A DNA stretch of 47,144 bases from Polyangiaceae bacterium. Lineage in GTDB: Bacteria; Myxococcota_A; Polyangia; Polyangiales; Polyangiaceae. The stretch's first letter is position 1. Each line of letters begins with the position of its first letter. The DNA lies in contig CANMZR010000002.1 in the NCBI GenBank assembly GCA_947502375.1, positions 1 to 47,144 on the forward strand, written 5' to 3'. The translations under genes and the position numbers were made by a program. Below are positions 1-47,144 of this stretch, piece by piece. Under the pieces are notes generated by a model. The model was not told where the DNA came from. It saw nothing but the letters and a program-made list of their open reading frames with translations, and ran no database searches.

Positions 1-369
1 GGTGGAACCTCGATGCAGCTCACGTTGGCACTCGACTACGGTGCGCGCAACGATCTCGTAGGAGCCGTGAGAGCCATCGCGACTCGGGTACAAGCGGGCT
101 TGCTTTTGGCGGAGGAAATCGACGAGCTGCTCTTACGCCAAGCGCTAACGACCGGCGGGCTCCCGGACGCCGACCTCATCATCCGAACCGGTGGCGAGAA
201 GCGTCTGAGCGACTTCTTGATGTTCGAGAGTGCCAACGCGGAGCTTTTCTTCATCGACGCGATGTGGCCCGAGTTCAACGAGACGATGTTCGACGACGCG
301 CTCAAAGCGTACGCACGACGTGAACGGCGCTTTGGCCGAACGGCCGAGCAAGTCGCCGCCAGCGCATGA
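1..369 (+). CDS. uppS: Isoprenyl transferase / undecaprenyl diphosphate synthase, C-terminal part (5' end outside window)
   Basis: Frame open from base 1; contains ALDYGAR..., LPDADLIIRTGGEKRLSDFLMFESANAELFFIDAMWPEF, the conserved UppS C-terminal block. Confidence 0.93.
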   Translation, partial: GGTSMQLTLALDYGARNDLVGAVRAIATRVQAGLLLAEEIDELLLRQALTTGGLPDADLIIRTGGEKRLSDFLMFESANAELFFIDAMWPEFNETMFDDALKAYARRERRFGRTAEQVAASA

Positions 370-447
370 CTCTGTCTTCCCGAACGCGCTAGACGCTCCG
401 ATGTAGTTTCGGACGCGCTCGTGCGCCGAGTCCATCGAAGCGATTCG

Positions 448-1887
448 CTAAACGCTCAGATCCAGCTTCGCTAGTCGGTCGCGGGCTTCACGATGCGCGT
501 CTCGATACGTTTCGGAGCGCACCAGCGATTCATGAAAGGCGCCCGGCACGCCGATGCACTTGCCGGCGACGAACATCGCCCAGATGGCGGGGCCGGTATC
601 TGCCATCGCGATGGCCTGCAAGGGATCGTGGGCGGGCCATAACGCCGGGTGAGCGAGATCGAACACGAGCAAGTTCGCCAAGGCCCCAGGCTCGATCACT
701 CCGACTCGGACCTTCGGATGCCATTTGCCGGGCTCGGACCACACCCGCGAAAGCAAGGCTGCGGGGGCCGCGTCCTGTTCGTTAAGCTCGCAGAGTTCGG
801 TCCTACGGCGCCACGTCGCCTCGGAGGCCTCGGCATCGCCCGCGAGAAAACGCTCGAATTCATGGCTCCAGGTGGTTCCAACGGTTCTGTGACCGGCCGC
901 GAAGCGCAGCTCCTTTTGAACGTTCATCGTGTCGTTGTTCGAGGCACAGTCCGTCGCGACGCCCCACGAAAGACCGGCGCGTGTCCACTCTGAAGCGGGC
1001 GCCGGAAACCCAAAGACGAGCTGCGAATACGGGCAGTACACCCCGGCGGAACGACTCTTTGCGAGCCGCCCCAAGTCCTGCCGGTCCACGTAAATGCAGT
1101 GAGCGAATACGCTCGACGGCGCGCGTTCAAGAACGCCGATGCGTTCGAGCCATTCGGTCGGGGTGGTTCCGTGACGCTGCCTGGCGCGTCGGTATTCCTC
1201 AACGGACTGAGCGAGATGGGCGTGCACCGGGAGCTGCCGCGCCTGAGCGACGTCGAGAGCCTTTCCGAAGAGCTCGGCACTGACCGTGTCGGTGGCGTGC
1301 GGACCAAGCGCGGCAAGGACACCTTGGTCGCGAAAACGCTGCGAATCATCGATCCTGGCAGTCGCGTCGAGCTGCGCCTCCCACGCGTCCATGCCGGGCC
1401 CCGATAGGTCCTGAAGCGTCGGAGCGACCACGCCCGCCAGCCCCACGTCACAGAGGCCTTCCGCCACCTGTTCGCCGGCGTAATAGTGATCCCACACGAG
1501 CCCGACACCGGCGAGCAAACTGTCGTACGCGCCGATGCGAACGAACGCGCGAATATCCTCCGGCGAGACGCGGCGCTCGACCTTGAAGAAGAACTCCTCG
1601 ACCATGTTACCGCGCGCGACACCGCGCATGTCGAGGCCACGGAGAAATCCGAGAGCGAGATGCGTGTGGGGGTTGATGAACGCGGGCGCCAGCAATTTGT
1701 CGCCAAAATCGATCACAGTGTCACCAGCTTCCGGCACGAAAGGCGTGCCGTCCGAGAGCTCATGCACGCTCCGAATCGTGGTCCCTTCCAGCACGACGGC
1801 AGCCCCAACGAGCCGAAGAGAGGTCTTGCCTTCCGAAGGAGCGGCGGGTCCAAGGACCACCCGACGCGAGAGAATGACCGTCCGCAT
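448..1887 (-). CDS. Amidohydrolase family protein (chlorohydrolase / deaminase-like)
   Basis: N-terminal metal motif INPHTHLALGFLRG, later HAHLAQS, FAHCIY, VATDCASNND. Start taken at MRTVILSRR (1887) rather than the ORF start at 1968. Confidence 0.85.
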   Translation of the reverse strand: MRTVILSRRVVLGPAAPSEGKTSLRLVGAAVVLEGTTIRSVHELSDGTPFVPEAGDTVIDFGDKLLAPAFINPHTHLALGFLRGLDMRGVARGNMVEEFFFKVERRVSPEDIRAFVRIGAYDSLLAGVGLVWDHYYAGEQVAEGLCDVGLAGVVAPTLQDLSGPGMDAWEAQLDATARIDDSQRFRDQGVLAALGPHATDTVSAELFGKALDVAQARQLPVHAHLAQSVEEYRRARQRHGTTPTEWLERIGVLERAPSSVFAHCIYVDRQDLGRLAKSRSAGVYCPYSQLVFGFPAPASEWTRAGLSWGVATDCASNNDTMNVQKELRFAAGHRTVGTTWSHEFERFLAGDAEASEATWRRRTELCELNEQDAAPAALLSRVWSEPGKWHPKVRVGVIEPGALANLLVFDLAHPALWPAHDPLQAIAMADTGPAIWAMFVAGKCIGVPGAFHESLVRSETYRDAHREARDRLAKLDLSV

Positions 1888-1964
1888 GGGGGAGAAGGGA
1901 CCACGGTTTGGAGACGGGGTAAAGCAACCGACGCCGCGTGTCCGATGCCAGCGTGCAGCGTCCC

Positions 1965-3470
1965 TCAATGCCCGCGCAGAATTTCGCGGAGCGCCGGGTA
2001 AATGCGGCGGTATTTCAATTCGAAGAGTTGTTTGTAGGTTATGGCGTTGGGCCCCGGCAGGAAGCGCTCCCTACGGCGTGACATCGTGCGCGCGGCATCC
2101 TCGAACGTCGGGACGAGGCCGGTGGCCGTCCCCGCGATCATCGCGGCACCCAAGGCCGTCGCTTCGGACGACGCCGCCCTGACGATCGGTTTCCCGAGGA
2201 CGTCGGCTAGAATTTGGCACCATAGGTCGCTCGCGCTTCCGCCCCCCGTCACCACCATTTCAGTCACGGGTCCGGCGAGCGATTCCACGCCGCTCGTGTG
2301 CAACCGCTGCTCGAACGCGATCCCCTCGAGCAGCGCTCGATAGAGGTGCGAAGGCCCGTGCTCGCCGCGAAGGCCGACAACGATGCCGCTCGCGCCATGA
2401 TCCCAATAAGGGTTCATCACCCCATTCCAGTACGGGACCAAGGTCACGCCTGCGCTGCCTGCAGGCAGCGAACACGCTTGCAGCTCGAGCTCACCCAAGC
2501 TCGCAAGCGGACGACCGAGCAGTTTCTCGCAGAGCCAGTTGATGGTGAAGGTGCCGCCTTGCAGAACGGTTTCTAGAAAGTAAGTTCCGGGGATGGCCCC
2601 GAACAGCGTTCGGCAGCTGCGATCGTAGCGGTAGGTTGACGAGAGAACTCCGGACACCACCGCGGTACCAAGGTTGAGGTACGCCGTGCCGGGTCCCGTG
2701 ATGCCGACTCCGAGGCCCGCCGCCTGCCCGTCCCCTGCCCCCGCCACAACGACGAGCCCCTCGGGTAGCCCGCTCTCAGAAGCGGCTTTCATCGACACCG
2801 TGCCGACGGCCGTACCGACCTCGACGAGCTCAGGCAACTGCGCCTGCGTGAGTCCCGCAAAGGTCAAAAGCTCGTCCGACCAGAGTCGTTGACGCATATC
2901 AATAAGCGCCATCGGATCCGCCGCTGCGAGCGAGGTGCTAGGAGAGCCCGTCAAACGCCAGACGAGAAACGCATGCACATCGAGGACTTTACCGACCGAG
3001 GCCGCCAGCTCCGGAGCGCGTGTTCGCTGCCCGAGCCACTTGTAGAGCGAGGGAGTCGTCGAAGGCGGCTTCCCGGTCAGCTCGTGAAGACGCGCCTCAC
3101 CAAGCTCGCACGTGGCGCGCGACACCTCGTCTCCACAGCGGTGATCCATCCACACAAGGGCTTTAGCGAGCGGAATTCCAGCCCGATCCGTCACGACGAA
3201 AGTCTCTCTTTGGCTCGCGACGGCAAGCCCCCGAAAGCGCGCCGGATCGACGAGCGCCACGCACGCTCGAGAGGCCTCGCAAAAGGCTCGCCACCAGCCT
3301 TCGGCATCTTGTTCCCAGGCACCGATCGCCGGATTTTCGAGCACCATCGAGGCTCGACCTTCCGCCACGACCTGGCCGCTCGCGTCGTAGGCGAGGACCT
3401 TGCAGGCCGTGGTGCTCGAATCCACGCCGAGAACGAGATCGCGCACCGCCCGGTCAGGACGCACGCTCAT
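1965..3470 (-). CDS. FGGY-family carbohydrate kinase (xylulokinase-like)
   Basis: LVLGVDSSTTACKVLAYDASGQVVAEGRA N-terminus; VVVAGAGDGQAAGLGVG; MVVTGGGSASDLWCQILADVLGKPIVR C-terminal FGGY block. Confidence 0.88.
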   Translation of the reverse strand: MSVRPDRAVRDLVLGVDSSTTACKVLAYDASGQVVAEGRASMVLENPAIGAWEQDAEGWWRAFCEASRACVALVDPARFRGLAVASQRETFVVTDRAGIPLAKALVWMDHRCGDEVSRATCELGEARLHELTGKPPSTTPSLYKWLGQRTRAPELAASVGKVLDVHAFLVWRLTGSPSTSLAAADPMALIDMRQRLWSDELLTFAGLTQAQLPELVEVGTAVGTVSMKAASESGLPEGLVVVAGAGDGQAAGLGVGITGPGTAYLNLGTAVVSGVLSSTYRYDRSCRTLFGAIPGTYFLETVLQGGTFTINWLCEKLLGRPLASLGELELQACSLPAGSAGVTLVPYWNGVMNPYWDHGASGIVVGLRGEHGPSHLYRALLEGIAFEQRLHTSGVESLAGPVTEMVVTGGGSASDLWCQILADVLGKPIVRAASSEATALGAAMIAGTATGLVPTFEDAARTMSRRRERFLPGPNAITYKQLFELKYRRIYPALREILRGH

Positions 3471-4525
3471 TCGTAGGCGCCGCCAAAGAAGTCACCAAAC
3501 GGCATTTTCAACGCCGTCCCGTCGAGGGCGACACGCGCCATCTCGCGCAACAACGGCAACTCCCTCGCGCCAAGCACCCCGCGCTCTTCAAGCGCGGCCA
3601 TCGCCTTTCGCATGACCGCGAGGATCTCGAGACACTCGAGGGTCGCGCCATCCATCTTGGCGATGGCGTCGGGCAATGAAAGCCCAAGTCCCAGCCATTT
3701 ACCGAAGCGACCCGTACGGCCGCCGTTGTTCGTCACGTCGAGGTCTCCGACTCCCGCAAGCCCGGCCGCCGTCGCCGGACGCCCGCCCACCAACTCAACG
3801 ACGCGCATGAGTTCCACCACGGCCTCTGCCATCACGGCCGATTCGTAGTTGTGCATAGCGACGCTGCCGTGAACTCCACCGTTGCGCTCGTGAAGGCCGG
3901 CACCGAATGCCACGCCCATCGCAAAGGCATTTTTCAAGGCCGCGCACGTCTCGACCCCTTCGACGTCATCGCTCAAAAAAACGCGATAATAAGGGGTGCT
4001 GATGAGCCCCGCTAGCGTCTCTAACTGCCCACGATTACGGCCAGTGAGCACGACCGAAGTCGGTACGCGACGCACGAGCTCACCCGCAATGCATGGCCCC
4101 GCAATGGCGGCCGGCGCGACCCGCTCCCGAAGCTGTGCGGGCAACTCATCGGCGAGCACGTCCGGCAACACGCGCAAGCGCTCCCCATCCCATTCGAGCC
4201 CCTTCGTGATGCTGAAAAGCGGGGTGCCGGGCAGCACCAAGGGACCGAGCGCGCGCCCAGCCCAACGAACGCCGGCGGAACTGACGCCAAGGGCGACCGC
4301 ATCGGCCCCCGCGAGCGCCCGAGCCAGCTCATCGACCTGAAAAATTTGCAGCTCCATCGGCAACTCGCAACGCAGCCCGAGATGGTGGTGATCCTCGAGC
4401 AGCCGCTGAATGCCCGCTCGATCGAGCGGCGTCCCGACGAGCCGAACCTCGTGACCCCGATCCACGAGCGGCACGCACAGCGCGCTGCCCATCATGCCGG
4501 CGCCAAGGACGGTGATGACGGCCAT
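3467..4525 (-). CDS. NAD(P)-dependent glycerol-3-phosphate dehydrogenase-like protein
   Basis: ITVLGAGMMGSALCVPLVDRGHEVRL Rossmann motif; SITKGLEWDG; AGPCIAGELVRRVPTSVVL; ALKNAFAMGVAFGAGL; AGVGDLDVTNNGGRTGRFGKWLG. Overlaps the downstream kinase by 4 nt. Confidence 0.85.
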   Translation of the reverse strand: MAVITVLGAGMMGSALCVPLVDRGHEVRLVGTPLDRAGIQRLLEDHHHLGLRCELPMELQIFQVDELARALAGADAVALGVSSAGVRWAGRALGPLVLPGTPLFSITKGLEWDGERLRVLPDVLADELPAQLRERVAPAAIAGPCIAGELVRRVPTSVVLTGRNRGQLETLAGLISTPYYRVFLSDDVEGVETCAALKNAFAMGVAFGAGLHERNGGVHGSVAMHNYESAVMAEAVVELMRVVELVGGRPATAAGLAGVGDLDVTNNGGRTGRFGKWLGLGLSLPDAIAKMDGATLECLEILAVMRKAMAALEERGVLGARELPLLREMARVALDGTALKMPFGDFFGGAYE

Positions 4526-4600
4526 CGGCTCCTACTCTAGCTTCAAAGCGTCGTAGGCATTCCAAATTGGCTGGCCATCGGCCATATTCCGCCTTCCCTC

Positions 4601-6076
4601 ATGCCGCATCCTTTTCGTCTGTACAACACCCTCACGCGGAAGGTTGAAGACTTCCTGCCGATCGAGGCGGGCAAGGTTCGCCTCTATGTCTGCGGCATGA
4701 CCGTCTACGACCACTGCCATGTCGGGCACGCCCGCGCGATGGTAGTGTTCGACGCCTTCACGCGCTACCTGCGGCATCGTGGCTGGGAGGTCACTTTCGT
4801 CCGAAACTTCACGGACGTCGATGACAAGATCATCGCGCGTGCGCTTGAAAAAGGCCAGGATCCGCTGGCGTTCGCGAACCACTTTATCGATGAGTTCCAC
4901 GTCGAGATGGCAGAACTCGGCCTCGAACTACCGACGCACGAGCCTCGGGTATCGGACTCGATGGACGCCATCCGGGAGCTCATCGAAACGCTGGTAGCCC
5001 GCGGTCATGCGTACCCGGCCGGCGGCAATGTCTGGTTCAGCGTCACGACCTGCGAGGACTACGGAAAGCTCTCAAACCAGCGGGTGGACGAGCTGAAGAG
5101 TGGCGACGACGTCCAAGGCAAGGCGCACGGCTCCGACTTCGCGCTCTGGAAGGCGGCCAAGCCGGGCGAACCCGCCTGGCCGAGCCGCTGGGGCCCCGGA
5201 CGGCCAGGGTGGCACATCGAATGCTCGGCGATGGTCTGCAAGCATCTTGGCGAGACGATCGACATCCACGGCGGCGGCCTCGATCTCGTCTTTCCACACC
5301 ACGAAAACGAGATCGCACAGAGCGAGTGCGGCATCGCAAAACCTTACGCCCGCTACTGGATGCACAACGGCTTGCTCACGCTGAGCGGCGGGCAAAAGAT
5401 GGGCAAGAGCCTCGGGAACGTCATCAACATCCATACCGCGCTCTCGGAATTTCCCGCCGAGGCCATCCGACTTTATTACCTCCACAACCAGTACCGCTCG
5501 CCTTTGCCATGGAACTCGGACGCGCTGCCCGAGGCGCTCACGATGTTGAGCCGCCTCTATGACGCGCTCGAGAAAGCCCAAGCGATGCAAGGCGACGAGG
5601 AGCCCGAACGGGTCGCGAAAGATCTCGGTGAAGACGCGCTCGCCGTGCTCGAGCTCGGCCGTGGTTTTACGGAAAAATTTCTGGCGGCCTGTGATCAGGA
5701 CTTCAACACGGCTCAAGCACTCGCCCACCTGTTTGAGCTCGCACGCGCGGTGAATCGATTTGCCGCCCACAAGAAAGCCAAAAAACGTGGTCGCCCTGTC
5801 GTCACGCCGGCCCTTCGAGCCTTCGAGCTTTTGCGCTCCGCTCTCGGGCTATTCACGATGGCGCCGAACGAATTTCACGCGGTCGTCAAATCGAAACGAC
5901 TGGCGGCTCTTGGCCTTGACCGAGCCGCAGTCGAAGCGAAGCTCGCCGAGCGTACGCGCGCCCGCGAAACCAAGGATTGGGCTCGTTCCGATGCACTCCG
6001 CGACGAACTCGCCGCCCTGAAGATCGAGGTCCTCGACCTTGCCGATGGGGTGGATTGGCGCGTTCAACTCGACTGA
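4601..6076 (+). CDS. cysS: Cysteinyl-tRNA synthetase
   Basis: [24 protein letters not shown] (HIGH-type), [33 protein letters not shown] (KMSKS-type). Confidence 0.97.
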
Positions 6077-6121
6077 CGTGAGGCCGCGCCAACACGCCAG
6101 GAGGCACGCCGCCGGCGCCGA

Positions 6122-6760
6122 CTAGAAACCAAGGTTGTCCGGCGGCTTCGTGGTTGCGCGAGACGGCTTAGGGGCACTCTCCTTCGAGGGAGACGGCACG
6201 GGTCCCAACGGCCTCGACGATACCGCTGCCGGTGGGGCGAACACCGGCGGCAGCACCGGCGGCGCCACGATCGGCTCCTTGCGATCTGTCAACTCTGGCT
6301 GAACGACTGGAGCCTGCACCTCAGCCGAAACCGCGGGCTGCGGCGTAACGGGTACACCCTGCGGCTGAGTCCACCACCAGGTGCCCGCGGGACGGGGTGG
6401 CACGCGGCTCGGAGCCACATACCAAGCCGGCGCGTTCAACACCCAGGTGCAGTGCCAACCGTCCGGCCGACTGTCGCACACTTCAACGTAGGTGAGCTGC
6501 TTGCCACAGCCTCGAACGCCTTTCGTCCGCTCGTCGATGTCAACGAGCTCGGTAGCCGAAACCGGACATTGCAAGTCGAAGGTCGCCCGAACCCGCAGTT
6601 GCTGGACACTCGCTCCGGATGCGACGACGCAGCCCGTAAGAGCCAGCATCAGGAGGGCCACGACACCGAGGGCTTTGGAGCGGAACTCACCCCGAACCCG
6701 ACCCATCGCCAACTCGTCAAACCAAGGTAAGCCGAACCGGCGACAGGGGGCCGGCATCAA
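6122..6760 (-). CDS. Proline-rich putative lipoprotein of unknown function
   Basis: Lipobox-like LMLALTGC after MGRVRGEFRSK (alternative start about 6706); Pro-rich C-terminal half. Start uncertain. Confidence 0.65.
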   Translation of the reverse strand: MMPAPCRRFGLPWFDELAMGRVRGEFRSKALGVVALLMLALTGCVVASGASVQQLRVRATFDLQCPVSATELVDIDERTKGVRGCGKQLTYVEVCDSRPDGWHCTWVLNAPAWYVAPSRVPPRPAGTWWWTQPQGVPVTPQPAVSAEVQAPVVQPELTDRKEPIVAPPVLPPVFAPPAAVSSRPLGPVPSPSKESAPKPSRATTKPPDNLGF

Positions 6761-8478
6761 AACCGGTAGGTCGCGGTGAGACTCAACTCTTGGTTCTTGA
6801 AGCCATCGGCCGCGAAACGCCCGTTCTTCACGTCATCGTATTTGTAACGCAGCGCGATGAGTCCAGTCTGCTCGTAGACGAACCAGTGCAGAGCCGCGCG
6901 GAACTGACGCTCGTCGCGCTCTTTCTTCAACGCCGCACCGACGTCGGTGTTGATGTCGCTCGGCAAGCGGTCGAGATTGCCCGCGATGTACTCCCCGAAA
7001 TCCGCGGCGAAGAAGAGATGACGCGGCCACAGGAGTGCGCCGACGGTTGCGAGATAGCTGTACTGCCACGAGCCGAACTCGAGCTCGCGCTTCCAGTACG
7101 TCTCGGCCTGCGCGTAGAAATGCCACCACTTCACGACCGCCATGCCATTCCAAGCCGGGTAGCGTTCTTGGGCGCGCTGATCGTATTTGACGCCCACGAG
7201 CGCGGCCGCCATGAGCGGCACCGCGTTGTAGATGAACGGCGTATCGTAGCGGCTGTAATAGCCCGCCAGATTGAAGTGGAACTGCGTCCCGACGGACCAC
7301 GTGTAATTCGTGTTGTTGTCCGCGTAGAAACGGCCACCGACGTTGCCATTCGAGTTGCCGGAGCCACCTCCCGCGAACACGCGGAAGTTGATGCGTCCGC
7401 GTGCATCGATGGGCCCGCCGAACTCCGTCGCCGCGCCATTTCCCTGCTCAAACGCTGAGAATACGAAGTATGCAGGCTCGAGGAGCGGGTGCTTCGAGGC
7501 CGAAAGAATGGTCTGCGCCGTGAGACCTCCGCCACCCGAGTTGATGTTGAAGTAGTGCCCGTACTTGCCAACGGGCAACTGAAACATCGCAAAGGTCAGG
7601 CGTGGCGTTTTTTCGGCACGCAGATTCAAAAGGAAAAAAGAGTTCTCGATGTTGCCGATCGGTCCGAGAAACCTCATCTGCAGTGTCGAGAACGCGGTGT
7701 CCCACTTGTTCAGCGTCTGGTCACCGGGCTTCGTATCTTCGAGCCGGTACAGCTGTCGAACCTGCGCGACCACCGACAAGCGAAGGCCGGCCTGGGGGTT
7801 GCAAATCGTCACCTGAGGATCGAACCGGCAGCCGAAGTCGGCGCAGTCGGTCTTGCCGTCGCCATCGTTGTCGAAGCCGTCCGAGCACGTGTAATCGTTG
7901 CGCTCGCCGTCCACGTCGCCGAACTTGCCGATCAACTGATCGACGCTGACGCCCTCATCGAGCGGCGGGAGCGCGAAGCGGTTGCCCGCGGAGCCTTTGA
8001 CGCCCGGGACTTCACCTTTCCACTGGCCGCGGCAGACGGTGAGGCCGACACCCTGGCAATCCTTGTCGTCGCAATCGAGCGTTCCGTCCCCATCGTTGTC
8101 GATGAAGTCGCTGCATAGCGCATCGGTCTGTTCGTGGACTCCGGTCTTCTTGCAAGCGGGGGAATCAAGGCAGTCCGAGTCCGCGCAGTCCGTGACCGAA
8201 TCACCGTCTTCGTCGATGCGATCCGAGCAATTCGTCTCGTGTGCCGCAACCGGATTGTTCGCAAAGGTGGCCTCGGGTGCCGCCTTCACAACGCGTGGAT
8301 CGGCGGGCACGGCTTTGCCGGCGCCGGATATTTTCCCATGTTTGCCATCGCCGTCCGAATCGCCGGCGTCCTCGCGCGGTTGCTCAGTCTCGGCCTCCTG
8401 CGCGTACGCAGCATGACCTGCCGTAAGCGTCAGACCCAGCGTCCAAAGTGCCAACCAGGTTCGTCGTATCGCCGTCAC
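6757..8478 (-). CDS. Porin-like outer-membrane beta-barrel with three N-terminal Cys/Asp (DGxDNDxxGxxDC) repeats
   Basis: GTG start overlapping the upstream stop (GTGA at 8475-8478); signal-peptide-like N-terminus ending AYAQ; repeats CSDRIDEDGDSVTDCADSDC, CSDFIDNDGDGTLDCDDKDC, CSDGFDNDGDGKTDCADFGC; C-terminus with alternating strands ending ...LSLTATYRF. Confidence 0.75.
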   Translation of the reverse strand: MTAIRRTWLALWTLGLTLTAGHAAYAQEAETEQPREDAGDSDGDGKHGKISGAGKAVPADPRVVKAAPEATFANNPVAAHETNCSDRIDEDGDSVTDCADSDCLDSPACKKTGVHEQTDALCSDFIDNDGDGTLDCDDKDCQGVGLTVCRGQWKGEVPGVKGSAGNRFALPPLDEGVSVDQLIGKFGDVDGERNDYTCSDGFDNDGDGKTDCADFGCRFDPQVTICNPQAGLRLSVVAQVRQLYRLEDTKPGDQTLNKWDTAFSTLQMRFLGPIGNIENSFFLLNLRAEKTPRLTFAMFQLPVGKYGHYFNINSGGGGLTAQTILSASKHPLLEPAYFVFSAFEQGNGAATEFGGPIDARGRINFRVFAGGGSGNSNGNVGGRFYADNNTNYTWSVGTQFHFNLAGYYSRYDTPFIYNAVPLMAAALVGVKYDQRAQERYPAWNGMAVVKWWHFYAQAETYWKRELEFGSWQYSYLATVGALLWPRHLFFAADFGEYIAGNLDRLPSDINTDVGAALKKERDERQFRAALHWFVYEQTGLIALRYKYDDVKNGRFAADGFKNQELSLTATYRF

Positions 8479-9722
8479 TCGCACACCCGCTTTTCCTGTT
8501 TGCATACCGTCCCGAGGGGATTCCAGCTGCAGTCCCAATCTTTGCAGTCGATGAAGCCGTCGCCGTCGTTGTCTTTGCCGTCCGAGCAGTTCGCATCGAC
8601 TTCCGCCGCCGTCAGTCCAAGGCTCTCCTGACACACCGCTTGAACCGCTGGGTCCTTCGACTTCTTGCAGGAGTAATCGGCACAATCGACGAACCCGTTG
8701 CCGTCGTTGTCGATGCGGTCGGAGCACTTGTCCGGCGTCGCCTCGAGAATCAGATCGCAGTGGTTTTTTACGGCTGGGTCGTCGGATTGCGAGCAGCTGT
8801 AGTCGCCGCAGTCTGCGTACCCGTTCTGGTCGTTGTCGATGCCGTCCGAGCAACGTTCGAGCGACAACTCGAGGATCGAGTTGCAGTACGCGAGCACCGC
8901 GGCATCCTTCGACTGCGCGCAGCTGAAGTCAGCGCAGTCGGCGTAACCATTCTTGTCGTTGTCGACACCGTCCGAGCAGCGCGCAAGCGTCAGTTCGAGG
9001 ATGGAGTTGCAGTAGGCAAGGACGGCAGGCTCACTTGAATTCTTGCAGTTGTTATCGTTGCAATCGACGTAGCCGTTGCCGTCGTTGTCTTTGCCGTCTT
9101 GGCAGAACGCGAGAGAGGACTCGACACCGGCGCACGCATCGCCCTGCGAACACGACGCCGCATCTTTGCACGTCGCCGTCTTGGCACAGCCGCTGTCGCT
9201 GCAGTCGATGAAACCATCCGAATCGTTGTCTTTTCCGTCCGAGCACGTCGCGTCGAGGTTCTCGCTGCAGACGGTGACGAACATCCCGTTTCGACAGCCG
9301 TTGTCCTGGCAATCGACGAAGTTGTTCCCGTCGTTGTCTACCCCGTCCGAACAGAGCTCGTCAGAGAACTCACGGGTGCAACAGACCTCCGCAATGCTCT
9401 GGCACTTCGGGTCACCGCAATCGAACTTGCCGTTCTGATCGTTGTCGATCTGGTCGATGCAGAGCCGGAATTCGTTCTCGATCTCGTCAACGGGATAACG
9501 CGGGACGATCTCGCCGCACACGCCCGACTTGAACAGGCAATCCGGGTCTTCGCAGTCGATCAGATTATCGAGATCATCATCGAGGCCGTTCGAGCACTTG
9601 TCATCCTCGACCTCGTAGCCGAGCCTGGTCCCAGCCGGCGTCACGAACTCGCACGCACCGAGCAGCGCCAGCCCGCCGAGCGCTGCGAGCGCACGAAAGC
9701 GCCACGCGCTCACTTGAGGCAC
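8475..9722 (-). CDS. Secreted/lipoprotein with nine DGxDNDxxGxxDCxDxxC repeats
   Basis: Lipobox-like LALLGAC; repeats such as CSDGKDNDSDGFIDCSDSGC, CQDGKDNDGNGYVDCNDNNC, CSDGVDNDKNGYADCADFSC, CSDGIDNDQNGYADCGDYSC, CSDRIDNDGNGFVDCADYSC, CSDGKDNDGDGFIDCKDWDC. Confidence 0.8.
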   Translation of the reverse strand: MPQVSAWRFRALAALGGLALLGACEFVTPAGTRLGYEVEDDKCSNGLDDDLDNLIDCEDPDCLFKSGVCGEIVPRYPVDEIENEFRLCIDQIDNDQNGKFDCGDPKCQSIAEVCCTREFSDELCSDGVDNDGNNFVDCQDNGCRNGMFVTVCSENLDATCSDGKDNDSDGFIDCSDSGCAKTATCKDAASCSQGDACAGVESSLAFCQDGKDNDGNGYVDCNDNNCKNSSEPAVLAYCNSILELTLARCSDGVDNDKNGYADCADFSCAQSKDAAVLAYCNSILELSLERCSDGIDNDQNGYADCGDYSCSQSDDPAVKNHCDLILEATPDKCSDRIDNDGNGFVDCADYSCKKSKDPAVQAVCQESLGLTAAEVDANCSDGKDNDGDGFIDCKDWDCSWNPLGTVCKQEKRVCE

Positions 9723-10762
9723 CGCGGCTTAGGAGCAATGCGATAGCGACGGTCAAAGCCGACGTAGATCATGCAGGACACATCGGCCTCCTTCAGCGCT
9801 CCAAAAGCGCCAGCCTTGAGAAGCTCATCGAGCTTCGTTTTAACCGGCACGTCGCCCTTGTCGATAAACATGTGCGGCACGCGCTCCGTCGCGACGTATT
9901 CGGCGAGCATCGGGAGCAAGTAAGGATCTTCAAACCCCTTGATAATGCCCTTCGTGCGCTCGTCAGCCCGCAACGCGTCAATGACGGCGATCAAGTTCGC
10001 GCGCTCGGCGCTCTTGGCCTTCCAGCAAACGTTCTCGCATTCGTCGTAGTTGTTCTGATGCTTCCACTTGAGCGAGGAACCATCGAGCGACGAGACGAGG
10101 CGGTTGTAATTGTCCTTCGTGTCGAAGCGCTCATTCGCGGCGTGCGTGCTCGTCACGATCATCGCCGGCACGCCCTTCGCCCAGATCCCGCGACCGTGGA
10201 TGATGGCGTCACGTTGCGCGTCCATCAGGCGCTTCGGCGCGTCTCCCTCCACGCTGAGAACGTGCGCAAAACCGTTCTTTATCTGATCGTATTGGAGGTC
10301 AGGGCAAATGGCGAGGAAGCGCCCGTAGCCATCCTTGTCCTTCGGATCGAGCGAGCAATTCCAGAAACCGCGGCGCGCGTTCAAGGTGGCCTGCTTGGCC
10401 AGCGAGTACATTTCCCGCGCAGTCCAGCCGCCCCACTGGTGAGCGGAGCCGTACGACTCGAGCGTGTTGTACCCGGCCAGGCGAGCGGCGCGGTTCCGGA
10501 AGGGTCCGGCTAGCGCCCGAAAGGTATCGCCATCGTTGAAGTACACGGGCGTTGCGACCCCGTTTATCTTGACCGTCCCGGTCTGCGCCGTGGCACGTTC
10601 TGACGCTACGGCGACCGCGAGACCGACGAGACCGGCGAGCAGGGCTCGTGCGCCCAGGGCTCGTGCACCGAGTCCATCGAAGCGACGGGTATTCCCAGGC
10701 CCACTATTTTTTGGCGAGGGCTTCGAAATACCCTCGCGTTCGGCTGATATTGACTCGGTCAC
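9710..10762 (-). CDS. Secreted staphylococcal-nuclease-like (SNase) domain protein
   Basis: NDGDTFRA...AARLAGYNTLESYG...DKDGYGRFLAI matches the SNase pattern DGDT...RLxxxDTxE...GRxLA; signal-like segment ALLAGLVGLAVAVASERATAQ. Overlaps next gene by 13 nt. Confidence 0.75.
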   Translation of the reverse strand: MTESISAEREGISKPSPKNSGPGNTRRFDGLGARALGARALLAGLVGLAVAVASERATAQTGTVKINGVATPVYFNDGDTFRALAGPFRNRAARLAGYNTLESYGSAHQWGGWTAREMYSLAKQATLNARRGFWNCSLDPKDKDGYGRFLAICPDLQYDQIKNGFAHVLSVEGDAPKRLMDAQRDAIIHGRGIWAKGVPAMIVTSTHAANERFDTKDNYNRLVSSLDGSSLKWKHQNNYDECENVCWKAKSAERANLIAVIDALRADERTKGIIKGFEDPYLLPMLAEYVATERVPHMFIDKGDVPVKTKLDELLKAGAFGALKEADVSCMIYVGFDRRYRIAPKPRCLK

Positions 10763-10895
10763 CGGCTGTTACTCACCCCTCGATTCGAACGAATCAAGGC
10801 ACTAGGCTTCGCTTCACGACACGCCGGTACCTACAGGCGGCTGCGATGAACGTCAACGAGCATGACCCACCTTTCGTCGATTCGCGATTCGTTCT

Positions 10896-11420
10896 ATGAA
10901 GGACCCCATGAGAACTTCGGTGCTTTGTTTTTTGGCCACCGTTTCCTTTGCCTGCGCCGAGGACAGGTTTCCCGGAGCGGGCTCCGGCACTGGCGGCGGG
11001 ACGCCGACGACCAGCGTGGTGACGACCGGGTCCGTGACCAGCGGGGGCGGCGAGCTCGAAGATGACAACGCCCTCTGCGCCGACGGCAAGGACAACGACG
11101 GCAACGGTCTGAGCGATTGCTGCGACCCGAGCTGCCAGCCGAAAAACGCACCGAGTATCACGGTCTGTGTGGGCGATGGCTCCCCCGAGCTCGGCGATAA
11201 AGCTTGCAGCGACTGCATCGACAACGACAAGAACGGCTATGTGGATTGCAAGGATTTCGGTTGCTCAAAGGACGCGACGGTCACCATCTGCGGCCACGAA
11301 GACACCGACGAACTCTGTTCCGACGGCAAAGACAACGACGGCAACAAGTTCGTCGACTGCCAGGACTTCAACTGCTGCAAAAACTCCAAGGTCACGGTAT
11401 GCAACGGGACGTGCATGTGA
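10896..11420 (+). CDS. Small lipoprotein with DGKDNDGNG-type Cys/Asp repeats
   Basis: N-terminal VSFAC lipobox-like; repeats CADGKDNDGNGLSDCCDPSC, CSDCIDNDKNGYVDCKDFGC, CSDGKDNDGNKFVDCQDFNC. Confidence 0.75.
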   Translation: MKDPMRTSVLCFLATVSFACAEDRFPGAGSGTGGGTPTTSVVTTGSVTSGGGELEDDNALCADGKDNDGNGLSDCCDPSCQPKNAPSITVCVGDGSPELGDKACSDCIDNDKNGYVDCKDFGCSKDATVTICGHEDTDELCSDGKDNDGNKFVDCQDFNCCKNSKVTVCNGTCM

Positions 11421-11450
11421 CTCCGTTGCGTGAACTTTTCCGCCCGATCC

Positions 11451-11540
11451 ATGCTGGCTGAGAGATTAATGCTGGCTGAGAGATCAATGCTGGCTGAGAG
11501 ATCAATGCTGGCTGAGAGATCAATGCTGGCTGAGAGATCA
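11451..11540. repeat. Five tandem 18-bp units ATGCTGGCTGAGAGATCA
   Basis: Direct read: unit 1 ends TTA, units 2-5 are identical (ATCA end), followed by a partial ATGC; ends 9 bp before the tRNA. Confidence 0.97.
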
Positions 11541-11549
11541 ATGCCCTTC

Positions 11550-11623
11550 GCGCCCGTAGCTCAACTGGATAGAGCAGCGGCCTTCTAAGCCGCCGGTCGG
11601 TGGTTCGAATCCACCCGGGCGTA
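11550..11623 (+). tRNA. tRNA-Arg (anticodon TCT)
   Basis: Acceptor GCGCCCG/CGGGCGT (G-U closing pair), D-arm GCTC..GAGC, anticodon stem GCGGC-CTTCTAA-GCCGC, T-arm GGTGG-TTCGAAT-CCACC. Confidence 0.93.
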
Positions 11624-11665
11624 CCCATCAACCTGGCTCCTTACTCCGCGTCGAACGAGACTCCG

Positions 11666-12868
11666 ATGGCCGCAAGCGAAGACCTTTTTGATCTCATCCC
11701 TGAACCGATTCATTACGAAGACGCACGCGGCAAGCTGCTGGCGGCCAACCCCGCGTGGCTCGAGGCCTTTGGTTACACCGAAGCCGCGGTCGTCGGCCAA
11801 CCGGCCTCGAAGTATCTAAGCCTTTCGACGGGCAGCTCGCAGCTGGCCGCACTCGAGGTCGAAGGGCAACTCGCGCTCCTGCCGGGTGATGCCGAGGGCG
11901 AGCGTTTCACCATGCTCTGTAGCGACGGTAGCCACAAACCGGTGCTGCGCCGCGCCATCCTCGAGGGGGACCGCCGCCTGGTAATCCTCCGCGACCTGAT
12001 GGCCGAGATCCATCGCTCGCGGCTCACCGCGCAGCAGGAGCGCCTCGCCTCCGTCGGTATGCTGGCCGCCGGCATCGCGCACGAGATCAACAACCCCATC
12101 GGTTTCATCACCTCGATGCTGAACACCATCGAACGGTACTCGAAGCGCATCGCCGACACGCTGGTGGCCTATCGCTCCCTCGACTCCGTCGAAACGATCG
12201 AAGAGCTGGGCCAAAGACTCGACACGCTCGACGCGCAATGGACGGGCCAAAACATCGAGTTCGCCATCGCGAGCATCCCGGACTTGCTGACGCGCTGCAA
12301 AGAGGGAGCGAGCCGCGTAAAACATATCGTCGATGACCTTCGGTCGTTTGCGCGAAATGACGACGACATCGAGGCTCTCATCAATATCAACGACGTCATC
12401 GAGTCGTCGCTCAACATCAGCTGGAACGAGATCAAGTACAAAGCCGATGTCAAAAAGGAACTGGGCCGAGTCCCCGAGGTGCAAGGCAACAAAGGCCGAC
12501 TCGTCAGCGTATTCGTGAATCTCTTCGTCAACGCTGCGCAGTCGATCCCTGAAAAAGGCAGCATCGCGATACGCTCGGAGACTTCGGGACGATGGTTGAA
12601 GGTCACCGTGTCGGACTCGGGCTGCGGGATTGCGGCCGAGCATCTGACGAAGATCTTCGATCCGTTCTTCACAACCAAAGCGGTGGGCGTGGGAACAGGC
12701 CTTGGACTGAACCTCGTTTACAACATTCTGCAACAGCACGGCGGCGAGATCACAGTCCACAGCGAGGTCGGAAAAGGCACGAGTTTCACGGTCAAACTAC
12801 CGCTTCGAGGTGCGACGACACTGCACGCCCCCGACTCAATTATTCCGCTCACGGATGGTGCGGAATGA
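11666..12868 (+). CDS. PAS-domain sensor histidine kinase
   Basis: PAS-like N-terminus; H-box [20 protein letters not shown] boxes [41 protein letters not shown]. Confidence 0.93.
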
Positions 12869-13704
12869 CCGGCATCGTCCGACGCAGCAAGGGGCAGCCC
12901 GGCAACGCCGACAAGCGGGTGCTTTTTGTCGACGACGAGGAAGGTGTCCTGGTGGCGCTCCAGCACATGGTGGTCGATACAGACCTCGTGCCACTCCTCG
13001 CCGCCAGCGGGGCCGAGGCGCTCGAGATCCTCGCGACGAAAGGACCGGTGGCCCTGGTCTTGTCGGACTACCGCATGCCCGGCATGACAGGCGTCGATCT
13101 CCTGCGCGAGGTTCACAAACTTTATCCCAAAACCCGAAGGCTGATTTTGAGCGGCTACGCCGAAACGCACGCGGTGATGGAGGCCATCAACGAAGGGCAC
13201 GTTGACCGTTTCCTCGCGAAACCCTGGGACGATCACAAGCTCGTCCACGCGCTAGTCGAGGCAGTCGGGCAATACCGAAAAGAGGTCGACGGCGAGCGCA
13301 CCTTGCTCAGACTCGAAGAGCGCAATCTCGAGCTCGAGCGGGTCAACGAGGAGCTCGAGGAAAAGGTCCGGACGAGCCTTGTCGATCTCGACGCCACCGA
13401 GCTATTGACGGCACATCAACTGTTTGAGCGGCTTCCCTACGCGCTTTACGGGTTTGACGCGAACGGCCGCTTGCTCGCCATCAACGAGCTCGGTCGCGCT
13501 TTCTCGGATGCGCCGACGCCGCCCGCCGTGGGGGACCCCCTCGCAACGGTACTTTCAGGAGACATGGTAGGCATCGTCAACGAAGCCATCGCGACGGGCG
13601 AGCCCACGAGCGGCACCGCACGCGGTGGAACCCTGAGTTATGATCTCGAGTTCATCGCGCTCGGCTCGAAGCGCTGCGTGATGGTACTGCTCAGGCGACT
13701 TTAA
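12865..13704 (+). CDS. Response regulator: receiver + coiled coil + PAS-like domain, no DNA-binding output
   Basis: RVLFVDDEEGVLVALQ, VLSDYRMPGMTG, FLAKPW; then heptad-like LRLEERNLELERVNEELEEKV and a PAS-like C-terminus. ATGA overlap with the kinase. Confidence 0.88.
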   Translation: MTGIVRRSKGQPGNADKRVLFVDDEEGVLVALQHMVVDTDLVPLLAASGAEALEILATKGPVALVLSDYRMPGMTGVDLLREVHKLYPKTRRLILSGYAETHAVMEAINEGHVDRFLAKPWDDHKLVHALVEAVGQYRKEVDGERTLLRLEERNLELERVNEELEEKVRTSLVDLDATELLTAHQLFERLPYALYGFDANGRLLAINELGRAFSDAPTPPAVGDPLATVLSGDMVGIVNEAIATGEPTSGTARGGTLSYDLEFIALGSKRCVMVLLRRL

Positions 13705-13781
13705 ACCGAAACTAGCCATCCAAGCCGAACGGCGCAAGACTGAGCGATGACCTTGGAGCACGAGCGAGACATGGAGGCAGT

Positions 13782-14324
13782 GTGGCAGCGGTACTCTTCG
13801 TAGACGACGAGGCAGGCGTGCGCGAGGCGGTGCGTCACTTGATGCTCGAAGAGCCCGATATCGAGCTGTTCCTGGCGGAGGGGGCGGCAGCGGCGCTCGT
13901 GGTGCTCGGCGAGCGCGAGATAGACGTCATCGTCAGCGACCAGCAAATGCCCGGGGTCAAAGGTCTCGAGCTGATGGCCGCCGTGCGTGAATTGTCGCCC
14001 GACACCGTGCGCATCTTGCTCTCGGGGCAAGTGGAACTCTCCCACGTCACAGCCGCTTTCAACGACGGTCTTCTCGCTCGTTTCATGGTGAAGCCATGGA
14101 AGGATGAGGAGCTCGTCGGCGCAGTGCGCGAGGGCCTCCGTCAACGGCGCGCTCTCACCGAGAGCCGCGATCTCATGGAGCGGTACGAGCGCGTGAAGCA
14201 ACAGATGGACGAGCTCGGGCGCGCAGTCCGAGCGACTTGCCTTTCGCTCCGAGCGGATGCCGGAGCGGCCAAGGACGGGCAGTTCCTGCGCGACCAGCTC
14301 GCCCGCGGAGACAAGCATGATTGA
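13782..14324 (+). CDS. Single-domain-type response regulator (receiver + helical tail)
   Basis: GTG start; AAVLFVDDEAGVREAV, VIVSDQQMPGVKG, RFMVKPWKDEELV. Confidence 0.85.
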   Translation: MAAVLFVDDEAGVREAVRHLMLEEPDIELFLAEGAAAALVVLGEREIDVIVSDQQMPGVKGLELMAAVRELSPDTVRILLSGQVELSHVTAAFNDGLLARFMVKPWKDEELVGAVREGLRQRRALTESRDLMERYERVKQQMDELGRAVRATCLSLRADAGAAKDGQFLRDQLARGDKHD

Positions 14325-15432
14325 CTCAATGGGCAGCGTATTGATCGACGTTCTCGACAGGCTTTCGAGCGGTAAGGAGATTTTTTACCGCTACGTAAGG
14401 ACCGCGAGCGACCTCATGGACAAGAACTTCGCGCCGGTGAAGTTCGAAGACAAAGTGAACGTTGTCTGGACGCGCATGCTCGAAGAAGGGCTCGACGACT
14501 TCCCCGTCACTGTCGAGGAAGAAGACAAAAAAGGCGTTACGCGACAAATCGTCGTGGGCGCAGCCAGGCGCAAGGACATTGCCATCACGTTGTCGAGTTT
14601 CGCCGGCTCGGGCAGTCAGCTCCCCGCGGACGAGAAGGTTCTGAAGGGTCCGATGAGCCGCGTCATCACCCGCGGAGTGTCGACGCTACGCCCCGAGACG
14701 CCACTCTTCGAAGCCGTCAATCGCATGCTGAGGGACGGCCTCGAAACCGTCGCGGTCGTTGGACCGAGCGAGGAATACCTAGGCGCGCTCAGCATCCTCG
14801 ACGTCATCCGGAGCTTCGTGCGCCTCGACACCTTGCGGCGAGCACGGCAGGTGGGAACCGACGACACGGAGTCAGCCCGGTTCGTCGACCTCATCGGAAG
14901 CGCCACCGCGTCGCAACCCACGGACGTGCTCGTCGGAACTTTCCTCGCGCGGGTGAAAGACGTGATGAACAAAAGCGTCACGACCGTGCGTACGGAAGAC
15001 CGCTTGCTCGACGCTATCCGCATCATGGATAGGAAGAAACTCGACTACCTGTTCGTCCTGAACGAGCGCGATAAAATTCGTGGCATTCTTCACGATGCGA
15101 GCATTCAGATGGCGCTACCGCCCATCGAAGTCAGAGACGCAAGCGGCTCGAAGACCGGGCTGCGGTACAATGGCGAGGAGAAAGACGCGCAGGAAATCCT
15201 GAGCCAGACCGTCGCCAACGCGATGGTCAAGCCGGGGACGGCCGTCCAGCTCGACGACACGCTCCTGAAAGCCTGTGAGCGGCTCTGCCGTCCCGGGGTA
15301 CAGGTGCTACCGGTGTTCGATCCGAGCGGGACCAAGCTCGTCGGCGCGGTGAGTCGGCGCGATCTGTTGCGGGTGATGGTCGCGGTGGGCGAGCTGGCCG
15401 CAAAGCGCGGGTTGCTCGCCGACGACGCCTGA
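14317..15432 (+). CDS. Protein with four CBS motifs (two Bateman modules)
   Basis: Four CBS-like blocks: TASDLMDKNFAPVKFEDKV..., KGPMSRVITRGVSTLRPETPL..., DVMNKSVTTVRTEDRLLDAI..., VANAMVKPGTAVQLDDTLLKA...VGAVSRRDLL. Overlaps the upstream receiver gene by 8 nt. Confidence 0.83.
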   Translation: MIDSMGSVLIDVLDRLSSGKEIFYRYVRTASDLMDKNFAPVKFEDKVNVVWTRMLEEGLDDFPVTVEEEDKKGVTRQIVVGAARRKDIAITLSSFAGSGSQLPADEKVLKGPMSRVITRGVSTLRPETPLFEAVNRMLRDGLETVAVVGPSEEYLGALSILDVIRSFVRLDTLRRARQVGTDDTESARFVDLIGSATASQPTDVLVGTFLARVKDVMNKSVTTVRTEDRLLDAIRIMDRKKLDYLFVLNERDKIRGILHDASIQMALPPIEVRDASGSKTGLRYNGEEKDAQEILSQTVANAMVKPGTAVQLDDTLLKACERLCRPGVQVLPVFDPSGTKLVGAVSRRDLLRVMVAVGELAAKRGLLADDA

Positions 15433-15464
15433 GGTTTTCGGAGCCGGTTTTCACAACTCGATCC

Positions 15465-15518
15465 GACCGGGCCGACCGGGCTGACCTGGCTGCCCTGGCC
15501 GACCGGGCCGACCGGCAG
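15465..15518. repeat. Imperfect 9-bp tandem repeat (GACCGGGCC-like, about 6 units)
   Basis: gaccgggcc gaccgggct gacctggct gccctggcc gaccgggcc gaccggcag, read directly in the CBS / J-domain intergenic region. Confidence 0.85.
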
Positions 15519-15633
15519 AGTGGACGGCACGGGTGCCAGCCCAAGCGGTGGGCAATCGAGCCTCCCAAGGGCGGACGAACATGGGTTCGCCAGCCGATTC
15601 AAGCCCGGGACGGCTCGGCCGTTCTGCTGAGCG

Positions 15634-15996
15634 ATGCCTCGGGAAACGTTCGACACTCTGCTGACGCGCGCCCTCGTTGATGAGTCCACGCGCATCGCCC
15701 GAGCCGAAAAAGCAGAGTTCGTCGCGTTTCGGGCACAATTCGACGAAGGTTCCGAGGTTCTGCGGCGCCGCGTGAGCGGTCTCGACGCGTACCGACGAAC
15801 CGCCACGAGGCCGCGTGTCCTACCCTGCCTTGGCGCACTTGGACTCGATGAAACCGCGAACGCCGACGATGTTCGCAAGGCTTTCCGGCGCCTGGCGTTT
15901 GCAACCCATCCCGACCGCGGTGGAACCGTCGCCGCGTTCCTCGCCCTCGAGACGGCTTACCAGGCGGCACTTAGCGTCGTCGCAAGCGCCGCGTGA
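15634..15996 (+). CDS. Small protein with C-terminal J domain
   Basis: LGALGLDETANADDVRKAFRRLAFATHPDRGGTVAAFLALETAYQAAL with HPD tripeptide. Confidence 0.8.
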   Translation: MPRETFDTLLTRALVDESTRIARAEKAEFVAFRAQFDEGSEVLRRRVSGLDAYRRTATRPRVLPCLGALGLDETANADDVRKAFRRLAFATHPDRGGTVAAFLALETAYQAALSVVASAA

Positions 15997-16034
15997 CTTG
16001 ACGGCCCCTAGCCACCGAGCGAGGACTGGACCTC

Positions 16035-17186
16035 ATGGGAACCACCCATTCGGTCGTGTTGCTACCCGGTGACGGCGCGGGAGCCGAAGTCGCCAGAGAA
16101 GCACTGCGAGTCCTAGAACTCGTCTCGCAAAAAACGGGAGAGGTCTTCGAAATCGAGGAAATTCCCTGCGGAGGACGCTATTTTCTCGAGCATGGGCGAG
16201 ACTGGCCCGAAGGCTCCGAGGAAAAGTGCCGAGCGGCGGACGTCATGCTCCTTGGGGCGGTCGGCTGGCCTGCTGCCAAGGGGGGCGGCCCCGTCACGAT
16301 GCTCGACGGCAAAATGGCGGGCTGGTCGCCGGTGATCGGCAATCGCGTGAAGCTCGACCTTTACGCCAACATCCGGCCCGTGAAGCTCTACCCGGGCGTG
16401 AAGCTCCGAATCAGCGGCGTACCCACCCAAGTCTGGGCTCCCGAAAACGTCGATATGGTGTTCATCCGCGAGAACACCGAGGGCCTGTATGCGGGCATGG
16501 GCGGCATCCTCGCTCCCGGCGGCCGTGAAGTCCTCGCGACGGACACCCGCGTCATCACCCGTGCCGCCTCCGAGCGCGTGATTCGGCTCGCGTTCGAGCT
16601 CGCCATGAAGCGTCGGGGTGCCCCAAAAGACGGAAAAAAGCGCGTCACCGCAATCGTGAAGAACAACGTGCTCGCGGGCTGCAAGCTCTTCACGAACATC
16701 TTCGTCGAGATCGGCGCCGAATACCCGGAGGTCGAGAAGGACATCGCTATCGTGGATGCCCTGACCCAGTGGCTCATCACCCAACCGGAACACTACGACG
16801 TGCTCGTCACCACCAACATGTTCGGGGACATTGTGACCGACCTCGCGAGCGTCCTGCAGGGCGGGATGGGCATGGCCGTCGGCTGCAACGTCGGCGCACA
16901 CCACGGCATGTTCGAACCCATCCACGGCTCCGCTCCAAAAGAAGCCGGACAAAACAAGCTGAACCCCATGGCGATGATCCTCGCGACCGCCGAGGCGTTG
17001 CGCTGGCTCGGGCCGCGCAAGAACGCCCCGGAACTCGAGCGCGCGGGCAATGCCATCGAGGAGGCCGTCAAGCGGGTCTGCGCACAAGGCAACCCCCTCA
17101 CCTTCGACCTCGTCGGGGCCGCGAAAGCTTCCTCGATGAGCGCCGTTACCACGGCGATCCTGGCCGAACTTGCAAACCTTCTCTGA
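16035..17186 (+). CDS. Isocitrate/isopropylmalate dehydrogenase family protein
   Basis: VVLLPGDGAGAEV, ENTEGLYAG, VTTNMFGDIVTDLASVLQGGMGMAVGCNVG, FEPIHGSAP. Confidence 0.9.
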   Translation: MGTTHSVVLLPGDGAGAEVAREALRVLELVSQKTGEVFEIEEIPCGGRYFLEHGRDWPEGSEEKCRAADVMLLGAVGWPAAKGGGPVTMLDGKMAGWSPVIGNRVKLDLYANIRPVKLYPGVKLRISGVPTQVWAPENVDMVFIRENTEGLYAGMGGILAPGGREVLATDTRVITRAASERVIRLAFELAMKRRGAPKDGKKRVTAIVKNNVLAGCKLFTNIFVEIGAEYPEVEKDIAIVDALTQWLITQPEHYDVLVTTNMFGDIVTDLASVLQGGMGMAVGCNVGAHHGMFEPIHGSAPKEAGQNKLNPMAMILATAEALRWLGPRKNAPELERAGNAIEEAVKRVCAQGNPLTFDLVGAAKASSMSAVTTAILAELANLL

Positions 17187-17255
17187 GCGAGGCCCAAAAG
17201 CTCTACCGTTAGCCGCCCCGCCGTATTACCGTTTCGGCCTTCGAGAGGAACAGCC

Positions 17256-17891
17256 ATGGCAGAATCGACCGGTTTCCAGCTCCGCGCTTACGTGTTCATC
17301 GATTCGCTGCAACAGCAGCTCGCCCAGTACATGGCGAAAACCAATCGAGTCTACGACCCCCGCGAATACGATGCGGCACTCTTCGTCGAGATCGCCCCAG
17401 CGATGGAAATCCACGCGAAGATCGACCAAGCGCTCAAGGCGACGCGCGTGCATCTCGGCGCGATGATCACCGAGCGCGTGTTCGGCATGATGCAGCTCCA
17501 CCATCAGGATCAGGGTGAAGTGCAGGCCGCCGGCGAGGCCGTGCTCAACGCCTCGGGTCTCAAGGTGACCGACCGCGCACGCTGCAAAATCCTTCAGAAC
17601 AAAATCATCCGCTCCGTCGAGCAAGACCACGCGATCGCCTTCACCGGCAATGCCTCGGGCAACATGGTCCTCGCGGGCGACTCCGTCCTCATCATGGAGG
17701 CCGAGCCCGCCGCGTACCTTTCGATCGCCTGCAACGAAGCGTTGAAGGCGGCCAACGTGAAGCTCATCGACATCATCGTTTGGGGTGCCACGGGCCGTCT
17801 CATCATGGCGGGCTCGGAAGCGCAGATCGATTACGCAGCCGCAGCGGCGACCGCAGCGCTCGAGAACTTGAACCGAACCCTGCCCGGCTGA
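17256..17891 (+). CDS. Tandem bacterial microcompartment (BMC-T-like) shell protein
   Basis: C-terminal half PAAYLSIACNEALKAANVKLIDIIVWGATGRLIMAGSEAQIDYAAAAATAALENL matches the BMC pattern (AALxAADAALKAANVxLV...GxxxxxxxGxxAxVxAAxxAA); N-terminal half ALFVEIAPAMEIHAKIDQALKATRVHLGAMITERVFGMMQLHHQDQGEVQAAGEAVL looks like a second copy. Confidence 0.72.
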   Translation: MAESTGFQLRAYVFIDSLQQQLAQYMAKTNRVYDPREYDAALFVEIAPAMEIHAKIDQALKATRVHLGAMITERVFGMMQLHHQDQGEVQAAGEAVLNASGLKVTDRARCKILQNKIIRSVEQDHAIAFTGNASGNMVLAGDSVLIMEAEPAAYLSIACNEALKAANVKLIDIIVWGATGRLIMAGSEAQIDYAAAAATAALENLNRTLPG

Positions 17892-18070
17892 ACCCTTTTT
17901 GCTGAGGGCGAGGCCCGCCGAGCGCCGCAGAGGTTTTTGTTGCTCCAACGGGGGGGGTGAATCGATGATCCATACTGGGTTGTCCATCCGCGTGTCCAAG
18001 TGCGTGACTTCGCGGACGGTCTGTGCGCTTCTCTTGCAATTTCAAACCTTTGTGACAATTCAGCTTTGGC

Positions 18071-19264
18071 GTGAATGCTGCAAACCTGACTCGAGTGGAA
18101 CGACTCGACCGTGTGAAGCAGACGAATTCCAGCCCCTGGAAAGTGTTGTTGGCGCCGAGCCTCATCCTCGCCGGAGCCGTCCTCGCGCCCGGCTGCAACG
18201 GTACGATTGGCACGACGTTGCACCCCGAAAAGGTCGACGCGAGCGGAACCCAAGGAGCCGGCGGAGCGGGCGGCGGCACACCCAGCACGGCCACGGGATT
18301 TGACCCAGGTACGACCGGTGCCGGCGGCGACTTTCAGCAATGCGAAGGGATTGAAAACGAGGCCACGAAAATTCCGGTCTCGATGTTCCTACAGGTCGAC
18401 AAGAGCGGGTCGATGAACGAGAACAACAAGTGGAATAATGCGAAGTCTGCCTTCGTGCAGTTCTTCAACGATCCTGCGGCACAGCAGGGGCTCAACGTGG
18501 CCCTGCGGTTCTGGCCCGACGCCGGCTGCGAGCCGAATTCTTGCAACGTGAACGCTTGCGCGACCCCACAAGTTCCGCTCGGCCCGCTCTCCGCCGCGAG
18601 CCAGGTTCAGTCGCTCACCAACCTGTTCAACTCGAAGAGCCCCGGCGGGTTGACGCCCATGTCGGCCGCGTTGGCGGGTGCCACCGCTTGGGCCGTCGAC
18701 GAGCAGACCAAGTCCGAAAGCGCGTCCAAAGTCGTCGTCGTCCTCGTGACCGACGGGGAGCCCACGGCCTGCGACGTCAACATCAACCACATCGCCGCCA
18801 TCGCCGAGGGCGCGTTTCAGAAAAAAGAGATCCTGACCTTCGCCGTCGGACTCCAGGGATCGCAAGAATCCCAGATGAACACCATCGCGAAGGGCGGGCA
18901 CACCGGCCAAGGATTCTTCATCGGCAATGGAAATGCTCAGGCGGAGTTGCTCGCCGCCTTGAAGAAGATCCAGAACAGCGTCGTCGCGTGCACCTACGCG
19001 ATGCCCGAAAGCTCCGACCCCAACCAAACGATTGACCCCACTCAGGTCAACATCGCCTACGACGCTGGCGACGGCACGAAGCCGGTCACCATCTCCCAAG
19101 TCGCAGATCCGTCCCAGTGCGGAGCCAACGCTCAAGCTTGGTATTACGACGACCCCAAAGCGCCGGCGGCCATCCTGCTGTGCCCGAGCACGTGTGCATC
19201 CGTGCAGGCGAACGAGAAGGCCAAGATCAAGATCTTGCTCGGCTGCGCGACCCAGGCCAATTGA
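18071..19264 (+). CDS. VWA-domain lipoprotein
   Basis: MIDAS FLQVDKSGSMNENN, TPMSAALAGA, VVLVTDGEP; lipobox-like AGAVLAPGC. Start uncertain (GTG at 18113 possible). Confidence 0.82.
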   Translation: MNAANLTRVERLDRVKQTNSSPWKVLLAPSLILAGAVLAPGCNGTIGTTLHPEKVDASGTQGAGGAGGGTPSTATGFDPGTTGAGGDFQQCEGIENEATKIPVSMFLQVDKSGSMNENNKWNNAKSAFVQFFNDPAAQQGLNVALRFWPDAGCEPNSCNVNACATPQVPLGPLSAASQVQSLTNLFNSKSPGGLTPMSAALAGATAWAVDEQTKSESASKVVVVLVTDGEPTACDVNINHIAAIAEGAFQKKEILTFAVGLQGSQESQMNTIAKGGHTGQGFFIGNGNAQAELLAALKKIQNSVVACTYAMPESSDPNQTIDPTQVNIAYDAGDGTKPVTISQVADPSQCGANAQAWYYDDPKAPAAILLCPSTCASVQANEKAKIKILLGCATQAN

Positions 19265-19285
19265 CAGACCGAGGAGCCGGAGAAG

Positions 19286-20398
19286 ATGGCACGAACGACG
19301 GGACTGCTCGGCGCTTTGGTGGTTTTCGCGGTGGCGTGCGGAAGCTCAAATTCGAATGAATTGACTGGAACTTCGGGTGCGGGTGGAGCGTCGGCGACCG
19401 CGGGAAGTGAGACCTCCGGAGTGTTCACCGGCAGCACGGGCACCGGCTCGGATGAGTTCGCTGCGTGCGCGAGCGCGAGTCTCGTGGGCGAGCCTATCCC
19501 CGTCACGTTGTTCATCATGATGGACCGCTCCGGCTCGATGCTCGACAACCAGAAATGGGCCAACGCGACGACCGCCCTTCAAGCCTTCTTCCAAGATCCC
19601 GAGTCCGCTGGCCTATCGGTTGCGCTTCGGTTTTTCCCCGATGAGCAACCGGTCGCAGGGTGCAGCGCTCCAAGTTGCAGTGTCGGCGCATGCGCGACGC
19701 CGCTGGTCGATGCAGCCGCGCTCAATGCCCAGCCGGCTTATGCCGATCCTCAACAAAAAGCTCTCGTCGATGCCCTGAAGGCAACGAGTCCGGGTGGCCA
19801 GACACCGATGCACGCGGCCCTCGCCGGAGCCGAGGCCTGGGCCACTGCACACGCGGGCAGCGACCATCGCACAGCGGTCATCCTGTTGACCGACGGCGAG
19901 CCTCAAGGCTGCGATGAGAACATCGACCACATCGCCCAGCTCGCAGCCGAGAGCCAATCGAAAGCGGGCGTGCTCACCTACGTCATCGGCATGGTCGGCT
20001 CAAAACAGAGTCAGCTCGACGCCATCGCAAAAGCCGGTGGAAGCACGGCGGCTTTCCTCATCGACAAGGGCACGGTGACGACCGAACTGCGAGCCCAGCT
20101 AAAAAAGATCAAGACGGCACAGCTCGCTTGCACGCTGGAGCTTCCCGGGTCGCCCGATCCCACAAAACCAGTGGACCCCGAGTTGGTCAACGTGACGATG
20201 GCGCCCAAGGCTGGCGGCGTCGCGAGCACGATTCCGCAAGTGGCATCGAAAGCGGCTTGCTCCGGAGTGGCCTGGTATTACGACACTCCCAATGCGCCCG
20301 CGCACATCATCCTTTGCCCAGCCGCCTGCACGGCCGCCGAGGACAACCCCGACACGGTGGTGACCGTGGTGCTTGGCTGCGCGACGAAAGTCCTCTGA
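19286..20398 (+). CDS. VWA-domain lipoprotein, paralogue of the upstream gene
   Basis: IMMDRSGSMLDNQKW, TPMHAALAGAEAWA, VILLTDGEPQGCDENIDHIA, shared C-terminal YYD-PNAPAHIILCP; lipobox-like VVFAVAC. Confidence 0.85.
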   Translation: MARTTGLLGALVVFAVACGSSNSNELTGTSGAGGASATAGSETSGVFTGSTGTGSDEFAACASASLVGEPIPVTLFIMMDRSGSMLDNQKWANATTALQAFFQDPESAGLSVALRFFPDEQPVAGCSAPSCSVGACATPLVDAAALNAQPAYADPQQKALVDALKATSPGGQTPMHAALAGAEAWATAHAGSDHRTAVILLTDGEPQGCDENIDHIAQLAAESQSKAGVLTYVIGMVGSKQSQLDAIAKAGGSTAAFLIDKGTVTTELRAQLKKIKTAQLACTLELPGSPDPTKPVDPELVNVTMAPKAGGVASTIPQVASKAACSGVAWYYDTPNAPAHIILCPAACTAAEDNPDTVVTVVLGCATKVL

Positions 20399-20467
20399 TA
20401 CCGAGCCCACGAAGCGCCGCCTTCGAGCCAACGACTATAAAGTATTCAGCAGACTCTTTTCAGTATA

Positions 20468-20485
20468 ACCGTCTTAGTAGACGGT
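20468..20485. terminator. Inverted repeat ACCGTCT-TAGT-AGACGGT (candidate terminator or operator)
   Basis: Perfect 7-bp stem, 4-nt loop, in an AT-richer intergenic region after the second VWA gene; no clear U-tract. Confidence 0.45.
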
Positions 20486-20684
20486 ACTTGAAATAAAGTG
20501 TTGAATAGAACATAGTGAGTTGTGACGCAGCCGGGCGAGCGCACGCTCAAACGGCCGCGATGGCTTCGACCCCCGGGAATGCCAGGTGCACGGAGCGCCG
20601 ACGAAACGGGCGCTGCCTTAGAAAAAGTGGACTTTTACTTACATAATCGTGCTGTCAGGGTAGCGTTTGGGCAGGTTGACGGTT

Positions 20685-21017
20685 ATGAGTGTGGCGGGGG
20701 AAGAAACAATGCATCGCGTTATTATGAGTTCGACCGAGTTACCTGAAGAACTTCGACATCGGCGCTCCGCGAGGCGGCTCCCGAGCACCGTGCAAGTCGA
20801 AGTGCTCGGCCCTCGAAAAGGCACCGGCGTCGTCATGAACGCAAGTTCAGGTGGGATGCGAATTGCGGTCGATTGCGAGTTGGCGCGCGGTGAAGTTTGC
20901 TCGGTGCGGCTCGTCGGCGGGACCGGGGTCGCCCTCTTCGATTCGCTCCGCGTCGTGTGGGCGCACAAGCTCGCCGACGGCTGGGTCGCAGGTCTCGCGC
21001 GCATCCGGGTGGACTGA
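20685..21017 (+). CDS. PilZ-domain protein
   Basis: RHRRSARRLPSTVQVEVLG...GVVMNASSGGMRIAVD: RxxxR and NxSxGG motifs. Confidence 0.78.
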   Translation: MSVAGEETMHRVIMSSTELPEELRHRRSARRLPSTVQVEVLGPRKGTGVVMNASSGGMRIAVDCELARGEVCSVRLVGGTGVALFDSLRVVWAHKLADGWVAGLARIRVD

Positions 21018-21044
21018 GGCCGTCCCGCCCCCGGACACACATGT

Positions 21045-21401
21045 TCACCACTCGCAATGGGACGAACAGTCCAACGAGCCCGAGTGAAGCTTGCTGGCTC
21101 GCGGCATGGCTTGGGGTGAACCGACGATCTGCCCGCTCGTCAGCTCCCACGCTGCGAGGTAGGCCGTGGTCGCGACGGCCAGCTTGTCGCTGTCCAGCGC
21201 CAGCGCCAACACCGGCACAGCCACGTTTGTCTGGGGATGGTGCGGCAATGCAATCCGCAACAGTTCCTCCGCGCGTCGCCAACGCGTGACGACAACTGTG
21301 CCAGCATTCGCTGCCGCCAGCAACTCGCCTTCCCGCGAAAACGCCAGCGCATCGATGTTGCCACCGCCATGCTCTGGACCGTCGAGCGTGAGCCCTTTCA
21401 C
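21045..21401 (-). pseudogene. WD40-repeat protein fragment
   Basis: NIDALAFSREGELLAAANAGTVVVTRW...VPVLALALDSDKLAVATTAYLAAWELTSGQ: about two blade-like units only. Confidence 0.5.
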
Positions 21402-21545
21402 CAGGCTAAGAGAAGATCGTCGTTCGGATCGACGATCGTAACGCTGCCGATGAGCGACTTGCGCTTCTGCCTCGTCGCCGCGAGTGGAACGAGTTTCGCG
21501 ACCGGTTTTCCTCGTTTTATGGTTGTTGTTCTTGGCCGATTGGCG
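21398..21545 (-). pseudogene. Truncated Phd/YefM-type antitoxin remnant
   Basis: Own translation of the minus strand: ...RTTTIKRGKPVAKLVPLAATRQKRKSLIGSVTIVDPNDDLLLAW-stop (TGA at 21398-21400), resembling the GKPVAKLVP / GS(I)xxxDD C-terminus of Phd antitoxins; N-terminal half absent. Confidence 0.55.
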
Positions 21546-21649
21546 GGAGCAGGCGCGCCGGGGGATTCACCGGGGCCCGCGGAGCCCGAAGCGCAGGCTC
21601 TGCCTCAGCACGATGTGCGTCGCCGGTCGAGATGGACCCGGCGCACGCG

Positions 21650-22054
21650 TCATACACAGCGCACGTCGATGAGACTGGTCAGCGCTGCGAAGTCGGCGTG
21701 ATTTCGGGTGTAGATGGGGACCTTGTGGACGAGCGCCGTCGCCGCGATCCATAAACCCATGACTCGGGCGCGTGGCTGGGCGCCGGCAGCTTTCACCGCG
21801 TGTGCGACCGTTGCGTACGCCCGCGCGACTTTTTCGTCGATCGCTAACGGACGGAAGGTTGTTTCGATGATTCCTAGCCTGCGGAGTCGATGGCGCCGCG
21901 TCTCGTCATTCTTGGCGACGAGCACTCCGTAGTGCAGCTCCGCGAGGGTCGCGACGGAGATCGCGGCCTCCTTCGGTAGGACCGGTCTCAGTTCCTCGTC
22001 GTCGCCTGCGATGACGATGGAGGTGTCGAGAATGCCTCGACTCACTCTGGCCAC
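21650..22054 (-). CDS. vapC: PIN-domain toxin, VapC family
   Basis: GILDTSIVIAGDDE, SVATLAELHYGV, LWIAATALVHKVPIYTRNHADFAAL. Confidence 0.87.
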   Translation of the reverse strand: MARVSRGILDTSIVIAGDDEELRPVLPKEAAISVATLAELHYGVLVAKNDETRRHRLRRLGIIETTFRPLAIDEKVARAYATVAHAVKAAGAQPRARVMGLWIAATALVHKVPIYTRNHADFAALTSLIDVRCV

Positions 22055-22293
22055 CGGGAGTCGAGATCGGCCTGTCCCATGTCGGCGATGTCATCGAAGA
22101 AGGTCGCATCCACGGCCCCTTCAGCGAGAATGGGCAGGTACTCGCGCTTCGTCACCCACGCCTGTTTTCGGCACGGGCCAAGCTCCGCCACCGGGCGGCC
22201 ATCGACGCTGATGACGAACTGCTGTCCGCGCTCTGCCTTTCGAAGAATCTCGCCGCTATGATTTCGGAGCTCCCGTTGAGGGATGGTCTTCAC
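22042..22293 (-). CDS. Phd/YefM-family antitoxin
   Basis: GTG start; KTIPQRELRNHSGEILRKAERGQQFVISVDGRPVAELGP; overlaps vapC start. Confidence 0.83.
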   Translation of the reverse strand: MKTIPQRELRNHSGEILRKAERGQQFVISVDGRPVAELGPCRKQAWVTKREYLPILAEGAVDATFFDDIADMGQADLDSRWPE

Positions 22294-22488
22294 ACAACCA
22301 AGTGTAGCACATGTGCTACAGGCGCTCGACGCTCCAATCCTTCTCTCCTTCTTTGAGGAGCGAGGAGATTGGGGAGAGGTCCAAGCACTCGCGCACAAGA
22401 ATCGGTGAGCGAGCCGGTGAGCGGACAAGGAAGCTCGTGCAGGCGGTTCGGGTAGCGCGATTATTCGTTACGGTTTTTGATTCGCCAG

Positions 22489-24564
22489 CTAACGTTTTTG
22501 CGCGCGGTACTCACCCCGTAGCACACGGCGTAGAACCTTGTTCGAGGCGGTTCGCGGGAGCTGGGCGGTGAGCACGAGCTCGTGAACTTTGAAGAGCGGG
22601 TTCAACTCGCGGGCGAGCGCGCGCTGCAGTTCGAGCTGCAACTCGGGAAGCTCGCACGTGTTGCCGTCGGCCATCACCACATAGACGACGAGCAGGCTTG
22701 GACCGCCCCCGACGGGCGGAACCGCAATGGCAGCCGACTCGAGAACGCCCCCTACCCGATTGCAGATCCGCTCGAGTTCGGCACTCGAGGTCTTGATGCC
22801 GCCAAGATTCATCGTGTCGTCGACGCGACCGAGCGCGCGATAAGAGCCACCGAGCCGCTCCACCTGGTCGCCGTGGCGGCGCAAGACCTCGCCCTTCGGA
22901 CCTCTCGGCATGTCCGCGTAGTAACTCTCGTGATGGTCGCGATTCAAAAGGCGGTTTGAGCTTCCGAAGAGCGGTGGGATCAGCGCGAGCTCGCCTTGAT
23001 CACACTCGTTTCCATCGTCATCGATGAGCACGAACGCACAGCCAAGAGCGGGCGTACTGAAAGCGCTTGGGGCCTGGGGTTGGATGACCGTCCCGGTGAT
23101 GTAAGCACCGCCTATCTCCGTCCCGCCGCAATACTCGATGACCGGTTTGTAGCCGCCGCGCGCGCTCAGCCAATGCATCTCATGCGGCGTCGAGGCCTCA
23201 CCGGTGGAGCTGAAACAGCGGATCCGGCTCCAGTCGAGCCCGTCCATGCAAGCCGAGGCCTTCCAGGTTTTGACGAGGCTCGGAACGACGCCGAGCATCG
23301 TGACGCGGGCATCCTCGACGAAGCGACCGAAGTCGCGACCGAGTGGACTCCCTTCGTAGAGGGCGATGGTCGCGTCGTTGAGGAGCGCGGCGTAGATGAG
23401 CCACGGTCCCATCATCCAGCCGAGATTCGTGGGCCAACACACCACGTCCCCGCGCTTGAGGTCGTGATGAGCGAACGCATCCGCAGCGGCTTTCAAGGGC
23501 GCGTGCATCGTCCACGGGATGGCCTTGGGCTCACCGGTGGTGCCCGACGAAAAGAGGATGTTCGTCACGTCTTCGGCAGACCGAGGACAGTACTCGGCCG
23601 CCGAGCGTGGCTGCCCTGCGCCGCCAGCGAGAAACGCGTCCCACGACACATCGCGCGTGTCGAGCGGCAGTGCCAGCGTGCCGCTCGCAGGCAACACAAT
23701 AGCGCGGACAGCCGTCCCGACCGTCGCCGCCTGAACGCGCTCGTACAATGGCAGCGCCTTGCCACTGCGCGCGATCACGTCCTGGGTGAACACCAACTTG
23801 GCCTCCCCGATGCGCAAGCGCAGCGCTATTTCACCAGCCGCGAAGCTATCGGCAATCGAAACGACGATGCCACCCAGCCGCACGATCCCTAGATAAATCG
23901 CAACGGATTCGTACGTCATCGGCATCGCAATGGCGATGGCGTCCCCCTCGGTAAGACCCAGGCCCGAAAGCCCCCGCGCGACCCGCTCGCTATCGGCCTC
24001 GAGCTCCGCCAGCGTTCGCCGCTCAAGGCCCCCGCCCTCGGCTTGAAAGACGACGGCGACGCGATTCGACTCGCTGCGAGCGAGGGCCGCTTCAGCGAGG
24101 TTCGCACGCATGCCCACAAGCCACAGCGCCGACTCGGGACCATCTTCGGCCATGAGCACCCGCACCCCGGCAAGCACTGGCGCTAGCTGAAGTTTGTCGA
24201 GGACATAACGCCAATAACGCTCCGGCTCGGCCACCGAGAAAGCGTGAAGCGCCGCGTAATCCGCGACCTCGAGCGCGCGGATCATGCGTGCGACGTTGCT
24301 CGACTCGAGCTCACGCGGTCCCGGAACCCAGATTGGCGCAGGGCCCAACGACGCGGGCCAGTCTGCGAAGACGATAGAGTGCACGACGCGGTGAACCTCG
24401 AAGGGTTGGGCCGGCCCCAGCAACTCCTTGGCGACGTGACGCCACAACCCGAGCACGTCGGCACCGAAGCCGGTGCAGAGGGCCTCATAGGCGGTGACAA
24501 AGGCCTCCGCGGTCGCGGCATCCAGACCAGCCGTTTGAAGCGCCGCGCCAGTGAGAAGGGACAT
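22489..24564 (-). CDS. AMP-dependent acyl-CoA synthetase/ligase (acetoacetyl-CoA synthetase / plant AAE17-18-like architecture)
   Basis: NILFSSGTTGEPKAIPWT P-loop; IEYCGGTEIGG; YRALGRVDDTMNLGGIKTSSAELE; PRTASNKVLRRVLRGEY; long N-terminal extension. Confidence 0.88.
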   Translation of the reverse strand: MSLLTGAALQTAGLDAATAEAFVTAYEALCTGFGADVLGLWRHVAKELLGPAQPFEVHRVVHSIVFADWPASLGPAPIWVPGPRELESSNVARMIRALEVADYAALHAFSVAEPERYWRYVLDKLQLAPVLAGVRVLMAEDGPESALWLVGMRANLAEAALARSESNRVAVVFQAEGGGLERRTLAELEADSERVARGLSGLGLTEGDAIAIAMPMTYESVAIYLGIVRLGGIVVSIADSFAAGEIALRLRIGEAKLVFTQDVIARSGKALPLYERVQAATVGTAVRAIVLPASGTLALPLDTRDVSWDAFLAGGAGQPRSAAEYCPRSAEDVTNILFSSGTTGEPKAIPWTMHAPLKAAADAFAHHDLKRGDVVCWPTNLGWMMGPWLIYAALLNDATIALYEGSPLGRDFGRFVEDARVTMLGVVPSLVKTWKASACMDGLDWSRIRCFSSTGEASTPHEMHWLSARGGYKPVIEYCGGTEIGGAYITGTVIQPQAPSAFSTPALGCAFVLIDDDGNECDQGELALIPPLFGSSNRLLNRDHHESYYADMPRGPKGEVLRRHGDQVERLGGSYRALGRVDDTMNLGGIKTSSAELERICNRVGGVLESAAIAVPPVGGGPSLLVVYVVMADGNTCELPELQLELQRALARELNPLFKVHELVLTAQLPRTASNKVLRRVLRGEYRAQKR

Positions 24565-24576
24565 CGGCGTTTTTTA

Positions 24577-25164
24577 TCAGAGCCTGCCGAGGCCCTGCAT
24601 CAATTTCGCCGTGTCCTTCAGCCAGCCGCCGAGTCCGTCGAGCTTGCGCGGCACACGGAGGGACAACAGGATCCGAAGAAAACCCTGCGCCAGCTCGGTC
24701 ATGCGATAAAGAAAACGCATGCGTTCGACGGAGAAGCGCGGCGGCTTCTCGGAGGCCATCGAGGCCGCGTCAAGGGCCCCTTCGAGCGCGACGCGGACCG
24801 TTTCGACCAGCATCCACTCCCGCTCGCGCAGGACATCCGAGACGGTGGGCCAGATGTCAAACACGGCGCGATAAGGAGCCTGCCGCCGCTCATCGCTCGG
24901 TTGCACGAGGCCACGCTGAAGCAACTCCGCCATCGCTCCGCTGACAAGAGAACGGCTGACGTCGAGAAATTCCGACACTTCGATCTGCGTCAGCGGTTCG
25001 GTGCTGAGCGCGAGAAGAGTCCAAATTCGCCCGTGAATCGCCTTGAAGCCCCAGTACTCGATGAAAGCCCCGACGGACTCGCAGACCTGCCCAACCCTGA
25101 GCGACAGATGATCACTTGGAGGAACCCCACGGAAAGTCTCGGAGACCACAGCTGTTCTCATCAT
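24577..25164 (-). CDS. GbsR/MarR-family transcriptional regulator
   Basis: FIEYWGFKAIHGRIWTLLALSTEPLTQIEVSEFLDVSRSLVSGAMAELLQRGLVQ winged-helix. Start at MMRTAVV (25164), not the ORF start at 25293. Confidence 0.82.
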   Translation of the reverse strand: MMRTAVVSETFRGVPPSDHLSLRVGQVCESVGAFIEYWGFKAIHGRIWTLLALSTEPLTQIEVSEFLDVSRSLVSGAMAELLQRGLVQPSDERRQAPYRAVFDIWPTVSDVLREREWMLVETVRVALEGALDAASMASEKPPRFSVERMRFLYRMTELAQGFLRILLSLRVPRKLDGLGGWLKDTAKLMQGLGRL

Positions 25165-25216
25165 TGTGAACCGTCGTTCTTTGCAGCATCCTGGAAGCGG
25201 CGCCGTCGAATGACAC

Positions 25217-25244
25217 TTGCTTCGTTTTCGGTCATCGCTATAGT
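25217..25244 (+). promoter_or_regulatory. Candidate promoter for the men operon (TTGCTT-N16-TATAGT)
   Basis: TTGCTT at 25217-25222, TATAGT at 25239-25244; about 48 bp upstream of menF. Confidence 0.4.
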
Positions 25245-25252
25245 CGTAGCAG

Positions 25253-25274
25253 TTGTTCACCCCATCGTGAACAA
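25253..25274. promoter_or_regulatory. Perfect inverted repeat TTGTTCAC-CCCATC-GTGAACAA, candidate operator
   Basis: 8-bp arms, 6-bp spacer, in the divergent intergenic region between the regulator and menF, just downstream of the -10-like element. Confidence 0.65.
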
Positions 25275-25291
25275 TATGTTCCAAGGTCGTC

Positions 25292-26626
25292 ATGTCTGTT
25301 CGAATCCATCGACACGTCGAGCGTCTTCCGGACGGCGCCGCGTTTAGCCTGCCGACTGAGGGTCTTGGGCAGACTTTTCATTGGCGAGATGGCATGTCGT
25401 CGCTCGAGTTTTCGGCCTCCGGATGCGCCTGGTCGAGCGAGGGTTCAGGGGGCTTTCGAGATGCCTTCGCAGGGCGTTCACTCCGCGTCGAACAGTCGCA
25501 CGAGAACGCAGCATGCGAAGCGGCGGCAGCGGGGCTTCCGATGCTGCTCCATGCGATACCGTTTGGGGCCGCTTCGTTTGGGGCCGCTTCGTTTGGGGCG
25601 AGTGACGCTGTCTGGGCTGGCTGGCCCGCTGGTCGCACCTGGCTACCCGAACGGGTACTCGTCCGCACGCCCAAAGGCGCGGCCTACCTCGTGACGCAAA
25701 CAGCCGAAAGCCATGGTGCCTCCGTCACGCCGCTCGTAGGTCCCAACCGCACCGAGCGAGCGCGGGACCTGGGACGGGCTGCCTTCACGGCCCGCCTCGA
25801 AGCGGCGCGGGCAGCGATCCGCGAAGGCGTTTTTCGGAAGGTCGTCGTGGCACGGAGCGAGACCGTACGTTCGGCGATGCCGTTTGACCCGCTCTTGCAA
25901 TTGGCAGCTTTGAAGGCAAGAGCGCCGTACTCGGTCGCTTTCGCATGGCTCCTTGGGCCAGAGCGCGCCTGGCTCGGAGCGACGCCCGAGGTGCTGGCGC
26001 GCAGCACGGCCGGGCGGCTCCAGACGAGCGCCATCGCGGGAACGGCCCTCGCAAGCCTGGATCCCGCTGGCGAGCGGCTGTTGGCCGATCCGAAGAGCCG
26101 CGAAGAGCATGGGCTCGTCGTCGATGCGATGCGAGCCGCGCTCGAGCCGCACGTGCACGCACTCGAGGTCGAAGGCCAACCGCGGGTGCTGCGGTCCGAG
26201 CGGCTGGTGCACCTCGAAACGTCCATGGGCGGCATGCTCCGAGGATCGGCGGAATTTTTGACCGCGTGCGAGAGCTTGCATCCGACCCCCGCCCTCGGTG
26301 GCAGTCCGCAGGCGCCAGCACTCGCTTGGCTCGCGCGTCACGAGGGGCTTCATCGAGGTTATTACGGTGCACCGATAGGTTGGAGCGCCCCGAACGGTGA
26401 CGGCGTCCTCGCGGTGGGCATTCGCTCAGTGCTCTTGGCCGCCGGCGAAGCCGTGCTCTTTGCAGGCGCAGGGATCGTCCTTGACTCAGACCCGGAAGCC
26501 GAGTGGCTCGAGACCGCGCAGAAGCTCGAGCTTGGACGCACGACCTTGCGAACGAGCAGCGAAAAGACGATTGAATCGTTCCTTGGCGCCGCCGTGGACG
26601 CACCGAAGATCGGGGCGACGCCATGA
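25292..26626 (+). CDS. menF: Isochorismate synthase
   Basis: FRKVVVARSETV, AFAWLLGPERAWLGATPEVLARSTAGRLQTSAIAGT, LHPTPALGGSPQ, GYYGAPIGWSAPNGDGVLAVGIRSVLL; followed by menD. Confidence 0.92.
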   Translation: MSVRIHRHVERLPDGAAFSLPTEGLGQTFHWRDGMSSLEFSASGCAWSSEGSGGFRDAFAGRSLRVEQSHENAACEAAAAGLPMLLHAIPFGAASFGAASFGASDAVWAGWPAGRTWLPERVLVRTPKGAAYLVTQTAESHGASVTPLVGPNRTERARDLGRAAFTARLEAARAAIREGVFRKVVVARSETVRSAMPFDPLLQLAALKARAPYSVAFAWLLGPERAWLGATPEVLARSTAGRLQTSAIAGTALASLDPAGERLLADPKSREEHGLVVDAMRAALEPHVHALEVEGQPRVLRSERLVHLETSMGGMLRGSAEFLTACESLHPTPALGGSPQAPALAWLARHEGLHRGYYGAPIGWSAPNGDGVLAVGIRSVLLAAGEAVLFAGAGIVLDSDPEAEWLETAQKLELGRTTLRTSSEKTIESFLGAAVDAPKIGATP

Positions 26627-28392
26627 CACCCGAGGAGACGCTGGTCCAAAATGAACGCGTTGCACACGCGCTCGCACGCGGACTCGTCGGCGCCGGTGTG
26701 AGGCACGTCGTCGTGTCACCGGGTTCACGCAGTACGCCCCTCGTCCTGGCGTTCGATAGCCTGGCGGAGTGCACGCTCCACGTCGTGCTCGATGAACGAG
26801 CGGCGGCGTTCATGGCGCTCGGGATCGGACGTAAAACCGGCCACCCTGCAGTCGCTCTCGCAACCTCGGGGAGCGCGGGGGCCAACCAATTTCCAGCCGT
26901 GGTGGAGGCCAATCTAGGGCGTGTGCCGCTGCTCGTGATGACGGCCGACCGCCCGGGCGAGCTGCAAGACTGCGGGGCTTCCCAGACGATGAGCCAGCGT
27001 GGGCTTTTCGGAGACCATGCGCGCGCGTGCATTGCCATTCCCGAGCCGGCGGTGGCGCTGAGCGAGCGCTGGCTCCAGAACATCGCCGCACGTGCCGTGT
27101 CCACCGCCCTCGGCGGCCCCGCGGGGGTCGTTCACTTGAACGTGCCTTTTCGCGAGCCACTTTATGCCCCAGGGCAGCGTCCGAGCGTCGTCAGCGGCGG
27201 CGCCAGTTCCAGCGTTTTCCGAGGTCGCGCTCGACTGTCACCCCAGGACCTCACGACGCTTCTCGATTCGCTCCGTGCCGCGGCCTCGGGCGCTATCGTC
27301 TGCGGGCCGATGGCACCGGCCACCAGCGACGGAGCAGAGCTCACCGAAGCCGTCACGGCACTCGCCGACGCGCTGGATTGGCCGGTGCTCGCCGACGCAA
27401 CGAGCGCGCTCCGCTTCGGTCACGGGGATGCCTCACGCATCGTCACCACGGCCGATTCGTTGCTCCGTGACGAGCATCTTGCCGAAACACTGCGCGTCGC
27501 GCACGTCCTTCGAATCGGCCAGCAGCCGACCGCAAAGTCCGTGACCACCTGGCTCCGCGGACACGCCGGCGCGCTCACGCTCGTGGACGCCGACGGGGCT
27601 TGGCTCGACGGCGGCGGCGTCGCCAACCGCCTCGTCGTGGCGGAAGCTGCGCAGCTGTGCCGGGAGCTCGCAGCCGCGAGTTCAGGTTCGGAGGGACGCC
27701 CTCAAAACGCCCTGACAGCCGCCTGGCTCGCGAGCGACAGAGCCGCGCGCGCCGAGCTCGACCGGCACGCGGCTCAAGGCAACTGGGAGGGCCGTATCGT
27801 TTACGAACTTGTGAAGAGCCTCCCTGTGGGGGCGCATCTGCACGTCGCGAGCAGCATGCCGATCCGCGATCTCGAGAGCTTCTCGGGCGCCAGGACCGAT
27901 CGCATTGCAATCACCGCAAACCGCGGGGTGAACGGCATCGACGGCACCGTCGCCACTGCGCTTGGGGTCGCGCTCAGCGGGGGCGGACCCACGGCCTCGC
28001 TCCTCGGAGATTTGGCGTTCCTGCACGATCTCGACGGGCTCGAGGCGGCCGGAGCACTCGCCCGCACCGCGGGACTCCAACTTGTTCTCGTGGTCGTGAA
28101 CAATGGCGGGGGCGGCATCTTCGGCGAACTGCCGATAGCGCAGCACCCGACGGCGTTCGAGCGGCTATTTCTCACCCCCCGCCCGGGCGACCTTGGCGGC
28201 GTTGCCCGCGCACTCGAGCTCGCCCATCAAAGCCTCACGGCCGAAGCGCTTCCCACAGCGCTCGCGGGGGCTTTCGAGAAGGGCGGCGTGCACGTCCTCG
28301 AAGTCGTCGTGGAGCGCGGCGAGAGTTCTCAGCTCCGACGCTCGGCGCACGCCGAAGCGAGCCGCGTCGCCCGAGAGGCACTCGTATCATGA
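26623..28392 (+). CDS. menD: SEPHCHC synthase
   Basis: VSPGSRSTPLVLAF, ERAAAFMALGIGRKTGHPAVALATSGSAGANQFPAVVEA, TADRPGELQDCGASQTM, TANRGVNGIDGTVATALG, VVVNNGGGGIF. Confidence 0.97.
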   Translation: MTPEETLVQNERVAHALARGLVGAGVRHVVVSPGSRSTPLVLAFDSLAECTLHVVLDERAAAFMALGIGRKTGHPAVALATSGSAGANQFPAVVEANLGRVPLLVMTADRPGELQDCGASQTMSQRGLFGDHARACIAIPEPAVALSERWLQNIAARAVSTALGGPAGVVHLNVPFREPLYAPGQRPSVVSGGASSSVFRGRARLSPQDLTTLLDSLRAAASGAIVCGPMAPATSDGAELTEAVTALADALDWPVLADATSALRFGHGDASRIVTTADSLLRDEHLAETLRVAHVLRIGQQPTAKSVTTWLRGHAGALTLVDADGAWLDGGGVANRLVVAEAAQLCRELAAASSGSEGRPQNALTAAWLASDRAARAELDRHAAQGNWEGRIVYELVKSLPVGAHLHVASSMPIRDLESFSGARTDRIAITANRGVNGIDGTVATALGVALSGGGPTASLLGDLAFLHDLDGLEAAGALARTAGLQLVLVVVNNGGGGIFGELPIAQHPTAFERLFLTPRPGDLGGVARALELAHQSLTAEALPTALAGAFEKGGVHVLEVVVERGESSQLRRSAHAEASRVAREALVS

Positions 28393-29279
28393 ATGAAAAA
28401 GCTGCCAATCCGGGCCAACTACGCGCGTGGCTGGCCGCCACTCGACCGGCTACGCTGAGCTGTGCGGTCGGGGCGGTCGTGGTCGGCGCGGCACTCGCGG
28501 CGGCAGAGCGACGTCACCGCTGGGACGCCAGCCTCGCCGCACTCGGTGTCGCCATCAGTCTCCAGATCGCGTCGAATCTTTACAACGACTACGGAGACTT
28601 CATCCGCGGGGCCGACGCCGACAGGATCGGTCCGCCACGCGCGGCCCAGTCGGGATGGCTCTCGGCCTCGCACGTTCGCATGGGCGCGTTCGTCGCCATC
28701 GCGTTGGCCATCGCGTCGGGGCTCCGGCTTGTCGCACTCATCGGGTGGCCAGCGCTGGCCATCGGAGCGACCGCCATCGCTAGCGCGGTGGCGTACACGG
28801 CGGGTCCATTCCCGCTTGCATACATCGGACTCGGCGATGCGTTCGTGATGGCGTTCTTTGGCGTGGTCGCCGTGAACGGCACGTTCCTCGCGGAGACGGG
28901 CCGGCTCACGGCCAGGAGCGGCGCGGCATCGGTGGCCGTGGGCGCGCTGGCGACGGCAGTCCTGGTCGTGAACAACCTGCGGGATCGCGAGGGCGATGCC
29001 CGGGTTGGCAAGCGCACGCTCATCGTGCGATTCGGCGAGCGTTTCGGCCACGGCGAGTACGTCACGCTGCTCCTGCTTGCTTACGGAAGCGCCATCGGGC
29101 TCGCCGGGTTCGAGCGACGGCTCGGTTGGCTGTTGCCGCTCCTCACCCTGCCACTCGCCATGCAACGGGCGCGTTCGGTGCTCACCTCCAGCGGCGCGGA
29201 GCTCAACCAAGAGCTTGCAAAAACGGCGCAACTTGGGCTGCTTTTCAATCTTTTGCTCGCGGGAGGCGCCCTCCTTTGA
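28389..29279 (+). CDS. menA: 1,4-dihydroxy-2-naphthoate polyprenyltransferase
   Basis: LAATRPATLSCAVGAVVVG, NLYNDYGDFIRGADADRIGPPRAAQSG, VNNLRDREGDARVGKRTLIVRFG. ATGA overlap with menD. Confidence 0.94.
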   Translation: MNEKAANPGQLRAWLAATRPATLSCAVGAVVVGAALAAAERRHRWDASLAALGVAISLQIASNLYNDYGDFIRGADADRIGPPRAAQSGWLSASHVRMGAFVAIALAIASGLRLVALIGWPALAIGATAIASAVAYTAGPFPLAYIGLGDAFVMAFFGVVAVNGTFLAETGRLTARSGAASVAVGALATAVLVVNNLRDREGDARVGKRTLIVRFGERFGHGEYVTLLLLAYGSAIGLAGFERRLGWLLPLLTLPLAMQRARSVLTSSGAELNQELAKTAQLGLLFNLLLAGGALL

Positions 29280-32095
29280 CGAGCTTCACCGTTCGCCGTA
29301 CGGCGCTCATTCCGTACACCCTCGATGCCGGTCGCCCGCTCAGAACGGCGCATGGGCCGGTTCGCTTTCGCCGGGGCTACCTCGTTCGACTCGACAGCGA
29401 TGCCGGGCCGTGCGGATGGGGCGACGCCGCGTGTTTTCCGGGGTTCGGTTCCAGCGATCAGGCCGTCGGGGCGAGGCTTCCGATGGCGCTCGCTCAACTG
29501 GAGGGCCAGAGTTTCGAAGCGACCGAAGCTGTGGATACCTGGCTCGCGGATGCCGAATGGGAGCCTGAGGTACGGGCGGCCATCGAGCTTGCGCTCCTCG
29601 ATTTGCTGGGGTGCCAGGCGGGTAGAAGCATTGCCCAATTGCTGAGTGACAGCGCCTCCGAAACGGCTGCAACGCACACCTTGGTGACCTCCATCGATGC
29701 CGATCTGACCCGTACGGGAGCCTCGGTGTTCAAGCTGAAACTCGGCCCCTGTATCGACGAGGATGTCGCCCGGCTCCGGGAGCTGCGACGGCTCGTCGGC
29801 GAGACGGCCAGGCTGCGACTCGACGCTGGCGGCGGGTACTCGTTCTCGGATGCCCAGCGCGCCATCGACGCGTTCGCGCCCTTCGGGGTCGAGTTCATCG
29901 AGCAACCGGTGGCGGCCGGGCAGCTCGAGCAGATGGCGCGTTTGCAAGCACTCGCAGTATCGAAAGGCACGCAAATCGCGGCTGATGAGGACGTTACGGA
30001 TGCGGGCTCGCTCACCCGAGTCGTCGAAGCTCGTGCAGCCGGCGTCGTCATTCTGAAGCCGATGTTCGTCGGCGGTCTGCTCGTGGCGCGGCGCCTCGCC
30101 CTTCAGGCCGCGGCGCTCGGGCTTCAGGCAGTCGTCACCCACGCCCTCGAATCAGCCATCGGCCGAACCGGCACAATGCACCTCGCGGCAACGCTGCCCG
30201 GCACCCACGGGCTGGCTTGGTCACCCGAGCGGGACGTCGCGGCTGCGCCCACAGCGCGTCGCGGATGGGTCACGCTGCCAAACGCGTCGGGACTGGGCCT
30301 GGCTCCAAGGCCCGTCGGCGGAGCCGAGTGGCTGTTTCCAGGCCGAGCACGCGCGACGGCCGTTGTTCCGCATCCCTTGGCGGCGAGCGCGCTTTGCCGA
30401 CCCACCCAGCTTGCGCTCATCGACGCCACGCAGCGTGTGACCTACCAGGAGCTTGTCGTGCGGGTCGCTAAAGTGGCGGGCGCCCTGCAAAAATGCGGGG
30501 TGAGAGCAGGTGAGCGCGTCACCATCGACGGCTTGCCCGGCGTCGATTGGGCCGTCCTCTTTCACGCCATCGGTTGGCTCGGTGCGGTCGCCTGCCCGTT
30601 GCCACACCGGGCGACCGAGACCGAGCAGAGAGCCGCACTTCGCGCGTTCGACGCCCCCCACAACACCACCGCGGGCGCTCTCCTCGGGACCGATGACGAG
30701 GCCATGCCGGAGCCGGTTTGGTCGCTCGACGCTGTGCGCGTGGTCGTCGCCACCTCGGGCTCGAGCGGCTCCCCGAAGGCCATCGAGCTCACCGCCGAAC
30801 AGCTCGCGTGGAGCGCGTTTGGCTCGGCGCTCCGCATCGGTCATCACGCCGACGACACGTGGCTCTGCGCGTTACCGCTCCATCACATCGGCGGACTGTC
30901 GGTGCTTTGGCGCTGTGCGCTCGGAGCGACGACCGTACTCATCCACGAGCGTTTTCAGGCTCAGCTAGCCGCGAGTGCGCTCGACTCGGGGCTGGTCACG
31001 CTGGCATCGCTCACGCCCACGATGCTCGAGCGCGTCCTCGCCGTTCGCTCGGCCAGCGCCTTTCATCCCCGCGTCCGCGCGATCTTACTCGGCGGCGGGG
31101 CCACCTCCAAGGTGCTCTTTGACCGCTGCCGCGAGCTTGGCGTTCCGGTCGCCCTCACGTGGGGAATGACCGAGGCCGCTTCGCAAATAGCGACCCGTGA
31201 GCCCGGGGACTTCGCGCCGCTCGAACAGGGGCTTCCCACCCTGCCCTTTCACCGCGTCCGGGTCACGGACGGGCGCTTGCTCGTTGAAGGGCCCACCGTG
31301 AACGGGGAACTCGCGACCTCGGATCTTGGACACACGGTGGACGGATGGGTGACCGTGACCGGACGAAGCGATGACGCGATTGTTCATCGTGGTGAGAACA
31401 TCGATCCGCTGGAGGTGGAGCGGACTCTCCTCACGCACCCGGCGCTTGCAGACGCCGCCGTGTTCGGGAGCCCTTCAAGCAGCAACGGCAGCGACGTCCA
31501 GGCCTTGCTCGTCGCACGCCACCAGCCGATCGACGACGCCGTGCTCACCGCGCACTGCCTTCAATTCATCGCAAGCTACAAGATCCCGACGCGCTTCGTA
31601 TGGTGCACAGCCTTGCCGAGGACGCCGCTCGGCAAGCTCGCTCGCGGCTCACTCGGGCAAGCGTTCGAGGAGGGAGCAGCGACGAAGGGCCTCGATGAAA
31701 CGCTCCGGCGGCCGCTCGGGAGTGAGACCCACCATGTTCACGAAGACGTGAACGAGCTTGGCTTCGGCGCGCACATCGTCCGGAGCATCAGCTCCGGTGA
31801 GGGTGAACGCGAACGTGATGGAGCGCTCGCCGACGCGCGCCACGCGGAGCGCCACGTCGATGCGGTCGTGCAGGCGGATCGGACGGACGAAATCCGCCTC
31901 GGAGTGGACGAGCGGCATCCCAACGCCCTCCTCGGCAATCAGCGCCTCGATGCTGGAGCCACCGGCGAGCAAGAGCTCTTCGTAGGTGGCATGGCACATC
32001 TCGAAGATGCGCCCGAAGAACACAATGCCAGCTCGATCCACCTCGTAGAAACGCGCAGTGACCCGATGAACGAAAGGCACGACCATGACCGATGA
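29276..32095 (+). CDS. menC-menE: Fused o-succinylbenzoate synthase (MenC) - o-succinylbenzoate-CoA ligase (MenE), plus about 138-residue 3' extension antisense to the thioesterase gene
   Basis: MenC: VFKLKLGP, LRLDAGGGYS, EFIEQPV, IAADEDV, VILKPMFVGGL. MenE: VVATSGSSGSPKAIELT, LTWGMTEAASQI, PRTPLGKLARGSLGQ. TTG start overlapping the menA stop; one uninterrupted frame to TGA at 32093-32095. Confidence 0.85.
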   Translation: MTSFTVRRTALIPYTLDAGRPLRTAHGPVRFRRGYLVRLDSDAGPCGWGDAACFPGFGSSDQAVGARLPMALAQLEGQSFEATEAVDTWLADAEWEPEVRAAIELALLDLLGCQAGRSIAQLLSDSASETAATHTLVTSIDADLTRTGASVFKLKLGPCIDEDVARLRELRRLVGETARLRLDAGGGYSFSDAQRAIDAFAPFGVEFIEQPVAAGQLEQMARLQALAVSKGTQIAADEDVTDAGSLTRVVEARAAGVVILKPMFVGGLLVARRLALQAAALGLQAVVTHALESAIGRTGTMHLAATLPGTHGLAWSPERDVAAAPTARRGWVTLPNASGLGLAPRPVGGAEWLFPGRARATAVVPHPLAASALCRPTQLALIDATQRVTYQELVVRVAKVAGALQKCGVRAGERVTIDGLPGVDWAVLFHAIGWLGAVACPLPHRATETEQRAALRAFDAPHNTTAGALLGTDDEAMPEPVWSLDAVRVVVATSGSSGSPKAIELTAEQLAWSAFGSALRIGHHADDTWLCALPLHHIGGLSVLWRCALGATTVLIHERFQAQLAASALDSGLVTLASLTPTMLERVLAVRSASAFHPRVRAILLGGGATSKVLFDRCRELGVPVALTWGMTEAASQIATREPGDFAPLEQGLPTLPFHRVRVTDGRLLVEGPTVNGELATSDLGHTVDGWVTVTGRSDDAIVHRGENIDPLEVERTLLTHPALADAAVFGSPSSSNGSDVQALLVARHQPIDDAVLTAHCLQFIASYKIPTRFVWCTALPRTPLGKLARGSLGQAFEEGAATKGLDETLRRPLGSETHHVHEDVNELGFGAHIVRSISSGEGERERDGALADARHAERHVDAVVQADRTDEIRLGVDERHPNALLGNQRLDAGATGEQELFVGGMAHLEDAPEEHNASSIHLVETRSDPMNERHDHDR
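31649..32086 (-). CDS. Hot-dog (4HBT-type) acyl-CoA thioesterase, probable DHNA-CoA thioesterase
   Basis: HRVTARFYEVDRAGIVFFGRIFEMCHATYEELL...GMPLVHSEADFVRPIRLHDRIDVALRVARVGERSITFAFTL; hot-dog signature, in the middle of a men operon. Start at MVVPFVHR (32086). Confidence 0.85.
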   Translation of the reverse strand: MVVPFVHRVTARFYEVDRAGIVFFGRIFEMCHATYEELLLAGGSSIEALIAEEGVGMPLVHSEADFVRPIRLHDRIDVALRVARVGERSITFAFTLTGADAPDDVRAEAKLVHVFVNMVGLTPERPPERFIEALRRCSLLERLPE

Positions 32096-33170
32096 CAGCA
32101 GCCTTAGCACCGTTTCGAACCGAGGCGGAGCGGTGCGCACGCTAGGTTCCTTGCGAGCGGCCACCGAGAACTCCGGACTCGTGGCGCTCTCATCACGACT
32201 GGATGAACTGCGCGAGTGGCTCCAGGGCGACCTCGCAGCCATCGAAGGCGAGCTTGACGAGTTGTGCCGCGGACGGCAGGGGGATCTTGCCGAGCGTGCA
32301 GCGGCGCACTTATTGGGCCAGCGAGGCAAACGGATAAGGCCCATTTGCGCGCTCCTCGGCGCCCGCTTCGCCGGGGTTTCCGACGACTGGCGCGCACGAG
32401 AATTCGCCGTCGCGAGCGAGCTCGTGCACGCCGCCACGCTGTTGCACGACGATGTGCTCGACGAGGCGTCCGAACGTCGCGGAGCCCCGGCTGCGCGGAT
32501 CATCTTCGGCAACTCGGCGAGCATTCTCGCTGGTGATTATTTGCTGATCGAGGCGCTTGGCCGCGTCCAGCGCACGGACCGTGGAGCGGTCCTGACCGAC
32601 CTGCTCGCCACCATCTCGCAGATGGTCGCGGCGGAGGCGCTGCAGCTCGAACGCCGGGGCACACTCGATCTGTCGCGGGCCGTTTACCTGGAAATTGTGG
32701 ACGGAAAAACAGCGAGTTTGTTCCGCTGGGCGCTCTCGGCTGGCGCCCGACTCGGGCAACTCAGCGAGCCGCAACACGCCGCTCTGGCAACCGCCGGGAT
32801 GGCACTTGGACGAGCGTTTCAATTGATCGATGACGCCTTGGATCTCGAGGGCGACCCGGCTCGGGTGGGCAAGGATTTGTTCGCCGACCTGGCGCAGGGG
32901 AAACTCACCTGGCCGACCCTCGTGGCCATCGAGCGGGACGCTGGCCTACTCGATGAGCTAAAGGCCCTCGCAAGCGACAGCAACCCAACCGGCGCAGCAT
33001 GGCAAGGCTTGCTCCAGCGTATTCGCGCCACCGGGGGCATCGAAGCCGCCCGTCAATTCGCGCTCGAGCAGGCACGGGAGGCGGAGCAGGCGCTCCTGCT
33101 CCTGCCCGAAGGGCCAGCTCGCACCACCTTTCAGGCCGTCCTATCGGCCGCCGTCAACCGCACCGCCTGA
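32085..33170 (+). CDS. Trans-polyprenyl diphosphate synthase (menaquinone side chain)
   Basis: GKRIRPICALLGARFAG, LLHDDVLDEASERRG (first Asp-rich motif), FQLIDDALDLEGD (second), GKDLFADLAQGKLTWPTL. Confidence 0.93.
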   Translation: MTDDSSLSTVSNRGGAVRTLGSLRAATENSGLVALSSRLDELREWLQGDLAAIEGELDELCRGRQGDLAERAAAHLLGQRGKRIRPICALLGARFAGVSDDWRAREFAVASELVHAATLLHDDVLDEASERRGAPAARIIFGNSASILAGDYLLIEALGRVQRTDRGAVLTDLLATISQMVAAEALQLERRGTLDLSRAVYLEIVDGKTASLFRWALSAGARLGQLSEPQHAALATAGMALGRAFQLIDDALDLEGDPARVGKDLFADLAQGKLTWPTLVAIERDAGLLDELKALASDSNPTGAAWQGLLQRIRATGGIEAARQFALEQAREAEQALLLLPEGPARTTFQAVLSAAVNRTA

Positions 33171-33185
33171 ATCGAAGGAGATCCA

Positions 33186-34187
33186 ATGCTCGTTACCTTA
33201 AGCGATCCCCGCGACGCCGAGCGCGTCACCGCCGAGCTTCAAGCGCTCGGGCTCTGGACCGAAAAGCTCGTGAAAGACTCCGTCACCCGTGCCCTCTTGG
33301 TGAGGGCCGACTCCGCTCACGTTTCATCCGAGCGCATCGAGGCCATCGAAGGCGTGGCGGCCGTGTGGAGCCCCCCTCGGGCGCATCCGCGTCTCGATGC
33401 ATGCGCTGGTATGCGCGTCACGGTGGCGGGCATCGAGATTGGCGAGGGCGCTCCTCCCGTGCTCATGTCGGGACCGTGCAGCGTCGAGTCACCCGAGCAA
33501 ATCGGCGAGGCCGCGCGCGCGGTGAAAGTCGCCGGCGGCCGGGTGCTACGCGGTGGGGCCTTCAAGCCTCGCTCATCGCCCTATAGCTTCGCCGGCCATG
33601 GCACCGGTGCACTCGCGTGGCTCCACGAGGCGGGCAAAGCCAATGGTCTCGCCGTCGTCACAGAGGTCTTGAGCGAGCGCGACGTGGAGAGTGTCGCCGG
33701 GCACGCGGACATGTTGCAAGTGGGCTCGCGCAACATGCAGGCGTTCGGACTTTTGAAGGCCGTTGGAAGCGCTGGCATGCCGGTGCTCCTCAAGCGCGGC
33801 ATGGCGGCGACGGTGGAAGAGTGGCTGCTGTCGGCCGAGCATCTGCTGCTCGCCGGGGCGAAGGGAGTGGTCTTCTGCGAGCGCGGGCTTCGGAGCTTCG
33901 ATCCGTCCACGCGCAACCTCCTCGACCTCGGTGCGGTCGCGCTCATCGCGCACGTCCATCGGCTCCCGGTCGTGGTCGATCCATCTCACGCAGCGGGACG
34001 GCGCGACTTGATAGCTCCGCTTTCGCGAGCCGCACTCGCCGCCGGTGCGCACGGGCTGATGGTCGAGTGCCACCCGCACCCGGAACACGCAAAGAGCGAT
34101 GGGCCACAAGCTCTCGACCCAGGTGAGCTCGCCCAGCTTGCAGCTCAACTCGAGTGGCGCCCCACCCTCAAAGGAACCGACGCATGA
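33186..34187 (+). CDS. aroF: 3-deoxy-7-phosphoheptulonate (DAHP) synthase, type I beta with N-terminal ferredoxin-like domain
   Basis: MSGPCSVESPEQI, VLRGGAFKPRSSPYSFAGHG, LQVGSRNMQ, PVLLKRGMAATVEEWLLSAEHLL, VVVDPSHAAGRRDLI, MVECHPHPEHAKSDGPQAL. Confidence 0.95.
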   Translation: MLVTLSDPRDAERVTAELQALGLWTEKLVKDSVTRALLVRADSAHVSSERIEAIEGVAAVWSPPRAHPRLDACAGMRVTVAGIEIGEGAPPVLMSGPCSVESPEQIGEAARAVKVAGGRVLRGGAFKPRSSPYSFAGHGTGALAWLHEAGKANGLAVVTEVLSERDVESVAGHADMLQVGSRNMQAFGLLKAVGSAGMPVLLKRGMAATVEEWLLSAEHLLLAGAKGVVFCERGLRSFDPSTRNLLDLGAVALIAHVHRLPVVVDPSHAAGRRDLIAPLSRAALAAGAHGLMVECHPHPEHAKSDGPQALDPGELAQLAAQLEWRPTLKGTDA

Positions 34188-34927
34188 CGATTGAAACCAA
34201 CCCCGATGGTGGCCGTGGCGGCAGCGGAGCGATGTTTGACCGCATCGCTCCGCGCTATGATCTTTTGAATCGCATCATGAGTTTCGGGCTCGACCGAAGC
34301 TGGCGCCGCCTCCTCGTGAAGAACCTGTTCGAGGCGACGCGCGAGCCGCCTTCCGAGCGGACGCACTGGGACGTCCTCGACGTAGCGACGGGCACAGCCG
34401 ACGTGGCGATTGCCATCGCGCGGGCGTATCCGAAGGCCCGCGTCGTGGGGCTGGACCCTTCGCTCGAGATGCTCTCGGTGGGCCACACGAAGCTCGCAAA
34501 AGAGGGTCTCACCCGACGCGTATCGCTCCAGGAGGGCTCGGCCGAGGCCCTGCCGTTCAAGGACGCCGAGTTCGCAGCTTCGTGCATTTCATTTGGGATC
34601 CGAAACGTTCCCGATCGATTGCAGGGACTGCGAGAGCTGGCTCGCGTGACCGAACCAGGCGGGCGAGTCCTCGTCCTTGAATTGAACGAGCCGGAGGGTC
34701 GCTTCATCGGACCTATGGCAAAATTCCACGTGCACCACGTCGTGCCGCGTCTCGGAGCCTGGTTGAGCGGTGCCAAGGAGTACCGCTACCTGCAGGAATC
34801 GATCGCGGCATTCCCGACCCCCAGCGCCTTCGCGGCCCTGATGGAGGCGGCACGGCTCACGGTCGAGTCCCGGCTCCCACTGGCCTTCGGCAGCGCGCAC
34901 CTCTACATCGCACGCACCCAAGACTAA
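34184..34927 (+). CDS. menG: Demethylmenaquinone methyltransferase
   Basis: MFDRIAPRYDLLNRIMSFGLDRSWRR, VLDVATGTADVAIAIARAYP, FGIRNVPDRLQGLRELARVTEPGGRVLVLEL, YRYLQESIAAFP. ATGA overlap with aroF. Confidence 0.95.
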   Translation: MTIETNPDGGRGGSGAMFDRIAPRYDLLNRIMSFGLDRSWRRLLVKNLFEATREPPSERTHWDVLDVATGTADVAIAIARAYPKARVVGLDPSLEMLSVGHTKLAKEGLTRRVSLQEGSAEALPFKDAEFAASCISFGIRNVPDRLQGLRELARVTEPGGRVLVLELNEPEGRFIGPMAKFHVHHVVPRLGAWLSGAKEYRYLQESIAAFPTPSAFAALMEAARLTVESRLPLAFGSAHLYIARTQD

Positions 34928-34953
34928 GGGCCCCCGGCTCGGGTACGCGTGGT

Positions 34954-35138
34954 GAGCCAAGCCTGGAGCGTAGCGAGACCCTCGCCGCGATGCTTGTTGG
35001 CTCTTCGGGCGGGTTCGCGGAAGGCACAGGAAGTGCCTATCGCTCGCCACTTCCTAGGGATTCGTCGCTCGCGACGCTTTTGGGCGAGGGTCCTCCGCGT
35101 TGGCCATTTGCAAGAGCCAGTGAGGTGCAAGAGCCAGT
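34954..35138. other. Structured intergenic segment with several potential hairpins and 13-bp direct repeats
   Basis: GAGCCAAGC/GCTTGTTGGCTC enclosing GCGAG-ACC-CTCGC; GGCAC-AGGAA-GTGCC; CGTCG-CTCG-CGACG; TGCAAGAGCCAGT twice (35109, 35126). Confidence 0.4.
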
Positions 35139-35386
35139 AGGGCCTTTTCGGCGTGGGTCTAGCGAGCTGTCCGTCGTGCGCAACGGAGTCGACACCTGAC
35201 GGTCGCTGAACGCGAGGCCTCGATGGTTCAGCGTGGATGCTTCGACCGACGTTTGCCTGAAGCGCGCACCGACGGTATCGAGAGTTTATGTGGGCCTGTG
35301 CCAGGTTCAGCGATTCGCCCGCTCCATGTTTGGTGTTGCGTTTCCGATGATGCCCACGAGCACCGTGCTACTTTGTCTTTGACACC

Positions 35387-35965
35387 ATGAAGAACGCGGC
35401 ACCTCGACGACACCATACGTTCGCAGACTACCTCGACGTCGAAGAGAAGAGTCCGGAGGTGAAGCACGAGTTTGTAAACGGAGAGATCTTCGCAATGGCG
35501 GGCGGCTCGGTCGAGCACGCGGCACTCTCTCTGGCTGTCGGCGGCATGATGATGACGCATCTGCGCGGCAGCCCATGTCGCGTCTACTCATCGGATCTCC
35601 GCATCCGCATCCGCGAAGCCGGGATCGGTACGTATGCCGATGCTACCGTGGTCTGCGATCCAGTCGAGCGCGCTCCAGAATCCCCGACACACGTCACGAA
35701 CCCGCGCGTCGTCGTCGAAGTCCTCAGCCCGAGCACGGAGGACTACGATCGCGAGGACAAGCGCCTTTGCTACCAAATGCTCGCCTCCCTGCGAGAGTAC
35801 GTGCTCATCGCGCAGGACCGCCGACGCGTTGAAGTCTGGCGGCGAGAGAGCGACGCTTGGAAAAAAACGGTTTACGAGGCAGGCACGCAAGCGCGCATCG
35901 AGTCGATCGATTTCGCTCTGGACGTCGACGAACTTTACGGGCTCGCCGGCGTTCACGTCGCTTGA
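35387..35965 (+). CDS. Uma2 family protein (DUF820, putative restriction-endonuclease-like fold)
   Basis: TFADYLDVEEKSPEVKHEFVNGEIFAMAGGSVEHA, RIREAGIGTYADATVVCDPVE, PRVVVEVLSPSTEDYDREDKRLCYQMLASLREYVLI. Confidence 0.88.
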   Translation: MKNAAPRRHHTFADYLDVEEKSPEVKHEFVNGEIFAMAGGSVEHAALSLAVGGMMMTHLRGSPCRVYSSDLRIRIREAGIGTYADATVVCDPVERAPESPTHVTNPRVVVEVLSPSTEDYDREDKRLCYQMLASLREYVLIAQDRRRVEVWRRESDAWKKTVYEAGTQARIESIDFALDVDELYGLAGVHVA

Positions 35966-36108
35966 CCCACACTGTTCGCCGATTCGCTAGGAGACCCAAG
36001 GCGCACGCGAACTCGGAGGCCCGCCGGAGACTCACGGAACGCCGAGCATGTTCGATATCGCTGAGATGGGACCGGGAGCTACAAGCTGACCCATCTCCAG
36101 AACGCTCT

Positions 36109-36462
36109 TCAATCCTCGATGCACACGAGCGATTCACCGCCGCCTGAGTAGTTCTTCTTGCCCTTGCAGGTGTAGCCACCGCGGCACTCGGCAGGCTCGC
36201 GGCACTCGAGCAGGCAGACACCACCCTCCTTCTCAACGCAGCGCGTCCCCGCCGGACAGTCATCATGGCTCGCGCAGTTGACCGCGCAAGTCCCCCCCGG
36301 GAAGTCACCGCTGTTGAGACAGCGCGAGCCGCCCGAGCAATCCGTGTTGGTCGTGCAGGGCCCGCCAACGGCGGCCCCGTCCGTACCCACGCCCCCGCCA
36401 CACGCCGCCAGCGACAGCGCGACCATCCAGAAGCTCCCGACGATCATCCATGCTCTGCACAT
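36109..36462 (-). CDS. Small Cys-rich putative lipoprotein
   Basis: Lipobox-like LSLAAC then repeated CxxxxDCxxGxxC blocks. Confidence 0.65.
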   Translation of the reverse strand: MCRAWMIVGSFWMVALSLAACGGGVGTDGAAVGGPCTTNTDCSGGSRCLNSGDFPGGTCAVNCASHDDCPAGTRCVEKEGGVCLLECREPAECRGGYTCKGKKNYSGGGESLVCIED

Positions 36463-36732
36463 CGTCTGAGCCTTACTCTAGTTGAGGCCCGCGCGCCTGT
36501 TTGCGAACCAGCGGGAGCGGGCAGACGCGGACCGTCCCCGCATCGGAACCTTGGCCGCTCAGCAGCTTCGTTGACGCCACCTTTTTTTCGGACATCCTGA
36601 TTGATAAAAAGCAAGCATTTATAAAAATACCATTCCTTTACTGGGAACAGCGCTCCGATCCATCCAACCAAATCGTTTCGAAAGCACCCATCGGACTCGC
36701 GCGCTCCGCACCGGATCGGCTAGGCTTCCCGA

Positions 36733-37872
36733 ATGGCTGCCGACGGCGATGATGGCAGTTCAAAAACGCTACGGACAAGCCGGGACATCCGCGCGGGCTC
36801 TCTCTCACTCGCCGGTTTGATGCTCACTCCCGATAGTGCGCTCGCCATATTTCGCGATAAACGTTGCGGCGATACCGCTCTCGATGAGGAGCATCTGCGC
36901 CGGGCGCGTGACATTCTCGATGCGCTTCACAGCGCGATGATGGGAGGCAGCACAGCCGAGTGGCAGCGGATTGAAAAGGCCTGGCAATTGCTCCGCGCGG
37001 AGCCTCCAACTGAGTTGAAGTCCGTGCCGGCCTCGGACGAACGGACTCCTGCGCCCTTGGCATGGGAGCCTCTGCTGTCGGCGCAACCCCTGCTGTCGGC
37101 GCAACCCCTGCTGCCGGCGCAACCCCTGCTGCCGGCGCAACCCCTGCTGCCCGAGGCCCCGGCGATGTGGTCGCAACCCCTGCCACCGCTGACCCCGGCA
37201 AGCCTGTCCCAACCTCCGTTTTCGGTCTTACCCCTGCTGCCCGCGCAGCCCCTCATCACCCATGTCCCGCTAACCTTGACGCAAACACCGCGGGAAGAGA
37301 AACCGTTACACGCGCGTCACCAGACGACAGGCGAGGTCAAAGCGTTATCCGACAGCGATTTGATGGCGCTACCTTGGACGAGCCAGAAGACGGAAGGCTC
37401 ATCCCCTGTCCACCTGGCGGATCCACGAGTGCTGCCGTTTACGTCTAGCCAAGAGCAAGCGCTCAAAACAAATCCATCTGCTTTGAAACCGACAGCCACA
37501 CCGTTTGGGCCTGCGAAAGCGCCACGCTTGCGCGCGGATGCCAGTGCGATGAAAGCGGTCGACGTCGTGGGAACCGATGGGACCCACGTCGCAACATCCC
37601 CGAGGCCGCCTGCTCAGGAGCCGCCGCTGCCTAGCCATCTTGCGAGTATTCAATTATTTCATTACGCATCCTTGTGTGCGGAGTGCACGCTCTACCCGGC
37701 CCACCTCGCTGCGACGCGGGTTCGCTACGGCGTGTCTGGCGAAGCGGAACACCGGCTGCTCGACGGCCACTGGCTCGCCAAACTCGCAGCCGAATCGAAG
37801 CTCATGGCCGAATGGAAGGAAGCGTATGACCGCTACGAGAAGTGGCTTTTAGAGCAAAACCCTGACGTTTAA
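36733..37872 (+). CDS. Hypothetical protein with Pro/Leu/Gln repeat linker, upstream of vgrG cluster
   Basis: Uninterrupted ORF; LLSAQPLLSAQPLLPAQPLLPAQP linker; C-terminal conserved-looking segment HYASLCAECTLYPAHLAATRVRYGVSGEAEHRLLDGHWLAKLAAESKLMAEWKEAYDRYEKWL. Confidence 0.65.
   Translation: MAADGDDGSSKTLRTSRDIRAGSLSLAGLMLTPDSALAIFRDKRCGDTALDEEHLRRARDILDALHSAMMGGSTAEWQRIEKAWQLLRAEPPTELKSVPASDERTPAPLAWEPLLSAQPLLSAQPLLPAQPLLPAQPLLPEAPAMWSQPLPPLTPASLSQPPFSVLPLLPAQPLITHVPLTLTQTPREEKPLHARHQTTGEVKALSDSDLMALPWTSQKTEGSSPVHLADPRVLPFTSSQEQALKTNPSALKPTATPFGPAKAPRLRADASAMKAVDVVGTDGTHVATSPRPPAQEPPLPSHLASIQLFHYASLCAECTLYPAHLAATRVRYGVSGEAEHRLLDGHWLAKLAAESKLMAEWKEAYDRYEKWLLEQNPDV
37072..37143. repeat. 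Four tandem 18-bp units CTGCTG(T/C)CGGCGCAACCC
   Basis: Read directly; in frame, encodes a repeated LL(S/P)AQP unit. Confidence 0.93.
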
Positions 37873-37924
37873 AGTTGAGGAAAGAGCAGTCACTTAATGA
37901 AATCATCAGGTAGATTGACCGGCG

Positions 37925-40249
37925 ATGTCGCGCTTCGACTTTCGAGATGGGGGGCTACCACCCGACGGTCTTGTCGTGGCGGTGCGGGGCGTCGAGAACG
38001 TCAGCCAACCCTATGAGTTCGACATTTGGCTGGTGCTCACGGCCGCTGCCTGTGCGTCCCTCGACCTTGATTCTCTCCTCGGCGAGCGTGCGACTTTCAT
38101 CGTAAAAGAGCACGAAGACGCATCCGACGAGGCGCCTTACTTCGGTATCCTCCGCGAAGTTGAGTTGGTCCATGCGGCCGGGAACTTTGCCCTCGTGCGC
38201 GTCGTGCTCGTACCCGAATTGTTCAAGCTGACCCAATCCTCTCACAGTCGCGCGTACACCTTTCAGAAGCTCGATGCCGTGATCGGCGACGTGTTCGCAC
38301 GTGCAAAGCTGACCATGCCCTGGAGCATCACCCAGCACGAGGCGCATGGTGAAGAAGAGCACATCGTTCAGTATCGCGAGAGCGACCACGCCTTTCTTTC
38401 GCGCTGGTTTGAACGCGAGGGCTTCTTTTATTTCTTCAAGCACGGCAGCAAGGGAGTCGAAGAGCTCGAGATTGTCGACACTTCGAGTTCTGCTGAAAAC
38501 TGCGCGGTGGTGCGTTACCGGCCCGTGGCAGGAGGGGACACCAGTGCGGGCGCGTCCCTCGCGAGCTTTCGCGCGCTTGAATGCGGCGGGCCTGCGAGTC
38601 TTACGCTCAGCGGTCAGGACTACGTGAAACCTGCGCTCGAAATCACCGGCAGCGCAACCGTCGAGGGCGGTGGAGGAACCCTCGTTCTCGGTGACCAGCG
38701 CACTTTCTCGCCCGAGGATGCGCAGCGTCTCGCCACCCTTCACGGCCAAGAGCGCGTGGCAAAAAAAGTTATCTTTACGGGTCGCGGGACCCTGTTCGGT
38801 GTTCGCCCCGGCTTCGTTATTGAACTTAACGAGCATCCACGGCTGTCCGGTCGATACTTCGTTACCCGCGTTGAGCACCGCGGCATGCAAGGCGAGCTCG
38901 CCTTCGGGCAGGACGCGCTCGAGCTGGCCGGCGTCCGACTGCCCCCAGGCTACGAAGTGACCATCGAGTGCATTCCCGCGGACGTTCCTTACCGCGCACC
39001 CCGGAACACGCCGTGGCCCAGCATCCACGGCTACCAGCTTGGCCGCATCGACGGTCCGGCAGATGACGATTACTCGCAACTCGACCATCACGGGCGTTAC
39101 CTTGTGAAGCTCTTCCTCGACGAAGGGGAGGTCGCTGGCGCCAATGCCTCGACGCGCATCCGCATGATGCAGCCTCACGTAGGCAATCCCGAGGGCTGGC
39201 ACTTTCCGCTGCGCAAGGGCACCGAAGTGGTGGTTCAATTTCTTCAGGGAGATCCGGACCGCCCCGTGATTGCGGGCGCCGTGCCGAACACCGTGACGCC
39301 GAGCGTGGTGACGAAGTCCAACGCGACTCAGAACGTCCTTCAAACCGGGGGCTCCACACGAATCGAGGTCGAGGACGCAAAGGGCAAGCAATTCATCTGG
39401 ATTCACACGCCGCCGGCCAACACGCATATCAACCTCGGCCACCCCGAGCACGGCACCCACAACATCACGCTGCACAGCGACAAGGATTGCCTCTACGACA
39501 TCGGCACCAATCAGCTGATTGAGGTCGGTGGCGTGCTCGATGAGCAGGTCGTGAGCGACGTGAAAGAAACCTATTCGAGCGATCAAACCTCGACCATTGA
39601 CGGCCCGCAAAAGACCACCGTCGACGGCGCGGTCAGCGAGCTCTACCTGTCGACGCAGAAGACCACGGTCACCAAGCAGCCGCGCGACGAGCTGTTTCAG
39701 AACGGCCACGATACGTTGGTCGTCGGCCCCAGAAGCGAGACCTATTCCGGCTCGCAGATGCAGCAGGTGTTCGGCTCCACCAGTGAGACCTGGATCGGCA
39801 ACTGGACGCGCGGCTCCGGCGCCACCAGCGAGACGCACGTCGGCAACCTCACCGAGATGGTGCTCGGACCCTCGATGGAGATCTGCCCCTCGGGCGTCGT
39901 CGAGAAATACGGTGACACCAGCGCGCTGTGGGCGAGTCTGTTGTGGATCGGCTCCTCCGTGGGCTACACGGCGCCGGACCTCACGGACTTCCAGTTATTC
40001 AGAAGCGAAAATGCCGTCGCCGATCACAAAGACACAGAGCCGACCATCAATGGCTGGGGACTTACCGACATCAGTGCGTCGGCACTGAAGCTCGAAAGCC
40101 TCGGCATCTTCAGTGGATTCACTGCCGGCAAGGTCGAGATCAATGGCGTTGCCCTCGCGCTGAACGGTCTCGTGTGCGAGCCCGGCGTGGTCAAGATCGA
40201 CCTTGTGGTGTTCCAGTTGTCGACAACCGGAAATTACACGGTGATATGA
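37925..40249 (+). CDS. vgrG: Type VI secretion VgrG spike protein (paralogue 1)
   Basis: ITQHEAHGEEEHIVQYRESDHAFLSRWFEREGFFYFFKHG; RIRMMQPHVGNPEGWHFPLRKGTEVVVQFLQGDPDRPVIAGAVPNTVTPSVVT. Confidence 0.93.
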   Translation: MSRFDFRDGGLPPDGLVVAVRGVENVSQPYEFDIWLVLTAAACASLDLDSLLGERATFIVKEHEDASDEAPYFGILREVELVHAAGNFALVRVVLVPELFKLTQSSHSRAYTFQKLDAVIGDVFARAKLTMPWSITQHEAHGEEEHIVQYRESDHAFLSRWFEREGFFYFFKHGSKGVEELEIVDTSSSAENCAVVRYRPVAGGDTSAGASLASFRALECGGPASLTLSGQDYVKPALEITGSATVEGGGGTLVLGDQRTFSPEDAQRLATLHGQERVAKKVIFTGRGTLFGVRPGFVIELNEHPRLSGRYFVTRVEHRGMQGELAFGQDALELAGVRLPPGYEVTIECIPADVPYRAPRNTPWPSIHGYQLGRIDGPADDDYSQLDHHGRYLVKLFLDEGEVAGANASTRIRMMQPHVGNPEGWHFPLRKGTEVVVQFLQGDPDRPVIAGAVPNTVTPSVVTKSNATQNVLQTGGSTRIEVEDAKGKQFIWIHTPPANTHINLGHPEHGTHNITLHSDKDCLYDIGTNQLIEVGGVLDEQVVSDVKETYSSDQTSTIDGPQKTTVDGAVSELYLSTQKTTVTKQPRDELFQNGHDTLVVGPRSETYSGSQMQQVFGSTSETWIGNWTRGSGATSETHVGNLTEMVLGPSMEICPSGVVEKYGDTSALWASLLWIGSSVGYTAPDLTDFQLFRSENAVADHKDTEPTINGWGLTDISASALKLESLGIFSGFTAGKVEINGVALALNGLVCEPGVVKIDLVVFQLSTTGNYTVI

Positions 40250-40253
40250 GACC

Positions 40254-42596
40254 ATGAACGCGCTGGCAGAGTCCTTCGAGCTGAGTTGCAGCACCCTTGG
40301 CGACGAGGGTCAACTCGTCGCCTTCAGGGGCCGCGAGGGGCTGTCGCAGTTGCTGCACTTCGAGGTGTTCGTGACGGTTCCGATCGACGCCATCCCGGCT
40401 CGCGACGCGCTGCTCGGGCAAGGGCTGACCTTGTCGATTCGCGGCGGCCTTGCGGATGTCGATCCCGCCCACATCCACGGTCTTATCGCCGGGTTTGAAG
40501 TGCTCGAAGAGATAAGCGAGCGTGTGCTTCTGCGCCTCGATGTGCGCCCCACCTTCTGGCTGCTCACGCAATCGCGTCACAGCCGCGTGTTCACCGAGTG
40601 CACCGTGCCGGACATCATCAAAGAAGTGTTCGGTGTTGCGGGCCTCAACGATTACGAGCTTCGGCTCGACAGCGACTACGCCGCCGAGCCGCACGTGAGC
40701 CAGCACGAGGAGAGCGATTTCGCGTTCCTGCAACGATTGATGGAGCACGAAGGCATCTACTTCTTCTTCGAGCACGACAGCAGCGTCGACAAACTGATCA
40801 TCACCGATTCGATGTCGCGCCATCAGCCGTCGCGCGCGAGCGCGGTGCCGTTCTTTCCCGTCATTGGAGGCGAGGCCACGCGCGAAGTATGCGAGGCGTT
40901 CCGCGAGCGGCGCCGACTGCTTCCCAAGCTGGTCCGGCTCACCGATTATCGTTACGAGAATCCGGCGCTGGCCGTGAAGGGCGAGGCCGACGTGCGCGAC
41001 CTCGTTGGCGCCGAGGTGGTCATCCACGACGCCCGCGCGTTCGCGCCCGCGGATGCGCAGCGGCTTGCTACGATCCGCAAGGAGGAACTGCTGTCGGTCG
41101 AAACGGTGTTCGAAGCAAGCGGCACGGCCAGTCATCTGCGTTCGGGCTTCACCTTTCAGATTTCAGGTCACCCGCGCCAGGCCATCAATGACGGCAGGTT
41201 TCTGTGCATTGACCTGGAGCACGTCGGCAATTTGCGAGCCCGAACCGCGGAGCTGGCGGCACGCATCGGCATCGATCCGCTCGTCGAGTACGAGGCGCGG
41301 GCGCGGGCAATTTCAGCCGACGTGCAGTTCCGCCCGACCCGAGCGGCCAGGCGCCCGCGCATCGCCGGCTTGGTGCGGGCGACAATCGATGGCGCCGACG
41401 ACAGCGACTACGCTCAACTCGACGATCAGGGCCGCTATCGCATCAAGCTCGCCTACGAAGAGACCGCGCGCAAGGGCGACGAGTCCTCCGTGCGCACCCG
41501 GATGATGCAGCCCCACGCTGGCAACCCCGAGGGCTGGCACTTGCCCCTTCGCAAGGGCACAGAAGTGATGGTGGCCTTCATCGCCGGCGATCCCGATCGA
41601 CCGATCATCGCCGGGGCCGTCCCCAACGCCGAAACGCCGAGCGTGGTGACCTCGCAAAACCACACCCGCAACATCTTTCATTCCGGCGGCGACAACGTGG
41701 TCGAGATCGAGGATCTCGACGGCAAGCAATGGTTCGACGTGCGCAGCCCCACCAAGGACAGTCGCCTGCACTTGGGCACACCACATGATGACGACAGCCA
41801 CTACGTCGTCGCGCACTCTGACGCAGATTGCCGCTTCACCATCGGCACCAATCAGGACATCCGCGTCGGAGCCAAGCTCACCGAGGACGTGAAGGGCGAC
41901 GTCACCGAGAAGTACAACACCTCGCAGACATCGAAGGTGGTCGGCACGCAAGGCACCACCGTCCTCGGCGCGGTCGAGGAGACCTACCAGACGGGGCACA
42001 AAAGCACGGTCACGGGCCTGGTCAGCGAGCTCTACATCGCCGGGCAAAAGACCTCGGTCACCGGGCAGCGCTTCGAGCTTTACGACACCACGCAGAAGAC
42101 GCTCGTCCTCGGCGGCGCCACGCACACCTACGACAAGCAAGACATGGCCGTGAACGGCGCTGACTCGACGCAAATGCACTGCGGTCCGAAGACGGTGACG
42201 GTTCCGGGCGCATGCAAATACACCTTCGACGGCAGCGTCACGCAGCTGTTTGGTCCAACCACATACATCTGTCCAACGGTCGATTGGACGTTCAAGAACA
42301 GCGGCAAGATATTCACGCCAAGCTGGACGCAGCTCTTCGCGACCTACGGCAACACCAACGCAGAACGCACGTATAACGACGCCGTTACGGTCTCCTGCTG
42401 GGGCATGGTCGTCGCGCTGATCTCGCCGCTCAAGAGCGAGACCGTCGGAATCGCGTTCGGCATCAACGGTGTCAAGCTCGAGGACACGCTCATCAACGTC
42501 AGCGCGTCCGCCCTTAGCGTGAACATTACACTCCTCAAAATAACGAGCGAGCCGCTAGAAATAAACGCGACGCCATTCAAGAAGATCGGGTGCTGA
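40254..42596 (+). CDS. vgrG: Type VI secretion VgrG spike protein (paralogue 2)
   Basis: VSQHEESDFAFLQRLMEHEGIYFFFEH; RTRMMQPHAGNPEGWHLPLRKGTEVMVAFIAGDPDRPIIAGAVPNAETPSVVT. Confidence 0.93.
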   Translation: MNALAESFELSCSTLGDEGQLVAFRGREGLSQLLHFEVFVTVPIDAIPARDALLGQGLTLSIRGGLADVDPAHIHGLIAGFEVLEEISERVLLRLDVRPTFWLLTQSRHSRVFTECTVPDIIKEVFGVAGLNDYELRLDSDYAAEPHVSQHEESDFAFLQRLMEHEGIYFFFEHDSSVDKLIITDSMSRHQPSRASAVPFFPVIGGEATREVCEAFRERRRLLPKLVRLTDYRYENPALAVKGEADVRDLVGAEVVIHDARAFAPADAQRLATIRKEELLSVETVFEASGTASHLRSGFTFQISGHPRQAINDGRFLCIDLEHVGNLRARTAELAARIGIDPLVEYEARARAISADVQFRPTRAARRPRIAGLVRATIDGADDSDYAQLDDQGRYRIKLAYEETARKGDESSVRTRMMQPHAGNPEGWHLPLRKGTEVMVAFIAGDPDRPIIAGAVPNAETPSVVTSQNHTRNIFHSGGDNVVEIEDLDGKQWFDVRSPTKDSRLHLGTPHDDDSHYVVAHSDADCRFTIGTNQDIRVGAKLTEDVKGDVTEKYNTSQTSKVVGTQGTTVLGAVEETYQTGHKSTVTGLVSELYIAGQKTSVTGQRFELYDTTQKTLVLGGATHTYDKQDMAVNGADSTQMHCGPKTVTVPGACKYTFDGSVTQLFGPTTYICPTVDWTFKNSGKIFTPSWTQLFATYGNTNAERTYNDAVTVSCWGMVVALISPLKSETVGIAFGINGVKLEDTLINVSASALSVNITLLKITSEPLEINATPFKKIGC

Positions 42597-44920
42597 TGGA
42601 CCTCGCATTTCGAATCGAAGGCAAGGGCCTGGAGCACGCGACCCTGGTGGGCTTCCGCGGCAGCGAGCAGTTGAGTCGCTGTTTTTCCATCGAGACGTTC
42701 GTCACCGTCCCCGATTCATCGGTGCTCGATGGCACGCTCGGCGCGAACCTATCCCTGTGGTTTGAACAACCGGAGGCCTATGCGCTGCACGGCGTGGCCA
42801 CCGAAATCGAGTTCCTCCTCGAGGTTCCAGAGCGCACCCTGGCGCGGATCCGTCTCACGCCGCGATTCAGCCTGCTCGGCCTCTCGCATCACAGCCGCAT
42901 GTTCACGGGGCAGAGTGTGCCCGAGGTCATCCAGGCGATGCTCACCGATGCCGGACTGGCCGAGGGCAGCGATTTTGAGTTCAGACTCACCAGCTCCTAC
43001 GCGCCCGAGGAGCATGTCTGTCAGTATCAGGAGAGTGACCTCGCGTTCATCGAGCGATGGCTTGAATACGAGGGTATTCACTACTTCTTTGAACACCAGG
43101 ACGGTTGCGACAAGCTCGTGATGCGTGACGATTCGCTCCAGCACGCCACGCTGCGCGACGCTCCGGTGCGTTACCACCCAGTCGGCAAGGGCGACGTATC
43201 CGCCGGTGAATCTTTCCGTCGCTTCTCCGCACAGCGCAGCAGCCGACCAAGCAAAATCACTTTGGTCGATTACGATTGCATCAAACCCGACCTTGACGTT
43301 TCGGGCTCCGCTCGCGCCTTGGCGGGCGGTTTTGGCGAGGTCGCGCTGTTCGGCGACGACCGCTTCTCGACACCCGGCCGCGGCAAAGCGCTCGCGGGGC
43401 TCCGCGCCGAGAGCGAGCTCGCGCTGCAATCGTCGTTTCACGCCGAAGGGACCGCCCTGCAACTGCGGCCGGGTTATGGCTTCGAGCTCACGGGGCACCT
43501 CGTGCCCAAGCTCGACGACAAGTACCTGTGCGTCGAACTCGAGCATCACGCCAACACCCGCGTGACGACGGGAGAGTACGCGCGCCTCACCGGCCTCGGC
43601 ACCCATGAAGTCTACCACGCCCGCATCCTGGCGATCGCCGCGACCACCAAGTTTCGACCGACGCGCAGGCAGTCGAGGCCGCGGATCCATGGCTACCTCA
43701 CCGGCATCGTGGATGGGCCGGCAACGAGCGATTACGCCCAACTCGACGAGCAGGGACGCTACCAAATCAGCCTCCATATGGACGAAAGTGGTCTGAAGGA
43801 CGGAAACGCCTCGACCTGGCTACGCATGATGCAGCCGCACGCGGGCAACCCGGAAGGGATGCACTTCCCGCTGCGCAAGGGCACCGAAGTGATGGTGGCG
43901 TTCCTCGACGGCGATCCCGATCGACCGCTGATTGTGGGCGCCGTGCCCAATGCCCACAACCCGAGCGCCGTGACCTCGACCAACTACACCCACAACGTGA
44001 TTCACACCGGTGGCGACAACCGCTTCGACTTCGAGGACCTCAAGGACGGCCAGTGGATCACCTTCTCGAGCCCGACCAAGGACACCTACCTGCACCTCGG
44101 CCACCCGATCGACGAGCGCACTCATCGCATCGTGATGCACACGGACGGTGACTGCCTGTTCGACTACGGCTCGAACCAGGACATCCTGGTCGGCGGCACG
44201 CTCGACGAGGTTGTAGAGGGCGCGGTCAAGGAACTCTACCAGGCGAAACAGACCTCGCTTGTGATCGGCAAACAGAGCACCACCGTCACCGGGGCGTGCG
44301 AGGAGACCTACCACAGCACGCAGAGCACGCTCACCATCGGGCAAGTCACCGAGGACTACCAAGTCGAACACGCCACCACAGTCAACGCGGCGCCGCGCCG
44401 GGAGGCCTTCCTCGGCTCACAGACGACCACGGTGTCGGGCGGGGGATTGACCGAGCAACTCAACGGCGCTCACTCGCGCACCGTGGTCGGACCGAGCACG
44501 TCCACCCTGGCGAGCTACGACCGCCACGTCACCGGCGACACCACGCTGCTGTACCCCGCCTCGGCCACGCGGATATGGGGTCCAAATACGGCCACCTTCA
44601 AGAGCCTCGATTTAACCATTCCCGGAGGAGTCGTCGCGATTCACGCGCGGCATCAGGTCAACGTGCCAAAACACGTCACGAGCAACCTGATCAAATTTGA
44701 CCTCGGACCCTCGAAGACCGAGGTCTGTTACGTGTGGAGTGGCGGCTGCGTTCTCAAGCTCGAGGCTTGCGGTCTCGCCATCGCGGGCACCTCATGCAAG
44801 GTTGAGTTCGTCGGCGCGGCCGTGGTGATGAACGGCTTCGCACATAGCTGGGAGGCCCAAAAGATCGAGACCCATGCAGCCTGCGAACTCAATCTGGTCG
44901 CGTTCCTTATTAAGGTATGA
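42590..44920 (+). CDS. vgrG: Type VI secretion VgrG spike protein (paralogue 3)
   Basis: VCQYQESDLAFIERWLEYEGIHYFFEHQ; WLRMMQPHAGNPEGMHFPLRKGTEVMVAFLDGDPDRPLIVGAVPNAHNPSAVT. Confidence 0.93.
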   Translation: MLMDLAFRIEGKGLEHATLVGFRGSEQLSRCFSIETFVTVPDSSVLDGTLGANLSLWFEQPEAYALHGVATEIEFLLEVPERTLARIRLTPRFSLLGLSHHSRMFTGQSVPEVIQAMLTDAGLAEGSDFEFRLTSSYAPEEHVCQYQESDLAFIERWLEYEGIHYFFEHQDGCDKLVMRDDSLQHATLRDAPVRYHPVGKGDVSAGESFRRFSAQRSSRPSKITLVDYDCIKPDLDVSGSARALAGGFGEVALFGDDRFSTPGRGKALAGLRAESELALQSSFHAEGTALQLRPGYGFELTGHLVPKLDDKYLCVELEHHANTRVTTGEYARLTGLGTHEVYHARILAIAATTKFRPTRRQSRPRIHGYLTGIVDGPATSDYAQLDEQGRYQISLHMDESGLKDGNASTWLRMMQPHAGNPEGMHFPLRKGTEVMVAFLDGDPDRPLIVGAVPNAHNPSAVTSTNYTHNVIHTGGDNRFDFEDLKDGQWITFSSPTKDTYLHLGHPIDERTHRIVMHTDGDCLFDYGSNQDILVGGTLDEVVEGAVKELYQAKQTSLVIGKQSTTVTGACEETYHSTQSTLTIGQVTEDYQVEHATTVNAAPRREAFLGSQTTTVSGGGLTEQLNGAHSRTVVGPSTSTLASYDRHVTGDTTLLYPASATRIWGPNTATFKSLDLTIPGGVVAIHARHQVNVPKHVTSNLIKFDLGPSKTEVCYVWSGGCVLKLEACGLAIAGTSCKVEFVGAAVVMNGFAHSWEAQKIETHAACELNLVAFLIKV

Positions 44921-47144
44921 AGACAGTCAAACCAATGCGGCTCAGCCTGCTCACGCGGGTGTTCGAGCAAGAGCGCCGGTCACGGCTGGTGATTGGCGTG
45001 ATGGCGGCATTTCGCCTCAGCAAGGAAAAGGAGCTGATCTCGGACTTCGAGATGTGGCCGCTGGCGATCGACGCGCTCGCAGCCGAGAGCGGGATCCTCG
45101 ATGAGGCCATGGCCAAGGTGCGCGGCGAAGTGCTGGTGGCGGGCAGTTGTTATCCGCCCGGGGGCACGGCCGCGGCGGTGAGCTTCGTACGCGTCAAGGT
45201 CGGCTCGGTCGATAAGCGGCTGGCGGTGCTCGGCGATCGCCAGTGGAAGTACGGCGTTCCCACCGAGCCGCAGCCGTTCACCAAGATGCCCGTGGATTGG
45301 GCGCACGCGTTCGGCGGCGAGGGCTTCGAGAAAAACCCGAAAGGCCGCGGATTCGCCGCGATCGACACACCCGCCGGGCGGCTCCATGCGCTGCCCAACA
45401 TCGAAGATCCGAAGAAGCTCATCAATGCGCCAAGCGATCGCCCCGACGCGATGGGATTCGGTGGGATGGACCTCACGCAACCGCAGCGCAAGAGCAAGTT
45501 CGGCACGTACGACAAGAAATGGCTCGAGACGCGCGCCTTCGGCTTCGCCGCCGACATGGACCCGACGATCTTCAACCTGTCGTCCCCCGATCAATGGCTC
45601 GACGGCTATTTCGGGGGTGACGAGACCTTCGTCATCGAGAACATGCACCCCTCACGCGCGCGCATCGAAGGCAAGCTGCCGCCGCTCGCTGTGCGGGTGT
45701 TCGTCACGCAACAGCAAACAGACAAGGCGGATTCGTTCAAGGAAATCCTAACGCGCATCGACACGCTGCGGCTGTTCCCAGAGCACGACATGGGCGTGCT
45801 CATTTATCGCGGCACAATCGAGACACGCGAGGACGACGCCGAAGACATCACCGAGCTGCTGCTCGCGTGCGAAGATCGCAGCGCACCGCGGCCGGTCGAG
45901 CATTACCAGCAGGCGCTGGTGGCGCGGCGCAATCACGAACAGGCCGGCCTGCTCGCGCTGTCGGAGCACGATCTTGTGCCGCAGCCCGAGCTCGGCTGGG
46001 TCACCATTCGACCGAGCGCGCAGATCACCGACATGCCTGGCCCGGAGTTCATCCGCAACGAGAACTTCAAGCGCCGCCAGCAGGTAGAGATCGAAGCCTC
46101 GCGCGAGCGCCTCATCGCGGCCGGGCTGGATCCCAAAGCATTTTCGCTCGATTCGCAACAGCCCGTGCCCGAAGTCAATCAAGAGGATCCCCAGGCGGTC
46201 GCCGAGTTCGTGCGCCAGCAAATGGCGCTCAGTGCGTCGCGCAAGGAGGAGCTCGAAAAGAACCGCAAGGCCGTCGAGGACAGCACGCGCGCAGGGTACG
46301 CCGCGGCCGGCAAGGACTACGACAAGGAGGTGGCCAAGGCGAAGAAGGACGCCGCCGGTCCACCCAAGTTCAACGCACGAAAGCAGCTCGAGCAGATGAA
46401 GTCGCTGCTGGCGATCGCGCGTGAACACAACCAGCCGCTCGTGGAGATGGAGCAGCAGCTCGCCGAGCCGGCGTACCAGCAAGACCTGCTGCAGGCCGAG
46501 CAGCGCATGAAGGCCCTCTACCAAGCGAACGCGCACCGACAAGAGCCGGTCGATCCACAAGCTCGCGACGCCGCCGAGATATTTCGCATCGAACTCGAGA
46601 TGGCACACCTGAACGCCATCAGCCTCGAGGCCCGCGACTATTCCGGCGCCGACCTGTCCAAGATGAACCTCGCAGGCATCGACATGTCTGGGGGATTCCT
46701 CGAAGCCGTGGACCTTACAGCCACCGATCTGAGCGGCGCCAAACTCGACAACGCAGTGCTCGCGCACGCGAACCTCAGTGGCACAAACCTCTCCGGTGCA
46801 AGCCTTGTTGGCGCAAATCTCGGGCGCACGAAAATCATCGATGCCGACCTATCGGGAGCGGTATTGACCAAGACGAACCTCGAGAACGCGCACATCGAGA
46901 ACAGCTCGTTCGCGCGTGTAAAGTTCGACAAGACCAGCCTTATCGAGACCACCATGGGTCCCAACGTCGACTTCAGCGGAGCCAGCGCAGAGTTGATGAT
47001 CTTTCTCAAACTCGATCTTCGCGGCGTACGGTTTCGCGGCGCGCGCTTCAACAAGTGCGCGTTCGTGGAGTGCGATCTGCGCGGTGCCGATCTGTCCGGG
47101 ATCGATCTGATCGCGATCCTGCTTATGACGTGTCCTGCCGATGG
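44917..47144 (+). CDS. DUF2169 domain protein with pentapeptide repeats (T6SS adaptor/effector candidate), 3' truncated by window
   Basis: Not in ORF track because it runs off the end. ATG overlaps vgrG3 stop (ATGA). N-terminus VIGVMAAFRLSKEKEL...PVDWAHAFGGEGFEKNPKGRGF is DUF2169-like; C-terminus DYSGADLSKMNLAGIDMSGGF...ANLSGTNLSGASLVGANLGRT is pentapeptide-repeat. Confidence 0.83.
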   Translation, partial: MKTVKPMRLSLLTRVFEQERRSRLVIGVMAAFRLSKEKELISDFEMWPLAIDALAAESGILDEAMAKVRGEVLVAGSCYPPGGTAAAVSFVRVKVGSVDKRLAVLGDRQWKYGVPTEPQPFTKMPVDWAHAFGGEGFEKNPKGRGFAAIDTPAGRLHALPNIEDPKKLINAPSDRPDAMGFGGMDLTQPQRKSKFGTYDKKWLETRAFGFAADMDPTIFNLSSPDQWLDGYFGGDETFVIENMHPSRARIEGKLPPLAVRVFVTQQQTDKADSFKEILTRIDTLRLFPEHDMGVLIYRGTIETREDDAEDITELLLACEDRSAPRPVEHYQQALVARRNHEQAGLLALSEHDLVPQPELGWVTIRPSAQITDMPGPEFIRNENFKRRQQVEIEASRERLIAAGLDPKAFSLDSQQPVPEVNQEDPQAVAEFVRQQMALSASRKEELEKNRKAVEDSTRAGYAAAGKDYDKEVAKAKKDAAGPPKFNARKQLEQMKSLLAIAREHNQPLVEMEQQLAEPAYQQDLLQAEQRMKALYQANAHRQEPVDPQARDAAEIFRIELEMAHLNAISLEARDYSGADLSKMNLAGIDMSGGFLEAVDLTATDLSGAKLDNAVLAHANLSGTNLSGASLVGANLGRTKIIDADLSGAVLTKTNLENAHIENSSFARVKFDKTSLIETTMGPNVDFSGASAELMIFLKLDLRGVRFRGARFNKCAFVECDLRGADLSGIDLIAILLMTCPAD

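What the first reader, a model, noticed from the sequence alone, without database searches (positions are those of the whole stretch)
6122..10762. Operon joining an SNase-like nuclease, a 9x DGxDND-repeat protein, a repeat-bearing porin and a lipoprotein
Four minus-strand genes with overlapping junctions (13 nt, 4 nt, and up to 4 nt). The SNase homologue keeps equivalents of Arg35, Thr41, Glu43 and Arg87 of staphylococcal nuclease but has Asn where Asp40 (a Ca ligand) is expected. SNase is Ca-dependent and the repeats look like acidic, Cys-clamped metal-binding loops. Hypothesis: a cell-surface system that degrades extracellular DNA and passes products or phosphate through the porin. I know of no described system with this composition.
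Basis: partly seen in the sequence, partly recalled or inferred. Interest (0 to 1): 0.65.

Follow-up and report, generated by a model that had tools for sequence, protein, structure and literature searches.

The report
Conserved nuclease–calcium-repeat–porin cassette in myxobacteria
In many predatory soil and sea bacteria (Myxococcota) three genes always travel together – a secreted DNA/RNA-cutting enzyme, a lipoprotein made of calcium-binding repeats and an outer-membrane pore carrying the same repeats – and their recurring neighbours (other nucleases and the DNA-import channel ComEC) suggest an undescribed machine for breaking down and taking up nucleic acids.

Summary
SNase-like enzyme, nine-repeat lipoprotein and three-repeat porin form a strictly ordered cassette in 75 of 87 Myxococcota SNase loci with enough downstream sequence; 11 of the 12 exceptions are one separate clade of stand-alone SNases. 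The fourth gene is a local passenger: of the loci examined only the sister genome has it. The SNase fold is confirmed (AF2 pLDDT 93; Foldseek probability 1.00). Asp19/21, Arg35, Glu43 and Arg87 equivalents are invariant in 124 aligned rows; Asp40 is always Asn. The repeat is NF033662 and matches the teneurin-4 C-rich domain, crystallised with three Ca2+ (PMC9058538). The barrel looks like a 16-stranded porin, so its repeats are probably periplasmic, not surface-exposed. Guilt by association points to nucleic acids: a second, canonical SNase abuts the cassette or its divergent unit (about 14 loci), ExeM/NucH-like nucleases do so in 4, and in one family the genome's only ComEC lies just downstream in 19 of 21 genomes, with ExbB-ExbD-ExbD just upstream. 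Best explanation: a Ca2+-dependent envelope module for nucleic-acid digestion and uptake. No description was found. Function, substrate and location are inferred, not shown.

The parts
9710..10762 (-). SNase-like secreted nuclease (core gene 1); mature part from about 10576
   Evidence: AF2 pLDDT 93; Foldseek to SNase incl. 1snc, prob 1.00; D15, D17, R32, N37, E40, R86 of A1 numbering invariant; Sec-type signal without lipobox, by eye
8475..9722 (-). Lipoprotein with nine acidic double-disulfide repeats (core gene 2); probable start GTG 9713
   Evidence: NF033662 x9, E 2.5e-77; lipobox LLGAC; ligand table
6757..8478 (-). Porin: signal peptide, linker, two repeats, linker, third repeat, then barrel of about 16 strands ending in Phe (core gene 3)
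   Evidence: NF033662 x3; AF2 16 strands, pLDDT 72; Foldseek VhChiP 7e-11, OprP 1.9e-10, PorB
6122..6757 (-). Small Pro-rich lipoprotein; local passenger, not core
   Evidence: homologue found only in G160 among the loci examined; lipobox LTGC
10896..11420 (+). Divergent lipoprotein with three of the same repeats
   Evidence: NF033662 x3, E 2e-21; divergent repeat ORF also in about ten related loci
10665..10805 (.). Dispersed repeat element overlapping the 5' end of the SNase ORF
   Evidence: matches at seven other places in this genome, about 79-83% identity

Best explanation
The three genes encode one envelope module that digests nucleic acids and helps bring in the products. The SNase-like enzyme is exported and cleaves DNA and/or RNA. 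The lipoprotein is a string of mostly 8-11 small Ca2+-binding, disulfide-clamped domains held at a membrane. The porin is a 16-stranded outer-membrane channel whose three copies of the same domain sit at its periplasmic mouth. Ca2+-loaded repeats on lipoprotein and porin rigidify or join the two and hold the nuclease at the pore, where it acts on incoming (oligo)nucleotides or DNA; in one lineage fragments are passed to ComEC, with an ExbB/ExbD motor in the same gene array. SHOWN by computation: gene order, invariant catalytic set, folds, match of the repeats to a Ca-binding domain, recurrent nuclease/ComEC neighbours. INFERRED: catalysis, substrate, Ca-dependence, complex formation, periplasmic placement, transport.
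For: Order SNase > repeat lipoprotein > 3-repeat porin in 75 of 87 loci with enough room; in 184 order genomes SNase and porin co-occur in 37, with one singleton each, both at contig ends. D19/D21/R35/E43/R87 equivalents invariant in 124 aligned rows. SNase fold. Teneurin-4 C-rich match E 7.5e-6; its Ca-ligand positions D840/D843/D845/D851/D854 are kept in nearly all repeats (PMC9058538). Porin fold. Nucleic-acid neighbours: canonical SNases over the Pfam cut-off beside the cassette, EEP nucleases with weak ExeM/NucH similarity in four loci, ComEC 4-99 nt downstream of the porin in six loci and 0.4-1.0 kb in two, next to the cassette in 19 of 21 genomes of one family. ComA (ComEC) and ExbB are reported competence genes of P. 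stutzeri (cited in PMC5734746; PMC7660920 Table 1). The window's genome has ComEC, a ComEA-like HHH protein and DprA.
Against: Asp40, a Ca ligand of SNase, is Asn in every row, so activity may be altered. ComEC/ExbBD linkage is confined to one family and is absent in the window's genome; ComEC is near-universal (168/179 genomes), so its presence alone says nothing. A 16-strand pore is too narrow for duplex DNA. Barrel charge is near neutral. The porin model is only moderate (pLDDT 72) and no complex was modelled. No expression or biochemical data.
Confidence: 0.55

Rival explanations
1. Natural-transformation accessory: the nuclease processes incoming DNA in the periplasm (e.g. degrades one strand) for ComEC, powered by ExbB/ExbD; nutrition is secondary.
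For: ExbB-ExbD-ExbD-SNase-repeat-porin-ComEC arrays; the genome's only ComEC sits there in 19/21 genomes of one family; ExbB and ComA are reported competence genes of P. stutzeri (PMC5734746, PMC7660920).
Against: Linkage in one family only; a porin and extra extracellular-type nucleases are not parts of known competence machines; ComEC proteins can carry their own nuclease domain (PMC8579336).
Confidence: 0.17
2. Mainly structural: a Ca2+-dependent outer-membrane scaffold or adhesion complex, the SNase-fold protein being a binding subunit.
For: Large number of Ca-domain repeats; the teneurin C-rich domain stabilises a cell-adhesion receptor with Ca2+ (PMC9058538); Asp40 is Asn; ExbB/D motors serve other envelope machines too.
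Against: Catalytic Arg35/Glu43/Arg87 equivalents and the Asp19/Asp21 pair are invariant across the phylum; extra nucleases recur next door.
Confidence: 0.13
3. Barrier or weapon: an envelope nuclease that destroys incoming phage or foreign DNA, or prey DNA during predation.
For: Exported nuclease; many Myxococcota are predators (own knowledge).
Against: No PADLOC match; no immunity or defence genes among recurrent neighbours; a conserved porin is hard to explain.
Confidence: 0.07
4. A porin for some other small substrate, with an SNase-like phosphodiesterase acting on a non-nucleic-acid or cyclic-nucleotide substrate.
For: Top porin matches include a chitoporin; SNase chemistry is phosphodiester hydrolysis.
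Against: Recurrent canonical nucleases and ComEC nearby.
Confidence: 0.08

Closest known systems
Staphylococcal nuclease family (PF00565; thermonuclease, SND1)
   Same: Fold, Asp19/Asp21, Arg35, Glu43, Arg87 equivalents
   Different: Asp40 is Asn throughout; extra C-terminal domain of about 145 residues without a structural match; six Cys invariant in the 37-row set; sub-threshold to Pfam
NF033662 acidic double-disulfide repeat; teneurin C-rich Ca-binding domain (PDB 7plp)
   Same: Acidic ligand ladder and disulfide pattern; in teneurin-4 three Ca2+ are bound (PMC9058538)
   Different: Tandem arrays of mostly 8-11, on a lipoprotein and on a porin; the third Ca site is complete only in some repeats
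16-stranded porins (VhChiP chitoporin, OprP, PorB)
   Same: Predicted barrel with 16 strands
   Different: Below 15% sequence identity to the top matches, no specific Pfam porin family; N-terminal Ca-domain array
ComEC/ComA with ExbB, competence genes of Pseudomonas stutzeri
   Same: ComEC and ExbB/ExbD genes in one locus in one Myxococcota family (PMC7660920)
   Different: In Pseudomonas without nuclease, repeat lipoprotein or porin between them (own knowledge)
Extracellular-DNA utilisation nucleases (ExeM/NucH)
   Same: EEP-family nucleases with similarity to these sit beside the cassette in four loci
   Different: Those matches are far below the ExeM/NucH cut-off; I know of no dedicated porin or Ca-repeat lipoprotein in known systems

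Membership tests
Staphylococcal nuclease (SNase) family | OB-fold nuclease domain | tested here: met
   AF2 pLDDT 93; Foldseek prob 1.00 to SNase, TM-score 0.57-0.66 normalised to target
Staphylococcal nuclease (SNase) family | Catalytic Arg35, Glu43, Arg87 | tested here: met
   invariant in 37+75+12 aligned rows
Staphylococcal nuclease (SNase) family | Ca ligands Asp21 and Asp40 | tested here: not met
   Asp21 invariant, but Asp40 is Asn in all 124 rows; one search pattern required Asn, the 37-row A1 set and L199-L218 were found without it
Staphylococcal nuclease (SNase) family | Score above Pfam gathering cut-off | tested here: not met
   17.6-18.4 bits against 21 for the window protein; neighbouring second SNases do pass
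Acidic double-disulfide repeat (NF033662) | Curated score cut-off | tested here: met
   254, 91 and 75 bits against 41
Teneurin C-rich-type Ca-binding domain | Ca-ligand residues | tested here: met
   D840, D843, N844, D845, D851, D854 positions kept in nearly all repeats; D847 often Asn, D856 and E835 variable
Teneurin C-rich-type Ca-binding domain | Measured Ca2+ binding | not testable with these tools
   needs ITC or crystallography
16-stranded outer-membrane porins | 16 beta strands, C-terminal Phe | tested here: met
   16 strands in the DSSP listing of a moderate model; ends in YRF
16-stranded outer-membrane porins | Sequence match to a porin family | tested here: not met
   no specific Pfam porin family; only weak OMP_b-brl hits in 4 of 35 members
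Natural-competence machinery | Linkage to ComEC | tested here: inconclusive
   19/21 genomes of one family, none of the others tested, ComEC elsewhere in the window's genome
Natural-competence machinery | Needed for DNA uptake | not testable with these tools
   needs deletion and transformation assay
Known anti-phage defence systems | PADLOC match | tested here: not met
   none at E<=0.01

The most novel reading that the evidence does not exclude
A previously undescribed type of envelope machine, widespread in Myxococcota: a porin and a lipoprotein bearing arrays of teneurin-type Ca2+ domains hold a dedicated nuclease at the pore, coupling nucleic-acid digestion to import; in one lineage it forms a seven-gene route from the outer membrane to the cytoplasm (ExbB-ExbD-ExbD-SNase-repeat-porin-ComEC).
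Probability: 0.35. Interest if true: 0.85.

Novelty: new variant of a known kind. Interest (0 to 1): 0.68.

Why it matters
It would give the Myxococcota, a phylum of predators and scavengers, a dedicated conserved route for using DNA or RNA, and would show a substrate-type porin paired with its own nuclease. It also gives a job to the abundant but uncharacterised NF033662 repeats, ties them to the Ca-binding domain of animal teneurins, and offers a concrete seven-gene array in which the role of ExbB/ExbD next to ComEC can be tested.

Tried and rejected
Four-gene operon: rejected; of the loci examined only G160 has the fourth gene. Surface-exposed repeats on the porin: unlikely, because an even-stranded barrel ending in Phe puts both termini in the periplasm (inference). 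Anion/phosphate-selective pore by charge count: inconclusive, 35 basic against 30 acidic residues in the window's barrel, though several Arg are invariant. Defence system: no PADLOC match. Porin annotation by sequence: no specific Pfam family and only the Ca repeat matched in PDB. Presence of ComEC as evidence: rejected, near-universal; only adjacency counts. ComEC linkage as several independent events: the SNase tree needs at least three label changes, but the genomes whose family is known all fall in one family, so I count one lineage. Literature searches found no description of the cassette. A first neighbour clustering missed the second SNases because of crude gene calling; stop-to-stop ORF searches found them.

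Full report
What is there. The window is contig C2 of a 4.63-Mb, 512-contig genome of the Polyangiaceae (nearest relative G160, 86% identical SNase, recorded as Polyangiaceae bacterium RH-23may17-336). The four minus-strand ORFs are real. Read from the sequence, repeat lipoprotein and porin are joined to their upstream genes by GTGA 4-nt overlaps (a 13-nt overlap is the alternative for the first), and the fourth gene overlaps by 1 or 4 nt. The annotated SNase start lies inside a dispersed ~140-bp element with matches at seven other places in the genome, so the true start is uncertain.

The cassette. Searching 184 genomes of the order, the SNase-like protein occurs in 38 and the porin (strong matches) in 38; 37 are shared and the two singletons, G100 and G018, lie at contig ends. 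In 100 loci from two searches, 87 SNase genes had enough downstream sequence and 75 were followed by a repeat ORF and then the barrel on the same strand. The lipoprotein mostly has 8-11 repeats, the porin 3 in 68 of 75. Eleven of the twelve exceptions form a separate, well supported clade of stand-alone SNases; the twelfth is L183. Each of 42 SNase-positive genomes from other families of the phylum has the porin. The fourth gene was found elsewhere only in G160. A divergent repeat lipoprotein like 10896-11420 is seen in about ten related loci.

The parts. SNase: alignment A1 of 37 sequences has Asp19, Asp21, Arg35, Glu43 and Arg87 equivalents invariant and Asn in place of Asp40; the same holds in 87 more rows (some of these are the same genes reached by another search). 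One peptide pattern used by the scan contained that Asn, so only A1 and L199-L218 are free of that bias; an ordinary SNase beside a Sandaracinaceae cassette has Asp there. AF2 gives pLDDT 93 and Foldseek matches staphylococcal nuclease (1snc and others, probability 1.00) over the N-terminal half; the C-terminal half has no match. Repeats: NF033662. The porin profile matches the teneurin-4 C-rich domain 7plp at E 7.5e-6, a domain with a 1.5 A structure holding three Ca2+ (PMC9058538). Its ligand positions D840, D843, N844, D845, D851 and D854 are kept in nearly all repeats here, D847 is often Asn, E835 and D856 vary. Porin: AF2 predicts 16 strands (pLDDT 72) and Foldseek ranks VhChiP, OprP and PorB among the first. 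By the topology of such barrels both termini face the periplasm, which places the N-terminal repeats there; this is inference.

The functional clue. Recurrent neighbours concern nucleic acids. (a) A second, canonical SNase, mostly a lipoprotein and mostly with Asp at position 40: directly downstream of the porin in nine Sandaracinaceae-group genomes, behind the divergent repeat lipoprotein in three others, and divergent in two more (all ten tested were over the Pfam cut-off). (b) EEP-family nucleases with weak similarity to ExeM/NucH in four loci. (c) In one family, ExbB, ExbD and ExbD lie upstream and ComEC (E about 1e-40; over the TIGR00361 cut-off in the one tested) downstream: all eight ComEC-linked loci examined carry the full seven-gene array on one strand, and the only ComEC of the genome is next to the porin in 19 of 21 genomes of that family, in none of the others tested. 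ComEC is nearly universal in the order, so only the linkage is informative. ComA (ComEC) and ExbB are reported competence genes in P. stutzeri (cited in PMC5734746; PMC7660920 Table 1). The window's genome has ComEC, a ComEA-like protein and DprA elsewhere, and no other SNase over the cut-off.

Interpretation. The most economical reading is an envelope module for digesting and importing nucleic acids, with Ca2+ holding repeat domains, porin and probably nuclease together. Nutrient scavenging and DNA uptake for transformation cannot be separated with these data. Catalysis, substrate, Ca-dependence, complex formation and location are untested. I found no description of the cassette, but the library holds open-access papers only.

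Verdict. Observation confirmed; interpretation partly supported; the general job (use or uptake of extracellular nucleic acid) is known, the architecture is not, hence 'new variant of a known kind'.

Noticed in passing
window 10665-10805; L002-L008: Dispersed ~140-bp element with a CCCTCGATTCGTTCGAATCGAGGG palindrome, matches at seven other places in the genome; it supplies the annotated 5' end of the SNase ORF.
   Followed up: partly
window 11450-11500: Short tandem repeat 'atgctggctgagagatca' downstream of the divergent lipoprotein.
   Followed up: no
L065:10715-11392, L069:10149-10799, L081:4419-5087 and others: Second, canonical SNase beside the cassette in Sandaracinaceae and some Polyangiaceae-like genomes.
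   Followed up: yes
L122:2410-3882, L123:5890-7023, L134:1-1029, L171:3771-4970: EEP-family nucleases with weak ExeM/NucH similarity in the divergent neighbourhood.
   Followed up: partly
L204-L218: Separate clade of stand-alone SNase-like proteins, also with Asn at position 40, without repeats or porin nearby.
   Followed up: partly
L238:10269-10799, L240:10510-11073: In cassette-free Polyangiaceae, ComEC is followed by what looks like a hypoxanthine phosphoribosyltransferase gene (purine salvage), judged by eye.
   Followed up: no
L158:5240-7729, L173, L178, L186, L188: FG-GAP-repeat lipoproteins upstream of the cassette in one Sandaracinus-like group.
   Followed up: no
L198 (CAMDBH010000001.1): Record titled Klebsiella pneumoniae carries a myxobacterial cassette; very likely a mislabelled MAG.
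   Followed up: no
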